From Magnetococcales bacterium (GTDB lineage: Bacteria > Pseudomonadota > Magnetococcia > Magnetococcales > JADGCL01): a DNA stretch of 55,995 bases. Below the pieces are notes generated by a model. The model was not told where the DNA came from, made no database searches, and saw nothing but the letters and a program-made list of their open reading frames with translations. Position 1 is the stretch's first letter, and every line of letters starts with the position of its first letter. Below are positions 1-55,995 of this stretch, piece by piece. The stretch lies in the NCBI GenBank assembly GCA_015229005.1, contig JADGCL010000011.1:1-55995 (forward strand). The letters run 5' to 3'. The translations under genes were made by a program, and so were the position numbers.

Positions 1-564
1 GAGAATGCCGAGACCACCGAGGGGATTGCCCGGTCGACCTCGGGCGAGGCGCAGAAGGGGGGCGAGAGCGTCTCCCGGGCGGTGACGGCGATGCGGGAGA
101 TCGCCTCGCGCATCCAGGTGATCGAGGAGATCGCCCGGCAGACCAATCTCCTGGCCCTGAATGCCGCCATCGAGGCGGCCCGGGCAGGGGAGCATGGCAA
201 GGGTTTCGCGGTGGTCGCGGCGGAGGTGCGGAAGTTGGCCGAGCGCAGTCAGGTGGCCGCCGGGGAGATCACCCAACTTTCCGCCACAAGCGTCGTCGTT
301 GCCGACGAGGCCGGGGCGGTCCTGGCGCGGTTGGTTCCCGACATCGGTCGAACCGCATCCCTGGTTCAGGAGATCGTTGCGGCAAGCCGGGAACAAAGCC
401 AGGGGGCCGATCAGGTCAACATCGCCATCCAGCAACTGGACCAGGTGATTCAGCGGAATGCGGCCATGGCCGAGGGGATGTCCGCCACGGCGGTGGAACT
501 CTCCGGACTCTCCTCCAGGCTTCGGGAGGTGATGGGGTTTTTCAAACTTTCGCGAGGTGCCTAG
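1..564 (+). CDS. Methyl-accepting chemotaxis protein, C-terminal part (truncated by window edge)
   Basis: The reading frame is open from base 1 and ends at the TAG at 562-564, so the N-terminal sensor lies outside the window. What is visible is the cytoplasmic signalling hairpin of a chemoreceptor: a tip motif of the [20 protein letters not shown] type around positions 130-195, followed by [16 protein letters not shown] and a long helical return arm. This domain holds CheA and CheW in arrays and is methylated on Glu/Gln by CheR and demethylated by CheB, both encoded further on. The protein ends [11 protein letters not shown], with no CheR-tethering NWETF-type pentapeptide. Sensor type and ligand cannot be inferred. 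Confidence 0.96.
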
Positions 565-704
565 GGCCTGTTCACAATTGAGTTCTGGAGGCCTTCAGGC
601 AAGGCGTGGGGCCTCGAGCGGCGCAGCATACACGCAGTATGTGAGCAGCGGAGAGGTCCCACAACGCCGCATCAAGGTCTCCGGGGCCAATTGTGAACAG
701 GCCC
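564..704. repeat. 141-bp long imperfect palindrome with perfect 17-bp ends (MITE-like element)
   Basis: The left end (564-580, gggcctgttcacaattg) and right end (688-704, caattgtgaacaggccc) are perfect inverted repeats. The arms continue as imperfect complements inward (for example ctggaggcc facing ggtctccgg) to a loop near 625-650, so the whole element can fold into one long hairpin. It starts at the last base of the chemoreceptor stop codon and contains no credible gene. Size and terminal symmetry fit a miniature inverted-repeat element or a REP/BIME-like sequence. I see no clear target-site duplication. Confidence 0.75.
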
Positions 705-756
705 TGGGCGACGAGGGTGGGACTGGCTGTTTTGCCGGCGTCACCCCGGGTGAGGG

Positions 757-792
757 AAAAAAGACCGCCCGACGGTCGGACCGCAGGGCGGT
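757..792 (-). terminator. Nested hairpin with A-run on its left side: candidate leftward terminator
   Basis: accgccc (764-770) pairs with gggcggt (786-792), and inside it cggtc (773-777) pairs with gaccg (779-783). A six-A run (757-762) lies to the left, which reads as U6 after the hairpin for leftward transcription. No recognised leftward gene lies just upstream of it. The rest of 705-1027 shows nothing I can support. Confidence 0.4.
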
Positions 793-1027
793 ATCCAAGG
801 GAACGGCATGCACGGAGATCCGCCGTCTGCCAGGAATGTGCCAAGGAGAGGAGGCCTGGGGAGGGAGGGGCCGGGAAGGCGATGTTCCGGTTCAACCTGT
901 TGATTCATCAGGGGTGAGGCCGGCCCGCCCCCGGAGCGGTGGTCTTCCCCGGTTTCCTCCCGGGCGTGTGGGTGTCATGACCCCGCCATTCCTGGGGGGG
1001 CGGTGCGTGTGGGAGGCGAAGTGGACA

Positions 1028-1285
1028 ATGGAACCAACTTTCGGTGCGGAGAATGTCTTTCTGGCCCTTCTGGGGGCATCCAGCGACCCGGGGCGCCGGG
1101 CCGCGCTTCTGGAGCGGATCTCGGTGCGCTTCACGGCTTCTGACGGTCTGCCGAGGGGGGTGCTGCACGAAGGGGTGAAACGGGCGGTCGATACGGGGTT
1201 GATCACCGTCGAAGAGGCGCGGCGGTTGTTCGGGGTGATCATCCTTGAGGAGGAGGCAGGTTCCGATTCCCGGCCTCTGGAGTGA
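1028..1285 (+). CDS. Small hypothetical protein (85 aa)
   Basis: An ATG at 1028 follows a purine-rich gggaggcg about ten bases upstream. The product begins MEPTFGAENVFLALLGASS and is mostly helical with mixed charge, including AALLERISVRF and LITVEEARRLFGVIILEE. It has no signal peptide, membrane segment or recognisable family. The reading frame is open far upstream through the palindromic element, but that part is arginine/glycine-rich low-complexity sequence and no better start supports it. It lies between a chemoreceptor and the coiled-coil/ParA pair. Function unknown; it could also be a spurious GC-rich ORF. Confidence 0.5.
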   Translation: MEPTFGAENVFLALLGASSDPGRRAALLERISVRFTASDGLPRGVLHEGVKRAVDTGLITVEEARRLFGVIILEEEAGSDSRPLE

Positions 1286-1547
1286 GGCCCCCTTTGTGGA
1301 GTGACTTCCGCTCTTCGGGGTGGGGGTCCACCCTGCGGATCGGGGCGGGTTTCCAGGGGAGTCGGTTTCGTCCTGGTGGGGGTCGGGTGTATCCTTGGGG
1401 GTTAGGTGAATCCTTGAGGGAAAGTGGTCCTGCGGTTTATTCCCCCCCATCTTGGGATGGGCGGAGTCTCCGGGCCGGTGGTGGCGATCCAATGCGAGGT
1501 TAACGACGATGGCTGAGAGGGCGAGTGGCAGGGGAAAGGAGGCGGCG

Positions 1548-2585
1548 ATGGCGCCAGAGGCGGTCGGGCTTGAGGTGCGTCTGAAAACCCTGGAGTCGAG
1601 GATGCAGGCTTTTTCCGAAGAGACCCGCAGCCAATTGGCGGAGCTCGGTCAGACTCTGAAGGCTTTGGCGCGGAATTCGGCGAGAAGCAGTCCTTTTGAG
1701 GAGAAAGCGCAGGGGCAGATCGATGGTCTTCTGCAATGGCAGGCGACTTTCCATAATCGCCTTGCCGAGATGGGTAACGTGAAGGATCTCGTTGAGGAGC
1801 ATCTGGCGCAGTTATCGGAACGCAATGCCGCGTTGCTGCGTCGGGTATATGGGCCTGGCGGTCTCGCGGAACAGGTGGGGCAGCTGGCGGATCGTCAGGC
1901 CGCGCAGTGGCGTCGGGTGGGCGCGGATTCGCACCGATTTCAGGAGCAATTGGGGCAGCTTGCCGACCGGCAGGCGGCTCTGTTGCGGCGGGTGGTTTCC
2001 GGGGGGCATCGGACCGGGGAGTATTTCGAGCAGATTTCCGATCGGCAGGCGGCCGAGTTGCGAATCGTCTGCGACCTGCAGAAGGAGGTTGCCCTTGCCC
2101 TGGAACAGCTTTCGGACCGGCAGGCGGCGGTGACGCGCAAGCTTTCTGGCCTGGAGGGGCGGGGGTCCCAGCATGTGGAGCAGCTCTCGGACCGGCAGGC
2201 GGCGGTCGCCCGCAAGCTCACCGAGTTGGAGAGCCTGGAGTCTCTGCACGCGGAGCAGCTTTCGGATCGGCAGGCGGCGGTCGCCCGCAAGCTCTCCGAG
2301 CTGGAGAATCTGGAATCCTTGCATGCGGAGCAGCTTTCGGATCGGCAGGCGGCGGCGGGGAGGAATATCGACCGGCTGGAGGAGTTGGGCTCGGCCCAGG
2401 GGGAGCAGTTGGCGGATCGCCAGGCTGCCCAGCTTCGTCTCCTGCACGCGGAAAGCGCACGGATCGCCGAGGAGATCCGGCAGTTGGCCGAGCGCCAGGA
2501 GGCACAGCTGCGGAAGCTGTTCGGGCACGAGGGCAATCTGGAACAACTGTCGGATCGGCTGGCGGCGATCCGTCGTCGCTCCTGA
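1548..2585 (+). CDS. Coiled-coil protein made of about ten 25-residue EQLSDRQAA repeats
   Basis: The start at 1548 is chosen because aaaggagg (1535-1542) sits five bases upstream; an in-frame ATG at 1509 has a weaker site. The 345-residue product begins MAPEAVGLEVRLKTLESRM. From roughly residue 85 it consists of tandem units of about 25 residues, each opening with (E/G)QL(S/A)DRQAA followed by a charged amphipathic stretch such as VARKLSELENLESLHA. Units near 2175-2325 are almost identical at DNA level. No membrane segment is seen, so a long soluble rod or coiled coil is expected. The ParA gene follows after 30 bases, suggesting co-transcription and perhaps use as a ParA partner or scaffold. 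I do not recognise a named family. Confidence 0.85.
   Translation: MAPEAVGLEVRLKTLESRMQAFSEETRSQLAELGQTLKALARNSARSSPFEEKAQGQIDGLLQWQATFHNRLAEMGNVKDLVEEHLAQLSERNAALLRRVYGPGGLAEQVGQLADRQAAQWRRVGADSHRFQEQLGQLADRQAALLRRVVSGGHRTGEYFEQISDRQAAELRIVCDLQKEVALALEQLSDRQAAVTRKLSGLEGRGSQHVEQLSDRQAAVARKLTELESLESLHAEQLSDRQAAVARKLSELENLESLHAEQLSDRQAAAGRNIDRLEELGSAQGEQLADRQAAQLRLLHAESARIAEEIRQLAERQEAQLRKLFGHEGNLEQLSDRLAAIRRRS
1807..2580 (+). repeat. 75-bp tandem repeats within the coiled-coil gene
   Basis: About ten diverged in-frame 75-bp units with a conserved core encoding QLSDRQAA. The most similar neighbours lie around 2175-2325, where the core cagctttcggatcggcaggc recurs. The period is a multiple of three, so unit gain or loss keeps the frame. 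Confidence 0.8.
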
Positions 2586-2615
2586 CGGTCTGTTGACGGG
2601 GATCGGGTCGGGGTC

Positions 2616-3383
2616 ATGGCGAAGGTCATTGCGGTTGCCAATCAGAAGGGGGGGGTCGGCAAGACCTCGACGGCGGTCAATCTCGCGGCGGCGTTGGCCG
2701 AGGCCGGCAGCCGGGTCTTGTTGATCGACATGGATCCCCAGAGCAATGCGACCACGGCCTTCGGGGTGGACGGGCAGAAATTGGGGAAGTCCGTCTATCA
2801 GGTGCTGGCGGGTTCGGCGGCGGTGGCGGCGGCGATTGCGATACCGTTCCCGCCCTATCCCCACATCCTTCCGGCCACGACCGAACTGAGCGGGGCGGAG
2901 ATCGAGCTTGTGAGCCAGATTGGTCGCGAATACCGCCTGCGTGAGGGACTGGAAGCGGCGCGACCGGAGTATGACATTGTCCTGATCGACTGTCCCCCCT
3001 CTCTGGGGCTCCTGACGCTCAACGCCCTGGTGGCGGCCGATTCCATCCTGGTGCCGATGCAGTGCGAGTTTCTCGCCATGGCCGGTCTGGGGCAGCTCGT
3101 GCAGATCGTGGAAATTGCCCGGCGGCGCCTCAATGTCGGCCTCAGGATCGAGGGAATCCTGTTCACCATGTTCGACGGTCGGGTCAATCTGACCCGGCAG
3201 GTTTCCGAAGAGGTGAAGAAGTACTTTCCCGGCAAGGTTCTCTCGACCGTCATTCCCCGCAATGTCAGGATCAGCGAATCCCAGAGCTTCGGCAAACCCC
3301 TTGTCTGGTACGACCGTTCGGCCAAGGCGGCGGTGGCCTATCGGCAGCTGGCGATGGAGCTCCTGTCCCTGGTTGGGACTTGA
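2616..3383 (+). CDS. parA: ParA/Soj/MinD-type partitioning ATPase
   Basis: The 255-residue product starts MAKVIAVANQKGGVGKTSTA, carrying the deviant Walker A motif KGGVGKTS at residues 11-18. It has the Walker A-prime LLIDMDPQSN around 36-45 and the later LIDCPPSLGLLTLNAL segment, all characteristic of ParA/Soj. Length is normal and there is no N-terminal DNA-binding extension. ParA ATPases position DNA or protein cargo by nucleotide-dependent dimerisation. No parB or parS is visible nearby. The flanking repeat protein and chemoreceptor make protein-cargo positioning, as for chemosensory ParA (ParC/PpfA type), a reasonable alternative to chromosome segregation. That role is inference. Confidence 0.95.
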   Translation: MAKVIAVANQKGGVGKTSTAVNLAAALAEAGSRVLLIDMDPQSNATTAFGVDGQKLGKSVYQVLAGSAAVAAAIAIPFPPYPHILPATTELSGAEIELVSQIGREYRLREGLEAARPEYDIVLIDCPPSLGLLTLNALVAADSILVPMQCEFLAMAGLGQLVQIVEIARRRLNVGLRIEGILFTMFDGRVNLTRQVSEEVKKYFPGKVLSTVIPRNVRISESQSFGKPLVWYDRSAKAAVAYRQLAMELLSLVGT

Positions 3384-3386
3384 CGA

Positions 3387-3662
3387 TCAGTTCCTGATGG
3401 CATCCGTCAGATCTTTGATTTTCTGAAATAACGCGAGAGTCTCCTGACGTTTATCTTGAGGCATGCTTCTGAGATCGGTCAGGAGATTGTTGAGTCCTCC
3501 GGCTGATCGTAACATGCCGCGAAGCTCCTGCATGGCGTCTTCTTTTTCTTTCTCTAGTTTTATCATTTTTGATCTGAATTTTATCTTACGGAAAATGGCA
3601 AATATAATAATTATCGCAATGGCCAGGCCGGCGACGGTGATCATGGCAAGGGGCTGTATCAT
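3387..3662 (-). CDS. Small membrane-anchored coiled-coil protein (91 aa)
   Basis: The product starts MIQPLAMITVAGLAIAIIIIF, giving one N-terminal transmembrane segment (about residues 5-24), then a basic stretch RKIKFRSKMIKLEKEKEDA and a soluble helical tail. It converges on parA with only three bases between the stops. Its base composition is clearly lower in GC than its neighbours, with AT-rich codons, which may indicate a separate origin. No family recognised. Confidence 0.7.
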   Translation of the reverse strand: MIQPLAMITVAGLAIAIIIIFAIFRKIKFRSKMIKLEKEKEDAMQELRGMLRSAGGLNNLLTDLRSMPQDKRQETLALFQKIKDLTDAIRN

Positions 3663-3675
3663 ACCGATTCGCCCG

Positions 3676-3939
3676 TCAGCCGTGGCGGATCTTGAGGATG
3701 AGGACGAGACTTGCCAGGAGGAAGGTGATGCCGTTGGCCAGGATGATGGGCCATTCGGCGAGCAGGAGCCCGTAGACGAACCAGAGGAAGACGCCGGCGC
3801 TGAAGAGAGCGTACATGCCGAGGGAGATGGCCGCGGTGTCCCGGCTTTTCAGGGTCTTGACGACCTGGGGGAGGAAGGCGGCGGTGGTCAGGACGGCGGC
3901 GATGGAGCCGATGGTGGTGATGACCTCCGGGGTGGCCAT
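3676..3939 (-). CDS. SemiSWEET-type sugar transporter (PQ-loop, 3 TM)
   Basis: The 87-residue form begins MATPEVITTIGSIAAVLTTA, with ggaggagcgacc just upstream; a longer frame adds 18 unlikely residues. Three hydrophobic segments are present, and the first contains the PQ motif (AAFLPQVVKTLKSRDT) typical of bacterial SemiSWEETs. These work as dimers forming a six-helix sugar channel/carrier in the inner membrane. A Trp-Phe-rich second helix and an Asn in the third (ILANGITFLLASL) also match. Substrate is unknown. It lies 13 bases from the next small gene. Confidence 0.9.
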   Translation of the reverse strand: MATPEVITTIGSIAAVLTTAAFLPQVVKTLKSRDTAAISLGMYALFSAGVFLWFVYGLLLAEWPIILANGITFLLASLVLILKIRHG

Positions 3940-4023
3940 GGGTCGCTCCTCCCGCCCCGTCCCGAATCCGGGGGCGGAGCGGGTTGTCGGCATGCCGTTC
4001 GGGATGTTCGCTTGGTGGGTCGT

Positions 4024-4224
4024 TCAGGATGCCTGGAAAGGAAAGCTTTTCGGTTCGTGGGTGTAGTAACCGAGGAGTCGGTTCAGGCGGACGAGTTGCT
4101 CTTCGGAGAGTTTTCCCGTATCTGTCAAATCTTCCACGCCGATCAGTTTCACCACGGCCTTGTAGACGGTGGGGAGTTTCCTCAAGAGTTCGAGCTTTTC
4201 GTGGGTAATGAGCTGTTCCGACAT
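4024..4224 (-). CDS. Small soluble hypothetical protein (66 aa)
   Basis: It begins MSEQLITHEKLELLRKLPTV after a gaggtcaccc ribosome-binding site. The product is helical and charged (VYKAVVKLIGVEDLTDTGKL...EEQLVRLNRLLGYY), without membrane segments. The frame is open 16 residues further upstream, but that start lacks a binding site. It lies 84 bases upstream of the SemiSWEET gene on the same strand. No family recognised. Confidence 0.65.
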   Translation of the reverse strand: MSEQLITHEKLELLRKLPTVYKAVVKLIGVEDLTDTGKLSEEQLVRLNRLLGYYTHEPKSFPFQAS

Positions 4225-4314
4225 GGGTGACCTCGCTGCTGAAGAGAGGTAGAGAGGCCGAACGTCTTTCAAGGGGCATGCCAGATGGTGAACGGGTCCG
4301 ATCCGGGTCTTCGT

Positions 4315-4500
4315 CTACCAACCGGAGAGGCAGTCGGGCCAGCACCCGGTTCGGAGGCGAACGAGGATGTGGACGATGATCAGGACGATGAGGGCGGCGA
4401 GCAGCCAGGGGAGCCGGCCACCGACGGCGACGTAGAACCAGGCGGTGATAAGGATGGTGAGGAGGGAGCCTGCGGTCTCGATCGAGAGGTTTTTGTCCAT
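4315..4500 (-). CDS. Small membrane protein (61 aa)
   Basis: From the ATG at 4500 the product is MDKNLSIETAGSLLTILITA..., with two closely spaced hydrophobic segments (about residues 11-27 and 31-48) and a short Cys-containing tail (TGCWPDCLSGW). The same frame extends upstream into repeat copy A, giving a false N-terminus that also appears as a frame in copy B; I excluded it. There is no good Shine-Dalgarno sequence, so confidence is limited. Confidence 0.5.
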   Translation of the reverse strand: MDKNLSIETAGSLLTILITAWFYVAVGGRLPWLLAALIVLIIVHILVRLRTGCWPDCLSGW

Positions 4501-4555
4501 GGGGGAGGGATCGGCAGGGTTCCCCTGGAACTCCAGCAAAAAGTTGGGCTGGGTA

Positions 4556-4700
4556 GCAGCCCGTTGATAAACGGGCTGCGCCGGCCAGGGATGGCCGGCC
4601 AAATTCAACGGGACGGTGTAACCCGTTGAATTTGTGAGGGAAGGCAAAACTGTGTTTTGCCTTCCCGGGTTGAAAAAGTCCATGGATGGACTTTTTCAAC
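4556..4700 (-). repeat. Multi-hairpin intergenic repeat, copy A (five tandem hairpins)
   Basis: Five consecutive perfect or near-perfect hairpins: gcagcccgtt/aacgggctgc (4556-4579), gccggcca/tggccggc (4580-4599), a 12-bp stem aaattcaacggg/cccgttgaattt (4601-4633), a 13-bp stem (4638-4666) and a 15-bp stem gttgaaaaagtccat/atggactttttcaac (4669-4700). Copy B at 19429-19572 has the same five stems in inverted orientation. It lies just past the helicase stop, where it could also act as a terminator for that gene. Confidence 0.9.
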
Positions 4701-4712
4701 AGGCTGGTAGGG

Positions 4713-6737
4713 TCACTTCTCGTTTTCGGAGGGGTGGGATGGACGGAAGAAGGCCGCCACCTCAGCCGGATCCCGGGTGACAGGCACTGGCGGCAGCCCC
4801 TGGAAGAAGAGCCGCCCGTAGCTGCGACCGGTCAGGCGCGGGTCGAGAATGGCCATGACGCCCCGATCGCCGTTACGGCGGAGGAGTCGCCCGACTCCCT
4901 GCTTGAGGGTCAGTACGGCGCGGGGGAGGAACAACTCGGTGAAGGGCTGCTGCCCTGCTGCCCGCAACTGTCTCCCCCGGGCGGCCATGAGCGGGTCGGC
5001 CGGGGAGGGGAAGGGGAGCCGGTCGATGACGACCAGTGAGAGCGCTTCTCCGGGGACATCCACTCCCTCCCAGAAGCTCCCGACTCCCAGGAGAACCGAG
5101 TCGGTGAGTCTGCGGAAGTCGTTCAGCAGGGCCGCACGGGGTCGTTCGCCCTGAGTCAGGAGCGGATAGGGGATCTGGCCAACGAGTCCCTCTCGGACCG
5201 CATGCAGCATGCGATAACTCGTGAAGAGGCAGAGGGCTCGTCCGGAACTGGCCCGGAGGAGTTGGTGCAGTTCGGCGATGACGGCCTCTTTGAATCCGGG
5301 TGCGTCGGGATCCGGGAGTCGTTCCGGGAGATAGAGGAGCGCTTGGCGGGCGTGGTCGAAGGCCGGCGGCAGGAGTTCGGTCATCGCCTCCCCCGGGGCG
5401 AGTCCGAGCTGTGACTCCAGGTAGCGGAACCCCCCCACCCCTCTGCCCGTGGCGAGGGTCGCCGAGGTGAATATGGCGCTCTTCAGCCGTTGGAAGAGCG
5501 ATTCCCGGAGAAGGGGGCCCACCTCCAGGGGTGACACCGAGAGGAAGACCCCGCGTCTGCGGGTCTCGAACCAGTGGACCTTTCCCGGGTCATCCAGGGT
5601 TCGGAGATTTCCGGAGGTCTCCAGGAGGAGTTCTGCCCGTCGCCCGAGGGCGGCGATGGCCGTCCCGCGATCCCGGTGGGGGGCGAGGCATTCCAGAAAC
5701 CGGTGCAGGGTTCCCTCCACCAGGAGCAGCGCCCGACCGGTGTCGCCACCAAAGTCCTCGGGGCGGAGCCCCTCTCTCCGACTCTCTTCCGGGAAGGCCT
5801 GGCGCAGGCGGTTGGCACCCTCCTCCATGCTGGCGAGGGCGTCGAACAGGCGGGGATCGTCCGCTCGCAGCCGGTCGAATTCCCAGCGCACGTCGCGGAC
5901 CAACTCCTGGATCTGGTGATTGCTGAGCTGTTGTCCGAAGAAGAGGGTCGCCACATCCGGCAGTTGATGGGCTTCGTCGAAGACGGCGATGTCGTGTTTG
6001 GGGAGGATTTGGCCGAATCCCTCGTCGAGCAGGGCGAGATCGGCGAAATAGAGGTGGTGATTGGCCACGACCAGGTCGGCCTTGCGCGCGCGATTTCTCG
6101 CCACCATCAGGAAACAATCCTCGAAGTCTTCGCATTCCCGCCCCAGGCAACGGTCGCTGCCGGCGCTGATGGCGCTCCAGATGTCGAGTCGTTCGGGCAG
6201 AGACGTCAGTTCGTCGCGGTCCCCGGTGCGGGTATCCCTGGCCCAGCGTTTAAGCTCAGTGATGACCCGGCCAATTCCGAGGGTGGCTTCCCAGGGGGCT
6301 TCGTGCAGTTGGCGAAAACGATAGAGGCAGAGATAGTTTCCCCGTCCCTTCAGGGCTACTGCTTCGAAGGGACGCCCGACGACCCGGCGCACCACCGGCA
6401 GGTCCTTGCCGATGATCTGGTCCTGGAGGGCGCGGGTGGCGGTGGAGACGACGAGCTTCCCGCCCAGGGCGAGGAGGGGGGCGAGGTAGGCGAGGGTTTT
6501 TCCGGTCCCGGTCCCGGCCTCGACCAGGAGATGGCGGTTGGCCGCGACCGCATCCACCACCAGTCGGGCCATGCGGGCCTGAACGGGGCGGACCTCGAAA
6601 TCCTCGATGGTTCCGTTCAGGGCGCCGCCGGGGGCGAACAGTGCCGCGATCAGGTTCCCGTTCGCGGGGGTCTCTCTGTGGGGGGCGGTGTTTGCCTCCG
6701 GAGGGGGGATGTCAACGGTGAAGGCCGGCGGGTTCAT
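4713..6737 (-). CDS. DinG/YoaA-family ATP-dependent DNA helicase with iron-sulfur cluster
   Basis: This 674-residue superfamily 2 (XPD-like) helicase has Walker A EAGTGTGKT at residues 73-81 and the DEAH box FDEAHQ at 253-258. Cysteines at 137, 197, 202 and 208 fit the four-Cys [4Fe-4S] ligand set of XPD/DinG proteins. C-terminal motifs V/VI appear as LLGVGSFWEGVDVPG and LTLKQGVGRLLRR. These enzymes unwind DNA 5'-3', including R-loops and stalled forks. Size suits YoaA/DinG. It is divergent from queD across an 86-bp gap. DinG versus YoaA is not resolved. Confidence 0.95.
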   Translation of the reverse strand: MNPPAFTVDIPPPEANTAPHRETPANGNLIAALFAPGGALNGTIEDFEVRPVQARMARLVVDAVAANRHLLVEAGTGTGKTLAYLAPLLALGGKLVVSTATRALQDQIIGKDLPVVRRVVGRPFEAVALKGRGNYLCLYRFRQLHEAPWEATLGIGRVITELKRWARDTRTGDRDELTSLPERLDIWSAISAGSDRCLGRECEDFEDCFLMVARNRARKADLVVANHHLYFADLALLDEGFGQILPKHDIAVFDEAHQLPDVATLFFGQQLSNHQIQELVRDVRWEFDRLRADDPRLFDALASMEEGANRLRQAFPEESRREGLRPEDFGGDTGRALLLVEGTLHRFLECLAPHRDRGTAIAALGRRAELLLETSGNLRTLDDPGKVHWFETRRRGVFLSVSPLEVGPLLRESLFQRLKSAIFTSATLATGRGVGGFRYLESQLGLAPGEAMTELLPPAFDHARQALLYLPERLPDPDAPGFKEAVIAELHQLLRASSGRALCLFTSYRMLHAVREGLVGQIPYPLLTQGERPRAALLNDFRRLTDSVLLGVGSFWEGVDVPGEALSLVVIDRLPFPSPADPLMAARGRQLRAAGQQPFTELFLPRAVLTLKQGVGRLLRRNGDRGVMAILDPRLTGRSYGRLFFQGLPPVPVTRDPAEVAAFFRPSHPSENEK

Positions 6738-6788
6738 CGCCCGGAGCCCCCGCCGTTCCCTGTTGCCGATGGGGAGCGGAGGCGATCG

Positions 6789-6817
6789 GTGACATTGGCC
6801 GCCCTTCCCACTAGAAT
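6789..6817 (+). promoter_or_regulatory. Sigma70-type promoter giving a probable leaderless queD mRNA
   Basis: GTGACA (6789-6794) and TAGAAT (6812-6817) each differ from consensus by one base and are separated by exactly 17 bp. The queD ATG begins at 6824, about seven bases after the -10 box, where transcription should start. No Shine-Dalgarno sequence lies between them. Confidence 0.65.
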
Positions 6818-6823
6818 GGCGGC

Positions 6824-7258
6824 ATGCGCATCGGTCGAACCTTCTCCTTCGAGGCTGCCCACCGGCTGGAGTTTCACGACGGTCGGTGCCGGCGTCTTCA
6901 CGGGCACTCCTACCGCTTGGAACTGGTCTTCGGCGGCTCCTTGCGCTCTCCGGATGCGGGGGATCCCCAGTCCGGTTTCGTTGTTGATTTCGGGGTTCTG
7001 GATCGCCTGGTGCGGCGGGAACTCATCGATCCCTTCCTGGACCACCGGGACCTCAACGAGAGCATCCCGGAGCTTCCCTACACCAGCGCGGAATATCTGG
7101 CCGCCTGGATTGTCGGCTGGTGCGCCCGGTTTCTCCAGGGGCGCCCGGAGCTTGGGCGGGCCCAGATTCTCGAAGCGCGCCTCTGGGAGACGGAACGTTC
7201 CTGGGCCGTTGCCGACCGGGAAGATGCGCGGCAGCTCGGCTTTCTCCCTCCTGCCTGA
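6824..7258 (+). CDS. queD: 6-carboxy-5,6,7,8-tetrahydropterin synthase (queuosine pathway)
   Basis: The 144-residue protein shows the QueD/PTPS pattern. His13 in FEAAHRL and His26/His28 in RLHGHSYRLEL would bind zinc, and Cys22 (GRCRR) fits the catalytic cysteine position. The later DFGVLDRLVR and LDHRDLNE segments are also typical. QueD converts dihydroneopterin triphosphate to CPH4 for 7-deazaguanine synthesis, and QueE, encoded next with a 35-bp overlap, uses that product. The start is supported by the motif position; it coincides with the predicted transcription start. Confidence 0.95.
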   Translation: MRIGRTFSFEAAHRLEFHDGRCRRLHGHSYRLELVFGGSLRSPDAGDPQSGFVVDFGVLDRLVRRELIDPFLDHRDLNESIPELPYTSAEYLAAWIVGWCARFLQGRPELGRAQILEARLWETERSWAVADREDARQLGFLPPA

Positions 7259-7913
7259 CCGCTTCGCCGTGAGCGTCACCCCCACCCCCACCCCGATCCT
7301 CCATGCGGTCTGCGACATCTTCGTCTCTCTCCAGGGGGAAGGGACCTGGACGGGCCGACCCACCGCGTTCGTGCGTTTCTGGGGGTGTCCCCTTCACTGT
7401 CCCTGGTGCGACGAGCCGCGACACCGCGATCCGGGGAGCCGGCGCCTTCTCACCACCGGGGCCATCATAGCCGCTCTTCGCGCCTTCGGCGAAGGTTCCG
7501 CTCGGGTACTCCTCACCGGGGGCGAACCCCTTGCGCGGGAGGGATTGGGATCCCTGGTCTCCGAGTTGAACTGCGCTGGTTTTGACGTGGCGATGGAGAC
7601 CAGCGGCGTTGGCGGAGCGGTTCCTCCCGGGGTGGCGTGGGTGACCCTCTCACCCAAGTGGCCCCCTCCCCCCGAGGCCGTCCATCGTCGGGCCGACGAG
7701 ATCAAGTTCGTCGTTCCCGCCGACCCGTCGGAGGCGGTGCTTGGAGAGATCGCACGGTGGTCGCGGGAACATCCCAATGTCTGGGTGCAGCCGCAGGCCC
7801 GGGGTGACGAGCCCGACCCCGCATCGACGCGCCGAGCGGTGGCGCTGGTGATGGAGAGTCGGGGTCGCCTGCGTCTCTCCTTGCAGACGCACAAATGGAT
7901 CGGTCTCCCCTGA
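7224..7913 (+). CDS. queE: 7-carboxy-7-deazaguanine synthase, radical SAM
   Basis: The core begins HAVCDIFVSLQGEGTWTGRP, the conserved QueE entry, followed by the radical-SAM cluster motif CPLHCPWCDE (CxxxCxxC) and the LTGGEPL SAM-binding motif. It ends in QTHKWIGLP, also typical. The chosen ATG at 7224 overlaps queD; an in-frame GTG at 7269 is nearer the conserved core and may be the true start. QueE converts CPH4 to CDG. No queC or queF lies in the window, so the pathway is completed elsewhere. Confidence 0.93.
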   Translation: MRGSSAFSLLPDRFAVSVTPTPTPILHAVCDIFVSLQGEGTWTGRPTAFVRFWGCPLHCPWCDEPRHRDPGSRRLLTTGAIIAALRAFGEGSARVLLTGGEPLAREGLGSLVSELNCAGFDVAMETSGVGGAVPPGVAWVTLSPKWPPPPEAVHRRADEIKFVVPADPSEAVLGEIARWSREHPNVWVQPQARGDEPDPASTRRAVALVMESRGRLRLSLQTHKWIGLP

Positions 7914-8602
7914 TGGCCGGGAGGGGGGTGCCGCGGATCCTTCTCCTGACGGACCGGTCCACGCTCCCGGAACCGGGGCCGGTCATTGCCGCTGCCCTGA
8001 AGGGGGGGGGCTTTCACCTCTGTCTGCGCGAGAAGGGGTTGGAGGCAGGCGCCCTCCTGAGGCTGGCTTCCGAGCTTCGGGAGATCCTCCTGAGCGGGGG
8101 TGGGACCCTCCTCGTCCATGACCGGGTGGACGTGGCCCTTGCCATCGGCGCCGACGGGGTCCACCTCCCGGGCGGAGGAATTCCGACCGCCGCAGCTCGT
8201 GACCTGCTCGGTCCCGAGCTGCTCCTGGGACGATCCTGTCATCATGTCGAGGAGGCAGTCCTGGCCCTCGCCGCTGGCGCCGATTATGTCACCCTCTCCC
8301 CTATTTTTGCTACACGATCCCATCCTGGGGCCCCCCATCTCGGGGTGGAGCGCTTCCGGGAAATGCGATGTGCGATCCCGGGACCGGTCCTGGCGCTTGG
8401 TGGCATCGAAGCATCCAATGCCGGCCTGGCCGCCGAGGCCGGGGCGGACGGTGTCGCCCTCATCCGGGGCATTTTCGCCGCCCCGGATCCGGCACGGGTG
8501 GTGGCGACCCTTCGAGCCATATTTGTCCCTGGGGGGTCGCGACCGGTTTTTCAACGGGTTGCCAAGGCGGATGATCGATCGGAATCGTCCGGGCCGGCTT
8601 GA
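7913..8602 (+). CDS. thiE: Thiamine-phosphate synthase / TenI-family TIM-barrel protein
   Basis: The ATG at 7913 overlaps the queE stop (TGATG), suggesting translational coupling; an in-frame ATG at 7895 is an alternative. The protein (about 229 aa) has the ThiE/TenI series LLTDRS, LREK, VHDRVDVALAIGADGVHLP, GRSCHH, ADYVTLSPIFAT and ALGGI. ThiE joins the pyrimidine and thiazole halves of thiamine, while TenI is a thiazole tautomerase. The LSPIFAT...PHLG loop occurs in both, so the assignment within the superfamily is not certain. The C-terminus has a roughly 25-residue nonconserved tail. Confidence 0.85.
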   Translation: MAGRGVPRILLLTDRSTLPEPGPVIAAALKGGGFHLCLREKGLEAGALLRLASELREILLSGGGTLLVHDRVDVALAIGADGVHLPGGGIPTAAARDLLGPELLLGRSCHHVEEAVLALAAGADYVTLSPIFATRSHPGAPHLGVERFREMRCAIPGPVLALGGIEASNAGLAAEAGADGVALIRGIFAAPDPARVVATLRAIFVPGGSRPVFQRVAKADDRSESSGPA

Positions 8603-9113
8603 TTTCGGGTGGTCATCCTTCGTCTGGTGCTTTCCCTTTCCGAAAGTTATCCCCTCTCCGTGCCCTTGGAAACCGAAGGCAACTTTGTCTTCCATGTGTT
8701 GGTTGAAATGCGCTATCATGCCCGCTGGCCGGGCGTCCGGTGGGGGATCCTGGTCTGAATTGGTCGCTGAATTGGTCGCTGAATTGGTCGGATGTTGCGT
8801 CGCCCCTTTTTTTTCTTCAGGTAATCATCCATCATGAACGGCGGCGAGCCGCAGTGGATTGGCGTCTCGGGCTGCGGCGGGTCTCGGAGGGGTGCGGGTG
8901 CGGGGCGGGGGCCTTTCCGGGTTTTTTCCGTTTGCGTTTGTGTCGGTGGGTCTCCTCGCTCTCTTGCGGAACCCCGTTCCGGACCGGACTGGGCCGGGCT
9001 TGGTCGGACCGGGATTCGGGTTCCGCGCCTTGGGTTCGGCAGGGGGGGTGGGGTGGCCTGGTGTTTTTCGATGCCCTGCTTTTTGGGGGAGACAGAACGA
9101 AGGGGAATCGCGG
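8603..9113. other. Intergenic stretch with three tandem 12-bp repeats
   Basis: No credible gene is present in these 511 bases. At 8757-8790 the unit gaattggtcgct is repeated almost three times. The frames open across 8834-9113 are glycine/arginine-rich shadows. A promoter for the downstream che operon is expected here, but I found no convincing -35/-10 pair. Confidence 0.6.
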
Positions 9114-9452
9114 ATGATTGATTTCAAATTGGATGGTTCCGGCTCCCGGGGGACGCTGGTTTTCTCCGGGGATCTGACGATCCAGGTGGCGAATGCCCTC
9201 AAATCGGCCCTCGTAGATGCAACTGGTCGGGTCGATCATTTGGTTCTCGATCTCTCCGGCGTTGGTCGGGTCGACCTGACCGCATTGCAGCTTCTTTGCG
9301 TGACCCATCGCAAGTTTCTGAAGTCGGGCAAGCAGGTGACCCTTTCCGGAGCCGTGGCGGAGACCTTCAAGGTGGCGGTGGATGCCACCGGTCTCGCGGG
9401 GTGCGCAGGTGACGACGACAACAGTGGATTGTGGACGGGGGTACTGAGCTGA
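9114..9452 (+). CDS. STAS-domain protein (anti-sigma-factor-antagonist-like)
   Basis: The ATG at 9114 follows aagggga with suitable spacing; the open frame upstream is low-complexity and rejected. The 112-residue product begins MIDFKLDGSGSRGTLVFSGD and has the STAS core VDHLVLDLSGVGRVDLTALQLL. The Ser phosphorylated in SpoIIAA proteins appears replaced by Asp/Thr (VDLTAL), so partner-switch phosphorylation is doubtful. It is first in the che cluster and overlaps cheY by the TGATG arrangement; STAS proteins are common at this place in proteobacterial che operons. Confidence 0.88.
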   Translation: MIDFKLDGSGSRGTLVFSGDLTIQVANALKSALVDATGRVDHLVLDLSGVGRVDLTALQLLCVTHRKFLKSGKQVTLSGAVAETFKVAVDATGLAGCAGDDDNSGLWTGVLS

Positions 9453-9814
9453 TGGCGAAGATTATGACAGTGGACGACTCGGCCAGCGTCCGACAAATGG
9501 TCAGCCTGACGATGAAGGGTGCGGGCTATGATGTCGTGGAGGCCGTGGATGGCAAGGATGCCTTGGCCAAGCTCAAGGGGGACAAGGTCGACATGGTGGT
9601 CACCGACCTCAACATGCCGAACATGGATGGGATTGAGCTGATCCGACAGCTCCGGGCGCTTGCCGACTACAAGTTCGTCCCGATCATCATGTTGACCACG
9701 GAATCCCAGGCGACCCGCAAGCAGGAGGGCAAGGATGCCGGGGCGACCGGGTGGATCGTTAAACCCTTCAAGCCGGCGCAGCTTCTGGGGGTGATCAAGA
9801 AGGTCCTGGGCTGA
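9452..9814 (+). CDS. cheY: CheY-type response regulator
   Basis: This is a single receiver domain of 120 residues with acidic pocket Asp8/Asp9, phosphoacceptor Asp52 (VVTDLNMPNMDG), Thr82/Thr83 and Lys104 (VKPFKP). There is no output domain. It is expected to accept phosphate from CheA, encoded 54 bases downstream, and bind the flagellar switch. The start is the ATG in TGATG, overlapping the STAS gene; a longer in-frame start at 9431 is less likely. Confidence 0.96.
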   Translation: MAKIMTVDDSASVRQMVSLTMKGAGYDVVEAVDGKDALAKLKGDKVDMVVTDLNMPNMDGIELIRQLRALADYKFVPIIMLTTESQATRKQEGKDAGATGWIVKPFKPAQLLGVIKKVLG

Positions 9815-9868
9815 TTCCCCCCCGGGGGGGGGCGCCGGGCCCGTCGCGAGTCTCTGAAGGAGATGTTC

Positions 9869-11986
9869 ATGTCGGTTGAAATTGACACCAGTGCCTTCAC
9901 CGAAGAAGCCTACGAGCTTCTTTCGGAGTTGGAGGATTCGCTTCTGGAGCTGGAAGAGTCTCCCGGGGACCAGGAGCTGATCGGGCGGGTCTTCCGGGCG
10001 ATGCACACCATCAAGGGCTCGGGCGCCATGTTCGGCTTCGATGCGGTGGCCGAGTTCACCCACGAAGTCGAGACCGTCTTCGACATGGCGCGCAACGGAA
10101 CCATCTCGGTCACCAAGGAGCTGATCAACCTGACTCTCGCCGCCCGGGATCAGATTCGGGCCATCCTTGACGCCGCTGGTGGCGGCAGCCCTGCCAATGA
10201 GGAGAATGCCCAGAGGATCATTGCGGGTCTGCGCGGGCTGGTTCCCGGGGCTGGCGGCGGGGCCGCCGGTGGGGCCGCTGCAGCCAAGGGAAAGGGGAAG
10301 AAGCCCGTCGTCGAGGCGGGGCCGCACTCTTACCGGATCCGGGTCAAGCCGCACGCCGACATCTTCGCCAATGGGACCAACCCGATCCTTTTGCTCAATG
10401 AACTCCGGGAGATGGGGGAGTCTCGGATCATTGCCCTGACCGACGATCTGCCGGACATCGGCGCCCTGGATCCCGAGCAGTGCTACCTCTCCTGGGAGGT
10501 CTTTCTGACCACCGAGAAGGACGAGAATGCCATCCAGGATGTTTTCATCTTCGTGGATGACGAATGCGATGTGAATGTCCGCCTCCTGGACCGGGAGGAG
10601 AACCTCTCGACGGATGCCGAGCCCAAGAAGCTGGGGCAGATTTTGGTCGAGCGGGGAGATATCGACCAGGAGGATCTCGAGGAGGCGTTGCAGCCCCTTG
10701 GGGATCGGCTCGTCGACGCCGGTGTGGTCGGCAAGGACCAGATTCGGGCTGCCCTGACCGAGCAGCAACTGGTTCAGGAGAAGCGGGAGAAGAAGAAAAA
10801 GGCGGAGGCGGCTACCAGCGTCAGGGTTCCTTCGGACAAGCTGGACAATCTCGTGGATCTGGTCGGCGAACTGGTGACGGTTCAGGCGCGTCTCAACCAG
10901 ACCTCGGCCTCGGTGGGTGACCACGATCTGCAATTGATTTCCGAGGAGGTGGAGAGGCTCACTGCCGAACTTCGGGACAACACCATGAGTATCCGGATGT
11001 TGGCCATAGGCACCACCTTCAACAAGTTCAAACGCCTGGTCCGCGACCTCTCCCTTGAATTGGGCAAGAAGATCGAGATGACCACCGAAGGGGCGGAGAC
11101 CGAACTGGACAAGACGGTCATCGATCAGCTCAACGATCCCCTGGTCCACATCATCCGCAACAGCATCGACCATGGCGTCGAGAATCCGAAGGATCGCCTT
11201 GCGGCCGGCAAACCCGAGGAGGGGCTGATTCATCTGGCGGCCGTCCATTCGGGGGCCAGTGTTCTGATCAGCGTCGCCGACGATGGCAAGGGGTTGGATC
11301 CGCAATTTTTGAAGCGCAAGGCCATCGAGAAGGGGATTCTGCCGCCGGATGTGGAATTGACCGACAAGGAGGCCTATCAGCTCATCTTCGGGGCCGGTTT
11401 TTCCACGGCAGAGAAGATTACCAACGTCTCTGGTCGCGGTGTCGGGATGGATGTGGTCCGGAAGTCCATAGACGCCCTGCGGGGCCAGATCGATGTTCAG
11501 AGCGAGCTTGGCAAGGGGACCACCATCACCCTCAAGCTGCCGCTGACGCTGGCCATCATTGAGGGCCTTCTGGTCGAGATTGCCCATGACTTTTTCGTGT
11601 TGCCCCTGGCGGCGGTCGAGGAGTGTGTCGAGCTGAGCCGTGACAGAGTGGCCAACGCTCACGGGCGTCATGTGATCAATGTGCGCGACGAGATCGTTCC
11701 CTACATCCGGATTCGGGATCGTTTCGGGATCGAAGGGGAGAGTCCGGAGATCGAGCAGATCGTCATTTCGGAGGTGGATGACAAGCGGGTTGGCTTTGTG
11801 GTGGATCGGGTCATTGGGCAGCACCAGACAGTCATCAAGAACCTGGGGAAGAATTTCGAACACTCGGAGGAGTTTTCCGGGGCGACCATTTTGGGTGATG
11901 GGACCGTGGCTCTTATTTTGGATTTGCAAAAGATGGTCCGCTTTGTCCAACATGAGGAGGCCGAGGAGAACAGCGGCGGGGAGTGA
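9869..11986 (+). CDS. cheA: Chemotaxis sensor histidine kinase CheA
   Basis: The start at 9869 is preferred over 9863 because aaggag (9857-9862) is then six bases upstream. Domains in order: an Hpt domain with His46 in RAMHTIKGSGAMFGF; a P2-like region (about 150-250); a linker with LGQILVERGDI repeats; a P3 dimerisation helix pair (VPSDKLDNLVDLVGEL); an HATPase with N-box HIIRNSIDHGVENP; and a C-terminal CheW-like P5. Length (705 aa) is normal. It phosphorylates CheY and CheB in response to chemoreceptors. A short alanine/glycine-rich linker follows the Hpt domain. Confidence 0.97.
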   Translation: MSVEIDTSAFTEEAYELLSELEDSLLELEESPGDQELIGRVFRAMHTIKGSGAMFGFDAVAEFTHEVETVFDMARNGTISVTKELINLTLAARDQIRAILDAAGGGSPANEENAQRIIAGLRGLVPGAGGGAAGGAAAAKGKGKKPVVEAGPHSYRIRVKPHADIFANGTNPILLLNELREMGESRIIALTDDLPDIGALDPEQCYLSWEVFLTTEKDENAIQDVFIFVDDECDVNVRLLDREENLSTDAEPKKLGQILVERGDIDQEDLEEALQPLGDRLVDAGVVGKDQIRAALTEQQLVQEKREKKKKAEAATSVRVPSDKLDNLVDLVGELVTVQARLNQTSASVGDHDLQLISEEVERLTAELRDNTMSIRMLAIGTTFNKFKRLVRDLSLELGKKIEMTTEGAETELDKTVIDQLNDPLVHIIRNSIDHGVENPKDRLAAGKPEEGLIHLAAVHSGASVLISVADDGKGLDPQFLKRKAIEKGILPPDVELTDKEAYQLIFGAGFSTAEKITNVSGRGVGMDVVRKSIDALRGQIDVQSELGKGTTITLKLPLTLAIIEGLLVEIAHDFFVLPLAAVEECVELSRDRVANAHGRHVINVRDEIVPYIRIRDRFGIEGESPEIEQIVISEVDDKRVGFVVDRVIGQHQTVIKNLGKNFEHSEEFSGATILGDGTVALILDLQKMVRFVQHEEAEENSGGE

Positions 11987-12162
11987 TCTTTTTCCGGGGT
12001 GAGGCGGTGCCAGGCTGTTTTGGGAGTGGCCCGTCTGGTCTGTTCGTCCTCATGGGGGGGGCGTGTTTCTCCGCAGGGCAGGCGGCGGATGCACCGACCA
12101 GGGGGTATATTGCAGGGGCAATCGCCGGGCTTGGTTGCCCCATCATTCTAAAGGAGTCGTCC

Positions 12163-12651
12163 ATGGCCGGGGGAACCAGAATAACCGAAACGACCCAGTA
12201 TCTGACCTTCATGCTGCATAAGGAGGTTTTCGCGGTCGATATCTCCAAGATACGCGAGGTGTTGGAGTTCACCTCGGTGACCAAGGTGCCGCGCACGCCC
12301 CAGTTCATGTGTGGTGTCATCAATCTCCGGGGCAGCGTGGTCCCGGTGGTCGACATGCGCCTCAAGTTCAACCTGGAGGCCTCGGAGAAGACGGTCAATA
12401 CCTGCATCATCATCGTGGAGATTACCCACGACGATGGCGAGGTCACCGTCATGGGGGCCCTGGCCGACTCGGTTCAGGAGGTCATGGAGCTGGAACCCTC
12501 GCAGATCGAAGACCCGCCGAAGATCGGGACCCGGTTGCGCAGCGATTTTCTGATGGGAGTGGGCAAGCATAACGACCGGTTCATCATGCTGCTGGACATC
12601 GATCGCATCTTTTCTCCGGAGGAGTTGTCGACCATCCAGGCGGCTGCGTAA
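12163..12651 (+). CDS. cheW: Chemotaxis coupling protein CheW
   Basis: The start is set by aaggag six bases before the ATG at 12163. The 162-residue protein shows the CheW fold signatures YLTFMLHKEVFAVDISKIREVLE, VPRTPQFMCGVINLRGSVVPVVDMR and the C-terminal IMLLDIDRIFS. It bridges CheA P5 and the receptor tip. The 176-bp gap after cheA holds a possible hairpin (ggggcaa/ttgcccc, 12115-12141). The open frame upstream of the ATG is not supported. Confidence 0.96.
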   Translation: MAGGTRITETTQYLTFMLHKEVFAVDISKIREVLEFTSVTKVPRTPQFMCGVINLRGSVVPVVDMRLKFNLEASEKTVNTCIIIVEITHDDGEVTVMGALADSVQEVMELEPSQIEDPPKIGTRLRSDFLMGVGKHNDRFIMLLDIDRIFSPEELSTIQAAA

Positions 12652-12685
12652 TCGGTCGGAAGTCGACTCGTATCGTCAGCTTCGT

Positions 12686-12723
12686 GCCATGAAGGGCCGC
12701 CGGGACCGGCGGCCCTTCATGGC
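12686..12723 (+). terminator. Strong hairpin after cheW
   Basis: A perfect 18-bp stem, gccatgaagggccgccgg (12686-12703) facing its complement at 12706-12723, with a two-base loop and followed by gttttc. It lies 34 bases past the cheW stop and probably ends the STAS-cheY-cheA-cheW transcript. Confidence 0.7.
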
Positions 12724-12850
12724 GTTTTCGGTCGTTTGGGTTTTGGCAGTGTGGACCTCTTCCTTAGGTGGGTTGACGGTCGGGTTGTTTGACGCCTCGC
12801 CGTGTTTGAGGACATACTGCCCGGCTTGGTTGGTTCGCGGCTGTCGCTGA

Positions 12851-13999
<1,149 letters not shown>

Positions 14000-14186
14000 G
14001 CCGGGTTCCCCCGACCGCGTTCGGCACTGTCATTTTTGTCAATCTTCGTTTGATATCGGTTGACCCGATTGAGGATCCAGGTTCCGTACTTCGGTGAACG
14101 CTTGCGGTTTCGTAAGGTTCGTTTGAGGCCCTGATGGCTCTTCTTCCTGATGACATATTCCCCCTTTTCTGCAGGGTAGGGGGGGC

Positions 14187-15065
14187 ATGAACGGGCCCGG
14201 TTCCAGCGGTCCGGCGTACAATCCCGGGGGGCTGTCTGACGCGGATTTCCAGCGACTTGGGGAGAGGATTCACCGGGTTTTCGGGATCCGGCTTCCCGCC
14301 TCTGCGCGTGGAATCCTTTCCGAAACTCTGGGGCAGCGCCTGCGTCAGCAGGGAATTTCCTCTTTAGGGGATTATCTGGATTGGGTCCTGGGAGCGGATG
14401 GTCCGGAAGAGGAGTTGATTCGTTGCGTCGACTTCATCACCACCCGCAAGCGTGAGTTTTTCAAGGAGCCGGCGCAACTGGAGTATCTGGCGCGCACGGC
14501 CTTGCCCGATCTCATCAAGACCCAGGGGGCCGGGGTTCGGCGCAGCCTGATGGTGTGGTGTGCCGGCTGTGCCAGTGGTGAAGAGACCTATACCCTGACG
14601 ATTGTCCTCCGGGAGTTTGCCGCTCACTATCCCGGGATCAATTTGAACGCCCAGGTACTTGCTACGGATGTCTCTGCCCGGGCCCTGGATCACTCCCGGG
14701 CGGCCATTTATGACCAGGAAGAAGTATTGCCGATTCCGGTCTCGTTGAAGAAGAAGTATCTGCTGCGGAGCAAGGATCCTCATCGGCGCCAGGTGCGCAT
14801 GGTGCCTGAACTGAGGGGCATGGTCCGTTTTCGGCGGCTCAACCTGATGGACGATGAGTTTGGGTTGCGTGAGCGCATGGATATCATTTTCTGTCGGGAC
14901 CTGCTCATCTTTTTCGACCCGGCGACCCAGGACCGCCTGATTCATCAGTTTTGCCGCAACATGATTCCTGGTGGTTTCTTGTTTGTCGGACCGTCCGAAT
15001 CCCTTGCTCAGCGGGGACTTCCTCTCGTACAGGTAGCTCCATCTGTTTACCGTCTGCCCGACTGA
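14187..15065 (+). CDS. cheR: Chemotaxis protein methyltransferase CheR
   Basis: A strong site agggggggc precedes the ATG. The 292-residue protein has the helical N-terminal CheR domain, the substrate loop TTRKREFFKE (usually TTNxTxFFRE), the SAM motif VWCAGCASGEETYT, and FCRDLLIFF in place of the common CRNVLIYF. It methylates receptor glutamates, working against CheB. No TPR extension is present. The residue changes in the substrate loop are conservative within the family. Confidence 0.96.
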   Translation: MNGPGSSGPAYNPGGLSDADFQRLGERIHRVFGIRLPASARGILSETLGQRLRQQGISSLGDYLDWVLGADGPEEELIRCVDFITTRKREFFKEPAQLEYLARTALPDLIKTQGAGVRRSLMVWCAGCASGEETYTLTIVLREFAAHYPGINLNAQVLATDVSARALDHSRAAIYDQEEVLPIPVSLKKKYLLRSKDPHRRQVRMVPELRGMVRFRRLNLMDDEFGLRERMDIIFCRDLLIFFDPATQDRLIHQFCRNMIPGGFLFVGPSESLAQRGLPLVQVAPSVYRLPD

Positions 15066-15365
15066 TGTTGGTGTGAGCATTCAGTGAATTGCAAAACCGG
15101 AACCCCTGATCGGTTTGGCCGATATCGAACGGAAATTAATAAAGAGAGATCCTGCAATGCGCGGTTGGTTGGGCACGGGAGGGGGGCTTCGCTTGCTCTC
15201 CTGGTGAGGTTCAGGGGCAGAAGTACCTGAAATGTCCGGGTGGGAGTTGTCCTGGCCTCCCCCGAGACGATTACATCGCGAGAGTCGACTGGTTCGGAAC
15301 AGTGGATCGACCGTCCGAGGTGACGGGCAGTTGGGCAGTGAACTCCCATGCAAAGGCAGGAAACG

Positions 15366-17738
15366 ATGCTTGGCAAAATGATTGAGGCAGTCAACATTCG
15401 GAGATCGATCAACCGGAAGATTATTTTGTTGACCGGAGTGCTGGTCACAGTATTTCTGACAATTTTGGGTGGAACGCTGATCTACCATCTGGAGAAGAGC
15501 CTGAGCGACCAGGATCGCCGGAACGTCGAGCGGATGACGGAGATGGTCGGCCAGGGCCTGCAAACCATCATGGTGGCGGGACAATCCGCGATTGCACGGG
15601 ATTATTTTCACAAGCTTGAAGGTGTGGGGGGACTGGAGAGTCTCCGGGTTTTCAGAACCGACGGTAGTGAGGCGTTTCACCCTGAAGGGGAGGGGAAACG
15701 GGTCGAATCCGAGTTGGATTCTTTTTTTCAGGAGGCCGTCCGGGAGGGGAGGGGGGTCTTTTTCACAGTCACCGGACCGGATGGGGAAGAGCGCACTGCG
15801 GTGTTCGAGCCGCTGAAAAACCAGGCATCCTGTTACCAATGTCACGGTTCGGACCATGCAGTGCGTGGGATCTTTCAACTGACCCTCTCCCGGACTGAGG
15901 TCGAGGCAGCCCTGAGTTCGGCTCGGGTGGTAACCCTGGCAACGGTCGGGGTAGCGATTCCCTTATTGATTCTTCTCATCCGGATGGTGTTGGTGCGGAT
16001 CATCGAACGGCCCGTGCGAGAACTCAGGGGGGCCATTGATCGTGTTGCTCGTGGCGACCTTACCTATACCATCCCGCTACCCCAGGGACCTCTGGACGAA
16101 TTGGGAATGATCACGGAGGACGTCAACCGGATGACCGTGCGGTTTGGGGAGACTATCCGCCAGGTATTTCTGCAGACTCACTCCATGGCGGCGTGCATCG
16201 GTGACCTTGTCGGGGTGCGCGACGGTCTGGCGGCGGATTCCATGCAGAGCTTCCGGCGTGCTCAGGAAACGGCCGGTGATCACGAACGGGTCGAAGGGCA
16301 GGTGACGGCCATTCGTGAGGCGGTCGGTCAGACGACGACCAAGGTGGGGACCATCTCCCAGGCCACCGAGGCGCTTTCGGCCAATATTGCCACCATTGCC
16401 TCCGGTGCCGAGCAGGCGAGTACCAACATCAACACGATGGCCTCGGCGGCGGAGGAGATCACGGTCAGTATCGCCGGGGTCAACGATAATTTACAGATGG
16501 TGGACCAGTCCGTCTCCACTGTGGCCGTGGCGGTGCGCGAGGTGACCGCTTCGCTGAATGATGTGCGGCAACGATGCCAGCATGCGAGTCAGGAGTCGCG
16601 TCAGGCCAATGCCAAGGCGCAGGGAACCCACGAGGTGATGGCGCGTCTGGGTCGGTCGACAAAGGAGATCGACCAGGTTTTGGGGGTGATCAACAACATT
16701 GCTTCCCAGACCAACATGTTGGCGTTGAACGCCTCCATCGAGGCGGCGGGAGCCGGCGAGGCGGGCAAGGGGTTTGCGGTCGTGGCCAATGAGGTCAAGG
16801 AGTTGGCGCGGCAGACGGCGGATGCCGTGCGGATGATTTCCGAGAAGATCCAGGAGATCCAGGAGAACACCCGGGAGGTGACGGAAGCCAACAGTGAAAT
16901 CACGGACAGTATCCGTCGTATCGACGAGTCGAACGAGGAGATCACCCAGGCGGTTGATGAGCAGGCGGGGAGCATCGCCGAGATTGCCCAGTCAATGGGT
17001 GAGGTCGCCCAGGCGGCGGGGGAGGTCACGCGCAATTCCCACGAGCTGAATCTGGCGGCCCAGGACATTGCACGTTCGGCGCTGGAGGCGGCCAATGGCG
17101 CCATGGATGTGGCCCGCTCGGCCTCCGAGGCCTCGGCCTCGGCCAGTACGTTGGCGCAGCAGAGTGAGGAGATCCATCAGGCGGCGCTGCAGGTTTCCGA
17201 GGCGGCCGGAGTGGCGGCGGAGGCGACCACCAGTGCCAACGTGAAGGTGAAGGATATTTTCCGCATCGCCACCCTGGTCAATGGGGCGATTCACCACGTT
17301 TCTCTATTGATCGACTCCGTGGCGGTACCGGGGCGGAAGCTGGAACATTCCGTTCAGGATCTGGTCTTGACGGCGGAGCCCTTTCCGGTGGAAACCATCA
17401 AGGGGGCGCACCTGAAGTGGCTGGGCAAGTTGGAGAACGTGATTCGCGGTCGCGCTGATCTCAGGCCTGAGCAGGTTGCCAGCGGGCGGGAGTGTGATTT
17501 TGGGAAATGGTACTACACCGACGGAAGCGAGCGGTTCGGCCATTTGGAGATTTTTCAGCGCGTAGGGGAGGTTCACCTTTCCGTCCATGAAGTGGCGCGG
17601 GAGACGGTGAAGCTGGTCAGCGAGGGGGACATCCATGGGGCGGAACGGAAGATGGATGAGTTCAGCGGCATCAAGGATCGGCTCTTTGATTTGATGGACG
17701 AGCTTTACATGGAGGCGGCGAAACAGCAACAGGGCTGA
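15366..17738 (+). CDS. Chemoreceptor with c-type haem motif in sensor and C-terminal CZB zinc domain
   Basis: Start at 15366 is chosen over 15348 because aggcagga precedes it. The order is TM1 (residues 19-41), a periplasmic domain ending with a CxxCH haem-attachment motif (CYQCH, 156-160) in the DUF3365/Tll0287-like style, TM2 (188-210), HAMP, and a long methyl-accepting helix with tip [21 protein letters not shown]. The final 130 residues match a CZB zinc-binding domain ([35 protein letters not shown]). It probably senses redox, oxygen or NO at haem, with a zinc or oxidant input in the cytoplasm. It is last in the che cluster. Confidence 0.93.
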
Positions 17739-17783
17739 GGCAGTGGCGGATGAGGGTTCCCGATCTCCAGGCAGTGGGGATTG

Positions 17784-19052
17784 TCATTCTGGGCTTGATG
17801 TTGTCAGGCAGAGCGAGTCCAGCAGAATTCGCAGGGTTCGCATTTCGGTCTGGGAGCAGTGTTTCAGACTGTCGGTGGCAAGGTATCTCTTGACGATGGG
17901 GAGGAGTGTTCTGGTCTTCCCCTTGCTGCTGAGGTAAGTGATCAGTTCCAGCAGGGCCGGGTAGTATTCCGGGTTGCGGAAGGTCACTTCGGTCAGCAAT
18001 TCTTCCCCGAGTTCCCCTACTCCCATACGGAGGTAGCACTGGGCGATGGTTGTCCGGATCCTGTCCTGAAAATGGATGATCGCCCGGTCCATGGGAGGGG
18101 GGGGGCGAATTCCCTCGCTGATGGTCAGGACATCTTGCAGACGTTTGACCCGATCCGGGAGGTCTGGCTCGGGGCCGACGGCCAGGGCATCGATCAGGCC
18201 GATGTGTTTGGCGATGAACGAGACGAAGTCATAGTCTCCATCTTTTTTACGTTCCCCGTGGAGGTAAATATTGGTCTCGTGGGCGTTCGGGGAGTGGAAC
18301 CCGAATCGGGAGTGGGGGTTTACCCACTCCAGGTGGTAGTGTTCCCTGACCTGGGGGTGTATGGGCAAGGTAATGCTGAAATTTTCCGGGTCCTCCCTGA
18401 CGTTGAAAGGAAAAGGCAGGCCAAAATATTGAAACATCGATTTGGCCATGGTAATCATGATTGGTGGTGTAGGATGTTTGGTATCGTAGAAAAGATGCCT
18501 TTGGCGGAAATTGGCGGCGATGATGGGGGCTGCCTTGACATCGGTATGGGTATCAAGGTCGGCGACCTGTTCGAAATAAAAATCATGGTGTCGGTCAAGG
18601 TCGATCTTTGAGGTGATGTCGATGTTGAGATACCGCTCCAGAATTTTTTCCGGGGTCAGGTCACTTCTTGACTGGAGGGCGGAGAGGAAGCGGTCGCCGT
18701 TGGATCTCCAGTTCCCGGGATTATTAAAAGGATAGGGTTGTTTGTTATCGATGTAGAGAGGCCACAGAAGCTCGCAAGTCAGGAAAGGGTAGCTCGCGCG
18801 TTTGCAATCGGGGGCAAGAAGGGAATCCTTGTCGAAGGGTGAGGGGAGTCTGCTCCTCTGCTCGATGAAGAAGGCACAGGTGGTCAGCGCTTCCCCGATT
18901 GGGATCGGTTCCGAGCTGTTGAAATACCCATTGTCGTGATGGATCGCGACGATATAATCCTCCGTGAATCCCGGGATCAAACGTGCCAGGTTGAAGATGT
19001 TGATGGCCTGGCAGTTTCCATAGATGTAGACGACAGGCTTTCTGACGGTCAT
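17784..19052 (-). CDS. WcbI-like polysaccharide biosynthesis protein
   Basis: The ATG at 19052 overlaps the ACP stop (ATGA). The 422-residue product begins MTVRKPVVYIYGNCQAINIF; the YGNCQ segment is the hallmark of the WcbI family (capsule-associated, putative acetyl/acyl transferase using a CoA-like cofactor). The middle continues as in that family (MITMAKSMFQYFGLPFPFNV), while the last ~110 residues are helical repeats resembling TPRs. Coupling to an ACP suggests it transfers or processes an ACP-bound acyl group on a glycan. That is inference. Confidence 0.8.
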   Translation of the reverse strand: MTVRKPVVYIYGNCQAINIFNLARLIPGFTEDYIVAIHHDNGYFNSSEPIPIGEALTTCAFFIEQRSRLPSPFDKDSLLAPDCKRASYPFLTCELLWPLYIDNKQPYPFNNPGNWRSNGDRFLSALQSRSDLTPEKILERYLNIDITSKIDLDRHHDFYFEQVADLDTHTDVKAAPIIAANFRQRHLFYDTKHPTPPIMITMAKSMFQYFGLPFPFNVREDPENFSITLPIHPQVREHYHLEWVNPHSRFGFHSPNAHETNIYLHGERKKDGDYDFVSFIAKHIGLIDALAVGPEPDLPDRVKRLQDVLTISEGIRPPPPMDRAIIHFQDRIRTTIAQCYLRMGVGELGEELLTEVTFRNPEYYPALLELITYLSSKGKTRTLLPIVKRYLATDSLKHCSQTEMRTLRILLDSLCLTTSSPE

Positions 19053-19330
19053 CGCCCCCCCCGCAGGTATTCCGGGAGCCTTTCCTGGCAGTGGTGGACC
19101 AATTGCGCCAGTTCTCCCAGGGTTTGCACGGCAAAGGCTTCCTTGGCGCTGATGGTGATGCGGAAGGCGCGCTCGGTGGCGAGGATTACCTGGGTGTGGG
19201 TCAGCGAGTCCCACCCGTCGACATCGGCGGCGGTGGTTTCGGGGTTGAGGCCGTGGTCATTGTCGAGCAGGAAGATGTCGACGATGATGCGCCGCAACTC
19301 TGACAATATGGACTCTACAGGGGTGATCAC
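19049..19330 (-). CDS. Acyl carrier protein
   Basis: A 93-residue carrier protein with the phosphopantetheine site VDGWDSLTHTQVILATE; the Ser in DSL is the attachment residue. It is acidic and helical, as expected. It overlaps the WcbI-like gene by four bases and lies downstream of a fatty acyl-AMP ligase, so it is probably the dedicated acceptor for the acyl group activated by that ligase. The 242-bp space upstream is filled by repeat copy B. Confidence 0.93.
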   Translation of the reverse strand: MITPVESILSELRRIIVDIFLLDNDHGLNPETTAADVDGWDSLTHTQVILATERAFRITISAKEAFAVQTLGELAQLVHHCQERLPEYLRGGR

Positions 19331-19428
19331 GAGGATCCTTTCTCCGGAAGGGGAGGCGTCGACAACGATCCGACCCGAGGTGTGCCTGCCAAATGCGTGC
19401 CGAGTTTATTATGAACGCTTACCAGACT

Positions 19429-19572
19429 GTTGAAAAAGTCCATCCATGGACTTTTTCAACCCGGAAAGGCAAAAACAAGTTTTGCCTTTCCTCCCAGATT
19501 CAACGGGTTACACCGTCCCGTTGAATCTGGCCGGCCATCCTTGGCCGGCGCAGCCCGTTTATCAACGGGCTG
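19429..19572 (+). repeat. Multi-hairpin intergenic repeat, copy B (inverted relative to copy A)
   Basis: Opens with gttgaaaaagtccat/atggactttttcaac (19429-19460) and continues through ggcaaaa/ttttgcc, ttcaacggg/cccgttgaa and ggccggcc hairpins to cagcccgtt/aacgggctg (19551-19572). The five stems are those of copy A in reverse order, with only scattered changes. It abuts the stop codon of the acyl-AMP ligase gene and separates it from the ACP gene. Confidence 0.9.
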
Positions 19573-21288
19573 TTACGGGTGCTGTTCTGGTGGGGTCGTC
19601 TCGGCGGCGAATTTTCGCAGATTTTCCTGCCGATGAATCTTTCCGCTCGTGGTTTTGACAAGCCACCCTTCAGCGGTCAGGCGGATGGTTTTTGGGCGGA
19701 TCCCAAAGATGGCCTGGATATTATTGAGGATCTCTCTTCGAATGGTCCGGATATGGGCGGGATCTTTGTCGGAGGTTTCGGCGATGATGACAAGTTGCTG
19801 ACTGCCGCTGGCGGCATCGAAGGGGGCCAGGGCGACACAACGGCCCTTCTTGACACCGGCCACGCGGTCGACCACGGCTTCGACTTCGTGGGCGAAAAGA
19901 TTTTTCCCGTGGACGATCAAGAGGTCGTCCTTGCGTCCGGTCAGGTAGAGTTCTCCACCGTGGGTGAACCCGAGGTCTCTGGAATAGTACCAGTCGTTCA
20001 CGAGCCTTGATTCGGTCTCCTCCAGACGTTGTTCATATCCTGAGAAGAGATATCTGCCGGCGATGGCCACCTCTCCGATCTGATCGTCCGGGAGGGTGGA
20101 ATTGCCTTGGGTGACACGATAGCAGAGTCCTTCCAGGGCCTTGCCGACCGGGAGAAGGGGGATTGCGGCTGCCTGATCCGGGGGGGAGACGACGATCCGA
20201 CCTGAGGCGAACAGGGGTTCTCTGGCAACCCAAAGGGGGGTCACCGGTTGACCAAGGGGGGTCTGTGTTACGGCAAAGACGGTTTCGGCCATGGCGTAGC
20301 AGACCTGAAGCTGCTCGGGGCGGATGCCCAGGTTCTGGAAACGCTGGTGGAATCGTTCGAAGGTTTCCGCCTTGCAGGGTTCAGAGCAGTTGATCAGGGC
20401 CCGCACCGAGGCCAAACTGGTGTTCGTGGATTCCGGGTCTACGGTATTGGTCAGGTGTTGGAAGGCAAAGTTGGGCAACCAGACCAGAGTTCCATGGTCG
20501 GCTTCGATTTGGCGGAAGAGGCTTTCAGGGCGGATGACCCACTCGAAGGGATCCAGGGCGGTAACGGGGGTGGCGGTGATGAGCGGCAGGAGGAAACAGG
20601 CGATCAACCCCATGTCGTGGTAAAGCGGAAGCCAGGAGACGATCCGGTCACTGGGACCGAGAGAGAGGAGCCTGGCGTAAGCCTTGACTTGGCCGATAAT
20701 GGCCTGGTGACTCAGGGCAACTCCCTTCTTCAGGCCGGTGGTCCCGGAGGTGTGTTGCAGAAGGGCAATGTCATCGGCGGAGGTGGTGCCTGGAGGGAGA
20801 GGGGGTGCCGGCTCCAGAGTGGGCAGGGGGAGAATCCTGTCGAGTTGATCGGGGAGGTTCGCGGCCAGGGAGGGAGCAAATTCCCGATCGACGACCAGGG
20901 CGGTCGGGCGGTTGAGGGACGAGAGCCGGCGATGGCTTTCCCAGTAGAGTTCCGGCTCCTGTCTGGCCGTCAGGGGCGGCATGAAGGCAGGTATGCCGCC
21001 GGCGATCATGGTGCCCAGGAAGGCCGCGTATTGGCCGCTGCCGGTGGAAAGGAAGAGGAAGACTTTCCCCCCCTTCGGCAGACCTCTGTCGAGCAGGAGG
21101 CGGGCAAAAGCGGAGGCGCGACCGAAGAGGTCGGCCAGGCTCAGGGTTTCGCTGCCTTCTTCGCGTACCAAGTGGAGAAACGGCCGCCCGGGGTCGCAGG
21201 CGGCCCATTCCGCGACGATCCCGGGGATGGTCTGGTTGTTGGACAAATCTGGAATCCCGGAAAGGAGAATCGCGTTATTTGGGGGCAT
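19573..21288 (-). CDS. Fatty acyl-AMP ligase (FAAL-type AMP-dependent synthetase)
   Basis: The 571-residue protein has the adenylate-forming P-loop LLQHTSGTTGLKKG (177-190) and the FAAL-type segment SWLPLYHDMGLIACFLLPL around 218-236. It also has YLTGRKDDLLIVHGKN and the C-terminal lysine motif TTSGKIHRQ. FAALs activate fatty acids as acyl-adenylates and load them on an ACP rather than CoA; the ACP encoded downstream fits. Substrate chain length is unknown. The C-terminal tail ends at repeat copy B. Confidence 0.92.
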   Translation of the reverse strand: MPPNNAILLSGIPDLSNNQTIPGIVAEWAACDPGRPFLHLVREEGSETLSLADLFGRASAFARLLLDRGLPKGGKVFLFLSTGSGQYAAFLGTMIAGGIPAFMPPLTARQEPELYWESHRRLSSLNRPTALVVDREFAPSLAANLPDQLDRILPLPTLEPAPPLPPGTTSADDIALLQHTSGTTGLKKGVALSHQAIIGQVKAYARLLSLGPSDRIVSWLPLYHDMGLIACFLLPLITATPVTALDPFEWVIRPESLFRQIEADHGTLVWLPNFAFQHLTNTVDPESTNTSLASVRALINCSEPCKAETFERFHQRFQNLGIRPEQLQVCYAMAETVFAVTQTPLGQPVTPLWVAREPLFASGRIVVSPPDQAAAIPLLPVGKALEGLCYRVTQGNSTLPDDQIGEVAIAGRYLFSGYEQRLEETESRLVNDWYYSRDLGFTHGGELYLTGRKDDLLIVHGKNLFAHEVEAVVDRVAGVKKGRCVALAPFDAASGSQQLVIIAETSDKDPAHIRTIRREILNNIQAIFGIRPKTIRLTAEGWLVKTTSGKIHRQENLRKFAAETTPPEQHP

Positions 21289-21315
21289 CCCTGGGGAGAG
21301 CGCCGCCGTTCCCGG

Positions 21316-22155
21316 TCAGGGACCGGATGGGGTGACCGGATCCAGGCGGTGGATCTTTCGCAATTCCAGGAGGCGTGCGAGGAACTGTTTTTTTTGCTCT
21401 TCGTACATGTTGGCCAGATCCACGAGCTGGTCGTAGTTTTGAATGAGTTGGTGCGGAGCCATCTTGGGATTTTTCACCGTCGGGGGATTGGCCAGGATGG
21501 CGTCAAACTCCGCCTGGGTGGCTCTGGATCCGACAAAGTTGGCGATATCGGCAAATTTTTCCCGAACCTGGGTGTAATCCACGACCATGTAATGCTTTCT
21601 TTGGGAAAGTCGCATGGCGGCGAGATCGTTCATCAGCATGACGTGCAGCACCGGAGCAAAGCTCTCCGGGACGACGAAGACCTGCCCGGAGAGTTTGGTT
21701 TCCAGGTTGATCCGATCCACGTTCGGATTTTTTTCGAGCATGGACCGCAACAGCACGGACTGACTATCATGTTTGGCACACTCGTTCAGTTTGATTCCGG
21801 GATGGTAGGTCGCTGAGAGGTAGAGTTCGATATAATTTCTGGTCAGATGAATGACCCGGATATCGCTCTCGATGGTATCGGTCAGACCTTCGTATTCGAC
21901 CTCGGTTGTATCGTATATGTCGAACACCAGCTTGGAACCGAGGATCGGTTTGTCGCTTTGTATGGTCGACAGTGCCTGTCCGCAGCGAAAATTGCGGTCT
22001 GGGATGACCATGTGTTCTGGTGATGGGGCATATTCCGGGCGCCATTTGAACTCATAGTCGACAGCGACATCCCGAAGGGAACCCAGCATCAGTTCGAGCC
22101 ATGTCGAGCCGCTCTTCATGTTGCAGACGATGAGAAATTTGGTCTTATCGGACAT
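21316..22155 (-). CDS. Sulfotransferase-family protein
   Basis: The ATG at 22155 is preceded by aggggggaacgt; the longer frame adds 40 arginine-rich residues without support. The 279-residue product starts MSDKTKFLIVCNMKSGSTWL, where MKSGSTW matches the 5'-phosphosulfate loop of PAPS-dependent sulfotransferases, and VIHLTRNYIELYLS resembles the 3'-phosphate-binding segment. It is first in a minus-strand operon with FAAL (27-bp gap), ACP and WcbI-like genes, so a sulfated lipid or glycan is plausible. Confidence 0.85.
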   Translation of the reverse strand: MSDKTKFLIVCNMKSGSTWLELMLGSLRDVAVDYEFKWRPEYAPSPEHMVIPDRNFRCGQALSTIQSDKPILGSKLVFDIYDTTEVEYEGLTDTIESDIRVIHLTRNYIELYLSATYHPGIKLNECAKHDSQSVLLRSMLEKNPNVDRINLETKLSGQVFVVPESFAPVLHVMLMNDLAAMRLSQRKHYMVVDYTQVREKFADIANFVGSRATQAEFDAILANPPTVKNPKMAPHQLIQNYDQLVDLANMYEEQKKQFLARLLELRKIHRLDPVTPSGP

Positions 22156-22380
22156 ACGTTCCCCCCTTGGGCATGGTCGGACAAACCATGAGTGTTCCCT
22201 GTGGACGAGGCGCCGTTCCTGGCTGCGGACCGGGTATGGCCTGGGGTGTCGGCGCCCGATGGTGGCGAGAGCCATGCAAGATATGTTCCGTTATTTTGGT
22301 GGTGACTGGGATGCTGCGAGTTGGTGTCCGGTTGGGACCATGGAAGGGATTTTCAACAGGTTGAGAGGAGAGAATCCGTA

Positions 22381-22764
22381 ATGCCATTCAGTGTTCGATT
22401 CATCTTTTTCGGCGGCATCAGCGCCTGTTTGGCAGTGGCACTGGGTGCTTTTGGCAAACACGCTTTGATGCCCATATTATCCCATGCGGCCATGGAGACC
22501 TGGCGTACTGGCGCTTATTACCAACTGGTCCATGGCGTTGGATTGATATTGGTCGGACTGGTGGCTGAACGCGCTCCCCATCCGCAACGTGCGATGTGGG
22601 CTGGGTGGTTGCTGTTGGTGGGCTCTGTGATTTTTTCCGGCTCTCTGTATGCCATAGCCCTTACCGGTGTGCGTATCCTGGGTGTAGTGACTCCCGTTGG
22701 GGGAGTGTGTTTCCTGTCCGGCTGGCTGCTGCTGGCGTGGTCGGTCAAACCCTCGCGGCCATAA
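22381..22764 (+). CDS. DUF423 (YgdD-type) inner-membrane protein
   Basis: The ATG at 22381 lies after gagaggaga. The 127-residue product has four hydrophobic helices and the conserved opening FGGISACLAVALGAFGKHAL followed by W..GAYYQLVHG, both typical of DUF423. It ends VVTPVGGVCFLSGWLLLAW. Function in the family is unknown. A decayed copy of the multi-hairpin repeat follows 11 bases after the stop. Confidence 0.9.
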   Translation: MPFSVRFIFFGGISACLAVALGAFGKHALMPILSHAAMETWRTGAYYQLVHGVGLILVGLVAERAPHPQRAMWAGWLLLVGSVIFSGSLYAIALTGVRILGVVTPVGGVCFLSGWLLLAWSVKPSRP

Positions 22765-22775
22765 CAGCCTGTCGA

Positions 22776-22888
22776 CAACCGGGCTGCGCCGCCATGGCTG
22801 GTTGGTCAAATTCAAAGGATTACACCGTTCATTTTGAAAAGTCCATGGATGGATTGGCTTGACAGGCTGACAGGCTGACAGGCTCTTG
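22776..22888. repeat. Decayed multi-hairpin repeat (copy D) plus a short tandem repeat
   Basis: Sequence order matches copy A (accgggctgc, ggctggttgg, ttcaaaggattacacc, aagtccatggatgga, gacaggctg), but the 13-bp ggcaaaac hairpin is missing and arms are mismatched. At the end, the unit gacaggct occurs three times in tandem (22861-22884). Confidence 0.65.
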
Positions 22889-22904
22889 AGAGCGTCTGTT
22901 TTGG

Positions 22905-23765
22905 ATGATCGTGATGCGCATTGCTTATATAGTCATATCGGCAATATGTTTGATATTGTTTATTATTGTATTGTTTGTGCCTTCATCAGGGCAGTGGAAT
23001 AGCCGATTTCGTGTCTGTGAAGGGATGAAGGGGGAAGTCGTTCGCCTGATGCAAATAAGTGATCTTCATATCGGGAAACATCAGGATATTCATTCTTTGA
23101 TCGTTGATGATGTCAACCGTTTGCGGCCGGATTTTATTTTGTTCACAGGTGATTTGATCGATGACCAGGATAATGTCGTGTATTTGGAATCTTTTCTTGA
23201 GGCTTTCCCATCAACGGTAACCATGTACGCTGTTCCGGGCAATTGGGAGCATTGGGCGAACATAGATTTCAAGCTGATGGATGGTATGTTTCGCAGGTGG
23301 CATGGTCGGTGGCTTGTGAATGATTCGGTATTGATCACCGTGCGCGGCTCGATGTTTCTTTTGGTTGGTCTGGACGATTTCACCGGTGGCAGGCCCAATC
23401 TTCCTTTGGCTCTTTCCCATGCGCCGCGGTCGTGGGATGGCCGTAATCTCCTTGTTCTGGCACATTCCCCTGGCGAGCGGGAGAGGTTGCTGGCAAATTC
23501 CCGGCAGCTTGCGACCCGGACTCTGTTGTCGGCCACCTGTTCCTGGATGCTTTCCGGGCATACCCATGGTGGCGGCGTGGTCGTCATGGGGGTACCCTTG
23601 ACGCAAACATCGGGCAGCGGGGGCTATCTCAAGGGGTGGTATCGAGAGGGGGGAGTGCCGATGTACGTCTCCCGTGGGATAGGCGATTCGGTTCTCCCTT
23701 TTCGCCTCGGTGCCCCGCCGGAACTGCCCTATTTTGAATGGGAACTGGGGGGAGGGGAGAGGTGA
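22905..23765 (+). CDS. Membrane-anchored calcineurin-like metallophosphoesterase
   Basis: An N-terminal transmembrane segment (about residues 5-26) precedes a phosphoesterase domain with metal ligands in ISDLH (Asp53, His55), TGDL (Asp83), GNWEH (Asn113), LAHSP (His187) and GHTHGG (His219, His221). The pattern resembles YaeI-type phosphodiesterases acting on lipid-linked or nucleotide substrates. The normal GN(H/D)E is present as GNWEH. The N-terminal third is AT-richer than its neighbours. The start at 22905 is not fixed by a strong binding site; ATG 22914 is possible. Confidence 0.9.
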   Translation: MIVMRIAYIVISAICLILFIIVLFVPSSGQWNSRFRVCEGMKGEVVRLMQISDLHIGKHQDIHSLIVDDVNRLRPDFILFTGDLIDDQDNVVYLESFLEAFPSTVTMYAVPGNWEHWANIDFKLMDGMFRRWHGRWLVNDSVLITVRGSMFLLVGLDDFTGGRPNLPLALSHAPRSWDGRNLLVLAHSPGERERLLANSRQLATRTLLSATCSWMLSGHTHGGGVVVMGVPLTQTSGSGGYLKGWYREGGVPMYVSRGIGDSVLPFRLGAPPELPYFEWELGGGER

Positions 23766-23907
23766 CTGCCACTTTTTCCGTCAGCCTGCGAATGGTATTC
23801 CCACGGTTCCGATTTTTTCCATCCCCAACCTGCGGCTCCCCCTGCCGCCTCTGATATTATCTTCCTTTCGATTTTCATTCTGATATCTGTCAATCCGGTC
23901 AGGGAAC

Positions 23908-26238
23908 ATGAGGGATTGGGTTATGTGCGTTCTTTGCGACTGGTCGTGGTTTCCGGAGAGGGATCATCTTCCTTCCGGTGATACTGATCGCTTGGGGAGT
24001 CACCACTTGTTTCGGTACCTTGCGTGGGGGCTCGGGCTGTTATTTTTCTGGGTTGCCCTTCTGTCCCCAGTCCTGGGTCAGGCGCAGGAAAACTACGCTT
24101 TGTTGGTTGGGGTATCGAATTATCGTAACCTGGATGCGGCCTACACACTCAACGGACCTGTCAACGATATCCCCTTGATCCGTGATTTGCTCTTGCAGCG
24201 CGGTTTTGCCAGGGAGAGGATGACCCTTCTTGCCGATGGGGTTGAGGGTGCCGACGCTCTTCCCACCCGTCAGGCCATCCTGGATGCGTTGGAACGGCTG
24301 GCCCGTACCGTCGGACGCGGTGATTATGTTTATCTCCATTTCGGAGGACATGGCTCGCAGTCGCCGGTCTCCGCAGCTTCTGCCGCTCAGGAGGCTGACG
24401 GTCGGGACGAGATATTTCTCCCCATCGACGTGGGGTCGTGGGACGACGAGGTCGGTGAGGTGGAGGGGTCTCTGCGCGATGATGAGGTGGCTGATCGCCT
24501 GACGGCCATCCGCAATCGGGGCGCCTTTGTTTGGGCAGTCTTCGATGCCTGCCACTCCGGGACCATGACCCGGGGAAGTCCGGTGGAGGAGAAGGATCGG
24601 CGACTGGATCCCCTCGTATTGGGTGTTCCCGAGGGTGCCTTCGCCAAGTCTCGCGGTGGTCGGGGCGGGGAGGAGGATCCAGGGGTGTCACCGCTCCAGG
24701 AGGGGGAGTCCCTGCCTTTGGCTGCCGATGCGGGAGGGGTGGTCACCTTCTTTGCGGCACAAAGCACCGAGACCACGCCCGACCGCCGGCTCCCTGACGG
24801 TGACCCGGAGCGGCGTCCCCATGGTCTCTTCTCCTTTACCCTGGCGAAGGTACTCAATGGCAATCCTGGAATGACCTATCGCCTGGTGGCCCAGCGGATC
24901 CTCCACGAATATGCGGCCAATCGGGAAAGCGCCACTCCCCTCTTTGGGGGAGGCAAGTATCTGGATGCCCCGGTTTTCGGAAGTCGGCCCGAGGCGCGGA
25001 AACCCGAGTGGCGGGTCGTGCGCCAGGGGGAGGGCTTGACCCTCAAGGCCGGAAGCATGCACCAGATTGGCGAAGGCAGCCTGATCGCTCTCTTCCCCAA
25101 GCCGGGGGCTGCGGAGAAGGAGCTGTTGGGCCATGCCCGGGTGGCTTCGGTACGCATGAGCGAGAGTGAACTGGTTCCGGTTGCCCGGGGGGATGGGTCG
25201 GTATTGGACCCCGGCCAATTGACGGCAACCCTGCTCCACGGGCGTTTGCTGGAGCGGAGCCTCTCTCTGGGGCTGAGGGTCTCTCCACCACAGTCGCCGG
25301 GAGTCGAGGGCAAGAAAGCCGACCATCTCCTGGACGAGGTTGTGGCGGGATTGCTCCGTGATCCCCCCACTGCCCTGCGGTTGCAGCGGGTTTCTCCGGA
25401 GGAGGGACCTGATCTTCGTTTGCTGATTCGTGAAGGTCGTCTTTGGTTTCTGCCTCCCAATGCCGAATTGGTCACCGGCGGGGCGGGGCGTACCCCGTCG
25501 ATACTGGGGCAGGGGTCGACGGTGGAACTGAGGGAGAAGGTGGTTGCTTCGTTGACCCGCATCGCCAAGGTGACCAACCTGTTGCGACTCGGGGAACATA
25601 TGGTCGGTCAGGAAGAATATCGGCAGCGGCTTCGGGTGCGTGGGAGGGTCACTCCGGTGCAGAGGGAGGGGTTGGGGCAGGCTGCTCTGGCTGCACTGCA
25701 ACAGGGGCGCTGCCCGGGGTTGCCGAGGGGCGAGCCGTTCGAGATCGATCCCCTGAGGATTCCCAGGCTGGGTGGATGCGATCGGGTGGACCTCGTGGTG
25801 GAGAATGTCACCGAGGCGCCGGTGGATCTGACCATTCTCTTTGTCGACGCGGAGTTCGGCATTGCTCCACTCTTTCCGGACAATTCCCAGGGCGATCTTG
25901 GTCGCATAGAGGCCAAGGGACAGAAAAAGATTCCCGGTTTTGAACTCCACACCACTGGTGAGGGTGGCGATCACTCCGGTGGCCGGGAGGGGCTTCTGTT
26001 TCTGGCGGTGGAGGCGGAGCCCGGCATGGCGGCTGCGGACTTTACCTTTTTGGCTCAGGAGAGTTTGCCCAAGGAGCGGGGTGGATCGGCCAGGGATGGC
26101 AACGAGCTGACGTCCCTTCTGTCGACGATCGGTTTTGTTTCCCCGGGGGGGGCGGAGAGGTTTCGCAGCCGCCTGCCGGCGCCGGTGGTTGACAGGACGG
26201 ACATGCAGATCCTGCGGTGGGACACGGTGATTCGATGA
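23908..26238 (+). CDS. Membrane-anchored caspase-like protease (peptidase C14)
   Basis: The 776-residue protein has a hydrophobic N-terminal segment (about 36-57) acting as signal or anchor, then a caspase p20-like domain from ENYALLVGVSNYRN. The catalytic dyad is His148 (HFGGHGSQ) and Cys215 (FDACHSG). HGLFSFTLAKVL marks the end of the caspase fold. The remaining ~400 residues are mostly beta and include a segment (VDLVVENVTEAPVDLTILFVD) similar to the DUF4384-like modules attached to bacterial caspases. It is first of three same-strand genes, with the RCK-RyR gene 26 bases downstream. Location is probably the periplasm or membrane face. Confidence 0.9.
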   Translation: MRDWVMCVLCDWSWFPERDHLPSGDTDRLGSHHLFRYLAWGLGLLFFWVALLSPVLGQAQENYALLVGVSNYRNLDAAYTLNGPVNDIPLIRDLLLQRGFARERMTLLADGVEGADALPTRQAILDALERLARTVGRGDYVYLHFGGHGSQSPVSAASAAQEADGRDEIFLPIDVGSWDDEVGEVEGSLRDDEVADRLTAIRNRGAFVWAVFDACHSGTMTRGSPVEEKDRRLDPLVLGVPEGAFAKSRGGRGGEEDPGVSPLQEGESLPLAADAGGVVTFFAAQSTETTPDRRLPDGDPERRPHGLFSFTLAKVLNGNPGMTYRLVAQRILHEYAANRESATPLFGGGKYLDAPVFGSRPEARKPEWRVVRQGEGLTLKAGSMHQIGEGSLIALFPKPGAAEKELLGHARVASVRMSESELVPVARGDGSVLDPGQLTATLLHGRLLERSLSLGLRVSPPQSPGVEGKKADHLLDEVVAGLLRDPPTALRLQRVSPEEGPDLRLLIREGRLWFLPPNAELVTGGAGRTPSILGQGSTVELREKVVASLTRIAKVTNLLRLGEHMVGQEEYRQRLRVRGRVTPVQREGLGQAALAALQQGRCPGLPRGEPFEIDPLRIPRLGGCDRVDLVVENVTEAPVDLTILFVDAEFGIAPLFPDNSQGDLGRIEAKGQKKIPGFELHTTGEGGDHSGGREGLLFLAVEAEPGMAAADFTFLAQESLPKERGGSARDGNELTSLLSTIGFVSPGGAERFRSRLPAPVVDRTDMQILRWDTVIR

Positions 26239-26264
26239 AGCCGAAGTTCCCGGGATAACCTGCG

Positions 26265-28469
26265 ATGTCTTTTTTCCTTCGGTTCGCCATCCTCTTTCTG
26301 GGGGGGGTGACCCTGGCCTTCGTGGCGGCTGTGGCGGGGTGGGTCAGTTATCTTCCGGAGCCGCCCTGGGGCGACGAGTACGCTTTTCGCGTCGATGTCA
26401 TGAGCCGGGCCTTGGCCGGTCTCTTTCAGCCTTATCTTTCGCCGCCCCCGGAAGATGCCCCCCGGGTTCTTGGGCTCGTTCCCCATACCCTCCCTCTGCT
26501 GGTCCTCATCCTTGCCGGGTGGGAGCTTCGCATTCGGCTGCGGAACCCCTGGCGGCTCTTTCGTATCCGCCGGCGGGGGGGGCATACCGTTCTCTGGGGT
26601 GATGGGTCCCTGGCAGGTCATCTCCTGGATGACCGTCTTCGTTCCGGGGAACCCCTTCTGCTTGCGGTGACCGATCCTGCTTCGCCTCTGCCGCGGCGGG
26701 CCCTGGGCGGCGGCGCCGGGATCCTGTTTCAAGACTTGAGGCAGGAGAAGGGGTTGGTCGCCTGCGGTCTGGCCACGGCCCGGCAGTTGATCGTCGTTGC
26801 CGCTGACGAGAGTGCCAACGTCGAGGTCGTGGCCCTGGCGAGCGGCGCCGCCTTGCGGCATCGGGCTCCGGGGGCGGGGCCGTTGCGGATTGTCGTCCAC
26901 CTGGCATCGCGTGAGTTACGGCAGCGGCTGGAGTCCCATGTGGACCGATTCAGCCACCGGGAGCGCTTGCAACTCATCTTTCTTTCGCTGCCGGCCCTGA
27001 TTGCCCGCAAGCTCTTTCTGGATCATCCCTGGGATCGTTTTCGTCATGGATACCGATCGGACTCCCGTCATCTGGTCATCGTCGGTCTGGGGGAGGTGGG
27101 GTGGGAAATCCTGTTGCAGGCCCTGCGACTGTGCCATCACGCCGATGGCGCGAGGATGCGGATGACCATGATCGATCGCCGGGCCGGTCGTCTGCGCGAA
27201 GAATTTCGGAGTCGTCACCCGCAGGCGGAATCGATCGCCGATCTCGATTTCCACTCCCTGGATACCGGACACGAGCCTGCCCTGCGCGCCTTCCTGGAGG
27301 GGGCCTGGAAGAGAGGTGAGGGGGCGCCAACTCTATTTATCGTAACCTTGTCCGAGGCCGCCGCCAGTCTGGCGGCGGCCTCGGCGGTGGAAAGAATTCT
27401 CCGCCAGATGTTGGTTCCGGTTCCTCCCATCCTGCTGCGCTGCGAGCGGGAAGCCGCGCTCGCGGCTTTTCTCGAGGCCGACCCGGAGGGGTTGGCGGCC
27501 GGGGGCATGATGCGGAGTTTCGGGAATGTCGCAGAGATCTGTGCCGATGGTTTTTCCCTGGGAGAGCGGCTGGATGCCCTGGCCCGTTTCATCCACGAGC
27601 GTTACCTGGAGGAGTGTCTGGCCCGAGGCGAGGCGCCAGGGTCCCGGTCAACCCTTGTCCCCTGGTCGGTTCTTGGGGAAGCGGCCAGGGAGGACAACCG
27701 GGTTCAGGCCGATCACAACCTGTTGAAGATCCGGGAGGCCGGATGCCGCACCCGGTCGCTGACGGGTGGGGAAGCCCCCTTCGTATTCTTCCCTTCCATG
27801 ATCGAGAGCCTGGCCAGGGCCGAGCATGTTCGTTGGTGTGCTTCGCGCTGGATCGCTGGTTGGAGTTGGGGGAGCGTGCGGGATGATCTTCTGCGGCGCC
27901 ATCCCGATCTGAAGCCTTACGAGGAGTTGAGTGAGGCGCAAAGGGAGTTGGATCGTGGCACGGTACGTGGTTTGCCGGCGCAATTGGCCTCGCATGGCCT
28001 GGTCCTGGTTCGCGATCTGCGGCTTGCGGTCGTCGGTTCGGGGGGCAAAGCGGGAGAAGGGGGTGGCCCTGTGGGAGAAGGGAGTGGCCTTGCGGGAGAG
28101 GGGGGTGGCCCTGCGGGAGATGAATTGGGCGAAACGCTGGGGCGTTTCCGAGAGGGGCTCTCCCGATCCTTCCCCGACCGGCACTGGGTGGTTGTCACCC
28201 CTCTTGCCACGCCGGGGCAGCGACTGGCCTGCCGGGTCGCCCTGGATCTGGGGGCGACGCTCGAGGTGGTATTGACAGAGCCGGTGGTCGTCTCTTTGCG
28301 CGGGCTGGCCGCCGGGGTGGAGCGGCAGGGCTTTCTGGAGTTGGTGCAGCGGGCGGAGGTCCTGCATTTCCTGGGTGAAGGGGAAGTCGAGGCCTGGTTG
28401 CGGCAGAGGGGGGAACGGCTCTTCGATCTGGATACCCTGGTGGTGAGTGGAGGGATTGCGGATCATTGA
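26265..28469 (+). CDS. Membrane protein with two RCK/TrkA-N domains, a RyR domain and a SLOG-like domain
   Basis: TM helices are at about 7-29 and 72-88. Two Rossmann units follow: HTVLWGDGSLAGHLL (107-121) and HLVIVGLGEVGWEIL (269-283), as in RCK/TrkA-N gating rings. Residues ~465-575 match the RyR module (AREDNRVQADHNLLKIREAG, AEHVRWCASRW, GWSWGS, HPDLKPYEELSE, ELDR). The last ~150 residues look SLOG-like (LRLAVVGSGG ... VVTPLATPGQRLACRVALDLGA), with a glycine-rich insertion in the first loop. Such architectures are known from nucleotide-centred conflict systems. It likely senses a nucleotide or ion signal and gates the neighbouring caspases; that is inference. Confidence 0.82.
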   Translation: MSFFLRFAILFLGGVTLAFVAAVAGWVSYLPEPPWGDEYAFRVDVMSRALAGLFQPYLSPPPEDAPRVLGLVPHTLPLLVLILAGWELRIRLRNPWRLFRIRRRGGHTVLWGDGSLAGHLLDDRLRSGEPLLLAVTDPASPLPRRALGGGAGILFQDLRQEKGLVACGLATARQLIVVAADESANVEVVALASGAALRHRAPGAGPLRIVVHLASRELRQRLESHVDRFSHRERLQLIFLSLPALIARKLFLDHPWDRFRHGYRSDSRHLVIVGLGEVGWEILLQALRLCHHADGARMRMTMIDRRAGRLREEFRSRHPQAESIADLDFHSLDTGHEPALRAFLEGAWKRGEGAPTLFIVTLSEAAASLAAASAVERILRQMLVPVPPILLRCEREAALAAFLEADPEGLAAGGMMRSFGNVAEICADGFSLGERLDALARFIHERYLEECLARGEAPGSRSTLVPWSVLGEAAREDNRVQADHNLLKIREAGCRTRSLTGGEAPFVFFPSMIESLARAEHVRWCASRWIAGWSWGSVRDDLLRRHPDLKPYEELSEAQRELDRGTVRGLPAQLASHGLVLVRDLRLAVVGSGGKAGEGGGPVGEGSGLAGEGGGPAGDELGETLGRFREGLSRSFPDRHWVVVTPLATPGQRLACRVALDLGATLEVVLTEPVVVSLRGLAAGVERQGFLELVQRAEVLHFLGEGEVEAWLRQRGERLFDLDTLVVSGGIADH
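28050..28121 (+). repeat. Three 24-bp in-frame repeats inside the SLOG-like domain
   Basis: Units of gcgggagaagggggtggccc type occur three times and encode AGEGGGPV, GEGSGL and AGEGGGP. They sit between the predicted phosphate-loop VVGSGG and the next helix LGETLGRF. Confidence 0.75.
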
Positions 28470-28510
28470 AATACAGGCCGCTGTCGTTGAAAAACAGGCC
28501 GCTGTCTGCC
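28468..28510 (+). repeat. Two 21-bp direct repeats at the RCK-RyR gene stop
   Basis: The sequence ttgaaatacaggccgctgtc is followed directly by ttgaaaaacaggccgctgtc, differing at one position. The first unit overlaps the stop codon. It lies about 80 bases before the start of the next gene. Confidence 0.6.
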
Positions 28511-28585
28511 AGCGACGGAGGGCCGGGTTCGGCACTCTGGTCGGGGCCGCTGCCGCAGGGGGCGGGCGGGGTCGGAGGTGTGATC

Positions 28586-30547
28586 ATGGGCGATCGGGGG
28601 AGAGAGGTCGGCGAAAGGGGGCTGTTTGCCCGGGTCCGGCGGTGGGGTCGCTGGTGGTTGCTCCGGGTGATTGCGTTTTTTCCCGTGATGCTTCTGTTGC
28701 CGTTGACGGTGGGGGCCGCCACTTCCCTGGTTCGGGTGGAGCGAAATCCGGAGGAGCGGAATCTGGAGGAGCGAAACCTGGAGGTGCAAAATCTGAACGA
28801 TGGTTTTCGGGCCCTGATCATCGGGGTCAGTGATTATCTCTACTGGGACAAATTGCCGGGGGTCAAGGAGGATGGGCAGGCTGTATACCGGAGCCTGAAG
28901 GGGTTGCAGCGCCGGGGAGTGGGGGAGTCTGCCTCTGACGGCATCAGGTTGCTCTGGGATCCGGGCGGCAGGGAGCTGGTGGACTCCCTCGAGAGATTTG
29001 CCCGGGAGGAGGGGAGTGACGAGAGAAGCCGTCTTTTCATCTATTTTGCCGGCCACGGAGAAAGGATCGAGGTCCAGGGCCGGGATTTTGGTCGGGGGGA
29101 GGGGGAGGATTGCCCCATCCCTGAGCGGCTTCGCCAGGATGGGAAGCCGGGGGTGGAATCCGATCTTTCGGGGTTGGGCGATGCTGCTCGAACGGAGAGA
29201 ACCTTCGAGGGTTACCTGGTTCCCAGGGATGCCCCCCTGCCGGCGGTGGACCCGATGGGGTTTCGCCGAAGTGGCCTGTGCATGTCGAAGATCAAGGAGA
29301 TCTTCGAGAAGATCCGGGCCAGGCATGTCATATTTCTCCTCGACAGCTGTTTTTCGGGGAGCCTCTTTCGTTCGCTTTGGCGCGGTCAGCCGTTGGCGGC
29401 GAAGCCTGCCGTCGGGCAATTCCTGGCCTTTCCGGTGCGCCACTTCATCACCGCTGGCGCCGAAGATCAGCGCGTGCCGGATCAGAGCTATTTCCGTCGT
29501 TTTCTGCAGAGTGGTTTGGCGGGCGCCGGTGATCTCGACCGGGATGGTTACATCACCGGGACCGAGCTGGCCCTGTTTCTGCGGTCACGGGTGGCCGAGG
29601 CCTCCCGGGGGCGGCAGACGCCCCTTTACGCCAAGGCCAATGAGGGGGAGTTTCTCAAGGGGGAGTTCGTCTTTCTTTCCCCCGTCGGGAGTGCCGGGGA
29701 GAAGGTCGCTCTGGACCCGACCTTTCCCGTCGAGGCCGCCTCCCGCAGCCCGGAGGGGCCCCGCCAGCCCGGGAAGCCCTTCAACGATTGCCACCACGAT
29801 TTCTGTCGGGAGCTGATGGTGGTTCCACCGGGGCGTTTTCCCATGGGTTCTCCCAGGGGAGAAGCAGGGAGGGATCCTGACGCGGAAGGAGAGCCGGTTT
29901 GGCTTGAGATCGACCATGCCCTGGGGGTTGGGCGGCGGGAAGTGACCTTTGCCGAGTGGGACGAGTGTTTCCATGACGGGGGGTGTTCCCGGTGGCCGGC
30001 GGATGAAGGTTGGGGGCGGGGTGGGCAACCGGTGATCCAGGTAGCCTTGAAGGATGTCCGGGAATATCTGGATTGGCTCAACCTCAAGAGTGGTCGTAAC
30101 CCGGAGGATCTCTTCCGCTATCGGTTGCCCTCGGAGGCGGAGTGGGAATACCTGGCACGCAGTGGCACGGTCGGGGCGCGTCCATGGGGGGAAGATATCG
30201 GCGTCGAGCAGGCCAACTGTCGGGGGTGCGGCAATCCGGAAGGGGGGAGAAGGACGCTCCCCGGGGGGCAGTTCCCGGCCAATCCTTTCGGTCTTTTCGA
30301 CCTGTTGGGCAATGTCTGGGAGTGGGTTGACGGCTGTTATGGAAAGGAAGCGGGTGATTCCCCCCTACTGCGGACGACCTGCCGCCGGCAGGTCATCCGC
30401 GGCGGCTCCTTCGCAACCGCTCCCAAGGGGGTCCGTGCCGCAGCCCGGGGGGGCTATCCTCCGGAGAGGAAGGCGAACAACATCGGCTTCCGGGTGGTGC
30501 GCACCGTGCCTTTCACCGCCGCTGGGGTCGGTGGTCGGCGGGAATGA
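28586..30547 (+). CDS. Caspase-like protease fused to FGE-sulfatase (C-type-lectin-fold) domain
   Basis: The ATG at 28586 follows ggaggtgtgatc; the frame upstream is not supported. The 653-residue product has a membrane segment (about 25-45), a degenerate repeat RNPEERNLEERNLE, and a caspase domain with His157 (YFAGHGER) and Cys255 (LLDSCFSGS). An EF-hand-like loop DLDRDGYITGTEL (316-328) follows, then a C-terminal FGE-sulfatase domain (RLPSEAEWEYLARSG, LLGNVWEWVDGCY, IRGGSF, GFRVVR). In the family, FGE modules often serve as binding domains rather than enzymes. It is the third gene of the caspase/RyR set and converges on the TIR-STAND gene. Confidence 0.92.
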   Translation: MGDRGREVGERGLFARVRRWGRWWLLRVIAFFPVMLLLPLTVGAATSLVRVERNPEERNLEERNLEVQNLNDGFRALIIGVSDYLYWDKLPGVKEDGQAVYRSLKGLQRRGVGESASDGIRLLWDPGGRELVDSLERFAREEGSDERSRLFIYFAGHGERIEVQGRDFGRGEGEDCPIPERLRQDGKPGVESDLSGLGDAARTERTFEGYLVPRDAPLPAVDPMGFRRSGLCMSKIKEIFEKIRARHVIFLLDSCFSGSLFRSLWRGQPLAAKPAVGQFLAFPVRHFITAGAEDQRVPDQSYFRRFLQSGLAGAGDLDRDGYITGTELALFLRSRVAEASRGRQTPLYAKANEGEFLKGEFVFLSPVGSAGEKVALDPTFPVEAASRSPEGPRQPGKPFNDCHHDFCRELMVVPPGRFPMGSPRGEAGRDPDAEGEPVWLEIDHALGVGRREVTFAEWDECFHDGGCSRWPADEGWGRGGQPVIQVALKDVREYLDWLNLKSGRNPEDLFRYRLPSEAEWEYLARSGTVGARPWGEDIGVEQANCRGCGNPEGGRRTLPGGQFPANPFGLFDLLGNVWEWVDGCYGKEAGDSPLLRTTCRRQVIRGGSFATAPKGVRAAARGGYPPERKANNIGFRVVRTVPFTAAGVGGRRE

Positions 30548-30644
30548 TCCCCGGGGTCGCCTGTCCCGGGTGGCCGGCAGCCCGTCGATGAAAGGGCGAG
30601 GCCTTCCTCAACGAAGCCAAACGGTCTTGCAGGCAACGATTGGC

Positions 30645-33600
30645 TTACTTTCCCGTCTTCGGTGCAGGTTCCTTCTCGGCTGACCACAATCCCCACAGCG
30701 TCCCCCGGGCCCCCCAGATGCCATTTGCGATCGTCAGGCCGTCGTCGGGGACCGTGGCCTTGTACCAGACCGACCCGCCGAGACCGGTGAGGGAGGCGAC
30801 CCCAAGGGAGCTGAGGCGCACCAGCCGGGTTTCGGGGTCATATCTTCCCTCCACCTCCTCGGTACCGGCAGGACCTAGTTCCCGACCCAGTTCCGAGGCG
30901 GTCCTTGTCCAGGTGAAGTGACCTTTCAGCGTCTGGTCCGAACGGTGTTCCAGCTTGAGTTCAAAGGCCCAGCCGGCGACGTTCGGGTCCTTTCCCCGAC
31001 CGTGCCATTGTCCGGAAAGATCGATGGTCGGAGGCGAGGCAGCGGAGGGAAAGGCGAAGTGCTCGTGACTCGGGTTGTGTTCGCTCGAGCTGTCGGCGCT
31101 GCCTTGCACAAGGGGCTTGATCCGGAAGAGTCCCTGGCTCGGGGTATGGACCCAGCAGAAGGCGAGCCCGGGGTCGCAGCCGATAGAGCTGGCGGGGGTG
31201 GCAAACTGGATCGGCAGCCCGAGCCGGAATCCCCGTTCGGCATCCAGAAACCAGAGGCGACCGTCGGCCCCGGAAACCGCCAGGGCATTTCTTTCCGGCA
31301 AGGGGGTTGTCGTCAGGGGAGCGGTCTGAAGATGCGCCTTGAACCGTTCATCCGGCTCCAGGGTTGACGTCAGGCGCAGCAATTTTCCGGTCGCTTCTCC
31401 CGCGTAGATCTCATTCCCCCACCAGGCCAATTCGTAGATTTGTCCGGGCAGTTGCCTTTGTTGGCGCACTTTGCCGTCGGCCAGATGCCACAACTTGATC
31501 CGACCGTCCATGCCAGTCGAGGCAAGCTGGCGGCCATCGGCGGAGAAGCGCCCCAGGACCGGTCGATAGTCGACATTGTCATCCTCGGCCAGGCAATCGT
31601 TTTTTCCCAGGTGACGAGTCGACACGATGGGTTCGCTCCCGGTTACCGGCCAAACCTCCAGAGTCCCTTCGGAGAGGGCCAGGGCGAGATGTTCTCCGGT
31701 AGGGGAAAAACGGAGATCCAGGATCCTCTCGCCTGCGTATTTCCGGCTGCGTACACGTTTTTCCGGCGCGAGACTCCACAGCTCGTAGTCGCCCTCCGAG
31801 CCTCCGACCGCGAGCCACTCTCCCCGGGGCGAAATGGCCAGGGCGGAGATGAATCCGACCTCCGTGGTCAGTTGTCGCACGCGGTTCTCTTCCAGACCGA
31901 AGAGGAAAACCGCAGGGGTGGACCCGGAGACGGCCACATGGCTTGCGTCCGGTGTCGCCGCCATTCGCACCGGGCGGGGCAGGGGGGTACGGAGGTGACG
32001 TTCGCCATCGCCCGGATGGCCGGAAAAGCGGGTCAGTCCCTCATTTTCCGCAGCCAGGAGGAGGAGATTCCCGGTCGGCAGATATTGTGCCAGGGGTTGG
32101 GAGGGTACGTGGTCGATGCCGATGATCGGCAGGTGCCAGAAGCGATATCCCTTTTCCTGGACCAGTGCGTACAGGGTGCTGCCCAGAAAGCCGGCGTGGA
32201 GGATGGGTTCTCGCTCGGCCAGATCCATGGTCAGGGGCTCCCACGAGGGCAGGCCACTGATGCTGAAGCTCCCGTCTCCGAGCAGGGTGGCGACCATGTC
32301 GCCCCGGGGATCGGGAAAGAATGTGTTGACCCGGTTGGGAAAGCGGTGACCATTGACCAGTTCGATGGGTTCGCCGGCACGGTAGAGAAAGGCATTGCCT
32401 GTGCTGTCGGCGACCAGGAAGCGGTTTTCCCGGTCGAGGAAGCGACAGGTGGAGAGGGTGGAGGCGAGCGGCAGGGGTTGGATCCTGCCGGTGGCGAGAT
32501 CGACCAGGGAGGCCTCCTTCTCGGCGCCGACGACCGCCCAGGTTCCCCCAGGGTTGGAGCAGATGTGGGTGATGATCCGGTTGAATCGCTGGATCGTCTT
32601 TTTTCGGGCCTGAAGCAGGGGGGCGGCCTTCTTTCCCGAATTGACCTTCGAGCCATCCGGGGAACCCTTGGTGGCGACCGGGGAAGAGGGTTTGTCGGTT
32701 TTGGCGGATTTGTCGAGGGAGGGCTCGGTGGCAGGTGGCTTGCTGTCGAGGAGGACGAGTTCACCGTTGCCGAATCCCAGCAAGAGTCCCTCCCTGGCCG
32801 CATGGATGACCGAGAACTTGTCCGGAAAGGAAGCCTTGAAGAGGAGATCCCCGCTTCCGGGATCATAGGCCCAGGCCGTTTTTTCGTCGTTGCCGGTCAG
32901 GCCCAGGAGGTTTCCGTCCGGGCTCAGGGACCACTGCATGACGGGTTGCCCGGGAACGATTCGGATCAGTTTGTTTTCGGAGAACTTGCCCTTCCGGATC
33001 TCCAGGGTCCGGAGGTCATCCGAAAGTTCGATGAGGAGCTGCTGCGACTGGTCGAAGAGAAAATACTCACCCTTCAGCGGGGGGGTAACCCGGTTTTGCC
33101 GGGGATGCAACTCCCGGTCGACGACTGCATGTGTCCCCGGGTGGTAGAGGATATTGAGCTGTTCGCTGGTGGTGGCATCGACCGGAACCAGGGGCTTCTC
33201 GCCAGGTAGTTCGACGCTGACGGGTCTTGGGGTGGAGCGGCGCCAGCCCTGGATCAGGTTTTCGGCGAGGCGCCGGGAGGCGGTGCCGGGTTGGGCGAGT
33301 TCAACCGCCTGGGCGAAAAAGTCGAGTCCGCCGGTGAAATTGTCGTGTTCGGTTTCGCGGTTGCCGCGCTCGATGAGGCTGTCGACCAGGGAAGCGGTCG
33401 CCTCCCGGTTTTTTTCCTCGGCGAGCCGTTGCCCCGAGAATCCCATCCATCCCCCGATTCCGGCGATGATCGCCAGGAGGAGCATCGCTAGGGCGACCCG
33501 TTTGGCGATCCGTTCGCGTCGCCGGGCTTCGTCCTTCTCCTTGTCGCGACGCCTGTTTTCCTGATCGCGGCAGGCGGCGAGATACTCCCGGTTGGCGATG

Positions 33601-35489
33601 GTCAGAAAGGCGGAGAGATCGTTCCGGGCGAGGAGGCGTTCGGCATCTTCCAGGCGACCGGCGGAGTGGTCGAGCCAATCCGGATCGCGATCATTGGCGA
33701 GCCAGTCGCGGCTGCCGCGCTGTACCCCTTCGAGGAGGGTGAGGGCGGCGAAATCCTCCTGGAGCCAGCCCTGAAGGAGCCCCCACTGGCGCAGCAGGGC
33801 CTCGTGGGCCGGTTCGACGGTGATCTGACCGCTCTCGGGGTCCTTGTCGGTGGCCAGCAGACGTGCCTCGATCAGCAGGCGAATGAGGGAGCGGGATTCC
33901 GGGGGGATCTCCTCCAGGTTTGCCACCCTTCGGCGCGGGGCCTGGGTGATCGGGTCGATGCCTGCGAGCCAGGGGATCAGCCCCCTGCGCAGCAGACTCT
34001 CCCGGGCGCCCCGATCCCGGGGGATGGTCGGATCGCGGTCGGCGGGGAGAAGGGCCTGGGCGACGGCCTTGTCGATCACCCCGCCGAGGCCCCCCATGTG
34101 TTGGTACTCTTCCAGCTTGAGATCACCGTCTCCCCCGTACTGGGTGTAGAGGTGTTCCAGGGTGAAGGCGAGGAGGGGCAGGGCATCCTTGCCGCCGCCC
34201 CGCTCGATCTCGTGGAGCAGGGTTTCGGTCAGCTGGGGTTCGATCCTGAGCTTTCTGTCGGCATCGCTGAAGCGACGGGCCGGACCCTCGATGATGCTCT
34301 GATAGGCGCCCCTCGGGATTGGGGGGAGGCTGAAGGTTTGTTGGCTGATCCCCTCCAGGGGTTTGGCGCTTTGCAGGGAGTCGTAGGAGTCGGAGCGGAT
34401 GGTGAAGATGACCATCAGGTTGGGTTTCTCGGCGCGGACGAGCTGCCCGATCAACTCCAGGAAGCGGTTGGCCTCGGCGGCCCCGTCGGCCTGGAACAGC
34501 TCCTCCCCCTGGTCGACGGAGAGGACCAGGGCAGGGGGGCGGTCCGGCCCCTTTGTGAGGGGATCGGGGATGGTGGCCCGGTCGGCCAACTCTCCCAGCC
34601 AGGTGAGGAGGGCGGTGGTCTCACCCTGGAGATTTTCCCGGATTGCTGCCCGGTTGATGGGGATGCGCCGTTGTCTGAAGGTCCGTTCCAGGACGCTGAT
34701 CAGGCCGTGATTGGTCTCTTCGATCACCGCCTGGCCGGGGCGGATCACCGGCAGTGCCAGGAAGTGGCGGTCATCGCGTTGCAGGCGCGGGAGGATTCCG
34801 GCGCGAAGGAAGGAAGACTTGCCCGACCCGGAGGCGCCGAGGATGACCAGCAGGCGCGGGGCAGGGCCGTCCCGGAGCCCCCGCAGACGGGCCAGGAGGT
34901 CGATGATGGGGCCGTCGCGCCCGAAAAAGATGCCGGCATCCTCGGCCTCCAGGGGGCGCATGCCGCGGTAGGGGGGGCGTTCCGGGTCGTGTTCCGGAGG
35001 CCAGGGAAAGAAGCGGGGATCGAGTTCGGCCTTGTGAAGTCCTGCCCGGAGCTGCGTGAGTCCGGCCCGCGAAAACAGGACGTGCCGTTCCTGACCGCTG
35101 TCGGGGAGAATCACCCGAAAGAGACGATGATCCTGGCCGGTCCCGAGACGGACCACCTGCCAGGTCCCGGTCAGCTCGTCCGGCAGGGTGTCGAGCGGCA
35201 GATCCTCGATCAGAACGACGAAGGTTCGCTTGTTGAGTTTCTGGGCGAGACGGAATTCCCTGCGGCACCACTCCGAAGCCAGCCATTCCCTACTGACAAG
35301 AAAGAGCACGGCATCGCAGCGGTCGGCAGCCTCGTGCAGGGAGCGTTCCCAGCGCTCTCCGGCGGTGATGCCCCGGGCGGGGTCGAGGTCGAGAAAGAAG
35401 TCGTCCCAGCCTTCGGCGACGAGCCAGTCGCCGAGGGCAAGGGCCTCCGGGTTGTTGCTGCTGGAATGACTGAGAAAAATCCTGGCCAT
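30645..35489 (-). CDS. TIR - nSTAND ATPase - TM - WD40 giant protein (1614 aa)
   Basis: The TIR domain spans residues 1-~150 (MARIFLSHSSSNNPEALALG; WLASEWCRREF with likely catalytic Glu78). A STAND NTPase follows: FFGRD entry (188-192), Walker A GASGSGKSS (218-226), Walker B ALVLSVDQGEE (320-330) and the nSTAND1-type PAHEALLRQW (560-569). A membrane helix lies at about 664-684. After it are many beta repeats of WD40 type (LRFSPTGEHLALALSEGTLEVWPV, GRFSADGRQLASTGMDGRIKLWHLADG), and a final beta-rich domain (~1490-1605) unlike WD40. TIR domains in such proteins usually cleave NAD+ on activation. It is convergent with the caspase genes. Confidence 0.92.
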   Translation of the reverse strand: MARIFLSHSSSNNPEALALGDWLVAEGWDDFFLDLDPARGITAGERWERSLHEAADRCDAVLFLVSREWLASEWCRREFRLAQKLNKRTFVVLIEDLPLDTLPDELTGTWQVVRLGTGQDHRLFRVILPDSGQERHVLFSRAGLTQLRAGLHKAELDPRFFPWPPEHDPERPPYRGMRPLEAEDAGIFFGRDGPIIDLLARLRGLRDGPAPRLLVILGASGSGKSSFLRAGILPRLQRDDRHFLALPVIRPGQAVIEETNHGLISVLERTFRQRRIPINRAAIRENLQGETTALLTWLGELADRATIPDPLTKGPDRPPALVLSVDQGEELFQADGAAEANRFLELIGQLVRAEKPNLMVIFTIRSDSYDSLQSAKPLEGISQQTFSLPPIPRGAYQSIIEGPARRFSDADRKLRIEPQLTETLLHEIERGGGKDALPLLAFTLEHLYTQYGGDGDLKLEEYQHMGGLGGVIDKAVAQALLPADRDPTIPRDRGARESLLRRGLIPWLAGIDPITQAPRRRVANLEEIPPESRSLIRLLIEARLLATDKDPESGQITVEPAHEALLRQWGLLQGWLQEDFAALTLLEGVQRGSRDWLANDRDPDWLDHSAGRLEDAERLLARNDLSAFLTIANREYLAACRDQENRRRDKEKDEARRRERIAKRVALAMLLLAIIAGIGGWMGFSGQRLAEEKNREATASLVDSLIERGNRETEHDNFTGGLDFFAQAVELAQPGTASRRLAENLIQGWRRSTPRPVSVELPGEKPLVPVDATTSEQLNILYHPGTHAVVDRELHPRQNRVTPPLKGEYFLFDQSQQLLIELSDDLRTLEIRKGKFSENKLIRIVPGQPVMQWSLSPDGNLLGLTGNDEKTAWAYDPGSGDLLFKASFPDKFSVIHAAREGLLLGFGNGELVLLDSKPPATEPSLDKSAKTDKPSSPVATKGSPDGSKVNSGKKAAPLLQARKKTIQRFNRIITHICSNPGGTWAVVGAEKEASLVDLATGRIQPLPLASTLSTCRFLDRENRFLVADSTGNAFLYRAGEPIELVNGHRFPNRVNTFFPDPRGDMVATLLGDGSFSISGLPSWEPLTMDLAEREPILHAGFLGSTLYALVQEKGYRFWHLPIIGIDHVPSQPLAQYLPTGNLLLLAAENEGLTRFSGHPGDGERHLRTPLPRPVRMAATPDASHVAVSGSTPAVFLFGLEENRVRQLTTEVGFISALAISPRGEWLAVGGSEGDYELWSLAPEKRVRSRKYAGERILDLRFSPTGEHLALALSEGTLEVWPVTGSEPIVSTRHLGKNDCLAEDDNVDYRPVLGRFSADGRQLASTGMDGRIKLWHLADGKVRQQRQLPGQIYELAWWGNEIYAGEATGKLLRLTSTLEPDERFKAHLQTAPLTTTPLPERNALAVSGADGRLWFLDAERGFRLGLPIQFATPASSIGCDPGLAFCWVHTPSQGLFRIKPLVQGSADSSSEHNPSHEHFAFPSAASPPTIDLSGQWHGRGKDPNVAGWAFELKLEHRSDQTLKGHFTWTRTASELGRELGPAGTEEVEGRYDPETRLVRLSSLGVASLTGLGGSVWYKATVPDDGLTIANGIWGARGTLWGLWSAEKEPAPKTGK

Positions 35490-35707
35490 GGGGAGATCCC
35501 GTCAGTATCGAGCCTGCGGCCTGCCGAACTTTCGCGCCGTCGGGAAACGGGCGGAGACTAACAGGGAAGGCCAACCTTCTCCAACGGGATTCTGCAATTC
35601 CCGGAAATTGCCGGGATGATCGGGCACGAATTGCCGACAGGATCCCATTTTTTCCATAATCATTCGTTTCCCCCGGGCATTTGACGTAATCAATGCCGGT
35701 CGGTTGA

Positions 35708-35725
35708 TTGGCATGATACTGGCAT
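35708..35725 (+). promoter_or_regulatory. Sigma54-like -24/-12 element
   Basis: TTGGCATGATACTGGCAT has GG and GC separated by exactly ten bases and resembles TTGGCAC-N5-TTGCA. It points towards the diguanylate cyclase gene 260 bases downstream. No enhancer site was identified. Confidence 0.35.
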
Positions 35726-35849
35726 TTGGTGGCGTTATCTTGGCGTCTGCATCATCGTCGCACCCGGCACGGTCTGTGGTTTGAACGGAATGTTCAGAAA
35801 TATGGGCACGCGGTCTTTTCGGTAGTTTTTTGGAAGTGAGACCGCTTCA

Positions 35850-35973
35850 GGCCAGGGAAGGTAGGCCGGTTTCAATGGGATTGTGTAACAAATTGAGACT
35901 GGAAGGATCGTGGCAATTGCGTTTTGCCACTCCTGGTAAAAATCCAGGGACGGATTTTTTCGACATGCTGTCA
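35850..35973. repeat. Decayed multi-hairpin repeat, copy C
   Basis: The order of motifs matches copy A: ggccagggaaggtaggccgg, ttcaatggga-ttgtgtaac-aaattgaga, tggcaattgcgttttgcca, aaaatccagggacggatttttt, then cgacatgctgtc. Most stems survive with mismatches. Confidence 0.65.
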
Positions 35974-35987
35974 AGGAGGGATCGGTC

Positions 35988-37022
35988 ATGGGAATTACAG
36001 TCAGGCTTCAAAACAGATGGCGTCCCGATCAGACACCTGTGCTGCTTTCCAGGAAACCGTCCAACCTGATTATGGAGTTGGATCACTATCGTCGCAAGGC
36101 GGAAAGGCTTGTCCGGATATATGATCTCCATCGGAAACTCGGTGGGCAATTGGACCTGTCGTCCATGATTGAGGCCTTTTCGAACTGGCTCACTCCCTAC
36201 TTCGAACACGAATTGGTGGCATTCAGGCATCTTCCCCGGAAAAAGATGGTCGTGGTATGTCTCGGGCATGGGCCACGTCGGCAGAGCCTTGTGGATGAGG
36301 CGCGGCGGAGCCTTGAGGAGGGGCCTGGGGATGGCGTAGAGGTCGGAAGTGAGCTGGGGAAATTGGGATTGAGCTGTCGCACCTTTGTCCTGGGCACCTT
36401 GCCGGATCTCGGCCGGCTGGCGGTGATTTATCGTCGGGATCCTGATAACGAGGCCCTATTTCTTGCCTTCATGGAGGAGATTCTCCATGAGCTGCGGGCG
36501 CCTCTGGAGCGGGCCCTGGCCTACGAGGAACTCTACGAACTTGCCCGCTGTGATGCCCTGACGGGGCTTGTCAATCGGCGGGTTTTCGAAGAGACCCTGT
36601 TCCAGGAAATGGCCAAAGCGATGCGCTACCGGTCGCCCCTGGTGGCGGCTGCGCTGGACCTCGACCACTTCAAGGCAGTCAACGACCATTTGGGCCACGC
36701 GGAGGGGGATCAGGTTCTGATCCAGGTCTCCCGAACCCTGGGCCGGATCATTCGGGATACCGATCTCCTGGCGCGAGTCGGCGGCGATGAGTTTGCCCTG
36801 ATTCTGCCCAATACCGAGTTGGAGCAGGCGACTCTTCTGACCCGGAGGCTTTGTCATGCCATCCAGGCACTGGGGATCCAGGCCCCGGGGAGCCCGCCAT
36901 TGGGAGTCAGCATCGGCATGGCGGCGTGGCAGGAAGGGGAGGGAGGGGAGGCTTGGCTGGCTCGGGCCGATCAGGCCCTCTATCGGGCGAAGGCCGAGGG
37001 ACGCAATTGCGTCAGTCAGTGA
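35988..37022 (+). CDS. Diguanylate cyclase (GGDEF)
   Basis: aaggagg lies eight bases before the ATG. The 344-residue protein has an N-terminal region (about 1-180) that may be a GAF-like or novel sensor, with no membrane segment, followed by a short coiled segment and a GGDEF domain: DALTGLVNRRVFEE, DLDHFKAVNDHLGH, ARVGGDEFALIL. The catalytic motif is intact, and an RxxD inhibitory site (RDTD) lies five residues upstream of it. It makes c-di-GMP from two GTP, with expected product inhibition. The start lies just past repeat copy C. Confidence 0.94.
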   Translation: MGITVRLQNRWRPDQTPVLLSRKPSNLIMELDHYRRKAERLVRIYDLHRKLGGQLDLSSMIEAFSNWLTPYFEHELVAFRHLPRKKMVVVCLGHGPRRQSLVDEARRSLEEGPGDGVEVGSELGKLGLSCRTFVLGTLPDLGRLAVIYRRDPDNEALFLAFMEEILHELRAPLERALAYEELYELARCDALTGLVNRRVFEETLFQEMAKAMRYRSPLVAAALDLDHFKAVNDHLGHAEGDQVLIQVSRTLGRIIRDTDLLARVGGDEFALILPNTELEQATLLTRRLCHAIQALGIQAPGSPPLGVSIGMAAWQEGEGGEAWLARADQALYRAKAEGRNCVSQ

Positions 37023-37316
37023 AAAGTTACCGATCTGCGTCTGGTTGACGTGCCTGCGAACAGGAACTGGTGACGGTCTGCCAAGATCCCTTCGATCGAG
37101 GATCCCTTCCTGACGGTTGCGCCCCGGTTGACGGTTTCTCCCTGGCCATGCAACCGTCGGCGACCTCCCGGTCACCGATGGCTCTCTCCTGGTGAAGTTG
37201 CGGATGGGCTGGTCACACCCTGGCTGGCCTTTCCCGTCATTATGGTATAACGTTTTGTAAATTCGCATGATTGGTCGGACACGCGCAGCGCTTTGTCATC
37301 CCGGAGATGGCGTGAC

Positions 37317-39017
37317 GTGAAACGGCACTGGCCCACCTGGACCAAGGTGGCTGCTTCCCTATTGCGGAATCCCTTTGGTCGGGAAGGGTCGAGTCGCGCT
37401 ATCGCTCTCCCTGTCCCGGCCTTTACCCTGCTCTTTTCTCTCGTTCTCCTCTTCGGGTTCAATCGCCCCCTCTGGCGGGAGGTCCTGCGCCTTTCGACTG
37501 CGGTCGACGCTCCGGGATGGATCTTCCCGGCCTCGCTTCTGGTCACCCTGGCCCTCGCCTTCAACGCCGTCCTGACCCTCTTCGCTTGGCCCGGACTTCT
37601 CAAGCCCGTCAGTATCGCCCTGCTTCTGATCGCGCTCTTCGCCGATCACTTCATGCGTCAGTTCGGGATTTTCATCGACCGGGAGATGATGCGGAACCTC
37701 TTCGAGACCGACTGGCGCGAAGCCCGGGAACTCCTGACCCTTTCCCTGTTGGGACAGTTCCTCGGCGCCGGAGTGATTCCTGCCTGGGTCATCACGCGCC
37801 TGCCCCTGGTCTTTCCCCGTGGCTGGCGGCGTCAGGGAGTCCGAAACGGCGTCATCCTGTTCCTCTCCCTCGCCATCGGCGTTGCCCTGATTGCGGTCGA
37901 GTTCAAACATTATTCCGTCTTTTTCCGCAACAACCGGCACGTCCGCCATCTTGTCAACCCGGTCAATGTTCTCTACGGCACCTCCGGCTATCTCAAACGC
38001 CATTTCCTCCAACAAACCCGGCCACTCCTGGCCATCGGCACCGATGCCGCCGCCGGTCCCCGGCTGCAGCGGGCCGGCAAGCGCCTCCTCTTCGTCCTCG
38101 CGGTCGGCGAGACTGCCCGGGCGGCAAACTTCTCCTTGCAGGGGTACACCCGTCCCACCAATCCCCGCCTGGCGGGGGCTGGCGGGGTCTACTTCTCCCG
38201 CGTCACCGCCTGTGGCACGTCAACGGCCGCCTCCCTCCCCTGCATGTTCTCGGCAAAGGGTCGGGCGGAGTTCTCCGACGAGGAGGCAGGTTCCACGGAA
38301 GGTCTTCTGGACCTCCTGCAGCGCGCCGGGATCGGGGTGATCTGGCTCGACAACAATTCCGGCTGCAAAGGGGCCTGCGACCGCGTTGCCTACGAAGATC
38401 TCTCCCAGGCCGACCGACCGGAACACTGCTCGGCGGAGGGGTGCCTCGATTCCGTCATGAACGCCCGTCTCGATGAAATCCTCGCCACCAGGAGCGGACC
38501 GCTGGTCGTCGTCCTGCACCAGAAGGGGAGTCATGGCCCGGCCTATTATAAACGCTACCCCGACTCGTTCCGCCACTTCACCCCGACTTGTGACCGCGAC
38601 GAAATCGATCGCTGTGATCGGGAGGCGATCATCAACGCCTATGACAACTCCATCCTCTTTACCGACAGCGTTCTTGCCGACCTCATTCTCCTTCTGCAAA
38701 AGTACGAGCAGGCCTTCGATCCGGCCATGCTCTATGTGTCCGACCATGGCGAATCCCTGGGAGAGAACGGCCTATATCTCCACGGAATGCCCTTCCTCCT
38801 GGCGCCGGAGAGCCAGACCCATGTTCCGATGTATCTCTGGACCTCACCGGGATTTCGGGCGGCCATGGCCCTGGAGGAGGGGTGCCTGGAGAGGGTCGGC
38901 CCTGAGCCCTTGAGTCACGATAATCTGTTCCACACGATCCTGGGGATCTTGGACGTGCGCACGGAGGTGTGGCAATCTGCGCTCGATTTCACCCAGGTCT
39001 GTCGCCCGCCACGATAG
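37317..39017 (+). CDS. Lipid A/core phosphoethanolamine transferase (EptA-like)
   Basis: The chosen GTG at 37317 follows cggagat; a TTG at 37293 is the upstream option. Several N-terminal helices (RAIALPVPAFTLLFSLVLLF onward) precede a sulfatase-fold catalytic domain. That domain has VGETARAANFSLQGY (metal-binding Glu), nucleophile Thr in ACGTSTAASLPCMFS, and SDHGESLGENGLYLHG. These match EptA/YhjW/CptA enzymes that transfer phosphoethanolamine from phosphatidylethanolamine to lipid A or core sugars. dgkA, which recycles the diacylglycerol by-product, is 19 bases downstream. Confidence 0.94.
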   Translation: MKRHWPTWTKVAASLLRNPFGREGSSRAIALPVPAFTLLFSLVLLFGFNRPLWREVLRLSTAVDAPGWIFPASLLVTLALAFNAVLTLFAWPGLLKPVSIALLLIALFADHFMRQFGIFIDREMMRNLFETDWREARELLTLSLLGQFLGAGVIPAWVITRLPLVFPRGWRRQGVRNGVILFLSLAIGVALIAVEFKHYSVFFRNNRHVRHLVNPVNVLYGTSGYLKRHFLQQTRPLLAIGTDAAAGPRLQRAGKRLLFVLAVGETARAANFSLQGYTRPTNPRLAGAGGVYFSRVTACGTSTAASLPCMFSAKGRAEFSDEEAGSTEGLLDLLQRAGIGVIWLDNNSGCKGACDRVAYEDLSQADRPEHCSAEGCLDSVMNARLDEILATRSGPLVVVLHQKGSHGPAYYKRYPDSFRHFTPTCDRDEIDRCDREAIINAYDNSILFTDSVLADLILLLQKYEQAFDPAMLYVSDHGESLGENGLYLHGMPFLLAPESQTHVPMYLWTSPGFRAAMALEEGCLERVGPEPLSHDNLFHTILGILDVRTEVWQSALDFTQVCRPPR

Positions 39018-39036
39018 CCGGAGTCACCGCCCTCCC

Positions 39037-39402
39037 ATGGACACCAAAGGACACCGTGGTTTCGACCACCTGATCCGCGCCGCCGGCTGGTCCTGGGCCG
39101 GTTTGAAGGCCGCCTGGCGGCACGAAGCGGCCTTCCGCCAGGAGTGCTTTCTTGCCCTGTTCCTCGTCCCCCTGGCGCTTTGGTTGGGCGCGACAGGCCC
39201 GGAGAGGGCGATCCTCCTCGGCTCCCTGGGGATCGTCCTGATCGTCGAGCTTCTCAATTCCGCCATCGAGGCAGTCGTGGACCTTTGCAGTCCGAAACAC
39301 CATGAATTGGCCGGACGCGCCAAGGATTTGGGATCGGCGGCGGTCTTCGTCACCCTCTTCTTCGGCATCGCCGCCTGGGGAGTCGTTCTTTGGCCCGGGT
39401 GA
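39037..39402 (+). CDS. dgkA: Diacylglycerol kinase
   Basis: The 121-residue integral membrane kinase has three hydrophobic helices and the signatures NSAIEAVVDLC (Glu78) and HHELAGRAKDLGSAAV. It phosphorylates diacylglycerol released by envelope-modifying enzymes. Location straight after the phosphoethanolamine transferase gene fits recycling of the lipid released in that reaction. Confidence 0.96.
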   Translation: MDTKGHRGFDHLIRAAGWSWAGLKAAWRHEAAFRQECFLALFLVPLALWLGATGPERAILLGSLGIVLIVELLNSAIEAVVDLCSPKHHELAGRAKDLGSAAVFVTLFFGIAAWGVVLWPG

Positions 39403-39423
39403 CTGTCGGCCCGGTCGATCCCC

Positions 39424-40485
39424 ATGGTAGAGTGGACGCCGCTCACTCTCTTGATGTCCCCGTTTCAGGCCAAGTGGACCCATGACCGATCCCAGCCCCC
39501 TGTATCTTCCCCCCAGCCCGGCATGAGTTCGCGCCGACAACGGTTGGAGGGGTGGGTCTATCGTCATTTCCCGGCGGTCGCTCGCCGCCGCTACATCCGG
39601 AACTGCGCCACCCTCCTGGGAAATGAACGGGAACGGATTTTTCTTCTCTCCTTCGATTGTGACAATCCCGAGGACATTCCTGCCATCGAGGGACTCCGTC
39701 CGCTCCTCAAGGAGCTTGCTGTAACCGCAACCCTGGCGGTCCCGGGGGAAATCCTCCGCCGGGGGCGCGACACCTTCCGCCGCCTCAGGGACGAGGGCCA
39801 CGAGTTTCTCGGCCACGGCGAACGACAACACGCCGCCATCCGTGACGGCCATTATGTCAGCACCCTCTTCTATCACCAGCTCGACGACGGCGCCCTTGCC
39901 GAGGATATCGCCCAGGGGATGAATACCTGTCGCAATATCCTGGGAACCCCCCTCCGGGGGTTTCGCATCCCTCACTTCGGCCACAGCAACCATCCCCGGG
40001 AACTCGACCGCTGTTACCGGCACCTGCCCACCCACGGGGTCGAATTCAGCAGTTCCCTGATGCCCATCTTCGCCATCCGCCACGGACCGCTCCTCCGCGT
40101 GGCCCCGGGACTCTGGGAACTCCCCGTCTCCCCCTCCTTCGAACGACCGTTACAGGTCTTCGACACCTTTGCCTTCGGCTTCGACCACCGCCAGCCCGGG
40201 CCACGCTTCGCCGACTATGCCGAGACCTTTGCCCGTCTCACCGGCGGGGAGGGTCCTTCTCCTGGTACACCGGAGGGTGAAAATTCCCATGCTGCCAGCC
40301 GCGAACGGGGAATGCCCATCCTCAATCTCTATTGCGATCCCTCCCAGGCGATGGCCATGGGGAAGTGGTGGATCGAGACCCTCTACCGCGCCCACGACCT
40401 GGGCTACCGGTTTCTCGGCCTGGGAGAGTTTCTGGATCGCTACCGGGAACGGGCGGTCGCGGCGGAAGTGGGGTTGGTTCCTTGA
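39424..40485 (+). CDS. Polysaccharide deacetylase-like protein (NodB fold)
   Basis: The conserved core is LLSFDCDNPEDIPAIEGL (metal-site Asp pair), GHEFLGHGERQHAAI (histidine motif) and LRGFRIPHFGHSN (RxP motif), as in the NodB/polysaccharide-deacetylase superfamily. No signal peptide is seen, so it may act in the cytoplasm on a lipid- or nucleotide-linked sugar. The start is uncertain: ATG 39424 opens the frame, but ATG 39523 (MSSRRQRLEGWVYRHFPA) is nearer the conserved part. It overlaps the next gene by TTGA. Confidence 0.85.
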   Translation: MVEWTPLTLLMSPFQAKWTHDRSQPPVSSPQPGMSSRRQRLEGWVYRHFPAVARRRYIRNCATLLGNERERIFLLSFDCDNPEDIPAIEGLRPLLKELAVTATLAVPGEILRRGRDTFRRLRDEGHEFLGHGERQHAAIRDGHYVSTLFYHQLDDGALAEDIAQGMNTCRNILGTPLRGFRIPHFGHSNHPRELDRCYRHLPTHGVEFSSSLMPIFAIRHGPLLRVAPGLWELPVSPSFERPLQVFDTFAFGFDHRQPGPRFADYAETFARLTGGEGPSPGTPEGENSHAASRERGMPILNLYCDPSQAMAMGKWWIETLYRAHDLGYRFLGLGEFLDRYRERAVAAEVGLVP

Positions 40486-41777
40486 GTACCAGAGGTCCGG
40501 GTCTCGCGAGTCCGGGTTCCACCGTCGGCGGCGAGACGGGTTGGACCTCCCCACCGGGAGAGGGTCTTCGCGTCCTCTGCCTGGGCTTTTGGGCCCCACC
40601 GACCGAACGCCCCCAGGCGATTCTGCTGGGCAAGATACTCCCCGAGTGGCTGCGCCAGGGGCTGCGACCGATGCTCCTCACCTATGCCGGGCAGGGGGAG
40701 TGGTCTCCGGGAGCGCCGGTCCGCACCCTGCCCCGTCGACGCCGCTCCCGCTGGGCCAAGATCCTGCCGCCGCTTGCCCATTGGGAAGAGCGCCGCTATC
40801 GGCGATCGCTTTTCGATCTCGCCCGGGAGGCCGTCGAGACCCATCGCCCCGAGGTGGTCTTCGCCTTTGCCAACCCCCAGGAGAGCAATCTCCTTGGCGC
40901 CGAACTCAAGGAGCGGCTCGGGATTCCCTTCGTCTCCCACTTCAGCGATCCCTTCGTCGACTGCCCCCTGAAGAATCTTCAGGGGCGTCGACGCCGACTG
41001 GCAATGGCCGAGGAGGCCTTCATCGTCGAGCGGAGTGATCGGATCGTTTTTGTCAACGATGCCCTCAAGCGGCTCGTCATGGCCAAGTACCCGGCGAGCC
41101 TGGCGCACAGAGCGGTCGTTGTTCCGCACTGTTTCGATCCGGCGCTCTACCTCCCGGAGGCGACGAACCCTGCCGCCGGTCGGACGGGGACCCCCTTTGT
41201 GCTGAGTCACATCGGTGCCTTCTATCGTCAGCGCCACCCGGGAGCTGTCTTTGCCGCCCTTGCCACCTTGAAATCGCGGATCCCCGACCTGGGCGAGCGT
41301 CTCCGCCTTACCCTCATCGGCGGGACCAATCCTTACGCCGGTTTCGCCGAGGCCGATCTTGCTGCCCTGATCGATCGTCATGGACTCGGCGATTGCGTGC
41401 GTTGCCTTCCCTCGATGCCCTACCGTGAGAGCCTCTGGGCCATGGGCGAGGCCGATGCCCTCCTGCTGCTCGATGCGGAGGTTCCCGACAGCCCTTTTCT
41501 GCCGTCGAAACTGATCGATTATCTGGGGAGCGGTCGTCCCCTCCTTGCCCTGGCCGACCCCGACAGCCCGAGCGGTCGCCTTGTGCGGGAAGTGGGCGGT
41601 GTGGTTGTGGCGCACGGCGACACCACGACCCTGACGGCGGTGATCGCCGGCATGGTTGCCGGCCATTCCCTTGCCGCTCCGGCGCCTTCGGTCGCCGCTG
41701 CCTACGCTGTTGCCAGCACCACCCGGAGGTTGTGCGAGATTTTTGCTCACGCCCGGATGGGGGGGGCGGGGCGATGA
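40482..41777 (+). CDS. Glycosyltransferase (GT4/GT1-like)
   Basis: The start is assigned to TTG 40482, which overlaps the upstream stop (TTGA), with ggaagtgggg before it. The protein has two Rossmann-like halves: LRVLCLGFWAPPTERPQAILLG near the N-terminus and LSHIGAFYRQRHPGAVFAAL, LTLIGGTNPYAGF and SKLIDYLGSGRPLLAL in the C-terminal sugar-nucleotide domain. Donor and acceptor are unknown. It overlaps wecB by ATGA, so these genes are translationally coupled. Confidence 0.88.
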   Translation: MSTRGPGLASPGSTVGGETGWTSPPGEGLRVLCLGFWAPPTERPQAILLGKILPEWLRQGLRPMLLTYAGQGEWSPGAPVRTLPRRRRSRWAKILPPLAHWEERRYRRSLFDLAREAVETHRPEVVFAFANPQESNLLGAELKERLGIPFVSHFSDPFVDCPLKNLQGRRRRLAMAEEAFIVERSDRIVFVNDALKRLVMAKYPASLAHRAVVVPHCFDPALYLPEATNPAAGRTGTPFVLSHIGAFYRQRHPGAVFAALATLKSRIPDLGERLRLTLIGGTNPYAGFAEADLAALIDRHGLGDCVRCLPSMPYRESLWAMGEADALLLLDAEVPDSPFLPSKLIDYLGSGRPLLALADPDSPSGRLVREVGGVVVAHGDTTTLTAVIAGMVAGHSLAAPAPSVAAAYAVASTTRRLCEIFAHARMGGAGR

Positions 41778-42898
41778 AGATCCTCTCCGTATTCGGTACG
41801 CGCCCGGAAGCGATCAAGATGGCCCCGGTGATCGAGGCCATTGCCCGGACCCCGGGGATGCAGGGGGTGGTCTGCGTCACCGCCCAGCACCGGCAGATGC
41901 TCGATCAGGTGTTGGCGCTTTTTTCCCTGTCGGTGCATCACGACCTGGATCTCATGCACCCGGCGCAGAGTCTCAGCCAGTTGGCAAGTCGGATCCTCCT
42001 CGGGGTGGAAAAGGTTCTCGCTGCCGAAACCCCCGACCTGGTCCTGGTCCATGGGGATACCACCACCTCGTTTGCCACTGCTCTTGCCGCTTTTCACGCC
42101 GGTATCGCTGTCGGTCATGTCGAGGCCGGTCTGCGGACCCGGGATCTCGATCGCCCCTTCCCCGAAGAGGGCAACCGGCAACTGACCGGGCGCCTCGCCC
42201 GCTTTCACTTCGCCCCGACTCCCCAGGCGCGGGAGAATCTCCTGGCGGAGGCGATTCCTCCGGAGAGGATCCACGTCACCGGCAATACCGTGATCGACGC
42301 CCTGCTCAAGGTCCATGCCGGGCTCCCCCGAGAGCGCACGGAGAGGAGCCTGCTGCTGGGGGCGGAGCTTGCCCCTGTCCTGGCCTCCGACCGGCCCCTG
42401 CTCCTCGTCACCGGCCATCGTCGGGAAAATTTCGGCGACGGCCTGACCCGGGTTTGTCTGGCACTGAAGGAGCTTGCCCGGAGTCGACCGGAATTGATCA
42501 TTCTCTACCCGGTCCACCTCAACCCGCAGGTCTTGGGGCCGGTCCGCGATCTCCTGGGAGGGATCGGCAACATCCACCTGACCGCCCCGGTCGACTATCG
42601 GCAGATCGTCACCCTCATCGACCGCGCCCATCTGGTCCTGACCGATTCGGGAGGCATCCAGGAAGAGGCCCCAGCTCTGGGCAAACCGGTCCTGGTGATG
42701 CGTGAGGTGACCGAGAGACCGGAGGCACTGGCGGCGGGGACGGTGCGTCTGGTGGGCACGGATGCGAGACGCATCGTCGCCGAGGTTGGGCGTCTCTTCG
42801 ACGATCCCGACCACTACCGGGGCATGGCCACAGCCAGAAATCCCTACGGCGACGGTCGGGCCGGCGAACGCATCGCCGCCATCCTGAGGGGGTCATGA
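41774..42898 (+). CDS. wecB: UDP-N-acetylglucosamine 2-epimerase (non-hydrolysing)
   Basis: The 374-residue product begins MKILSVFGTRPEAIKMAPVI and has HGDTTTSFA, HVEAGLRTRD, TGHRRENFG and TDSGGIQEEAP, all standard WecB motifs. It converts UDP-GlcNAc to UDP-ManNAc for surface glycans. The ATG at 41774 overlaps the glycosyltransferase stop; the longer open frame upstream is inside that gene and rejected. The nucleotidyltransferase gene follows with another ATGA overlap. Confidence 0.96.
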   Translation: MKILSVFGTRPEAIKMAPVIEAIARTPGMQGVVCVTAQHRQMLDQVLALFSLSVHHDLDLMHPAQSLSQLASRILLGVEKVLAAETPDLVLVHGDTTTSFATALAAFHAGIAVGHVEAGLRTRDLDRPFPEEGNRQLTGRLARFHFAPTPQARENLLAEAIPPERIHVTGNTVIDALLKVHAGLPRERTERSLLLGAELAPVLASDRPLLLVTGHRRENFGDGLTRVCLALKELARSRPELIILYPVHLNPQVLGPVRDLLGGIGNIHLTAPVDYRQIVTLIDRAHLVLTDSGGIQEEAPALGKPVLVMREVTERPEALAAGTVRLVGTDARRIVAEVGRLFDDPDHYRGMATARNPYGDGRAGERIAAILRGS

Positions 42899-43632
42899 CC
42901 GACACTTTGCGATCCGACAGGGGGCCTGTCACCTTTCCCCGGGAGGCCGTCGTTCTCGCCGGCGGTCTCGGGACCCGTTTGCGGGCGGTGGTCCCCGATC
43001 TCCCGAAACCTTTGGCCCCCATTCAGGGCCGGCCCTTTCTGAGTTATCTCCTCGACCGGCTCGAACGACAGGGGGTCGACCGGGTCGTTCTCTCGGTCGG
43101 TTTCAAGGGAGACCTTTTCCGCCGCACCTTCGGCGATCGCTACCGTGACCTCGATCTCGTTTATGCCGTCGAGGCCTCCCCTCTGGGAACCGCCGGCGGG
43201 ATCGGCCTGGGGTTGGACGCGATCCGGGGTGAAGCGGCCTTCGTTCTGAACGGTGACACCTTTTTCGCCCTGTCCCTGGCCGCCATGGTCGAGACCCGGG
43301 AGCGGCTGCGGGCCGAGATCGTCATGGGGGTCAAGCCGATGGCCGATTGCCGGCGTTATGGCCGAGTCCTCCTTTCCGGGGAGAGGGTGGTGGGCTTTGC
43401 CGAGAAGGGTCATCCTGCCTCCGGGCTGATCAATGGCGGGGTCTTCCTCCTTCCCACCGCCCTCCGCCCGCACCTGCGGGACGGCACCTCCTTCGAGGTC
43501 GATTTTCTGGAACGGCGGCTCGATCAGTGGTCGGTTGCTGCCCTCGTCGACGACGGCCACTTCATCGATATCGGGATCCCCGAGGATTTCGCCGCTGCCC
43601 AATCCCTGCTGCCTGCCTGGACGCGTTCCTGA
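42895..43632 (+). CDS. Sugar-phosphate nucleotidyltransferase (HddC/RmlA-like)
   Basis: The 245-residue protein has the nucleotide-binding signature VVLAGGLGTRLRAVVPDLPKP, then GRPFLSYLLDRL, PLGTAGGIGLGLD, FVLNGDTFF and the C-terminal FIDIGIPEDFAAA. The pattern is close to D-glycero-alpha-D-manno-heptose-1-phosphate guanylyltransferases (HddC) and related sugar nucleotidyltransferases. The exact sugar is not resolved. It is last in the four-gene coupled block from the deacetylase onward. Confidence 0.9.
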   Translation: MTDTLRSDRGPVTFPREAVVLAGGLGTRLRAVVPDLPKPLAPIQGRPFLSYLLDRLERQGVDRVVLSVGFKGDLFRRTFGDRYRDLDLVYAVEASPLGTAGGIGLGLDAIRGEAAFVLNGDTFFALSLAAMVETRERLRAEIVMGVKPMADCRRYGRVLLSGERVVGFAEKGHPASGLINGGVFLLPTALRPHLRDGTSFEVDFLERRLDQWSVAALVDDGHFIDIGIPEDFAAAQSLLPAWTRS

Positions 43633-43757
43633 ACCGCATCAAATGGCATCTCAAACCATCGGTTTTGCTTCTTCGCCGGCGGGACTTGTATACTGGGGAG
43701 ATCGCTCGTACACAACCGGAACACCCCAGTGAGTCGGAACGAGGAGGATTGCCTATC

Positions 43758-44774
43758 ATGTCGGGAAATCATGTGACCAAAAGAGTCGCTCTGACCAAAA
43801 AAGCCGCCCTGGCCGGCGGCGCCCTGGCCCTGCTGCTGTTTGCGGCCTCCCCCGGAAGCGCCGGCGAGGTGGATCGTCCGGAACCCTTCACTGAGGCCGA
43901 GCTGGGACGGTTCATCGCCGATTATCCCAAGTCCGTCGCCTGGCTCTCCTCCCAGGAGCGTTTCAGCCGGGTCGGGGCCAATCCCTGGGTGATCGCCGGC
44001 ATGCGTCACGACCCCGAGTTCGTGAAACTCCTGGAGAGCCAGGGGTGGACGGCTGACCGCTTCTTCTACCTCCTGAATCAGGTCAACGTCGGCCTTCGCG
44101 CCGAGGAGCGCGCAAAACAGGAGTCCCAGGCCCGGGAACATTGGCGTCGGCAGGAACAGGAGGCCGCCCGCCAGGCCCAGGCCCGGATGGCCGAGTCGCG
44201 CCGACAGATGCAGGCCATGGCGGCCGCCCAGCGGCGTGACATCCAGTCCAATCCCTATATCCCCGGCTGGCAGAAGCAATCCATGCTCGCACAGTTGGAC
44301 CAGGGGCTTCGGGAGAATCTGCCGACCCTCCCCTCGGCCGAGGCGATTCAGCAGCAACAGCGGACGGCTTGGAACAACCAGATCGCCGCCCAGAAACGCA
44401 TGGTTCAGGGCAATCCCTACCTCTCTCCCGCCGACAAGAAGCGGTGGCTCGACCAGCTTGACGTCCTCCAGAAGGGATACAATCCCGCTCAGCCGCAGAG
44501 TGGCGCGACTCCCCCCGGCTCGTCGAAGGAGTGGATGAAACAGCAGCAGGAGGCGCAGTGGGCCGAGCAGCGGCGGATGATCGAAAACAATCCCGCCATC
44601 CCCGCCGACCGCAAGAAGGGTATGCTCGCCGAGTTGGAGGAGGCCCAGAAACGGATGCTGGCGGCCTTGGAGAGTTCTTCGGTGAGAGAGAGTGCCATTA
44701 CCGATGGGGAGTTGGCCCTGGTGCGGAACAACGCCGAGAAATTGCGTCCCCTGTTGCTGGGTGATTCCGAATAA
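43758..44774 (+). CDS. Exported protein with three NPYIP/KxxML repeats
   Basis: The ATG at 43758 follows gaggagga. The 338-residue product has a signal peptide (KRVALTKKAALAGGALALLLFAASPGSAG), then a short domain with AELGRFIADYPKSVAWL, a Gln/Arg-rich helix (about 125-160), and three similar units: QRRDIQSNPYIPGWQKQSML, QKRMVQGNPYLSPADKKRWL and QRRMIENNPAIPADRKKGML. Each is followed by a leucine-rich helix. Periplasmic and coiled-coil-like; function unknown. It is separated from the glycan block by 125 bases. Confidence 0.85.
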   Translation: MSGNHVTKRVALTKKAALAGGALALLLFAASPGSAGEVDRPEPFTEAELGRFIADYPKSVAWLSSQERFSRVGANPWVIAGMRHDPEFVKLLESQGWTADRFFYLLNQVNVGLRAEERAKQESQAREHWRRQEQEAARQAQARMAESRRQMQAMAAAQRRDIQSNPYIPGWQKQSMLAQLDQGLRENLPTLPSAEAIQQQQRTAWNNQIAAQKRMVQGNPYLSPADKKRWLDQLDVLQKGYNPAQPQSGATPPGSSKEWMKQQQEAQWAEQRRMIENNPAIPADRKKGMLAELEEAQKRMLAALESSSVRESAITDGELALVRNNAEKLRPLLLGDSE

Positions 44775-44791
44775 CCGTTGTCGAGGGCCTG

Positions 44792-44937
44792 TGAGGAGGG
44801 GCGATACCGTGTTTTGCCTCCCGGGCTGAAAAAGTCCAGGGATGGACCTGTTCGACAGTCGGATTCGTGTCCCGCAAGGAAGCCACGATTCGATTTCGTC
44901 CCCTCTCAAGCAGAATGGCCATGGAAGGCCATTCTGC
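44792..44937. repeat. Decayed multi-hairpin repeat, copy E, plus an extra hairpin
   Basis: ccgtgttttgcctcccgg, then gctgaaaaagtccagggatggacctgttcgaca, resembles hairpins 4-5 of copy A. A further clean 11-bp hairpin gcagaatggcc/ggccattctgc lies at 44910-44937. This fills the space between the exported protein gene and topB and may terminate both. Confidence 0.6.
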
Positions 44938-45000
44938 GACAGGCTCTTGACAGACGGAGACAGACCGGGGGAGGCACGAAGAGCGGGGGCGGCAGGGTGT

Positions 45001-47142
45001 TCAGGTTTTTTTCCCCCGCAGGGGTGTTGCGGCTCCTGTCAGTGGAGCCAGGAAGCGGCAGCCGGGGAAAAGGCTGCATCCCAGAAATTGTTTGCCGGAG
45101 TTGCCTCCCTTTTTTGCCGTTCGTATCACCAAGGTCCCTTTGTGGCAGTGCGGGCAGGACGCCCCCCTGGATGCACTTCCTTCTGCGGGGCGCTGTGTGC
45201 CGTTTTCCCTGAAGTCTGCGGGGCGCTGCGTGCCGCTTTCCCTGAAGTCTGCGGGGCGCTGCGTGTCGTTCTCTCCGAAGCCGTGTTCTCCGGAAGTTTG
45301 CAGGCGCATGCGAAGCCCCAGCTGTTGCCGTGCCTTGACATTGGCCACCAGGCGACTGACCCAGGCCGTGGACTTGCCCAGGAACTCCTCCAGGCTGCCC
45401 CGTCCCTGGGCGATGTCGTCCAGTGTCTGTTCCCAGACGGCGGTGGTCGCCGGATCGGTCACGCTCGTCGGCAGACCATCGACGAGGAGTCTGCCGGCGG
45501 GGGAGCTCAGCAGTTGTTTCTTCCCCTCCCGGAGGAGGAGTTGCCGTTTCAGGAGATTCTCGATGATCGTGGCGCGGGTTGCCTCGGTGCCGATCCCGGA
45601 GGTCTGCCGGAGAATGGCCCGGAGCCGGGGGTTGTCGACGAGCTTGCCGACCGATTTCATCGCTTGGATCAGGGTTCCCTCGGTATAACGAGGCGGGGGC
45701 TGGCTCTTCTTGTCCTCGAGTCTGGTATCGTCGACCCTGACGGTTTCACCCGGGAGAACGGGGGGGAGGTCCGCATCTTCCTCCTGTCTGTCCGGTTTTG
45801 TCCCCTTGCCGACGACGGGTCGCCAGCCGGCCACGATTTCCACCCGTCCGGTGGCACGGAATGACTCTTCCTCCACGGTGGCGTCGACGACGGTGCGGTC
45901 GTATTCAAAATGGGGGAAAAACTGTGCCAGATAGTGGCGACCGATGAGGTCGAAGAGACGGGCCTCATCGGTGGAAAAGGCCCCTCCCCGAACGGTGGCC
46001 CCGGTGGGAATGATGGCATGATGGGCGGTGATTCGGGCATCGTTCCAGGCCTGGGAGCGGAGCGTGGGGTTGGCCTGTCCCACCCACCCTTCGAGGGTGG
46101 GGGAGGTTTGGGCGACGGCCTTGAGGATGTCGGGCGCGTCCGGGAACTGGCTCACCGGCAGGTAGCGACAATCGCTCCGGGGATAGGTAATGGCCTTGTG
46201 GCGTTCGTAGAGGGATTGGGCCAGGTCGAGGCACTTTTTCGCCCCCATGCCCCAGCGCCGGGAGGCCTCCACCTGGAGTGTGGAGAGATCCAGGGGCAGG
46301 GGAGGCGATTCCCGGACCCGGGTGGTCTCCGCCTTGAGGATCTCTCCCTCCTTTCCCGCGACCTTTGTCGCCACGGCCTCGGCTATCGACCGGTCGAGGC
46401 AACGGCCCGCCTCATCGGCGATGGACTTGGCGGGGATCCACTTGGCCGGGAAGGCTCCCGAAGCTCCCGCGAGGCGAACCGTGAGGTCGGTGAAGGCAAC
46501 GGGACGAAAATTTTCGATCAGACGGTCCCGGTCGACGACCAGTTTGAGTGTCGGGGTCTGGACCCGTCCCACGGTCAGGAGCCCGTCATGCCCTGAATAG
46601 CGCCCCCAGAGGGTATAGGCCCGGGAGAGATTCATGCCGACCAGCCAGTCGGCACGGGCGCGACCCAGGCCGGCCTGGTAGAGGGGTTCGCTTTGATGAC
46701 CAGGCAGGAGAGAGTCCAGGGCCTTGCGGATGCTCTTCTCGTCGAGAGCCGAGAGCCAGAGACGGGAGACCCTTCCCCGATAGCGGCACCACTCCAACAC
46801 CTCGCGACCGATGGTCTCCCCCTCGCGATCGGCATCGGTCGCCAGGACCACCGCTTCGGTCGCCCGCAACAGTTTCTTGATGATCTTGAGCTGTCCGGAG
46901 CCCCCCTCCCGGATCCCGAGTTGCCAAGTTTCCGGGATCATCGGCAATCTGTCGAGGTTCCAACTTCGCCATTCGGGTTTGTAGTCATCCGGGGCGACCA
47001 TTTCCAGAAGGTGTCCCAAGCACCAGGTGACGCAAACTCCCTGACCCTCGAGGTATCCCTCGCGCCTGCGGACGGCGCCGAGAACCCGTCCGATGTCCCG
47101 GGCCTGGGAGGGTTTTTCACAGAGATAGAGGGTAGAAGGCAT
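45001..47142 (-). CDS. topB: DNA topoisomerase III (type IA)
   Basis: The 713-residue protein starts MPSTLYLCEKPSQARDIGRV (ATG 47142; a TTG two codons earlier is possible). It has the TOPRIM acidic motif DADREGE at 103-109 and active-site Tyr320 in ITYPRSDCRYL, plus GRVQTPTLKLVVDRD. The end is unusual: three 11-residue repeats of FRENGTQRPAD type, then a zinc-finger module CPHCHKG...GCSLFPGCRFL. It decatenates DNA and resolves recombination intermediates. It interrupts the glycan cluster on the opposite strand. Confidence 0.95.
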   Translation of the reverse strand: MPSTLYLCEKPSQARDIGRVLGAVRRREGYLEGQGVCVTWCLGHLLEMVAPDDYKPEWRSWNLDRLPMIPETWQLGIREGGSGQLKIIKKLLRATEAVVLATDADREGETIGREVLEWCRYRGRVSRLWLSALDEKSIRKALDSLLPGHQSEPLYQAGLGRARADWLVGMNLSRAYTLWGRYSGHDGLLTVGRVQTPTLKLVVDRDRLIENFRPVAFTDLTVRLAGASGAFPAKWIPAKSIADEAGRCLDRSIAEAVATKVAGKEGEILKAETTRVRESPPLPLDLSTLQVEASRRWGMGAKKCLDLAQSLYERHKAITYPRSDCRYLPVSQFPDAPDILKAVAQTSPTLEGWVGQANPTLRSQAWNDARITAHHAIIPTGATVRGGAFSTDEARLFDLIGRHYLAQFFPHFEYDRTVVDATVEEESFRATGRVEIVAGWRPVVGKGTKPDRQEEDADLPPVLPGETVRVDDTRLEDKKSQPPPRYTEGTLIQAMKSVGKLVDNPRLRAILRQTSGIGTEATRATIIENLLKRQLLLREGKKQLLSSPAGRLLVDGLPTSVTDPATTAVWEQTLDDIAQGRGSLEEFLGKSTAWVSRLVANVKARQQLGLRMRLQTSGEHGFGENDTQRPADFRESGTQRPADFRENGTQRPAEGSASRGASCPHCHKGTLVIRTAKKGGNSGKQFLGCSLFPGCRFLAPLTGAATPLRGKKT
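45182..45280 (-). repeat. Three 33-bp in-frame repeats in topB
   Basis: Units tctgcggggcgctgcgtgcc... at 45182, 45215 and 45248 are nearly identical and encode 11 residues each (THE TQRPAD linker). They lie between the catalytic core and the C-terminal zinc finger. Confidence 0.85.
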
Positions 47143-47385
47143 GGCCAACCACGACTCTCGTCTTCGGAGGAAGGGCCGAGCTGCGAGGCGACTCGATTGT
47201 GGCGGGATGGGTCGTCTTCGTCAACTCATGAGGCGGAAAGCGGGAACCCGGACGCTTCATCCAAGGTCCTTGCCGGTGTTCAGGGCGCGGGGTGGTGGCT
47301 TAGCCCCGGTTCTTGCGCTATGATCCCGGCTGCTGGTGCTGACACCGGTTTCCCCGGGACTTTGGCGGGGGAAGGGTTCCCGTTC

Positions 47386-48132
47386 ATGCCGGGTGGGTTG
47401 GTTGCCGTGACGACACTTTCCCTGATCTTGCCGACTTACAACGAGGCCTTGAACATTGGCCCGTTGCTGGAGCGTCTGGGTGGAGCCTTGGCCGGTGTCG
47501 ACTGCGAGTTCATCGTTGTCGACGACGATTCTCCGGACCGAACCTGGGAGTTGGCCGAGGCGATCGGTCAGCGGGATCGGCGCGTGCGGGTGATCAGGCG
47601 TCAGGGGGAAAGGGGCCTGACGAGCGCCATCAACCGGGGAATCAGCGAAGCACAGGGCCGATTCGTTGGCTGGATGGATTGCGATCTGGCGCATCCGCCC
47701 GAGTTCGTCACCGTCCTGCTGCAGCCCCTCCTGGATGGTTCGACCGATTGTGCCATCGCCTCCCGTTTCGTTGCCGGTGGCGCTGATACCCGTTCGGGTG
47801 AGTACGGGCTGCAACGGATTTTGAGTCTTGTCCTCTCCCGGATCAGCGCTTGGTTGACACGCCTGCCGGTCAAGGACATCACCAGTGGCTATCTGGTCCT
47901 GAAACGGTCATGCTTTGCCGATTTTATGCTGGAGGGGGATTACGGGGAGTATTTCATCCTGATGGTTCACCAACTGGTTCATCGGGGATTTCGGATTGTG
48001 GAGATTCCCTATACGTTCAGCAATCGGCAATTCGGTGAGTCGAAAACGGCGACCAACCTCTGGGGGTTCTTCCGGCGTGGGGTGAAGTATCTGCGAATGA
48101 TTTACCTGTGCCGGCGCGGTCCGAACAAGTAA
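47386..48132 (+). CDS. Family 2 glycosyltransferase (polyprenyl-phosphate mannosyltransferase-like)
   Basis: The ATG at 47386 follows gggggaaggg; a GTG at 47407 (VTTLSLILPTYNEALNIG) is an alternative. The 248-residue enzyme has the GT2 opening SLILPTYNEALNIGPL, IVVDDDSPDRTWELA (DxD-type donor site), GWMDCDLAHPPEF and DITSGYLVLKR, which resembles DPM1-type dolichol/polyprenol-phosphate mannose synthases. There is no C-terminal membrane domain. The glycan genes resume here after topB. Confidence 0.9.
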   Translation: MPGGLVAVTTLSLILPTYNEALNIGPLLERLGGALAGVDCEFIVVDDDSPDRTWELAEAIGQRDRRVRVIRRQGERGLTSAINRGISEAQGRFVGWMDCDLAHPPEFVTVLLQPLLDGSTDCAIASRFVAGGADTRSGEYGLQRILSLVLSRISAWLTRLPVKDITSGYLVLKRSCFADFMLEGDYGEYFILMVHQLVHRGFRIVEIPYTFSNRQFGESKTATNLWGFFRRGVKYLRMIYLCRRGPNK

Positions 48133-48148
48133 TGTATCGGAGAATATA

Positions 48149-48586
48149 ATGGTCATTGAAGTCCGCGAGAATGGTGTTTTGTACGGTATAATCATTCGCC
48201 ACGGTTACGATCGTGATGGCGTTTCGTTTTTTACTCCGGACGATTTTTCCCAGCAACTCGCTTTCATGAAGCACCCTGTAGGGAAGGTGATCAAGCCGCA
48301 CGTACACAACCGCCATCTGCGCGAGGTTTATTATACACAGGAGGTATTGTTCATTCGCAAGGGGCGTCTCCGGGTCGATTTTTTCAACAGGGCGCAGGAA
48401 TACTATAAGAGTTACATCCTGGAGGCGGGGGATGCCATCCTGCTGACCGACGGCGGCCACGGTTTCGAGGTGTTGGAACCGCTGGAGATGATCGAGGTCA
48501 AGCAGGGGCCTTATTCCGGCGAATTGGACAAGATCGTCTTTCGGGATACCCCTCCCGATCACGTCAGCATCGAGGAGGCCCCTTGA
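48149..48586 (+). CDS. Cupin-like protein of the glycan cluster
   Basis: This 145-residue protein has a cupin core: KVIKPHVHNRHLREVYYTQE supplies His51/His53 and nearby acidic residues, followed by VLFIRKGRLRVDFF and LEAGDAILLTDGGHGFEV. It resembles small cupins found next to sugar aminotransferases, some of which are sugar-nucleotide isomerases (FdtA/WxcM type). The conserved histidines also permit a metal-binding or purely structural role. The next gene starts with TTG overlapping its stop. Confidence 0.8.
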   Translation: MVIEVRENGVLYGIIIRHGYDRDGVSFFTPDDFSQQLAFMKHPVGKVIKPHVHNRHLREVYYTQEVLFIRKGRLRVDFFNRAQEYYKSYILEAGDAILLTDGGHGFEVLEPLEMIEVKQGPYSGELDKIVFRDTPPDHVSIEEAP

Positions 48587-49701
48587 AGCGCCCCATCCCG
48601 GTCAATACCCCCGTCCTCGGGGGAAACGAGCGCCGCTATCTGTTGGAGTGTATCGATAGCGAGTGGATCTCTTCGGAGGGTCCCTTCGTCGCCCGGTTCG
48701 AGGAGGCCTTCGCCGGACGTGTCGGGCGGCGGTATGCCACCTCGGTGACCAGCGGCACTGCGGCGCTGGAGGTGGCCCTGGCGGCCATCGGTCTGAAGCC
48801 GGGCGATGAGGTTATCCTGCCCTCCTTCACCATCATTTCCTGCGCGGCGGCGGTGCTGCGCCTTGGGGGCAAGCCGGTGGTCGTGGAGTGTGATCGGCTG
48901 ACCTGGAACATGGATGTTTCTCGGATCCGCGAGCGGATCAACGGTCGCACCAAGGCCATCATGCCCGTGCATATCTTCGGTATGCCGGTGGATCTGGATC
49001 CAGTGCTGGAGTTGGCCAGGGAACACGGGCTCTATGTGATCGAGGATGCCGCCCAGGCCCAGGGATTGACCTACAAGGGGCGTCCGTGCGGCAGCTTCGG
49101 CCATATTTCCGCCTTCAGTTTCTACCCCAACAAACTGGTGACGACCGGCGAGGGGGGAATGGTGGTTTGTGACGATCCGGAGTTGGATAAGCGCTGCCGG
49201 TCCTATCGGAATCTCTGTTTCCTCCCCGAGAGACGGTTTGTTCACGAGGAGATCGGGTGGAACTATCGCATGACCAACCTGCAGGCGGCGCTCGGGTTGG
49301 CGCAGGTGGAGCGCTGGGATGCCTCGGTTGTGCGCAAGCGGGAGATCGGTCGAACCTACCAGAAATTGCTCCGGGGGTTGAACGCCTTTCAGTTGCCGGT
49401 CGAGGGCGATGAGACGGCCGAAAACCTCTATTGGGTCTTTGGGTTGGTCATACCCGAGGGGGGAAGTCTCACGGCCGGGGAGGTGATGGTGCGCCTGGGG
49501 CAGGAGAAGATTGGCACCCGTCCATTTTTCTGGCCGATGCACGCCCAACCCGTCCTGAGGGAGATGGGGCTGTTTGCGGACGAATCGCTCCCGGTTTCCC
49601 TTTGGTTGGGGCGGAACGGATTCTACATTCCGAGCGGCTTGGGGCTGACTCCCGAGGAGCAGCAGCGGGTGGTGGAGGTTCTCTGGGAGCTGTACGGTTG
49701 A
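48583..49701 (+). CDS. DegT/DnrJ/EryC1-type sugar aminotransferase
   Basis: TTG start at 48583 is supported by gaggagg immediately upstream and the TTGA overlap. The 372-residue PLP enzyme has TSGTAALEVALAAIGLKPGDEVILP, VIEDAAQAQG (Asp155 region) and the lysine SFYPNKLVTTGEGGMVV (Lys184). It transfers an amino group to a keto-sugar nucleotide, as in perosamine or related amino-sugar synthesis. The exact substrate is unknown. Confidence 0.94.
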   Translation: MKRPIPVNTPVLGGNERRYLLECIDSEWISSEGPFVARFEEAFAGRVGRRYATSVTSGTAALEVALAAIGLKPGDEVILPSFTIISCAAAVLRLGGKPVVVECDRLTWNMDVSRIRERINGRTKAIMPVHIFGMPVDLDPVLELAREHGLYVIEDAAQAQGLTYKGRPCGSFGHISAFSFYPNKLVTTGEGGMVVCDDPELDKRCRSYRNLCFLPERRFVHEEIGWNYRMTNLQAALGLAQVERWDASVVRKREIGRTYQKLLRGLNAFQLPVEGDETAENLYWVFGLVIPEGGSLTAGEVMVRLGQEKIGTRPFFWPMHAQPVLREMGLFADESLPVSLWLGRNGFYIPSGLGLTPEEQQRVVEVLWELYG

Positions 49702-49740
49702 ATCACCGAGCGGGGCCTTCGGGCCAGGGCTCTTCCGGCG

Positions 49741-50778
49741 TCAGGTCTCCGGGGAGGGTTGGGAACGCAGTCGGGAGATGGCCCGACGGAAGCCCATGCC
49801 GGGGAACTCGCGGTTGAGGCAATAGATCCCGGCCAGGAGCTCCGGTCCCAGCGAGGTCAGGTGGTAGAGGAGCCCGAATACCGCCACCTTGGCGGCCATT
49901 TCCGGGGAATCGACGGTCCCGCTCGGCAGGGTGATGCCGAGGGAGAGGGCGGCGACGAATTCGTAGATTCCCATGCCGCCGGGGGCGGTGGGGATGGCGA
50001 CGCCGATGGCCGTAAGAAAGATCAGGACGAAAGCGGTGTGGAGCGGGGGTTCGGGTTGGATCCCCACGGCGTAGAGGAGGGGCATGAAGGCGATGACGTA
50101 GGTCCCCCACATGAGGATCGTCGCCAGCAGGGCCTTGCCGGAGTGATGCCAGTGGGTGATCGTTCGCAGACCCCTGCCGACCTCTTCCAGGAGGCGGTTG
50201 ATTTTGACGGCGAGCTGACCGGGCAGGAACCGGAGAGTCAGTCGCTGTCGCAGGGGGCGGCTCTTCCAGAACAGCAGCAGGAGAGAGATCAGGATGGCCA
50301 GCAGAAGCAGGCAGGCCCAGAGGGATCGATGGAGGAGGGGGTTGGTCAGTCCCAGGCTCAGGATGGCGATCCCTGAGAGGGTCAGGACGGAGAGGATGTC
50401 GAACACCCTTTCCACGACCACGGTGCCGAAGACGGAGGCCCGGCTGATCCCCGCGTGCTGACCGACGAGGTGGGCCCGGACCAGTTCGCCGATCTTGCCG
50501 GGGAGGATTTGGTCGACGAGGGTGCCAACGGACATGGCCGAGAAGGGGATTTCCAGGGGAAGGGAGCCGTGGAGGGGTTTGAGCAGGATCTGCCACCGCC
50601 AGGCCTTGAAGAAGATGCCGAGGCCGATCAGCATCGGGGCGGGGAGGACGAGTTCCCAGTGGGTGGATCGAAGGGTCTCCTCCAGGGACGCGAGGGAGAC
50701 GTCGCGAAATACCCAGTAGAAGAAACCGACGCTGACGAGGGCCGGGATGAGCGCTGTGACTTTCGATAACCGCGACAT
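49741..50778 (-). CDS. LPG-synthase-TM/AglD-type (UPF0104) integral membrane protein
   Basis: The ATG at 50778 follows ctggagccca; the longer frame is not supported. The 345-residue protein has about eight hydrophobic helices and the family segments LVDQILPGKIGELVRAHLVG and IPTAPGGMGIYEF, typical of the lysylphosphatidylglycerol-synthase-TM/AglD family, members of which are proposed to flip or modify lipid-linked sugars. It is the only minus-strand gene of this part of the cluster, converging on the aminotransferase and diverging from the methyltransferase. Confidence 0.9.
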   Translation of the reverse strand: MSRLSKVTALIPALVSVGFFYWVFRDVSLASLEETLRSTHWELVLPAPMLIGLGIFFKAWRWQILLKPLHGSLPLEIPFSAMSVGTLVDQILPGKIGELVRAHLVGQHAGISRASVFGTVVVERVFDILSVLTLSGIAILSLGLTNPLLHRSLWACLLLLAILISLLLLFWKSRPLRQRLTLRFLPGQLAVKINRLLEEVGRGLRTITHWHHSGKALLATILMWGTYVIAFMPLLYAVGIQPEPPLHTAFVLIFLTAIGVAIPTAPGGMGIYEFVAALSLGITLPSGTVDSPEMAAKVAVFGLLYHLTSLGPELLAGIYCLNREFPGMGFRRAISRLRSQPSPET

Positions 50779-50868
50779 TGGGCTCCAGGGGGTCGGTGCT
50801 TGGGGGAGGTGGACCCCGGGGCATTCTGGGCGGCTCCGGGTCATCCTGTCAACCGGGAGGGGCGTCTA

Positions 50869-51612
50869 GTGGAGAGTGCCGAATATCGGAAGATGTACCA
50901 AGTCGAAGATCGGCACTGGTGGTTTCGCGGCAAGCGGTCTCTTGTCGCCGCATTCCTCTCCCGGTATGCCCCGCAGGTGCGGGGGAGGCGGTTGCGGCTT
51001 CTCGACATTGGTTGCGGGACCGGCAAGGTGTTGGAACTCTTGGCCGAAAGCGGTGAGGCCCTGGGGTGCGATTTCAGCGCCGAGTCGATCCTGTTCTGTC
51101 GCGCCCGGGGGTTCCGGCGTTTGGCGAGGGCCTCGGCGGAGAGGCTTCCCTTCCGTCGGGAGTCGGTTGATGTGGTATGCCTGCTTGACGTGCTGTACCA
51201 CCAGGGGATAAGCGATGATCGGGCGGTGTTGCGGCAGGTGTACGACCTTCTTGCTCCCGGTGGGGTGTTGATTCTCACCGACTCGGCGTTTCAGTTTCTG
51301 TATGGACCACATGATCGGGCGGTGCATGCGCGACAGCGTTATGGGCGCACTGAGTTGCGGGAGAAACTGGAGGGGGCGGGGTTTCGGGTCGAGCGGTTGG
51401 GCTTTTTCAACTGCATTCTATTCCCCCTGGCGGCAACTGTTCGGCTGTGGCAACGTTTTTTCCCGGGGGAGGTAGACCAATCGAGTGTGACTGATGTGCG
51501 GGAAGGGTTGAACCGGCTGTTCTTCATGTTGCTCCGCTGGGAGGTGAGTTTGATTGGGCGGATCGATTTGCCTTTCGGTTTGAGTCTTTGTGCTGTAGCG
51601 CGGAAAATTTGA
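50869..51612 (+). CDS. Class I SAM-dependent methyltransferase
   Basis: GTG at 50869 follows gggagggg; the upstream frame from 50800 lacks support. The 247-residue product starts MESAEYRKMYQVEDRHWWFR, a start common in methyltransferases of glycan and lipid clusters. It continues with the SAM motif LLDIGCGTGKVLELL, VVCLLDVLYHQ and LAPGGVLILTDSAF. Acceptor unknown, probably a sugar or lipid carrier. Confidence 0.9.
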   Translation: MESAEYRKMYQVEDRHWWFRGKRSLVAAFLSRYAPQVRGRRLRLLDIGCGTGKVLELLAESGEALGCDFSAESILFCRARGFRRLARASAERLPFRRESVDVVCLLDVLYHQGISDDRAVLRQVYDLLAPGGVLILTDSAFQFLYGPHDRAVHARQRYGRTELREKLEGAGFRVERLGFFNCILFPLAATVRLWQRFFPGEVDQSSVTDVREGLNRLFFMLLRWEVSLIGRIDLPFGLSLCAVARKI

Positions 51613-51668
51613 GTTCATGCCACTCTTGTCCAGAATGTCACCTCATACTTCCGGATGGGGGAGTGAAG

Positions 51669-51755
51669 GGAGGCTCTGCTGCCTCCCAGTGAGTGCTGGG
51701 GGGAGTGGGAGAGGTCCTGCCACCTCTCGCAGTGGGGGTTGGGGCACAGAGCCTC
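51669..51755. other. Possible structured RNA element or terminator complex
   Basis: An outer stem gaggctctg/cagagcctc (51670-51678 with 51747-51755) encloses cccag/ctggg (51685-51700) and gagaggt/acctctc (51709-51728), making a three-way-like fold. It lies between the methyltransferase stop and the next small gene. It could be a terminator, a leader element or a decayed repeat. Confidence 0.4.
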
Positions 51756-51786
51756 GGGTTGGCGATAGTTCTGATGGGGGGCGATC

Positions 51787-52005
51787 GTGAGCGAGCAAAG
51801 TGTAAATGGTGGGCGTGGGCTTTCCAATGATGAGATTCTTCAACTTAACAAGCTGAAAATTGAATTGGAATCCATGGTTCAGGGGTTGCAGAACGTGGAG
51901 GGAAAGAGTCGGGACGAAGTTGAGGGGCGCATTCGGGAGTTCCAGGACAAGGAGGCCCAGATTCGGCGGTTTCTTCGGGAACGGGGGCTGGTTGCGGCTT
52001 CGTGA
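51787..52005 (+). CDS. Small coiled-coil hypothetical protein (72 aa)
   Basis: GTG start at 51787 after ggggggcgatc. The product MSEQSVNGGRGLSNDEILQL... is a single amphipathic helix rich in Leu, Glu, Lys and Gln (LNKLKIELESMVQGLQN, REFQDKEAQIRRFLRERG). No membrane segment. Family not recognised. It lies directly upstream of the DUF808 gene on the same strand. Confidence 0.65.
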   Translation: MSEQSVNGGRGLSNDEILQLNKLKIELESMVQGLQNVEGKSRDEVEGRIREFQDKEAQIRRFLRERGLVAAS

Positions 52006-52090
52006 GCCGGCGAGTCCGGGTGCGGTTGTAGAGGCTTGGCCCGATCCGGAACGACCTGGTCGGCCTTTGGTTTCGAGAGAAGGGGAGCCC

Positions 52091-53122
52091 ATGCCAGCGA
52101 GCAGTCTGCTTGTCCTTATCGATGATATTGCGGCCATCCTGGACGATGTCGCGGCGATGAGCAAGATCGCGGCAAAGAAGACTGCGGGCGTTCTGGGAGA
52201 CGACCTGGCGCTCAATGCCGAACAGGTCTCCGGGGTCAGGACGGAACGCGAGTTGCCTGTGGTCTGGGCGGTGGCCAAGGGCTCCCTGGTCAACAAGGCC
52301 ATTCTGGTACCGTTGGCCCTGTTGATCAGCACCGTGATTCCCTGGGCGGTGATGCCCTTGCTGATGGTCGGTGGTGCCTACCTCTGCTTTGAAGGAAGCG
52401 AAAAGCTTCTCCCTGGGTCCCATGGAGATCACGCAGGCGGCCCCTCCGGCCCACATCCGCAGTCGTCGACTACGGGGATGGGTATGGTTCCCGCTGCCGG
52501 TGCTGCGCATCCGGCTCTTGATCCAGAGGAGATTCATTCGGAGAAGATTGATCCGGAGAAGATTGATCTGGAGAAGATTGAGCCGGAGAATATTGAAAAA
52601 GAGAAAATCCGCGGCGCGATACGGACCGATTTCGTCCTCTCCGCCGAGATCATCGTCATCTCGCTCGGGACGGTCTCGCTTGCCCCTTTCCTGACCAAAT
52701 TGTCGGTATTGACGGTCATCGCGCTTGTCATGACCGTTGGGGTCTATGGTCTTGTCGCGGGCATCGTCAAGCTGGACGACGCCGGGTTTTACCTGGTTGG
52801 ACGATCGGGTGAATCACTTTCCCGCCGGGGGCAACGGGCCGCCGGTCGGTTTCTGCTTCGGCTTGCGCCGGTCCTGATGAAGGGGCTCGCGGTGGTCGGT
52901 ACGGCGGCGATGTTTCTGGTCGGTGGGGGTATCGTTGTACACGGGATTCCCTGGGTCCAGGAGGTGGCTCATGCCCTTTCCCGGGAAGTCGAAACGCTAC
53001 AGGGGGTGGGTTGGTTGCTGGCCGCTGCCCTGCCCCAACTCGTCAACGCCCTCACCGGGGTCGTGGTCGGGTTTGCCCTGGTGGGAGTGGTGCATCTGGT
53101 GGGTCGCATTCGGGGAAAGTGA
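52091..53122 (+). CDS. DUF808 (YedI-type) inner-membrane protein
   Basis: ATG 52091 follows gaaggggag. The 343-residue product begins MPASSLLVLIDDIAAILDDV, and AAMSKIAAKKTAGVLGDDLALNAEQV is the DUF808 signature. Several membrane helices follow (KAILVPLALLISTVIPWAVM, AEIIVISLGTVSLAPFL and others). An unusual hydrophilic insert (about residues 118-170) holds an acidic five-residue-type repeat HSEKIDPEKIDLEKIEPENI. Function of the family is unknown. Confidence 0.9.
   Translation: MPASSLLVLIDDIAAILDDVAAMSKIAAKKTAGVLGDDLALNAEQVSGVRTERELPVVWAVAKGSLVNKAILVPLALLISTVIPWAVMPLLMVGGAYLCFEGSEKLLPGSHGDHAGGPSGPHPQSSTTGMGMVPAAGAAHPALDPEEIHSEKIDPEKIDLEKIEPENIEKEKIRGAIRTDFVLSAEIIVISLGTVSLAPFLTKLSVLTVIALVMTVGVYGLVAGIVKLDDAGFYLVGRSGESLSRRGQRAAGRFLLRLAPVLMKGLAVVGTAAMFLVGGGIVVHGIPWVQEVAHALSREVETLQGVGWLLAAALPQLVNALTGVVVGFALVGVVHLVGRIRGK
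52525..52608 (+). repeat. Approximate 15-bp tandem repeats in the DUF808 gene
   Basis: gagaagattgatccg-type units repeat five to six times in frame and encode (D/E)PEKI/LEKI pentapeptides in a cytoplasmic loop. Confidence 0.7.
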
Positions 53123-53134
53123 ACACCATTAGGG

Positions 53135-53199
53135 GGTTGACGAGGTCCGTCTTTGGACCCCGTCAACCAGGATTGGCAAGTTGCGGTTTTGCCAATCCT
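53135..53199. terminator. Two adjacent hairpins after the DUF808 gene (repeat copy F)
   Basis: ggttgacgaggtcc/ggaccccgtcaacc (53135-53168, one mismatch) and a perfect 11-bp stem aggattggcaa/ttgccaatcct (53169-53199), followed by tccttttcc. They resemble hairpins of the multi-hairpin repeat and probably act as terminator. The remaining 53200-53444 shows nothing I can support. Confidence 0.65.
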
Positions 53200-53444
53200 T
53201 CCTTTTCCGGTAAGCGTTCAGGGGGGCGTAGGCAAGGATATCATCCTGTCATTTCAGGGGCTTTTCCCGGTGAGGTAGGGACAGCCACTTTTGGGTAGCA
53301 CGATCGAGCTGCCAACAGCCAACGGTGACATAGCCAGCAGAAAGGCCCCCTGGTTTCCGCTCAAGGAGAACCCCCTTGCGGTCGACAAGCCTGACAGAGG
53401 CGTGAAACGGCAGGGGTGGGAAACCGGGAGCGGAGGAGGTGGCC

Positions 53445-53972
53445 ATGGCCAAGGCGGCGAAGGGGTGGGTCCCCTTGCAGGAGTACCTCGTCGAGGGTCT
53501 TCGGGCGGCGGCCTCACGGGGGGGGCAGGGAGCGACGGAGTCCCTGGGGATGCCACCGCCGCCTCCGGGGTGGGTGCCGCTCGCCGATTACATGATCGAC
53601 GGGGTTCGCCATCGGCTTGAGCCGCTGCCGGAGACGGCCTATTTCGAGCGCCTCGTTGCCCCCCCGGAGCCGCCGCCCCCCCAGCCCGAACGCGACCTCA
53701 CCATGTACCGGGCCCTGGCCGAGGTCTATGCGATGGTGACGCGCCAGGGTGCGGTCCGGAGACGCCTCGATCGTTTCCTCGCCGAGTCGCGGGCGCAATG
53801 CGCCAGCGGTCGCATCCGACCGGAGAGCCTGCGAAAGATCGAAGAGAATATCGCCGCGATCCAGGCGAAGCACCTCGAACGGCTGGAGTCGGTCGCGGAA
53901 TACTTCCTGGCTCGTTACTTCCGCATCTACGACAACCCCGAGCCGGTGGTGACGGGCGGCGGGAAATACTGA
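53445..53972 (+). CDS. Hypothetical proline-rich protein with a duplicated GWVPL motif
   Basis: The ATG at 53445 follows ggaggagg. The 175-residue product carries two similar segments, KGWVPLQEYLVEGLRAA and PGWVPLADYMIDGVRHR, separated by a proline-rich linker. A second proline run (PPEPPPPQPERD) and a helical C-terminus (MYRALAEVYAMVTRQG..., IRPESLRKIEENIAAIQAKH) follow. No membrane segment or known family. It converges on the response-regulator gene. Confidence 0.75.
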   Translation: MAKAAKGWVPLQEYLVEGLRAAASRGGQGATESLGMPPPPPGWVPLADYMIDGVRHRLEPLPETAYFERLVAPPEPPPPQPERDLTMYRALAEVYAMVTRQGAVRRRLDRFLAESRAQCASGRIRPESLRKIEENIAAIQAKHLERLESVAEYFLARYFRIYDNPEPVVTGGGKY

Positions 53973-54026
53973 TACGGGACCAGCCGATACGGGGCCAAGC
54001 GGGCTGGGTGCGCCAGCTGCGGGGGG

Positions 54027-54425
54027 CTACCCCAGAAGGCCGTGCTTTTCCATCTTGGCCAGAAGGGAGCGGCGGGTGAAGGGCTTGATGAGGTAATCGG
54101 TACACCCCCCCTGGTAGAAGGCCTCCACCACGTCCTTGGGTGAGTCGAGGGCGGTGACCATGATCACGACGCACTCCTGGCCCGGGGGCACCTCCGCCTC
54201 GCGCTCGGCCTTGCGGATCTCGCGAAGCGCCTGCTGCCCGTCCATGCGCGGCATCATGATGTCCAGCAGAACGAGGTCGTAAGGGGCGCCACGCATGGTG
54301 TCGGTGCGGAAGATTTCGACCGCCTCCTCGCCGTCGGTCACCATGTCGCAGGTGGCCATGGAGCGGAGGATATCGCGCAACAGGAGGCGGTTGGCCAACT
54401 CATCGTCCGCGATCAGGACCTTCAT
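54027..54425 (-). CDS. Single-domain response regulator receiver protein
   Basis: The 132-residue receiver has acidic pocket Asp7/Asp8 (LIADDE), phosphoacceptor Asp in LVLLDIMMPRMDG, Thr in MVTALD and Lys in YLIKPF. There is no output domain. No kinase gene is adjacent. It is transcribed away from the candidate origin. It could be a phosphate relay or CheY-like switch; its partner cannot be inferred. Confidence 0.93.
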   Translation of the reverse strand: MKVLIADDELANRLLLRDILRSMATCDMVTDGEEAVEIFRTDTMRGAPYDLVLLDIMMPRMDGQQALREIRKAEREAEVPPGQECVVIMVTALDSPKDVVEAFYQGGCTDYLIKPFTRRSLLAKMEKHGLLG

Positions 54426-54676
54426 CTCCGACCCTCTCCCTGCCAGGCCGAACCCCGCTGTAGGCTCGCCCGGCCCTTAAGATGCACTCGCCCCATGGTA
54501 CCAAATTCCCCGCCCGAGTTGAAGGAGTAAAGGGGGGTGGAGGGAGCTGGCCGGAAGCAAGCGAGGCGGAGCCGCGTCGTCCTGAAGGCCCCAACGAACC
54601 GAACCCGAAGAGGGGATTTTGGGCGCTTTTTCCCCTTGACGCAAACTAACCCAGCTTGCCGTCGAAGGAATCAGAG

Positions 54677-54890
54677 CTATCCACAGAATCTGTGGATAAC
54701 GTTGTGGATAACTTGGTGAACGCCCGGGTAACCACCTTGCCGGACTTGGCGATTCGACCAATTGGACGTTTTTTGATCGTTTTATTAATTATTTGTAAAT
54801 CAATGAGTTGCAATGATACCGTATCAGCGCAGCCGGCATTTCGCGAGTTCTTCAGACGATTCAAGGGACTCCCCCCGGGCCTGTGCATAA
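54677..54890. other. Candidate chromosomal replication origin (oriC)
   Basis: Four DnaA-box-like 9-mers: CTATCCACA (54677-54685, one mismatch), TGTGGATAA (54691-54699 and 54703-54711) and TGTGCATAA (54882-54890, matches TTATNCACA on the minus strand). Between them is an AT-rich stretch (54768-54820), in sharp contrast to the GC-rich surroundings. A perfect IHF consensus WATCAANNNNTTR lies at 54798-54810, and TTAA-N7-TAAA at 54785-54799 is close to a CtrA-type site. No gene covers 54426-54910. The arrangement fits an oriC unwinding region flanked by DnaA boxes. Confidence 0.65.
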
Positions 54891-54910
54891 ACGTAGCGGC
54901 GAAAGCTTTG

Positions 54911-55993
54911 TCAAGTTCTTTCGATTTCTTTTTTTCTGCCGATCAATCCCCCCTTGCCAGGATCGATCGCGACGATCTCGACCTCGGCGATCTCCCCGGG
55001 AAGCGGCTCGGTGATGGTCGGAAAACGGACCGGAAGGAAACCTCGGCTTTTGCCGAAGGCCTCCCCCCCGGCACATGATTCCACCAGGACCTCGATCCTG
55101 CGACCGACCCATCGCCGGGTCTCGGTCCGGAGGGCGGCGGCGGCCAGGTCGCGCAACCGCCGGGAACGGTCACGCATGATGGATGGAGGTACCCGCGTCG
55201 AGGGATTGATTCGGGCTGCCTCGGTTCCGGGTCGGTCCGAGTAGCGAAAGACGTGGGCCAGGAGCAGCCCGGTCCGCTCCACCAGGTCGAGGGAACGGGC
55301 GAAGGCCGCCTCGTCCTCCCCGGGAAAGCCGACGATGAAATCCCCTCCCAGGATCAGTTCCGGTCGCAGCCGCCGCAACTCCCCGACCGCGTCGAGGATC
55401 TGCCGGCGCTGGTATCGACGCCCCATGGACGCAAGGATGGCATCGTCCCCGGACTGAATGGAGAGGTGCAAGTGGTCGCACAGTACCGCCCGATCGGCGA
55501 AAAGGGCCAGCAGCGGTTCATCGAGATCCGAGGGATCCAGGGAGGAGAGACGCAGGCGGTCGAGCCCCGGCAACCGGGCAATCTCCCCAACCAGGGAAGC
55601 CAGGCCGCCGGTCGAACCCGGGAGATCCCGCCCCCAGGCCCCGAGGTCGATGCCGGTCAGGACCAGCTCGCGAAAGCCGCTGGCCAGGAAACTCTTCGCC
55701 TGGGCCAGCACATGCTCCAGGGTCAGAGACCGGCTCGGCCCCCGAGTCTGGGGGATCAGGCAGTAACTGCAATGGCCATCGCAACCGGTCTGAACGGAGA
55801 GAAAGGCACGCGAACGGTCGGCAAAACCCTCGATCAACGGCGGCAAGGGTGCCGGTCCGGCAGATTCTCCCACGAGGGGGGATGAAGGCGAGAGCGTCCC
55901 CCCCCCCCCCCCCCCCCCCGGGGGGGGGGGGGGGGGGGGGGCGGAGAAGGGGGCCGCCCCAAGCCTGTCGGGGGGACCAAGGAGACGGGCCTT
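54911..55993 (-). CDS. mtaB: MtaB-type tRNA methylthiotransferase (partial, 5' end beyond window)
   Basis: The visible part contains the radical-SAM motif CDGHCSYCLIPQTRG, then FRELVLTGIDLGAWG, LRLSSLDPSDLDE, HLHLSIQSGDDAILASMGRRY, GGDFIVGFPGEDE and RYSDRPGTEAA, as in MtaB (t6A37 methylthiotransferase). The frame continues upstream without a stop through a C22-G22 tract to the window edge, where KARLLG fits the linker after the UPF0004 domain. A weak TRAM-like tail ends the protein. The start lies outside the window. Confidence 0.92.
   Translation of the reverse strand, partial: KARLLGPPDRLGAAPFSAPPPPPPPGGGGGGGTLSPSSPLVGESAGPAPLPPLIEGFADRSRAFLSVQTGCDGHCSYCLIPQTRGPSRSLTLEHVLAQAKSFLASGFRELVLTGIDLGAWGRDLPGSTGGLASLVGEIARLPGLDRLRLSSLDPSDLDEPLLALFADRAVLCDHLHLSIQSGDDAILASMGRRYQRRQILDAVGELRRLRPELILGGDFIVGFPGEDEAAFARSLDLVERTGLLLAHVFRYSDRPGTEAARINPSTRVPPSIMRDRSRRLRDLAAAALRTETRRWVGRRIEVLVESCAGGEAFGKSRGFLPVRFPTITEPLPGEIAEVEIVAIDPGKGGLIGRKKEIERT
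55898..55941. repeat. C22-G22 homopolymer palindrome inside mtaB
   Basis: Twenty-two C (55898-55919) are followed directly by twenty-two G (55920-55941), a perfect 44-bp dyad. It is in frame with mtaB, encoding runs of glycine and proline. It may be an assembly artefact or a true slippery tract. Confidence 0.8.
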
Positions 55994-55995
55994 CT

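Follow-up and report, generated by a model that had tools for sequence, protein, structure and literature searches.

Gene content of the locus

The window, meaning the whole stretch of 55,995 nucleotides that was analysed, carries within 11.6 kb a group of four genes that encode two caspase-like proteins, a membrane protein and a TIR-STAND protein:

23908..26238, + strand: caspase-like protease 1 (PF00656, 67 bits; Paramagnetospirillum marisnigri orthologue; hydropathy)
26265..28469, + strand: RCK-RyR membrane protein, ordered TM1, pore-like helix, TM2, RCK1, RCK2, tandem RyR and a weak C-terminal alpha/beta region, perhaps SLOG-like (PF02026, PDB profile matches, AlphaFold2, Foldseek)
28586..30547 (ATG start), + strand: caspase-FGE protein (PF03781, 133 bits; PF00656, 35.5 bits)
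30645..35489, - strand: TIR-nSTAND1-TM-WD40 protein, 1614 aa (TIR_2, nSTAND1 and WD40 Pfam matches)

The ORFs of all four genes were found where a prior sequence-only reading had placed them, and they are real genes, rightly described except for a weak SLOG call. Its gaps of 26 and 116 bp between the first three genes and its convergent 1614-aa TIR-STAND-WD40 protein also agreed with the ORFs and Pfam matches. The second gap is counted to the ATG at 28586, and the caspase-FGE frame is open already from a TTG at 28466. This triad is read as one operon, and the TIR gene lies 97 bp from it. Profile searches recovered Peptidase_C14, RyR, FGE-sulfatase, nSTAND1, TIR_2 and WD40, while TrkA_N stayed under its cut-off. 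Across the whole assembly (3.28 Mb, 173 contigs, 79% complete), Peptidase_C14 occurs twice and TIR_2 and RyR once each, all inside these 11.6 kb. The flanking genes are ordinary and include chemotaxis genes, a fatty-acyl-AMP ligase, an EptA-type lipid A transferase and a GGDEF protein. It was noted that a calcineurin-like phosphoesterase (YaeI/LpxG-like) with a membrane anchor is encoded at 22905-23765 (+), 142 bp upstream of caspase 1; this gene is not conserved at the P. marisnigri locus.

The His/Cys dyads that had been called intact are present in both caspases and are kept in the Paramagnetospirillum orthologues. The caspase domain of the first protein, whose C-terminal region received no domain assignment, spans about 24094-24864, with catalytic H148 and C215, and that of the caspase-FGE protein about 28808-29596, with H197/C295 (numbering from the frame start at 28466) and an FGE/C-type-lectin fold at 29807-30502. 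Hydropathy gave each caspase a single N-terminal hydrophobic segment resembling an export signal or anchor, and both are probably exported and would act outside the inner membrane. Membrane segments had been proposed for all four proteins; the two helices of the RCK-RyR protein and the one segment of the TIR-STAND protein were upheld, and those of the caspases are read as an export signal or anchor.

The TIR-nSTAND1-WD40 protein comprises the following parts, all on the - strand:

35139-35480, - strand: TIR (TIR_2, 57.5 bits)
33678-34973, - strand: nSTAND1 (231 bits)
33441-33497, - strand: TM segment between STAND and WD40 (hydropathy)
about 31380-31982, - strand: WD40 (48 bits)

A catalytic-type Glu (WCRRE) and Walker A/B motifs are present. 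With one membrane segment between STAND and WD40, hydropathy suggests that the TIR and STAND parts would be cytoplasmic and the WD40 part periplasmic.

Architecture of the RCK-RyR membrane protein

We characterized the second gene product by profile comparison and structure prediction, from which these segments were delimited:

26268..26576, + strand: membrane part with TM1 (aa 2-28), short helix (38-53) and TM2 (67-104) (hydropathy, MthK/GsuK alignment, AlphaFold2)
26577..26984, + strand: RCK1 Rossmann fold, about aa 105-240 (family profile, N-terminal profile, AlphaFold2, Foldseek)
27060..27524, + strand: RCK2 Rossmann fold with GxGxxG kept, about aa 266-420 (family profile, AlphaFold2, Foldseek)
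27573..27764, + strand: RyR repeat 1, degenerate, about aa 437-500 (hhalign against repeat 2; Foldseek to RyR3 Repeat12)
27792..28034, + strand: RyR repeat 2 with the ligand quartet, about aa 510-590 (spacing as in RyDEP)
27999..28268, + strand: C-terminal alpha/beta region, tentatively SLOG-like (pairwise comparison, hhalign, low pLDDT)

The RyR domain scored 52 bits against PF02026 (gathering score 27.4). TrkA_N reached only 15 bits, under its cut-off; despite this, both RCK folds are backed by the family profile, AlphaFold2 and Foldseek. The family profile, built from 23 RCK-RyR homologues, matched in the PDB the RyR domains of ryanodine receptors (E=3e-31), TrkA (4e-18) and the MthK and GsuK channels, the last two along the membrane part and RCK1 (about 5e-12). 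The N-terminal profile alone aligned with MthK at E=1.5e-12, spanning TM1, pore helix, TM2 and RCK. The AlphaFold2 model (pLDDT 75, pTM 0.72) comprises a helix at 2-28, a short one at 38-53 and a long one at 67-104, followed by a pair of Rossmann folds and an RyR region made of helices. Its Foldseek matches were TrkA, KtrA, GsuK, CASTOR, DMI1, Slo1 and MthK, with a separate match to the whole Repeat12 domain of human RyR3 (185-190 aligned columns). This length covers two repeats, and repeat 1 (taken as aa 430-500) aligns with repeat 2 (taken as aa 505-592; hhalign probability 92.8%, E=3.9e-7), LARFIHERY... in the former paralleling LARAEHVRW... in the latter; the protein is therefore read as carrying a tandem, Repeat12-like RyR module. 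Thus the RCK folds and RyR domain described from sequence stood, and the SLOG-like domain had weak backing, as the C-terminal tail resembles the N-terminus of a SLOG-SLATT-type protein weakly (pairwise E=2e-4), aligns with SLOG at an hhalign probability of 4.7% and is modelled as an alpha/beta fold at low pLDDT.

Taken from its profile and model matches, the protein appears to be built like the MthK, GsuK and CASTOR channels, with which it shares the order TM1, pore-like helix, TM2, RCK, RCK and homology over the membrane and RCK parts. It differs from them in its extra RyR module, its immune gene context and its lack of the TVGYG potassium selectivity filter. Every aligned RCK-RyR homologue lacks this filter; the sequence thus gives no guide to ion selectivity, and the protein is perhaps no channel at all. 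As in the animal ryanodine receptor, its RyR repeats stand in tandem and make up a two-lobed module for nucleotide binding. The animal module belongs to a Ca2+ release channel of 5000 residues, and beyond the RyR module the two proteins showed no sequence kinship.

Phage RyR-domain proteins (RyDEP) bind the TIR products 2'cADPR and 3'cADPR, with one case of cleavage (2026 preprint, PMC13232231). In RyDEP, H75 and D117 contact the terminal ribose and are catalytic, W78 contacts adenine and H100 the phosphates, and these ligand residues are stated to be conserved across PF02026 (PMC13232231). The second repeat of the window protein holds H521, W524, H546 and D563 at +3/+25/+42, a spacing identical to that of the RyDEP quartet. 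Among 20 aligned homologues the first His is kept in all, Trp and Asp in 19 each and the second His in 18, and the majority of the invariant columns of the family are RyR motif positions; the phosphate-contacting His is lost in the mycobacterial versions. Because the quartet is conserved across PF02026, it argues for adenine-nucleotide binding and not for one ligand. In animal receptors, RyR domains are ATP/ADP binders, so the RCK-RyR ligand could also be an ordinary adenine nucleotide. We consider the tandem RyR, and not SLOG or RCK, the likely nucleotide-binding module, and these residues together with the model suggest that the protein may serve as an RyR receptor for a TIR-made messenger.

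Neighbours of RCK-RyR genes in other genomes

A genome scan with an alignment query located 25 RCK-RyR loci; a single-protein query found nothing. The triad recurs with unchanged gene order in P. marisnigri SP-1 (caspase, RCK-RyR, caspase-FGE), with identities of 36%, about 35% and 44%, respectively. There it is followed by trypsin-PDZ, CRP/TPR-S and TIR-nSTAND1 genes and preceded by SIR2-TIR and nSTAND1-TPR genes. That genome has three TIR domains, each of them near one of its two RCK-RyR genes, the second of which has a TIR-FGE partner. The co-occurrence of the RyR protein with caspase and TIR-STAND genes, proposed for the window, was thus encountered elsewhere in the neighbourhood comparison.

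TIR partners were found in several further arrangements. A TIR-nSTAND1-TPR gene lies 37 bp upstream of RCK-RyR on the same strand in G427 (L092), a TIR-WD40 gene and an FGE lipoprotein gene accompany it, convergently, in G498, and it stands with TIR-nSTAND1-WD40 in Roseobacter insulae and with TIR and patatin in G764. In G498, R. insulae and G764 the TIR near RCK-RyR is the sole one detected in the genome. In mycobacteria a TIR-TM-PknH_C gene is convergent to RCK-RyR. DUF4062, a demonstrated TIR-like NADase (PMC13174449), was encountered 16 bp downstream of RCK-RyR in G800 (L110 8168-13226) and 47 bp downstream in an Arcobacter locus (L004 10940-14663) where separate TrkA-N and RyR genes stand in place of a single RCK-RyR gene. 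Nine partner TIRs all keep the catalytic-type Glu, so that catalytic residues, as with the caspase His/Cys pairs, are conserved across homologues as had been anticipated. In other genomes, homologues occur with a TIR partner but without a caspase, so the effector could be the channel-like membrane part; several loci hold TIR and RCK-RyR with no other recognisable effector.

To assess this proximity, TIR_2 was counted genome-wide with the window excluded and close relatives merged. Of 22 lineages, 6 carry a TIR_2 domain no more than 10 kb from RCK-RyR, where chance would predict 0.26 (P about 2e-8; with a 15 kb limit, P 2e-7). This expectation uses rounded genome sizes and ignores contig ends, and the figure could be partly inflated by an island effect since defence genes cluster. 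The DUF4062 neighbours occur in two genomes beyond these six lineages. When mapped onto a tree of 24 RCK-RyR proteins, the TIR/DUF4062 label had to change 8 times, and supported branches force 6 or more of these changes; the association therefore does not descend from a single locus. The closely spaced same-strand pairs in G427, G800 and Arcobacter favour a functional link between TIR or DUF4062 and RCK-RyR. The RCK-RyR proteins of the window, P. marisnigri and a relative, G015, form one clade with 100/100 support.

Many RCK-RyR loci have no TIR nearby, among them those of Hyphomonadaceae, which showed no suggestive neighbours, the patatin loci and several relatives in the P. marisnigri family. 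On other branches the neighbours are patatin and SLOG-SLATT-type proteins. In Alphaproteobacteria we noted a recurring set of patatin, RCK-RyR and SLOG-SLATT/DUF4231-type genes (L039/L050, L040/L054, L107), which looks like a sister system whose effector is a phospholipase. It was also noted that the mycobacterial TIR-TM-PknH_C proteins (L048 11542-13104, also L047, L049 and L051) have a Toll-like-receptor-like topology with an extracellular sensor domain, and that the Arcobacter RyR locus is on a plasmid, adjoining integrase and restriction genes.

A possible TIR-messenger system and its alternatives

Our preferred reading is that the locus is a Thoeris-like, TIR-messenger conflict system with an unrecognised RyR receptor, in which a TIR messenger would act through RyR on membrane gating and the caspases. 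We give this reading roughly even chances. The STAND/WD40 part would detect an invader or envelope damage, upon which the activated TIR would convert NAD+ to an ADP-ribose-type messenger. The tandem RyR module would bind this messenger and the RCK ring would pass the binding on to the membrane part. As output the inner membrane would open and, as an addition in this lineage, both exported caspases would be activated, one of which has an FGE binding domain. The sequence-only reading had a nucleotide, possibly TIR-made, bind the SLOG/RCK protein and activate the caspases. The TIR-made nucleotide remains plausible; the binding module is likely RyR instead, and since the caspases look exported, their direct activation by a cytoplasmic receptor is not straightforward and a transmembrane step would be needed.

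A more specific version can be put forward only with some doubt. In it, RyR-gated bacterial membrane channels of RCK type would be opened by TIR-made cyclic ADP-ribose during infection, countered or mimicked by phage RyDEP and coupled in the window lineage to exported caspases, forming a counterpart of the link between cADPR and the ryanodine receptor. This link in animals is an old and disputed question, and the action of cyclic ADP-ribose on RyR domains would become testable in small bacterial proteins. If true, TIR immunity would gain a new receptor class and a channel-type effector, caspases would be linked to the TIR/cyclic ADP-ribose pathway, and the phage RyDEP proteins would counter or mimic a host RyR receptor class.

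Thoeris consists of a TIR protein, ThsB, and a ThsA effector that senses cyclic ADPR through a SLOG or macro domain, and membrane effectors are known in the macro-domain types. The present locus shares with it a TIR enzyme with a conserved Glu, a predicted ADPR-type messenger and a separate receptor/effector protein. It differs in that the receptor would be a tandem RyR on a double-RCK, two-helix membrane protein, the TIR is fused to nSTAND1-TM-WD40, and exported caspases are added. No ThsA-type protein (SIR2-SLOG or TM-macro) was found among the locus neighbours, its place being occupied by RCK-RyR, and the NCBIfam Thoeris model was far under cut-off. Working in a Thoeris-like way but without ThsA, the locus is not filed as Thoeris. 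Nor did it fit other catalogued systems: PADLOC gave only generic caspase and weak TIR matches or sub-cut-off models, and no NCBIfam system model reached its cut-off. Caspases, trypsin, FGE/FGS and nSTAND1 are shared with EACC1 and other caspase-effector conflict systems (Kaur et al., PMC7159879; PMC8195603), in which papers the terms RyR and TrkA do not occur. An EACC1-type assignment was rejected, the two caspases scoring 23.8 and 50.6 bits with caspase_w_EACC1 (cut-off 140 bits).

The four genes may instead represent two independent systems in one island, which we regard as unlikely. Here TIR-nSTAND1-WD40 would deplete NAD+ alone, and the caspase/RCK-RyR/caspase-FGE operon would serve separately in envelope stress or cell death, its RCK-RyR protein responding to NAD(H) or ATP. 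The TIR gene is indeed convergent and not co-transcribed with the triad, stand-alone TIR-STAND systems exist, and RCK domains classically bind NAD(H)/ADP/ATP. However, the pairing of TIR with RCK-RyR is far above chance, and TIR or DUF4062 recurs beside it in unrelated branches, sometimes in operons.

Another reading concerns the direction of the signal. The preprint demonstrated the phage side only, namely RyR proteins that degrade or sequester the TIR signal (PMC13232231), and an RyR domain that hydrolyses or soaks up the messenger in the same way would make RCK-RyR an off-switch that limits or ends signalling. The catalytic H75 and D117 of RyDEP have counterparts in H521 and D563, and a sponge would be in keeping with most phage homologues tested, which bind without cleaving (PMC13232231). 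For this same reason the quartet does not separate sensor from hydrolase, and residue conservation cannot tell the two apart. RyDEP proteins serve phages against Thoeris and, in the solved structure, are soluble dimers of RyR domains (PMC13232231). They share with the window protein the RyR fold and the H/W/H/D residues (PF02026), whereas in the window protein a tandem RyR, encoded by the host, is joined to a membrane RCK protein next to a TIR. A two-helix, double-RCK membrane body is needless for a sponge or hydrolase, and several loci with TIR and RCK-RyR would be left with no recognisable effector; we regard an off-switch as rather improbable. Least probable is a C-terminal SLOG-like sensor with a structural RyR, which the weak tail similarity and SLOG-SLATT-type neighbours in Methylobacterium, Hyphomicrobiales MAGs, a planctomycete and G793 would favour, but the tail is poorly conserved, of low confidence and missing in many homologues whose loci nonetheless include a TIR partner.

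Returning to the RyR-receptor reading, a literature search found no host-side RyR receptor and no host-side link of RyR or RCK proteins with TIR systems; the 2025 TIR survey of Yirmiya et al. and Burroughs 2015 were outside its reach, and an earlier description of the RCK-RyR/TIR pairing in that survey is possible. The RCK-RyR family, TIR-linked in several lineages, is a ready candidate for such a receptor.

Several further observations concern RyR domains and hypervariable sensors. Three viral contigs from IMG/VR (L070, L071, L072) encode 210-aa RyR proteins with the quartet at +3/+25/+42, which are candidate RyDEP-type anti-defence proteins. A betaproteobacterial gene (L058 7871-10456) fuses an adenylate/guanylate cyclase domain to RyR near an nSTAND1-TPR gene and a subtilase-like gene, and a genome of the same order as the window encodes an 840-aa protein (L006 13041-15563) with RelA/SpoT, TPR, a possibly SLOG-like region and RyR. 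The caspase-FGE protein was considered as a hypervariable DGR target and rejected, its FGE matching the template over at most 17 bases; a match of the template repeat at window position 17329 is short, lies inside a chemoreceptor gene and was set aside as chance. The DGR of this genome comprises a reverse transcriptase and a template of 131 bases, whose variable repeats are confined to two nSTAND1-FGE proteins of 1044 aa, each encoded on a contig of its own away from the window, G000:C93 (L042) and G000:C105 (L043); these proteins are putative hypervariable STAND sensors. In the G015 relative, the RCK-RyR gene (L005, G015:C202, a contig that ends within this gene) is immediately preceded by a complete DGR targeting an nSTAND1-FGE protein, and the 125-base repeat of this DGR has 19 differences, 17 of them at template adenines.
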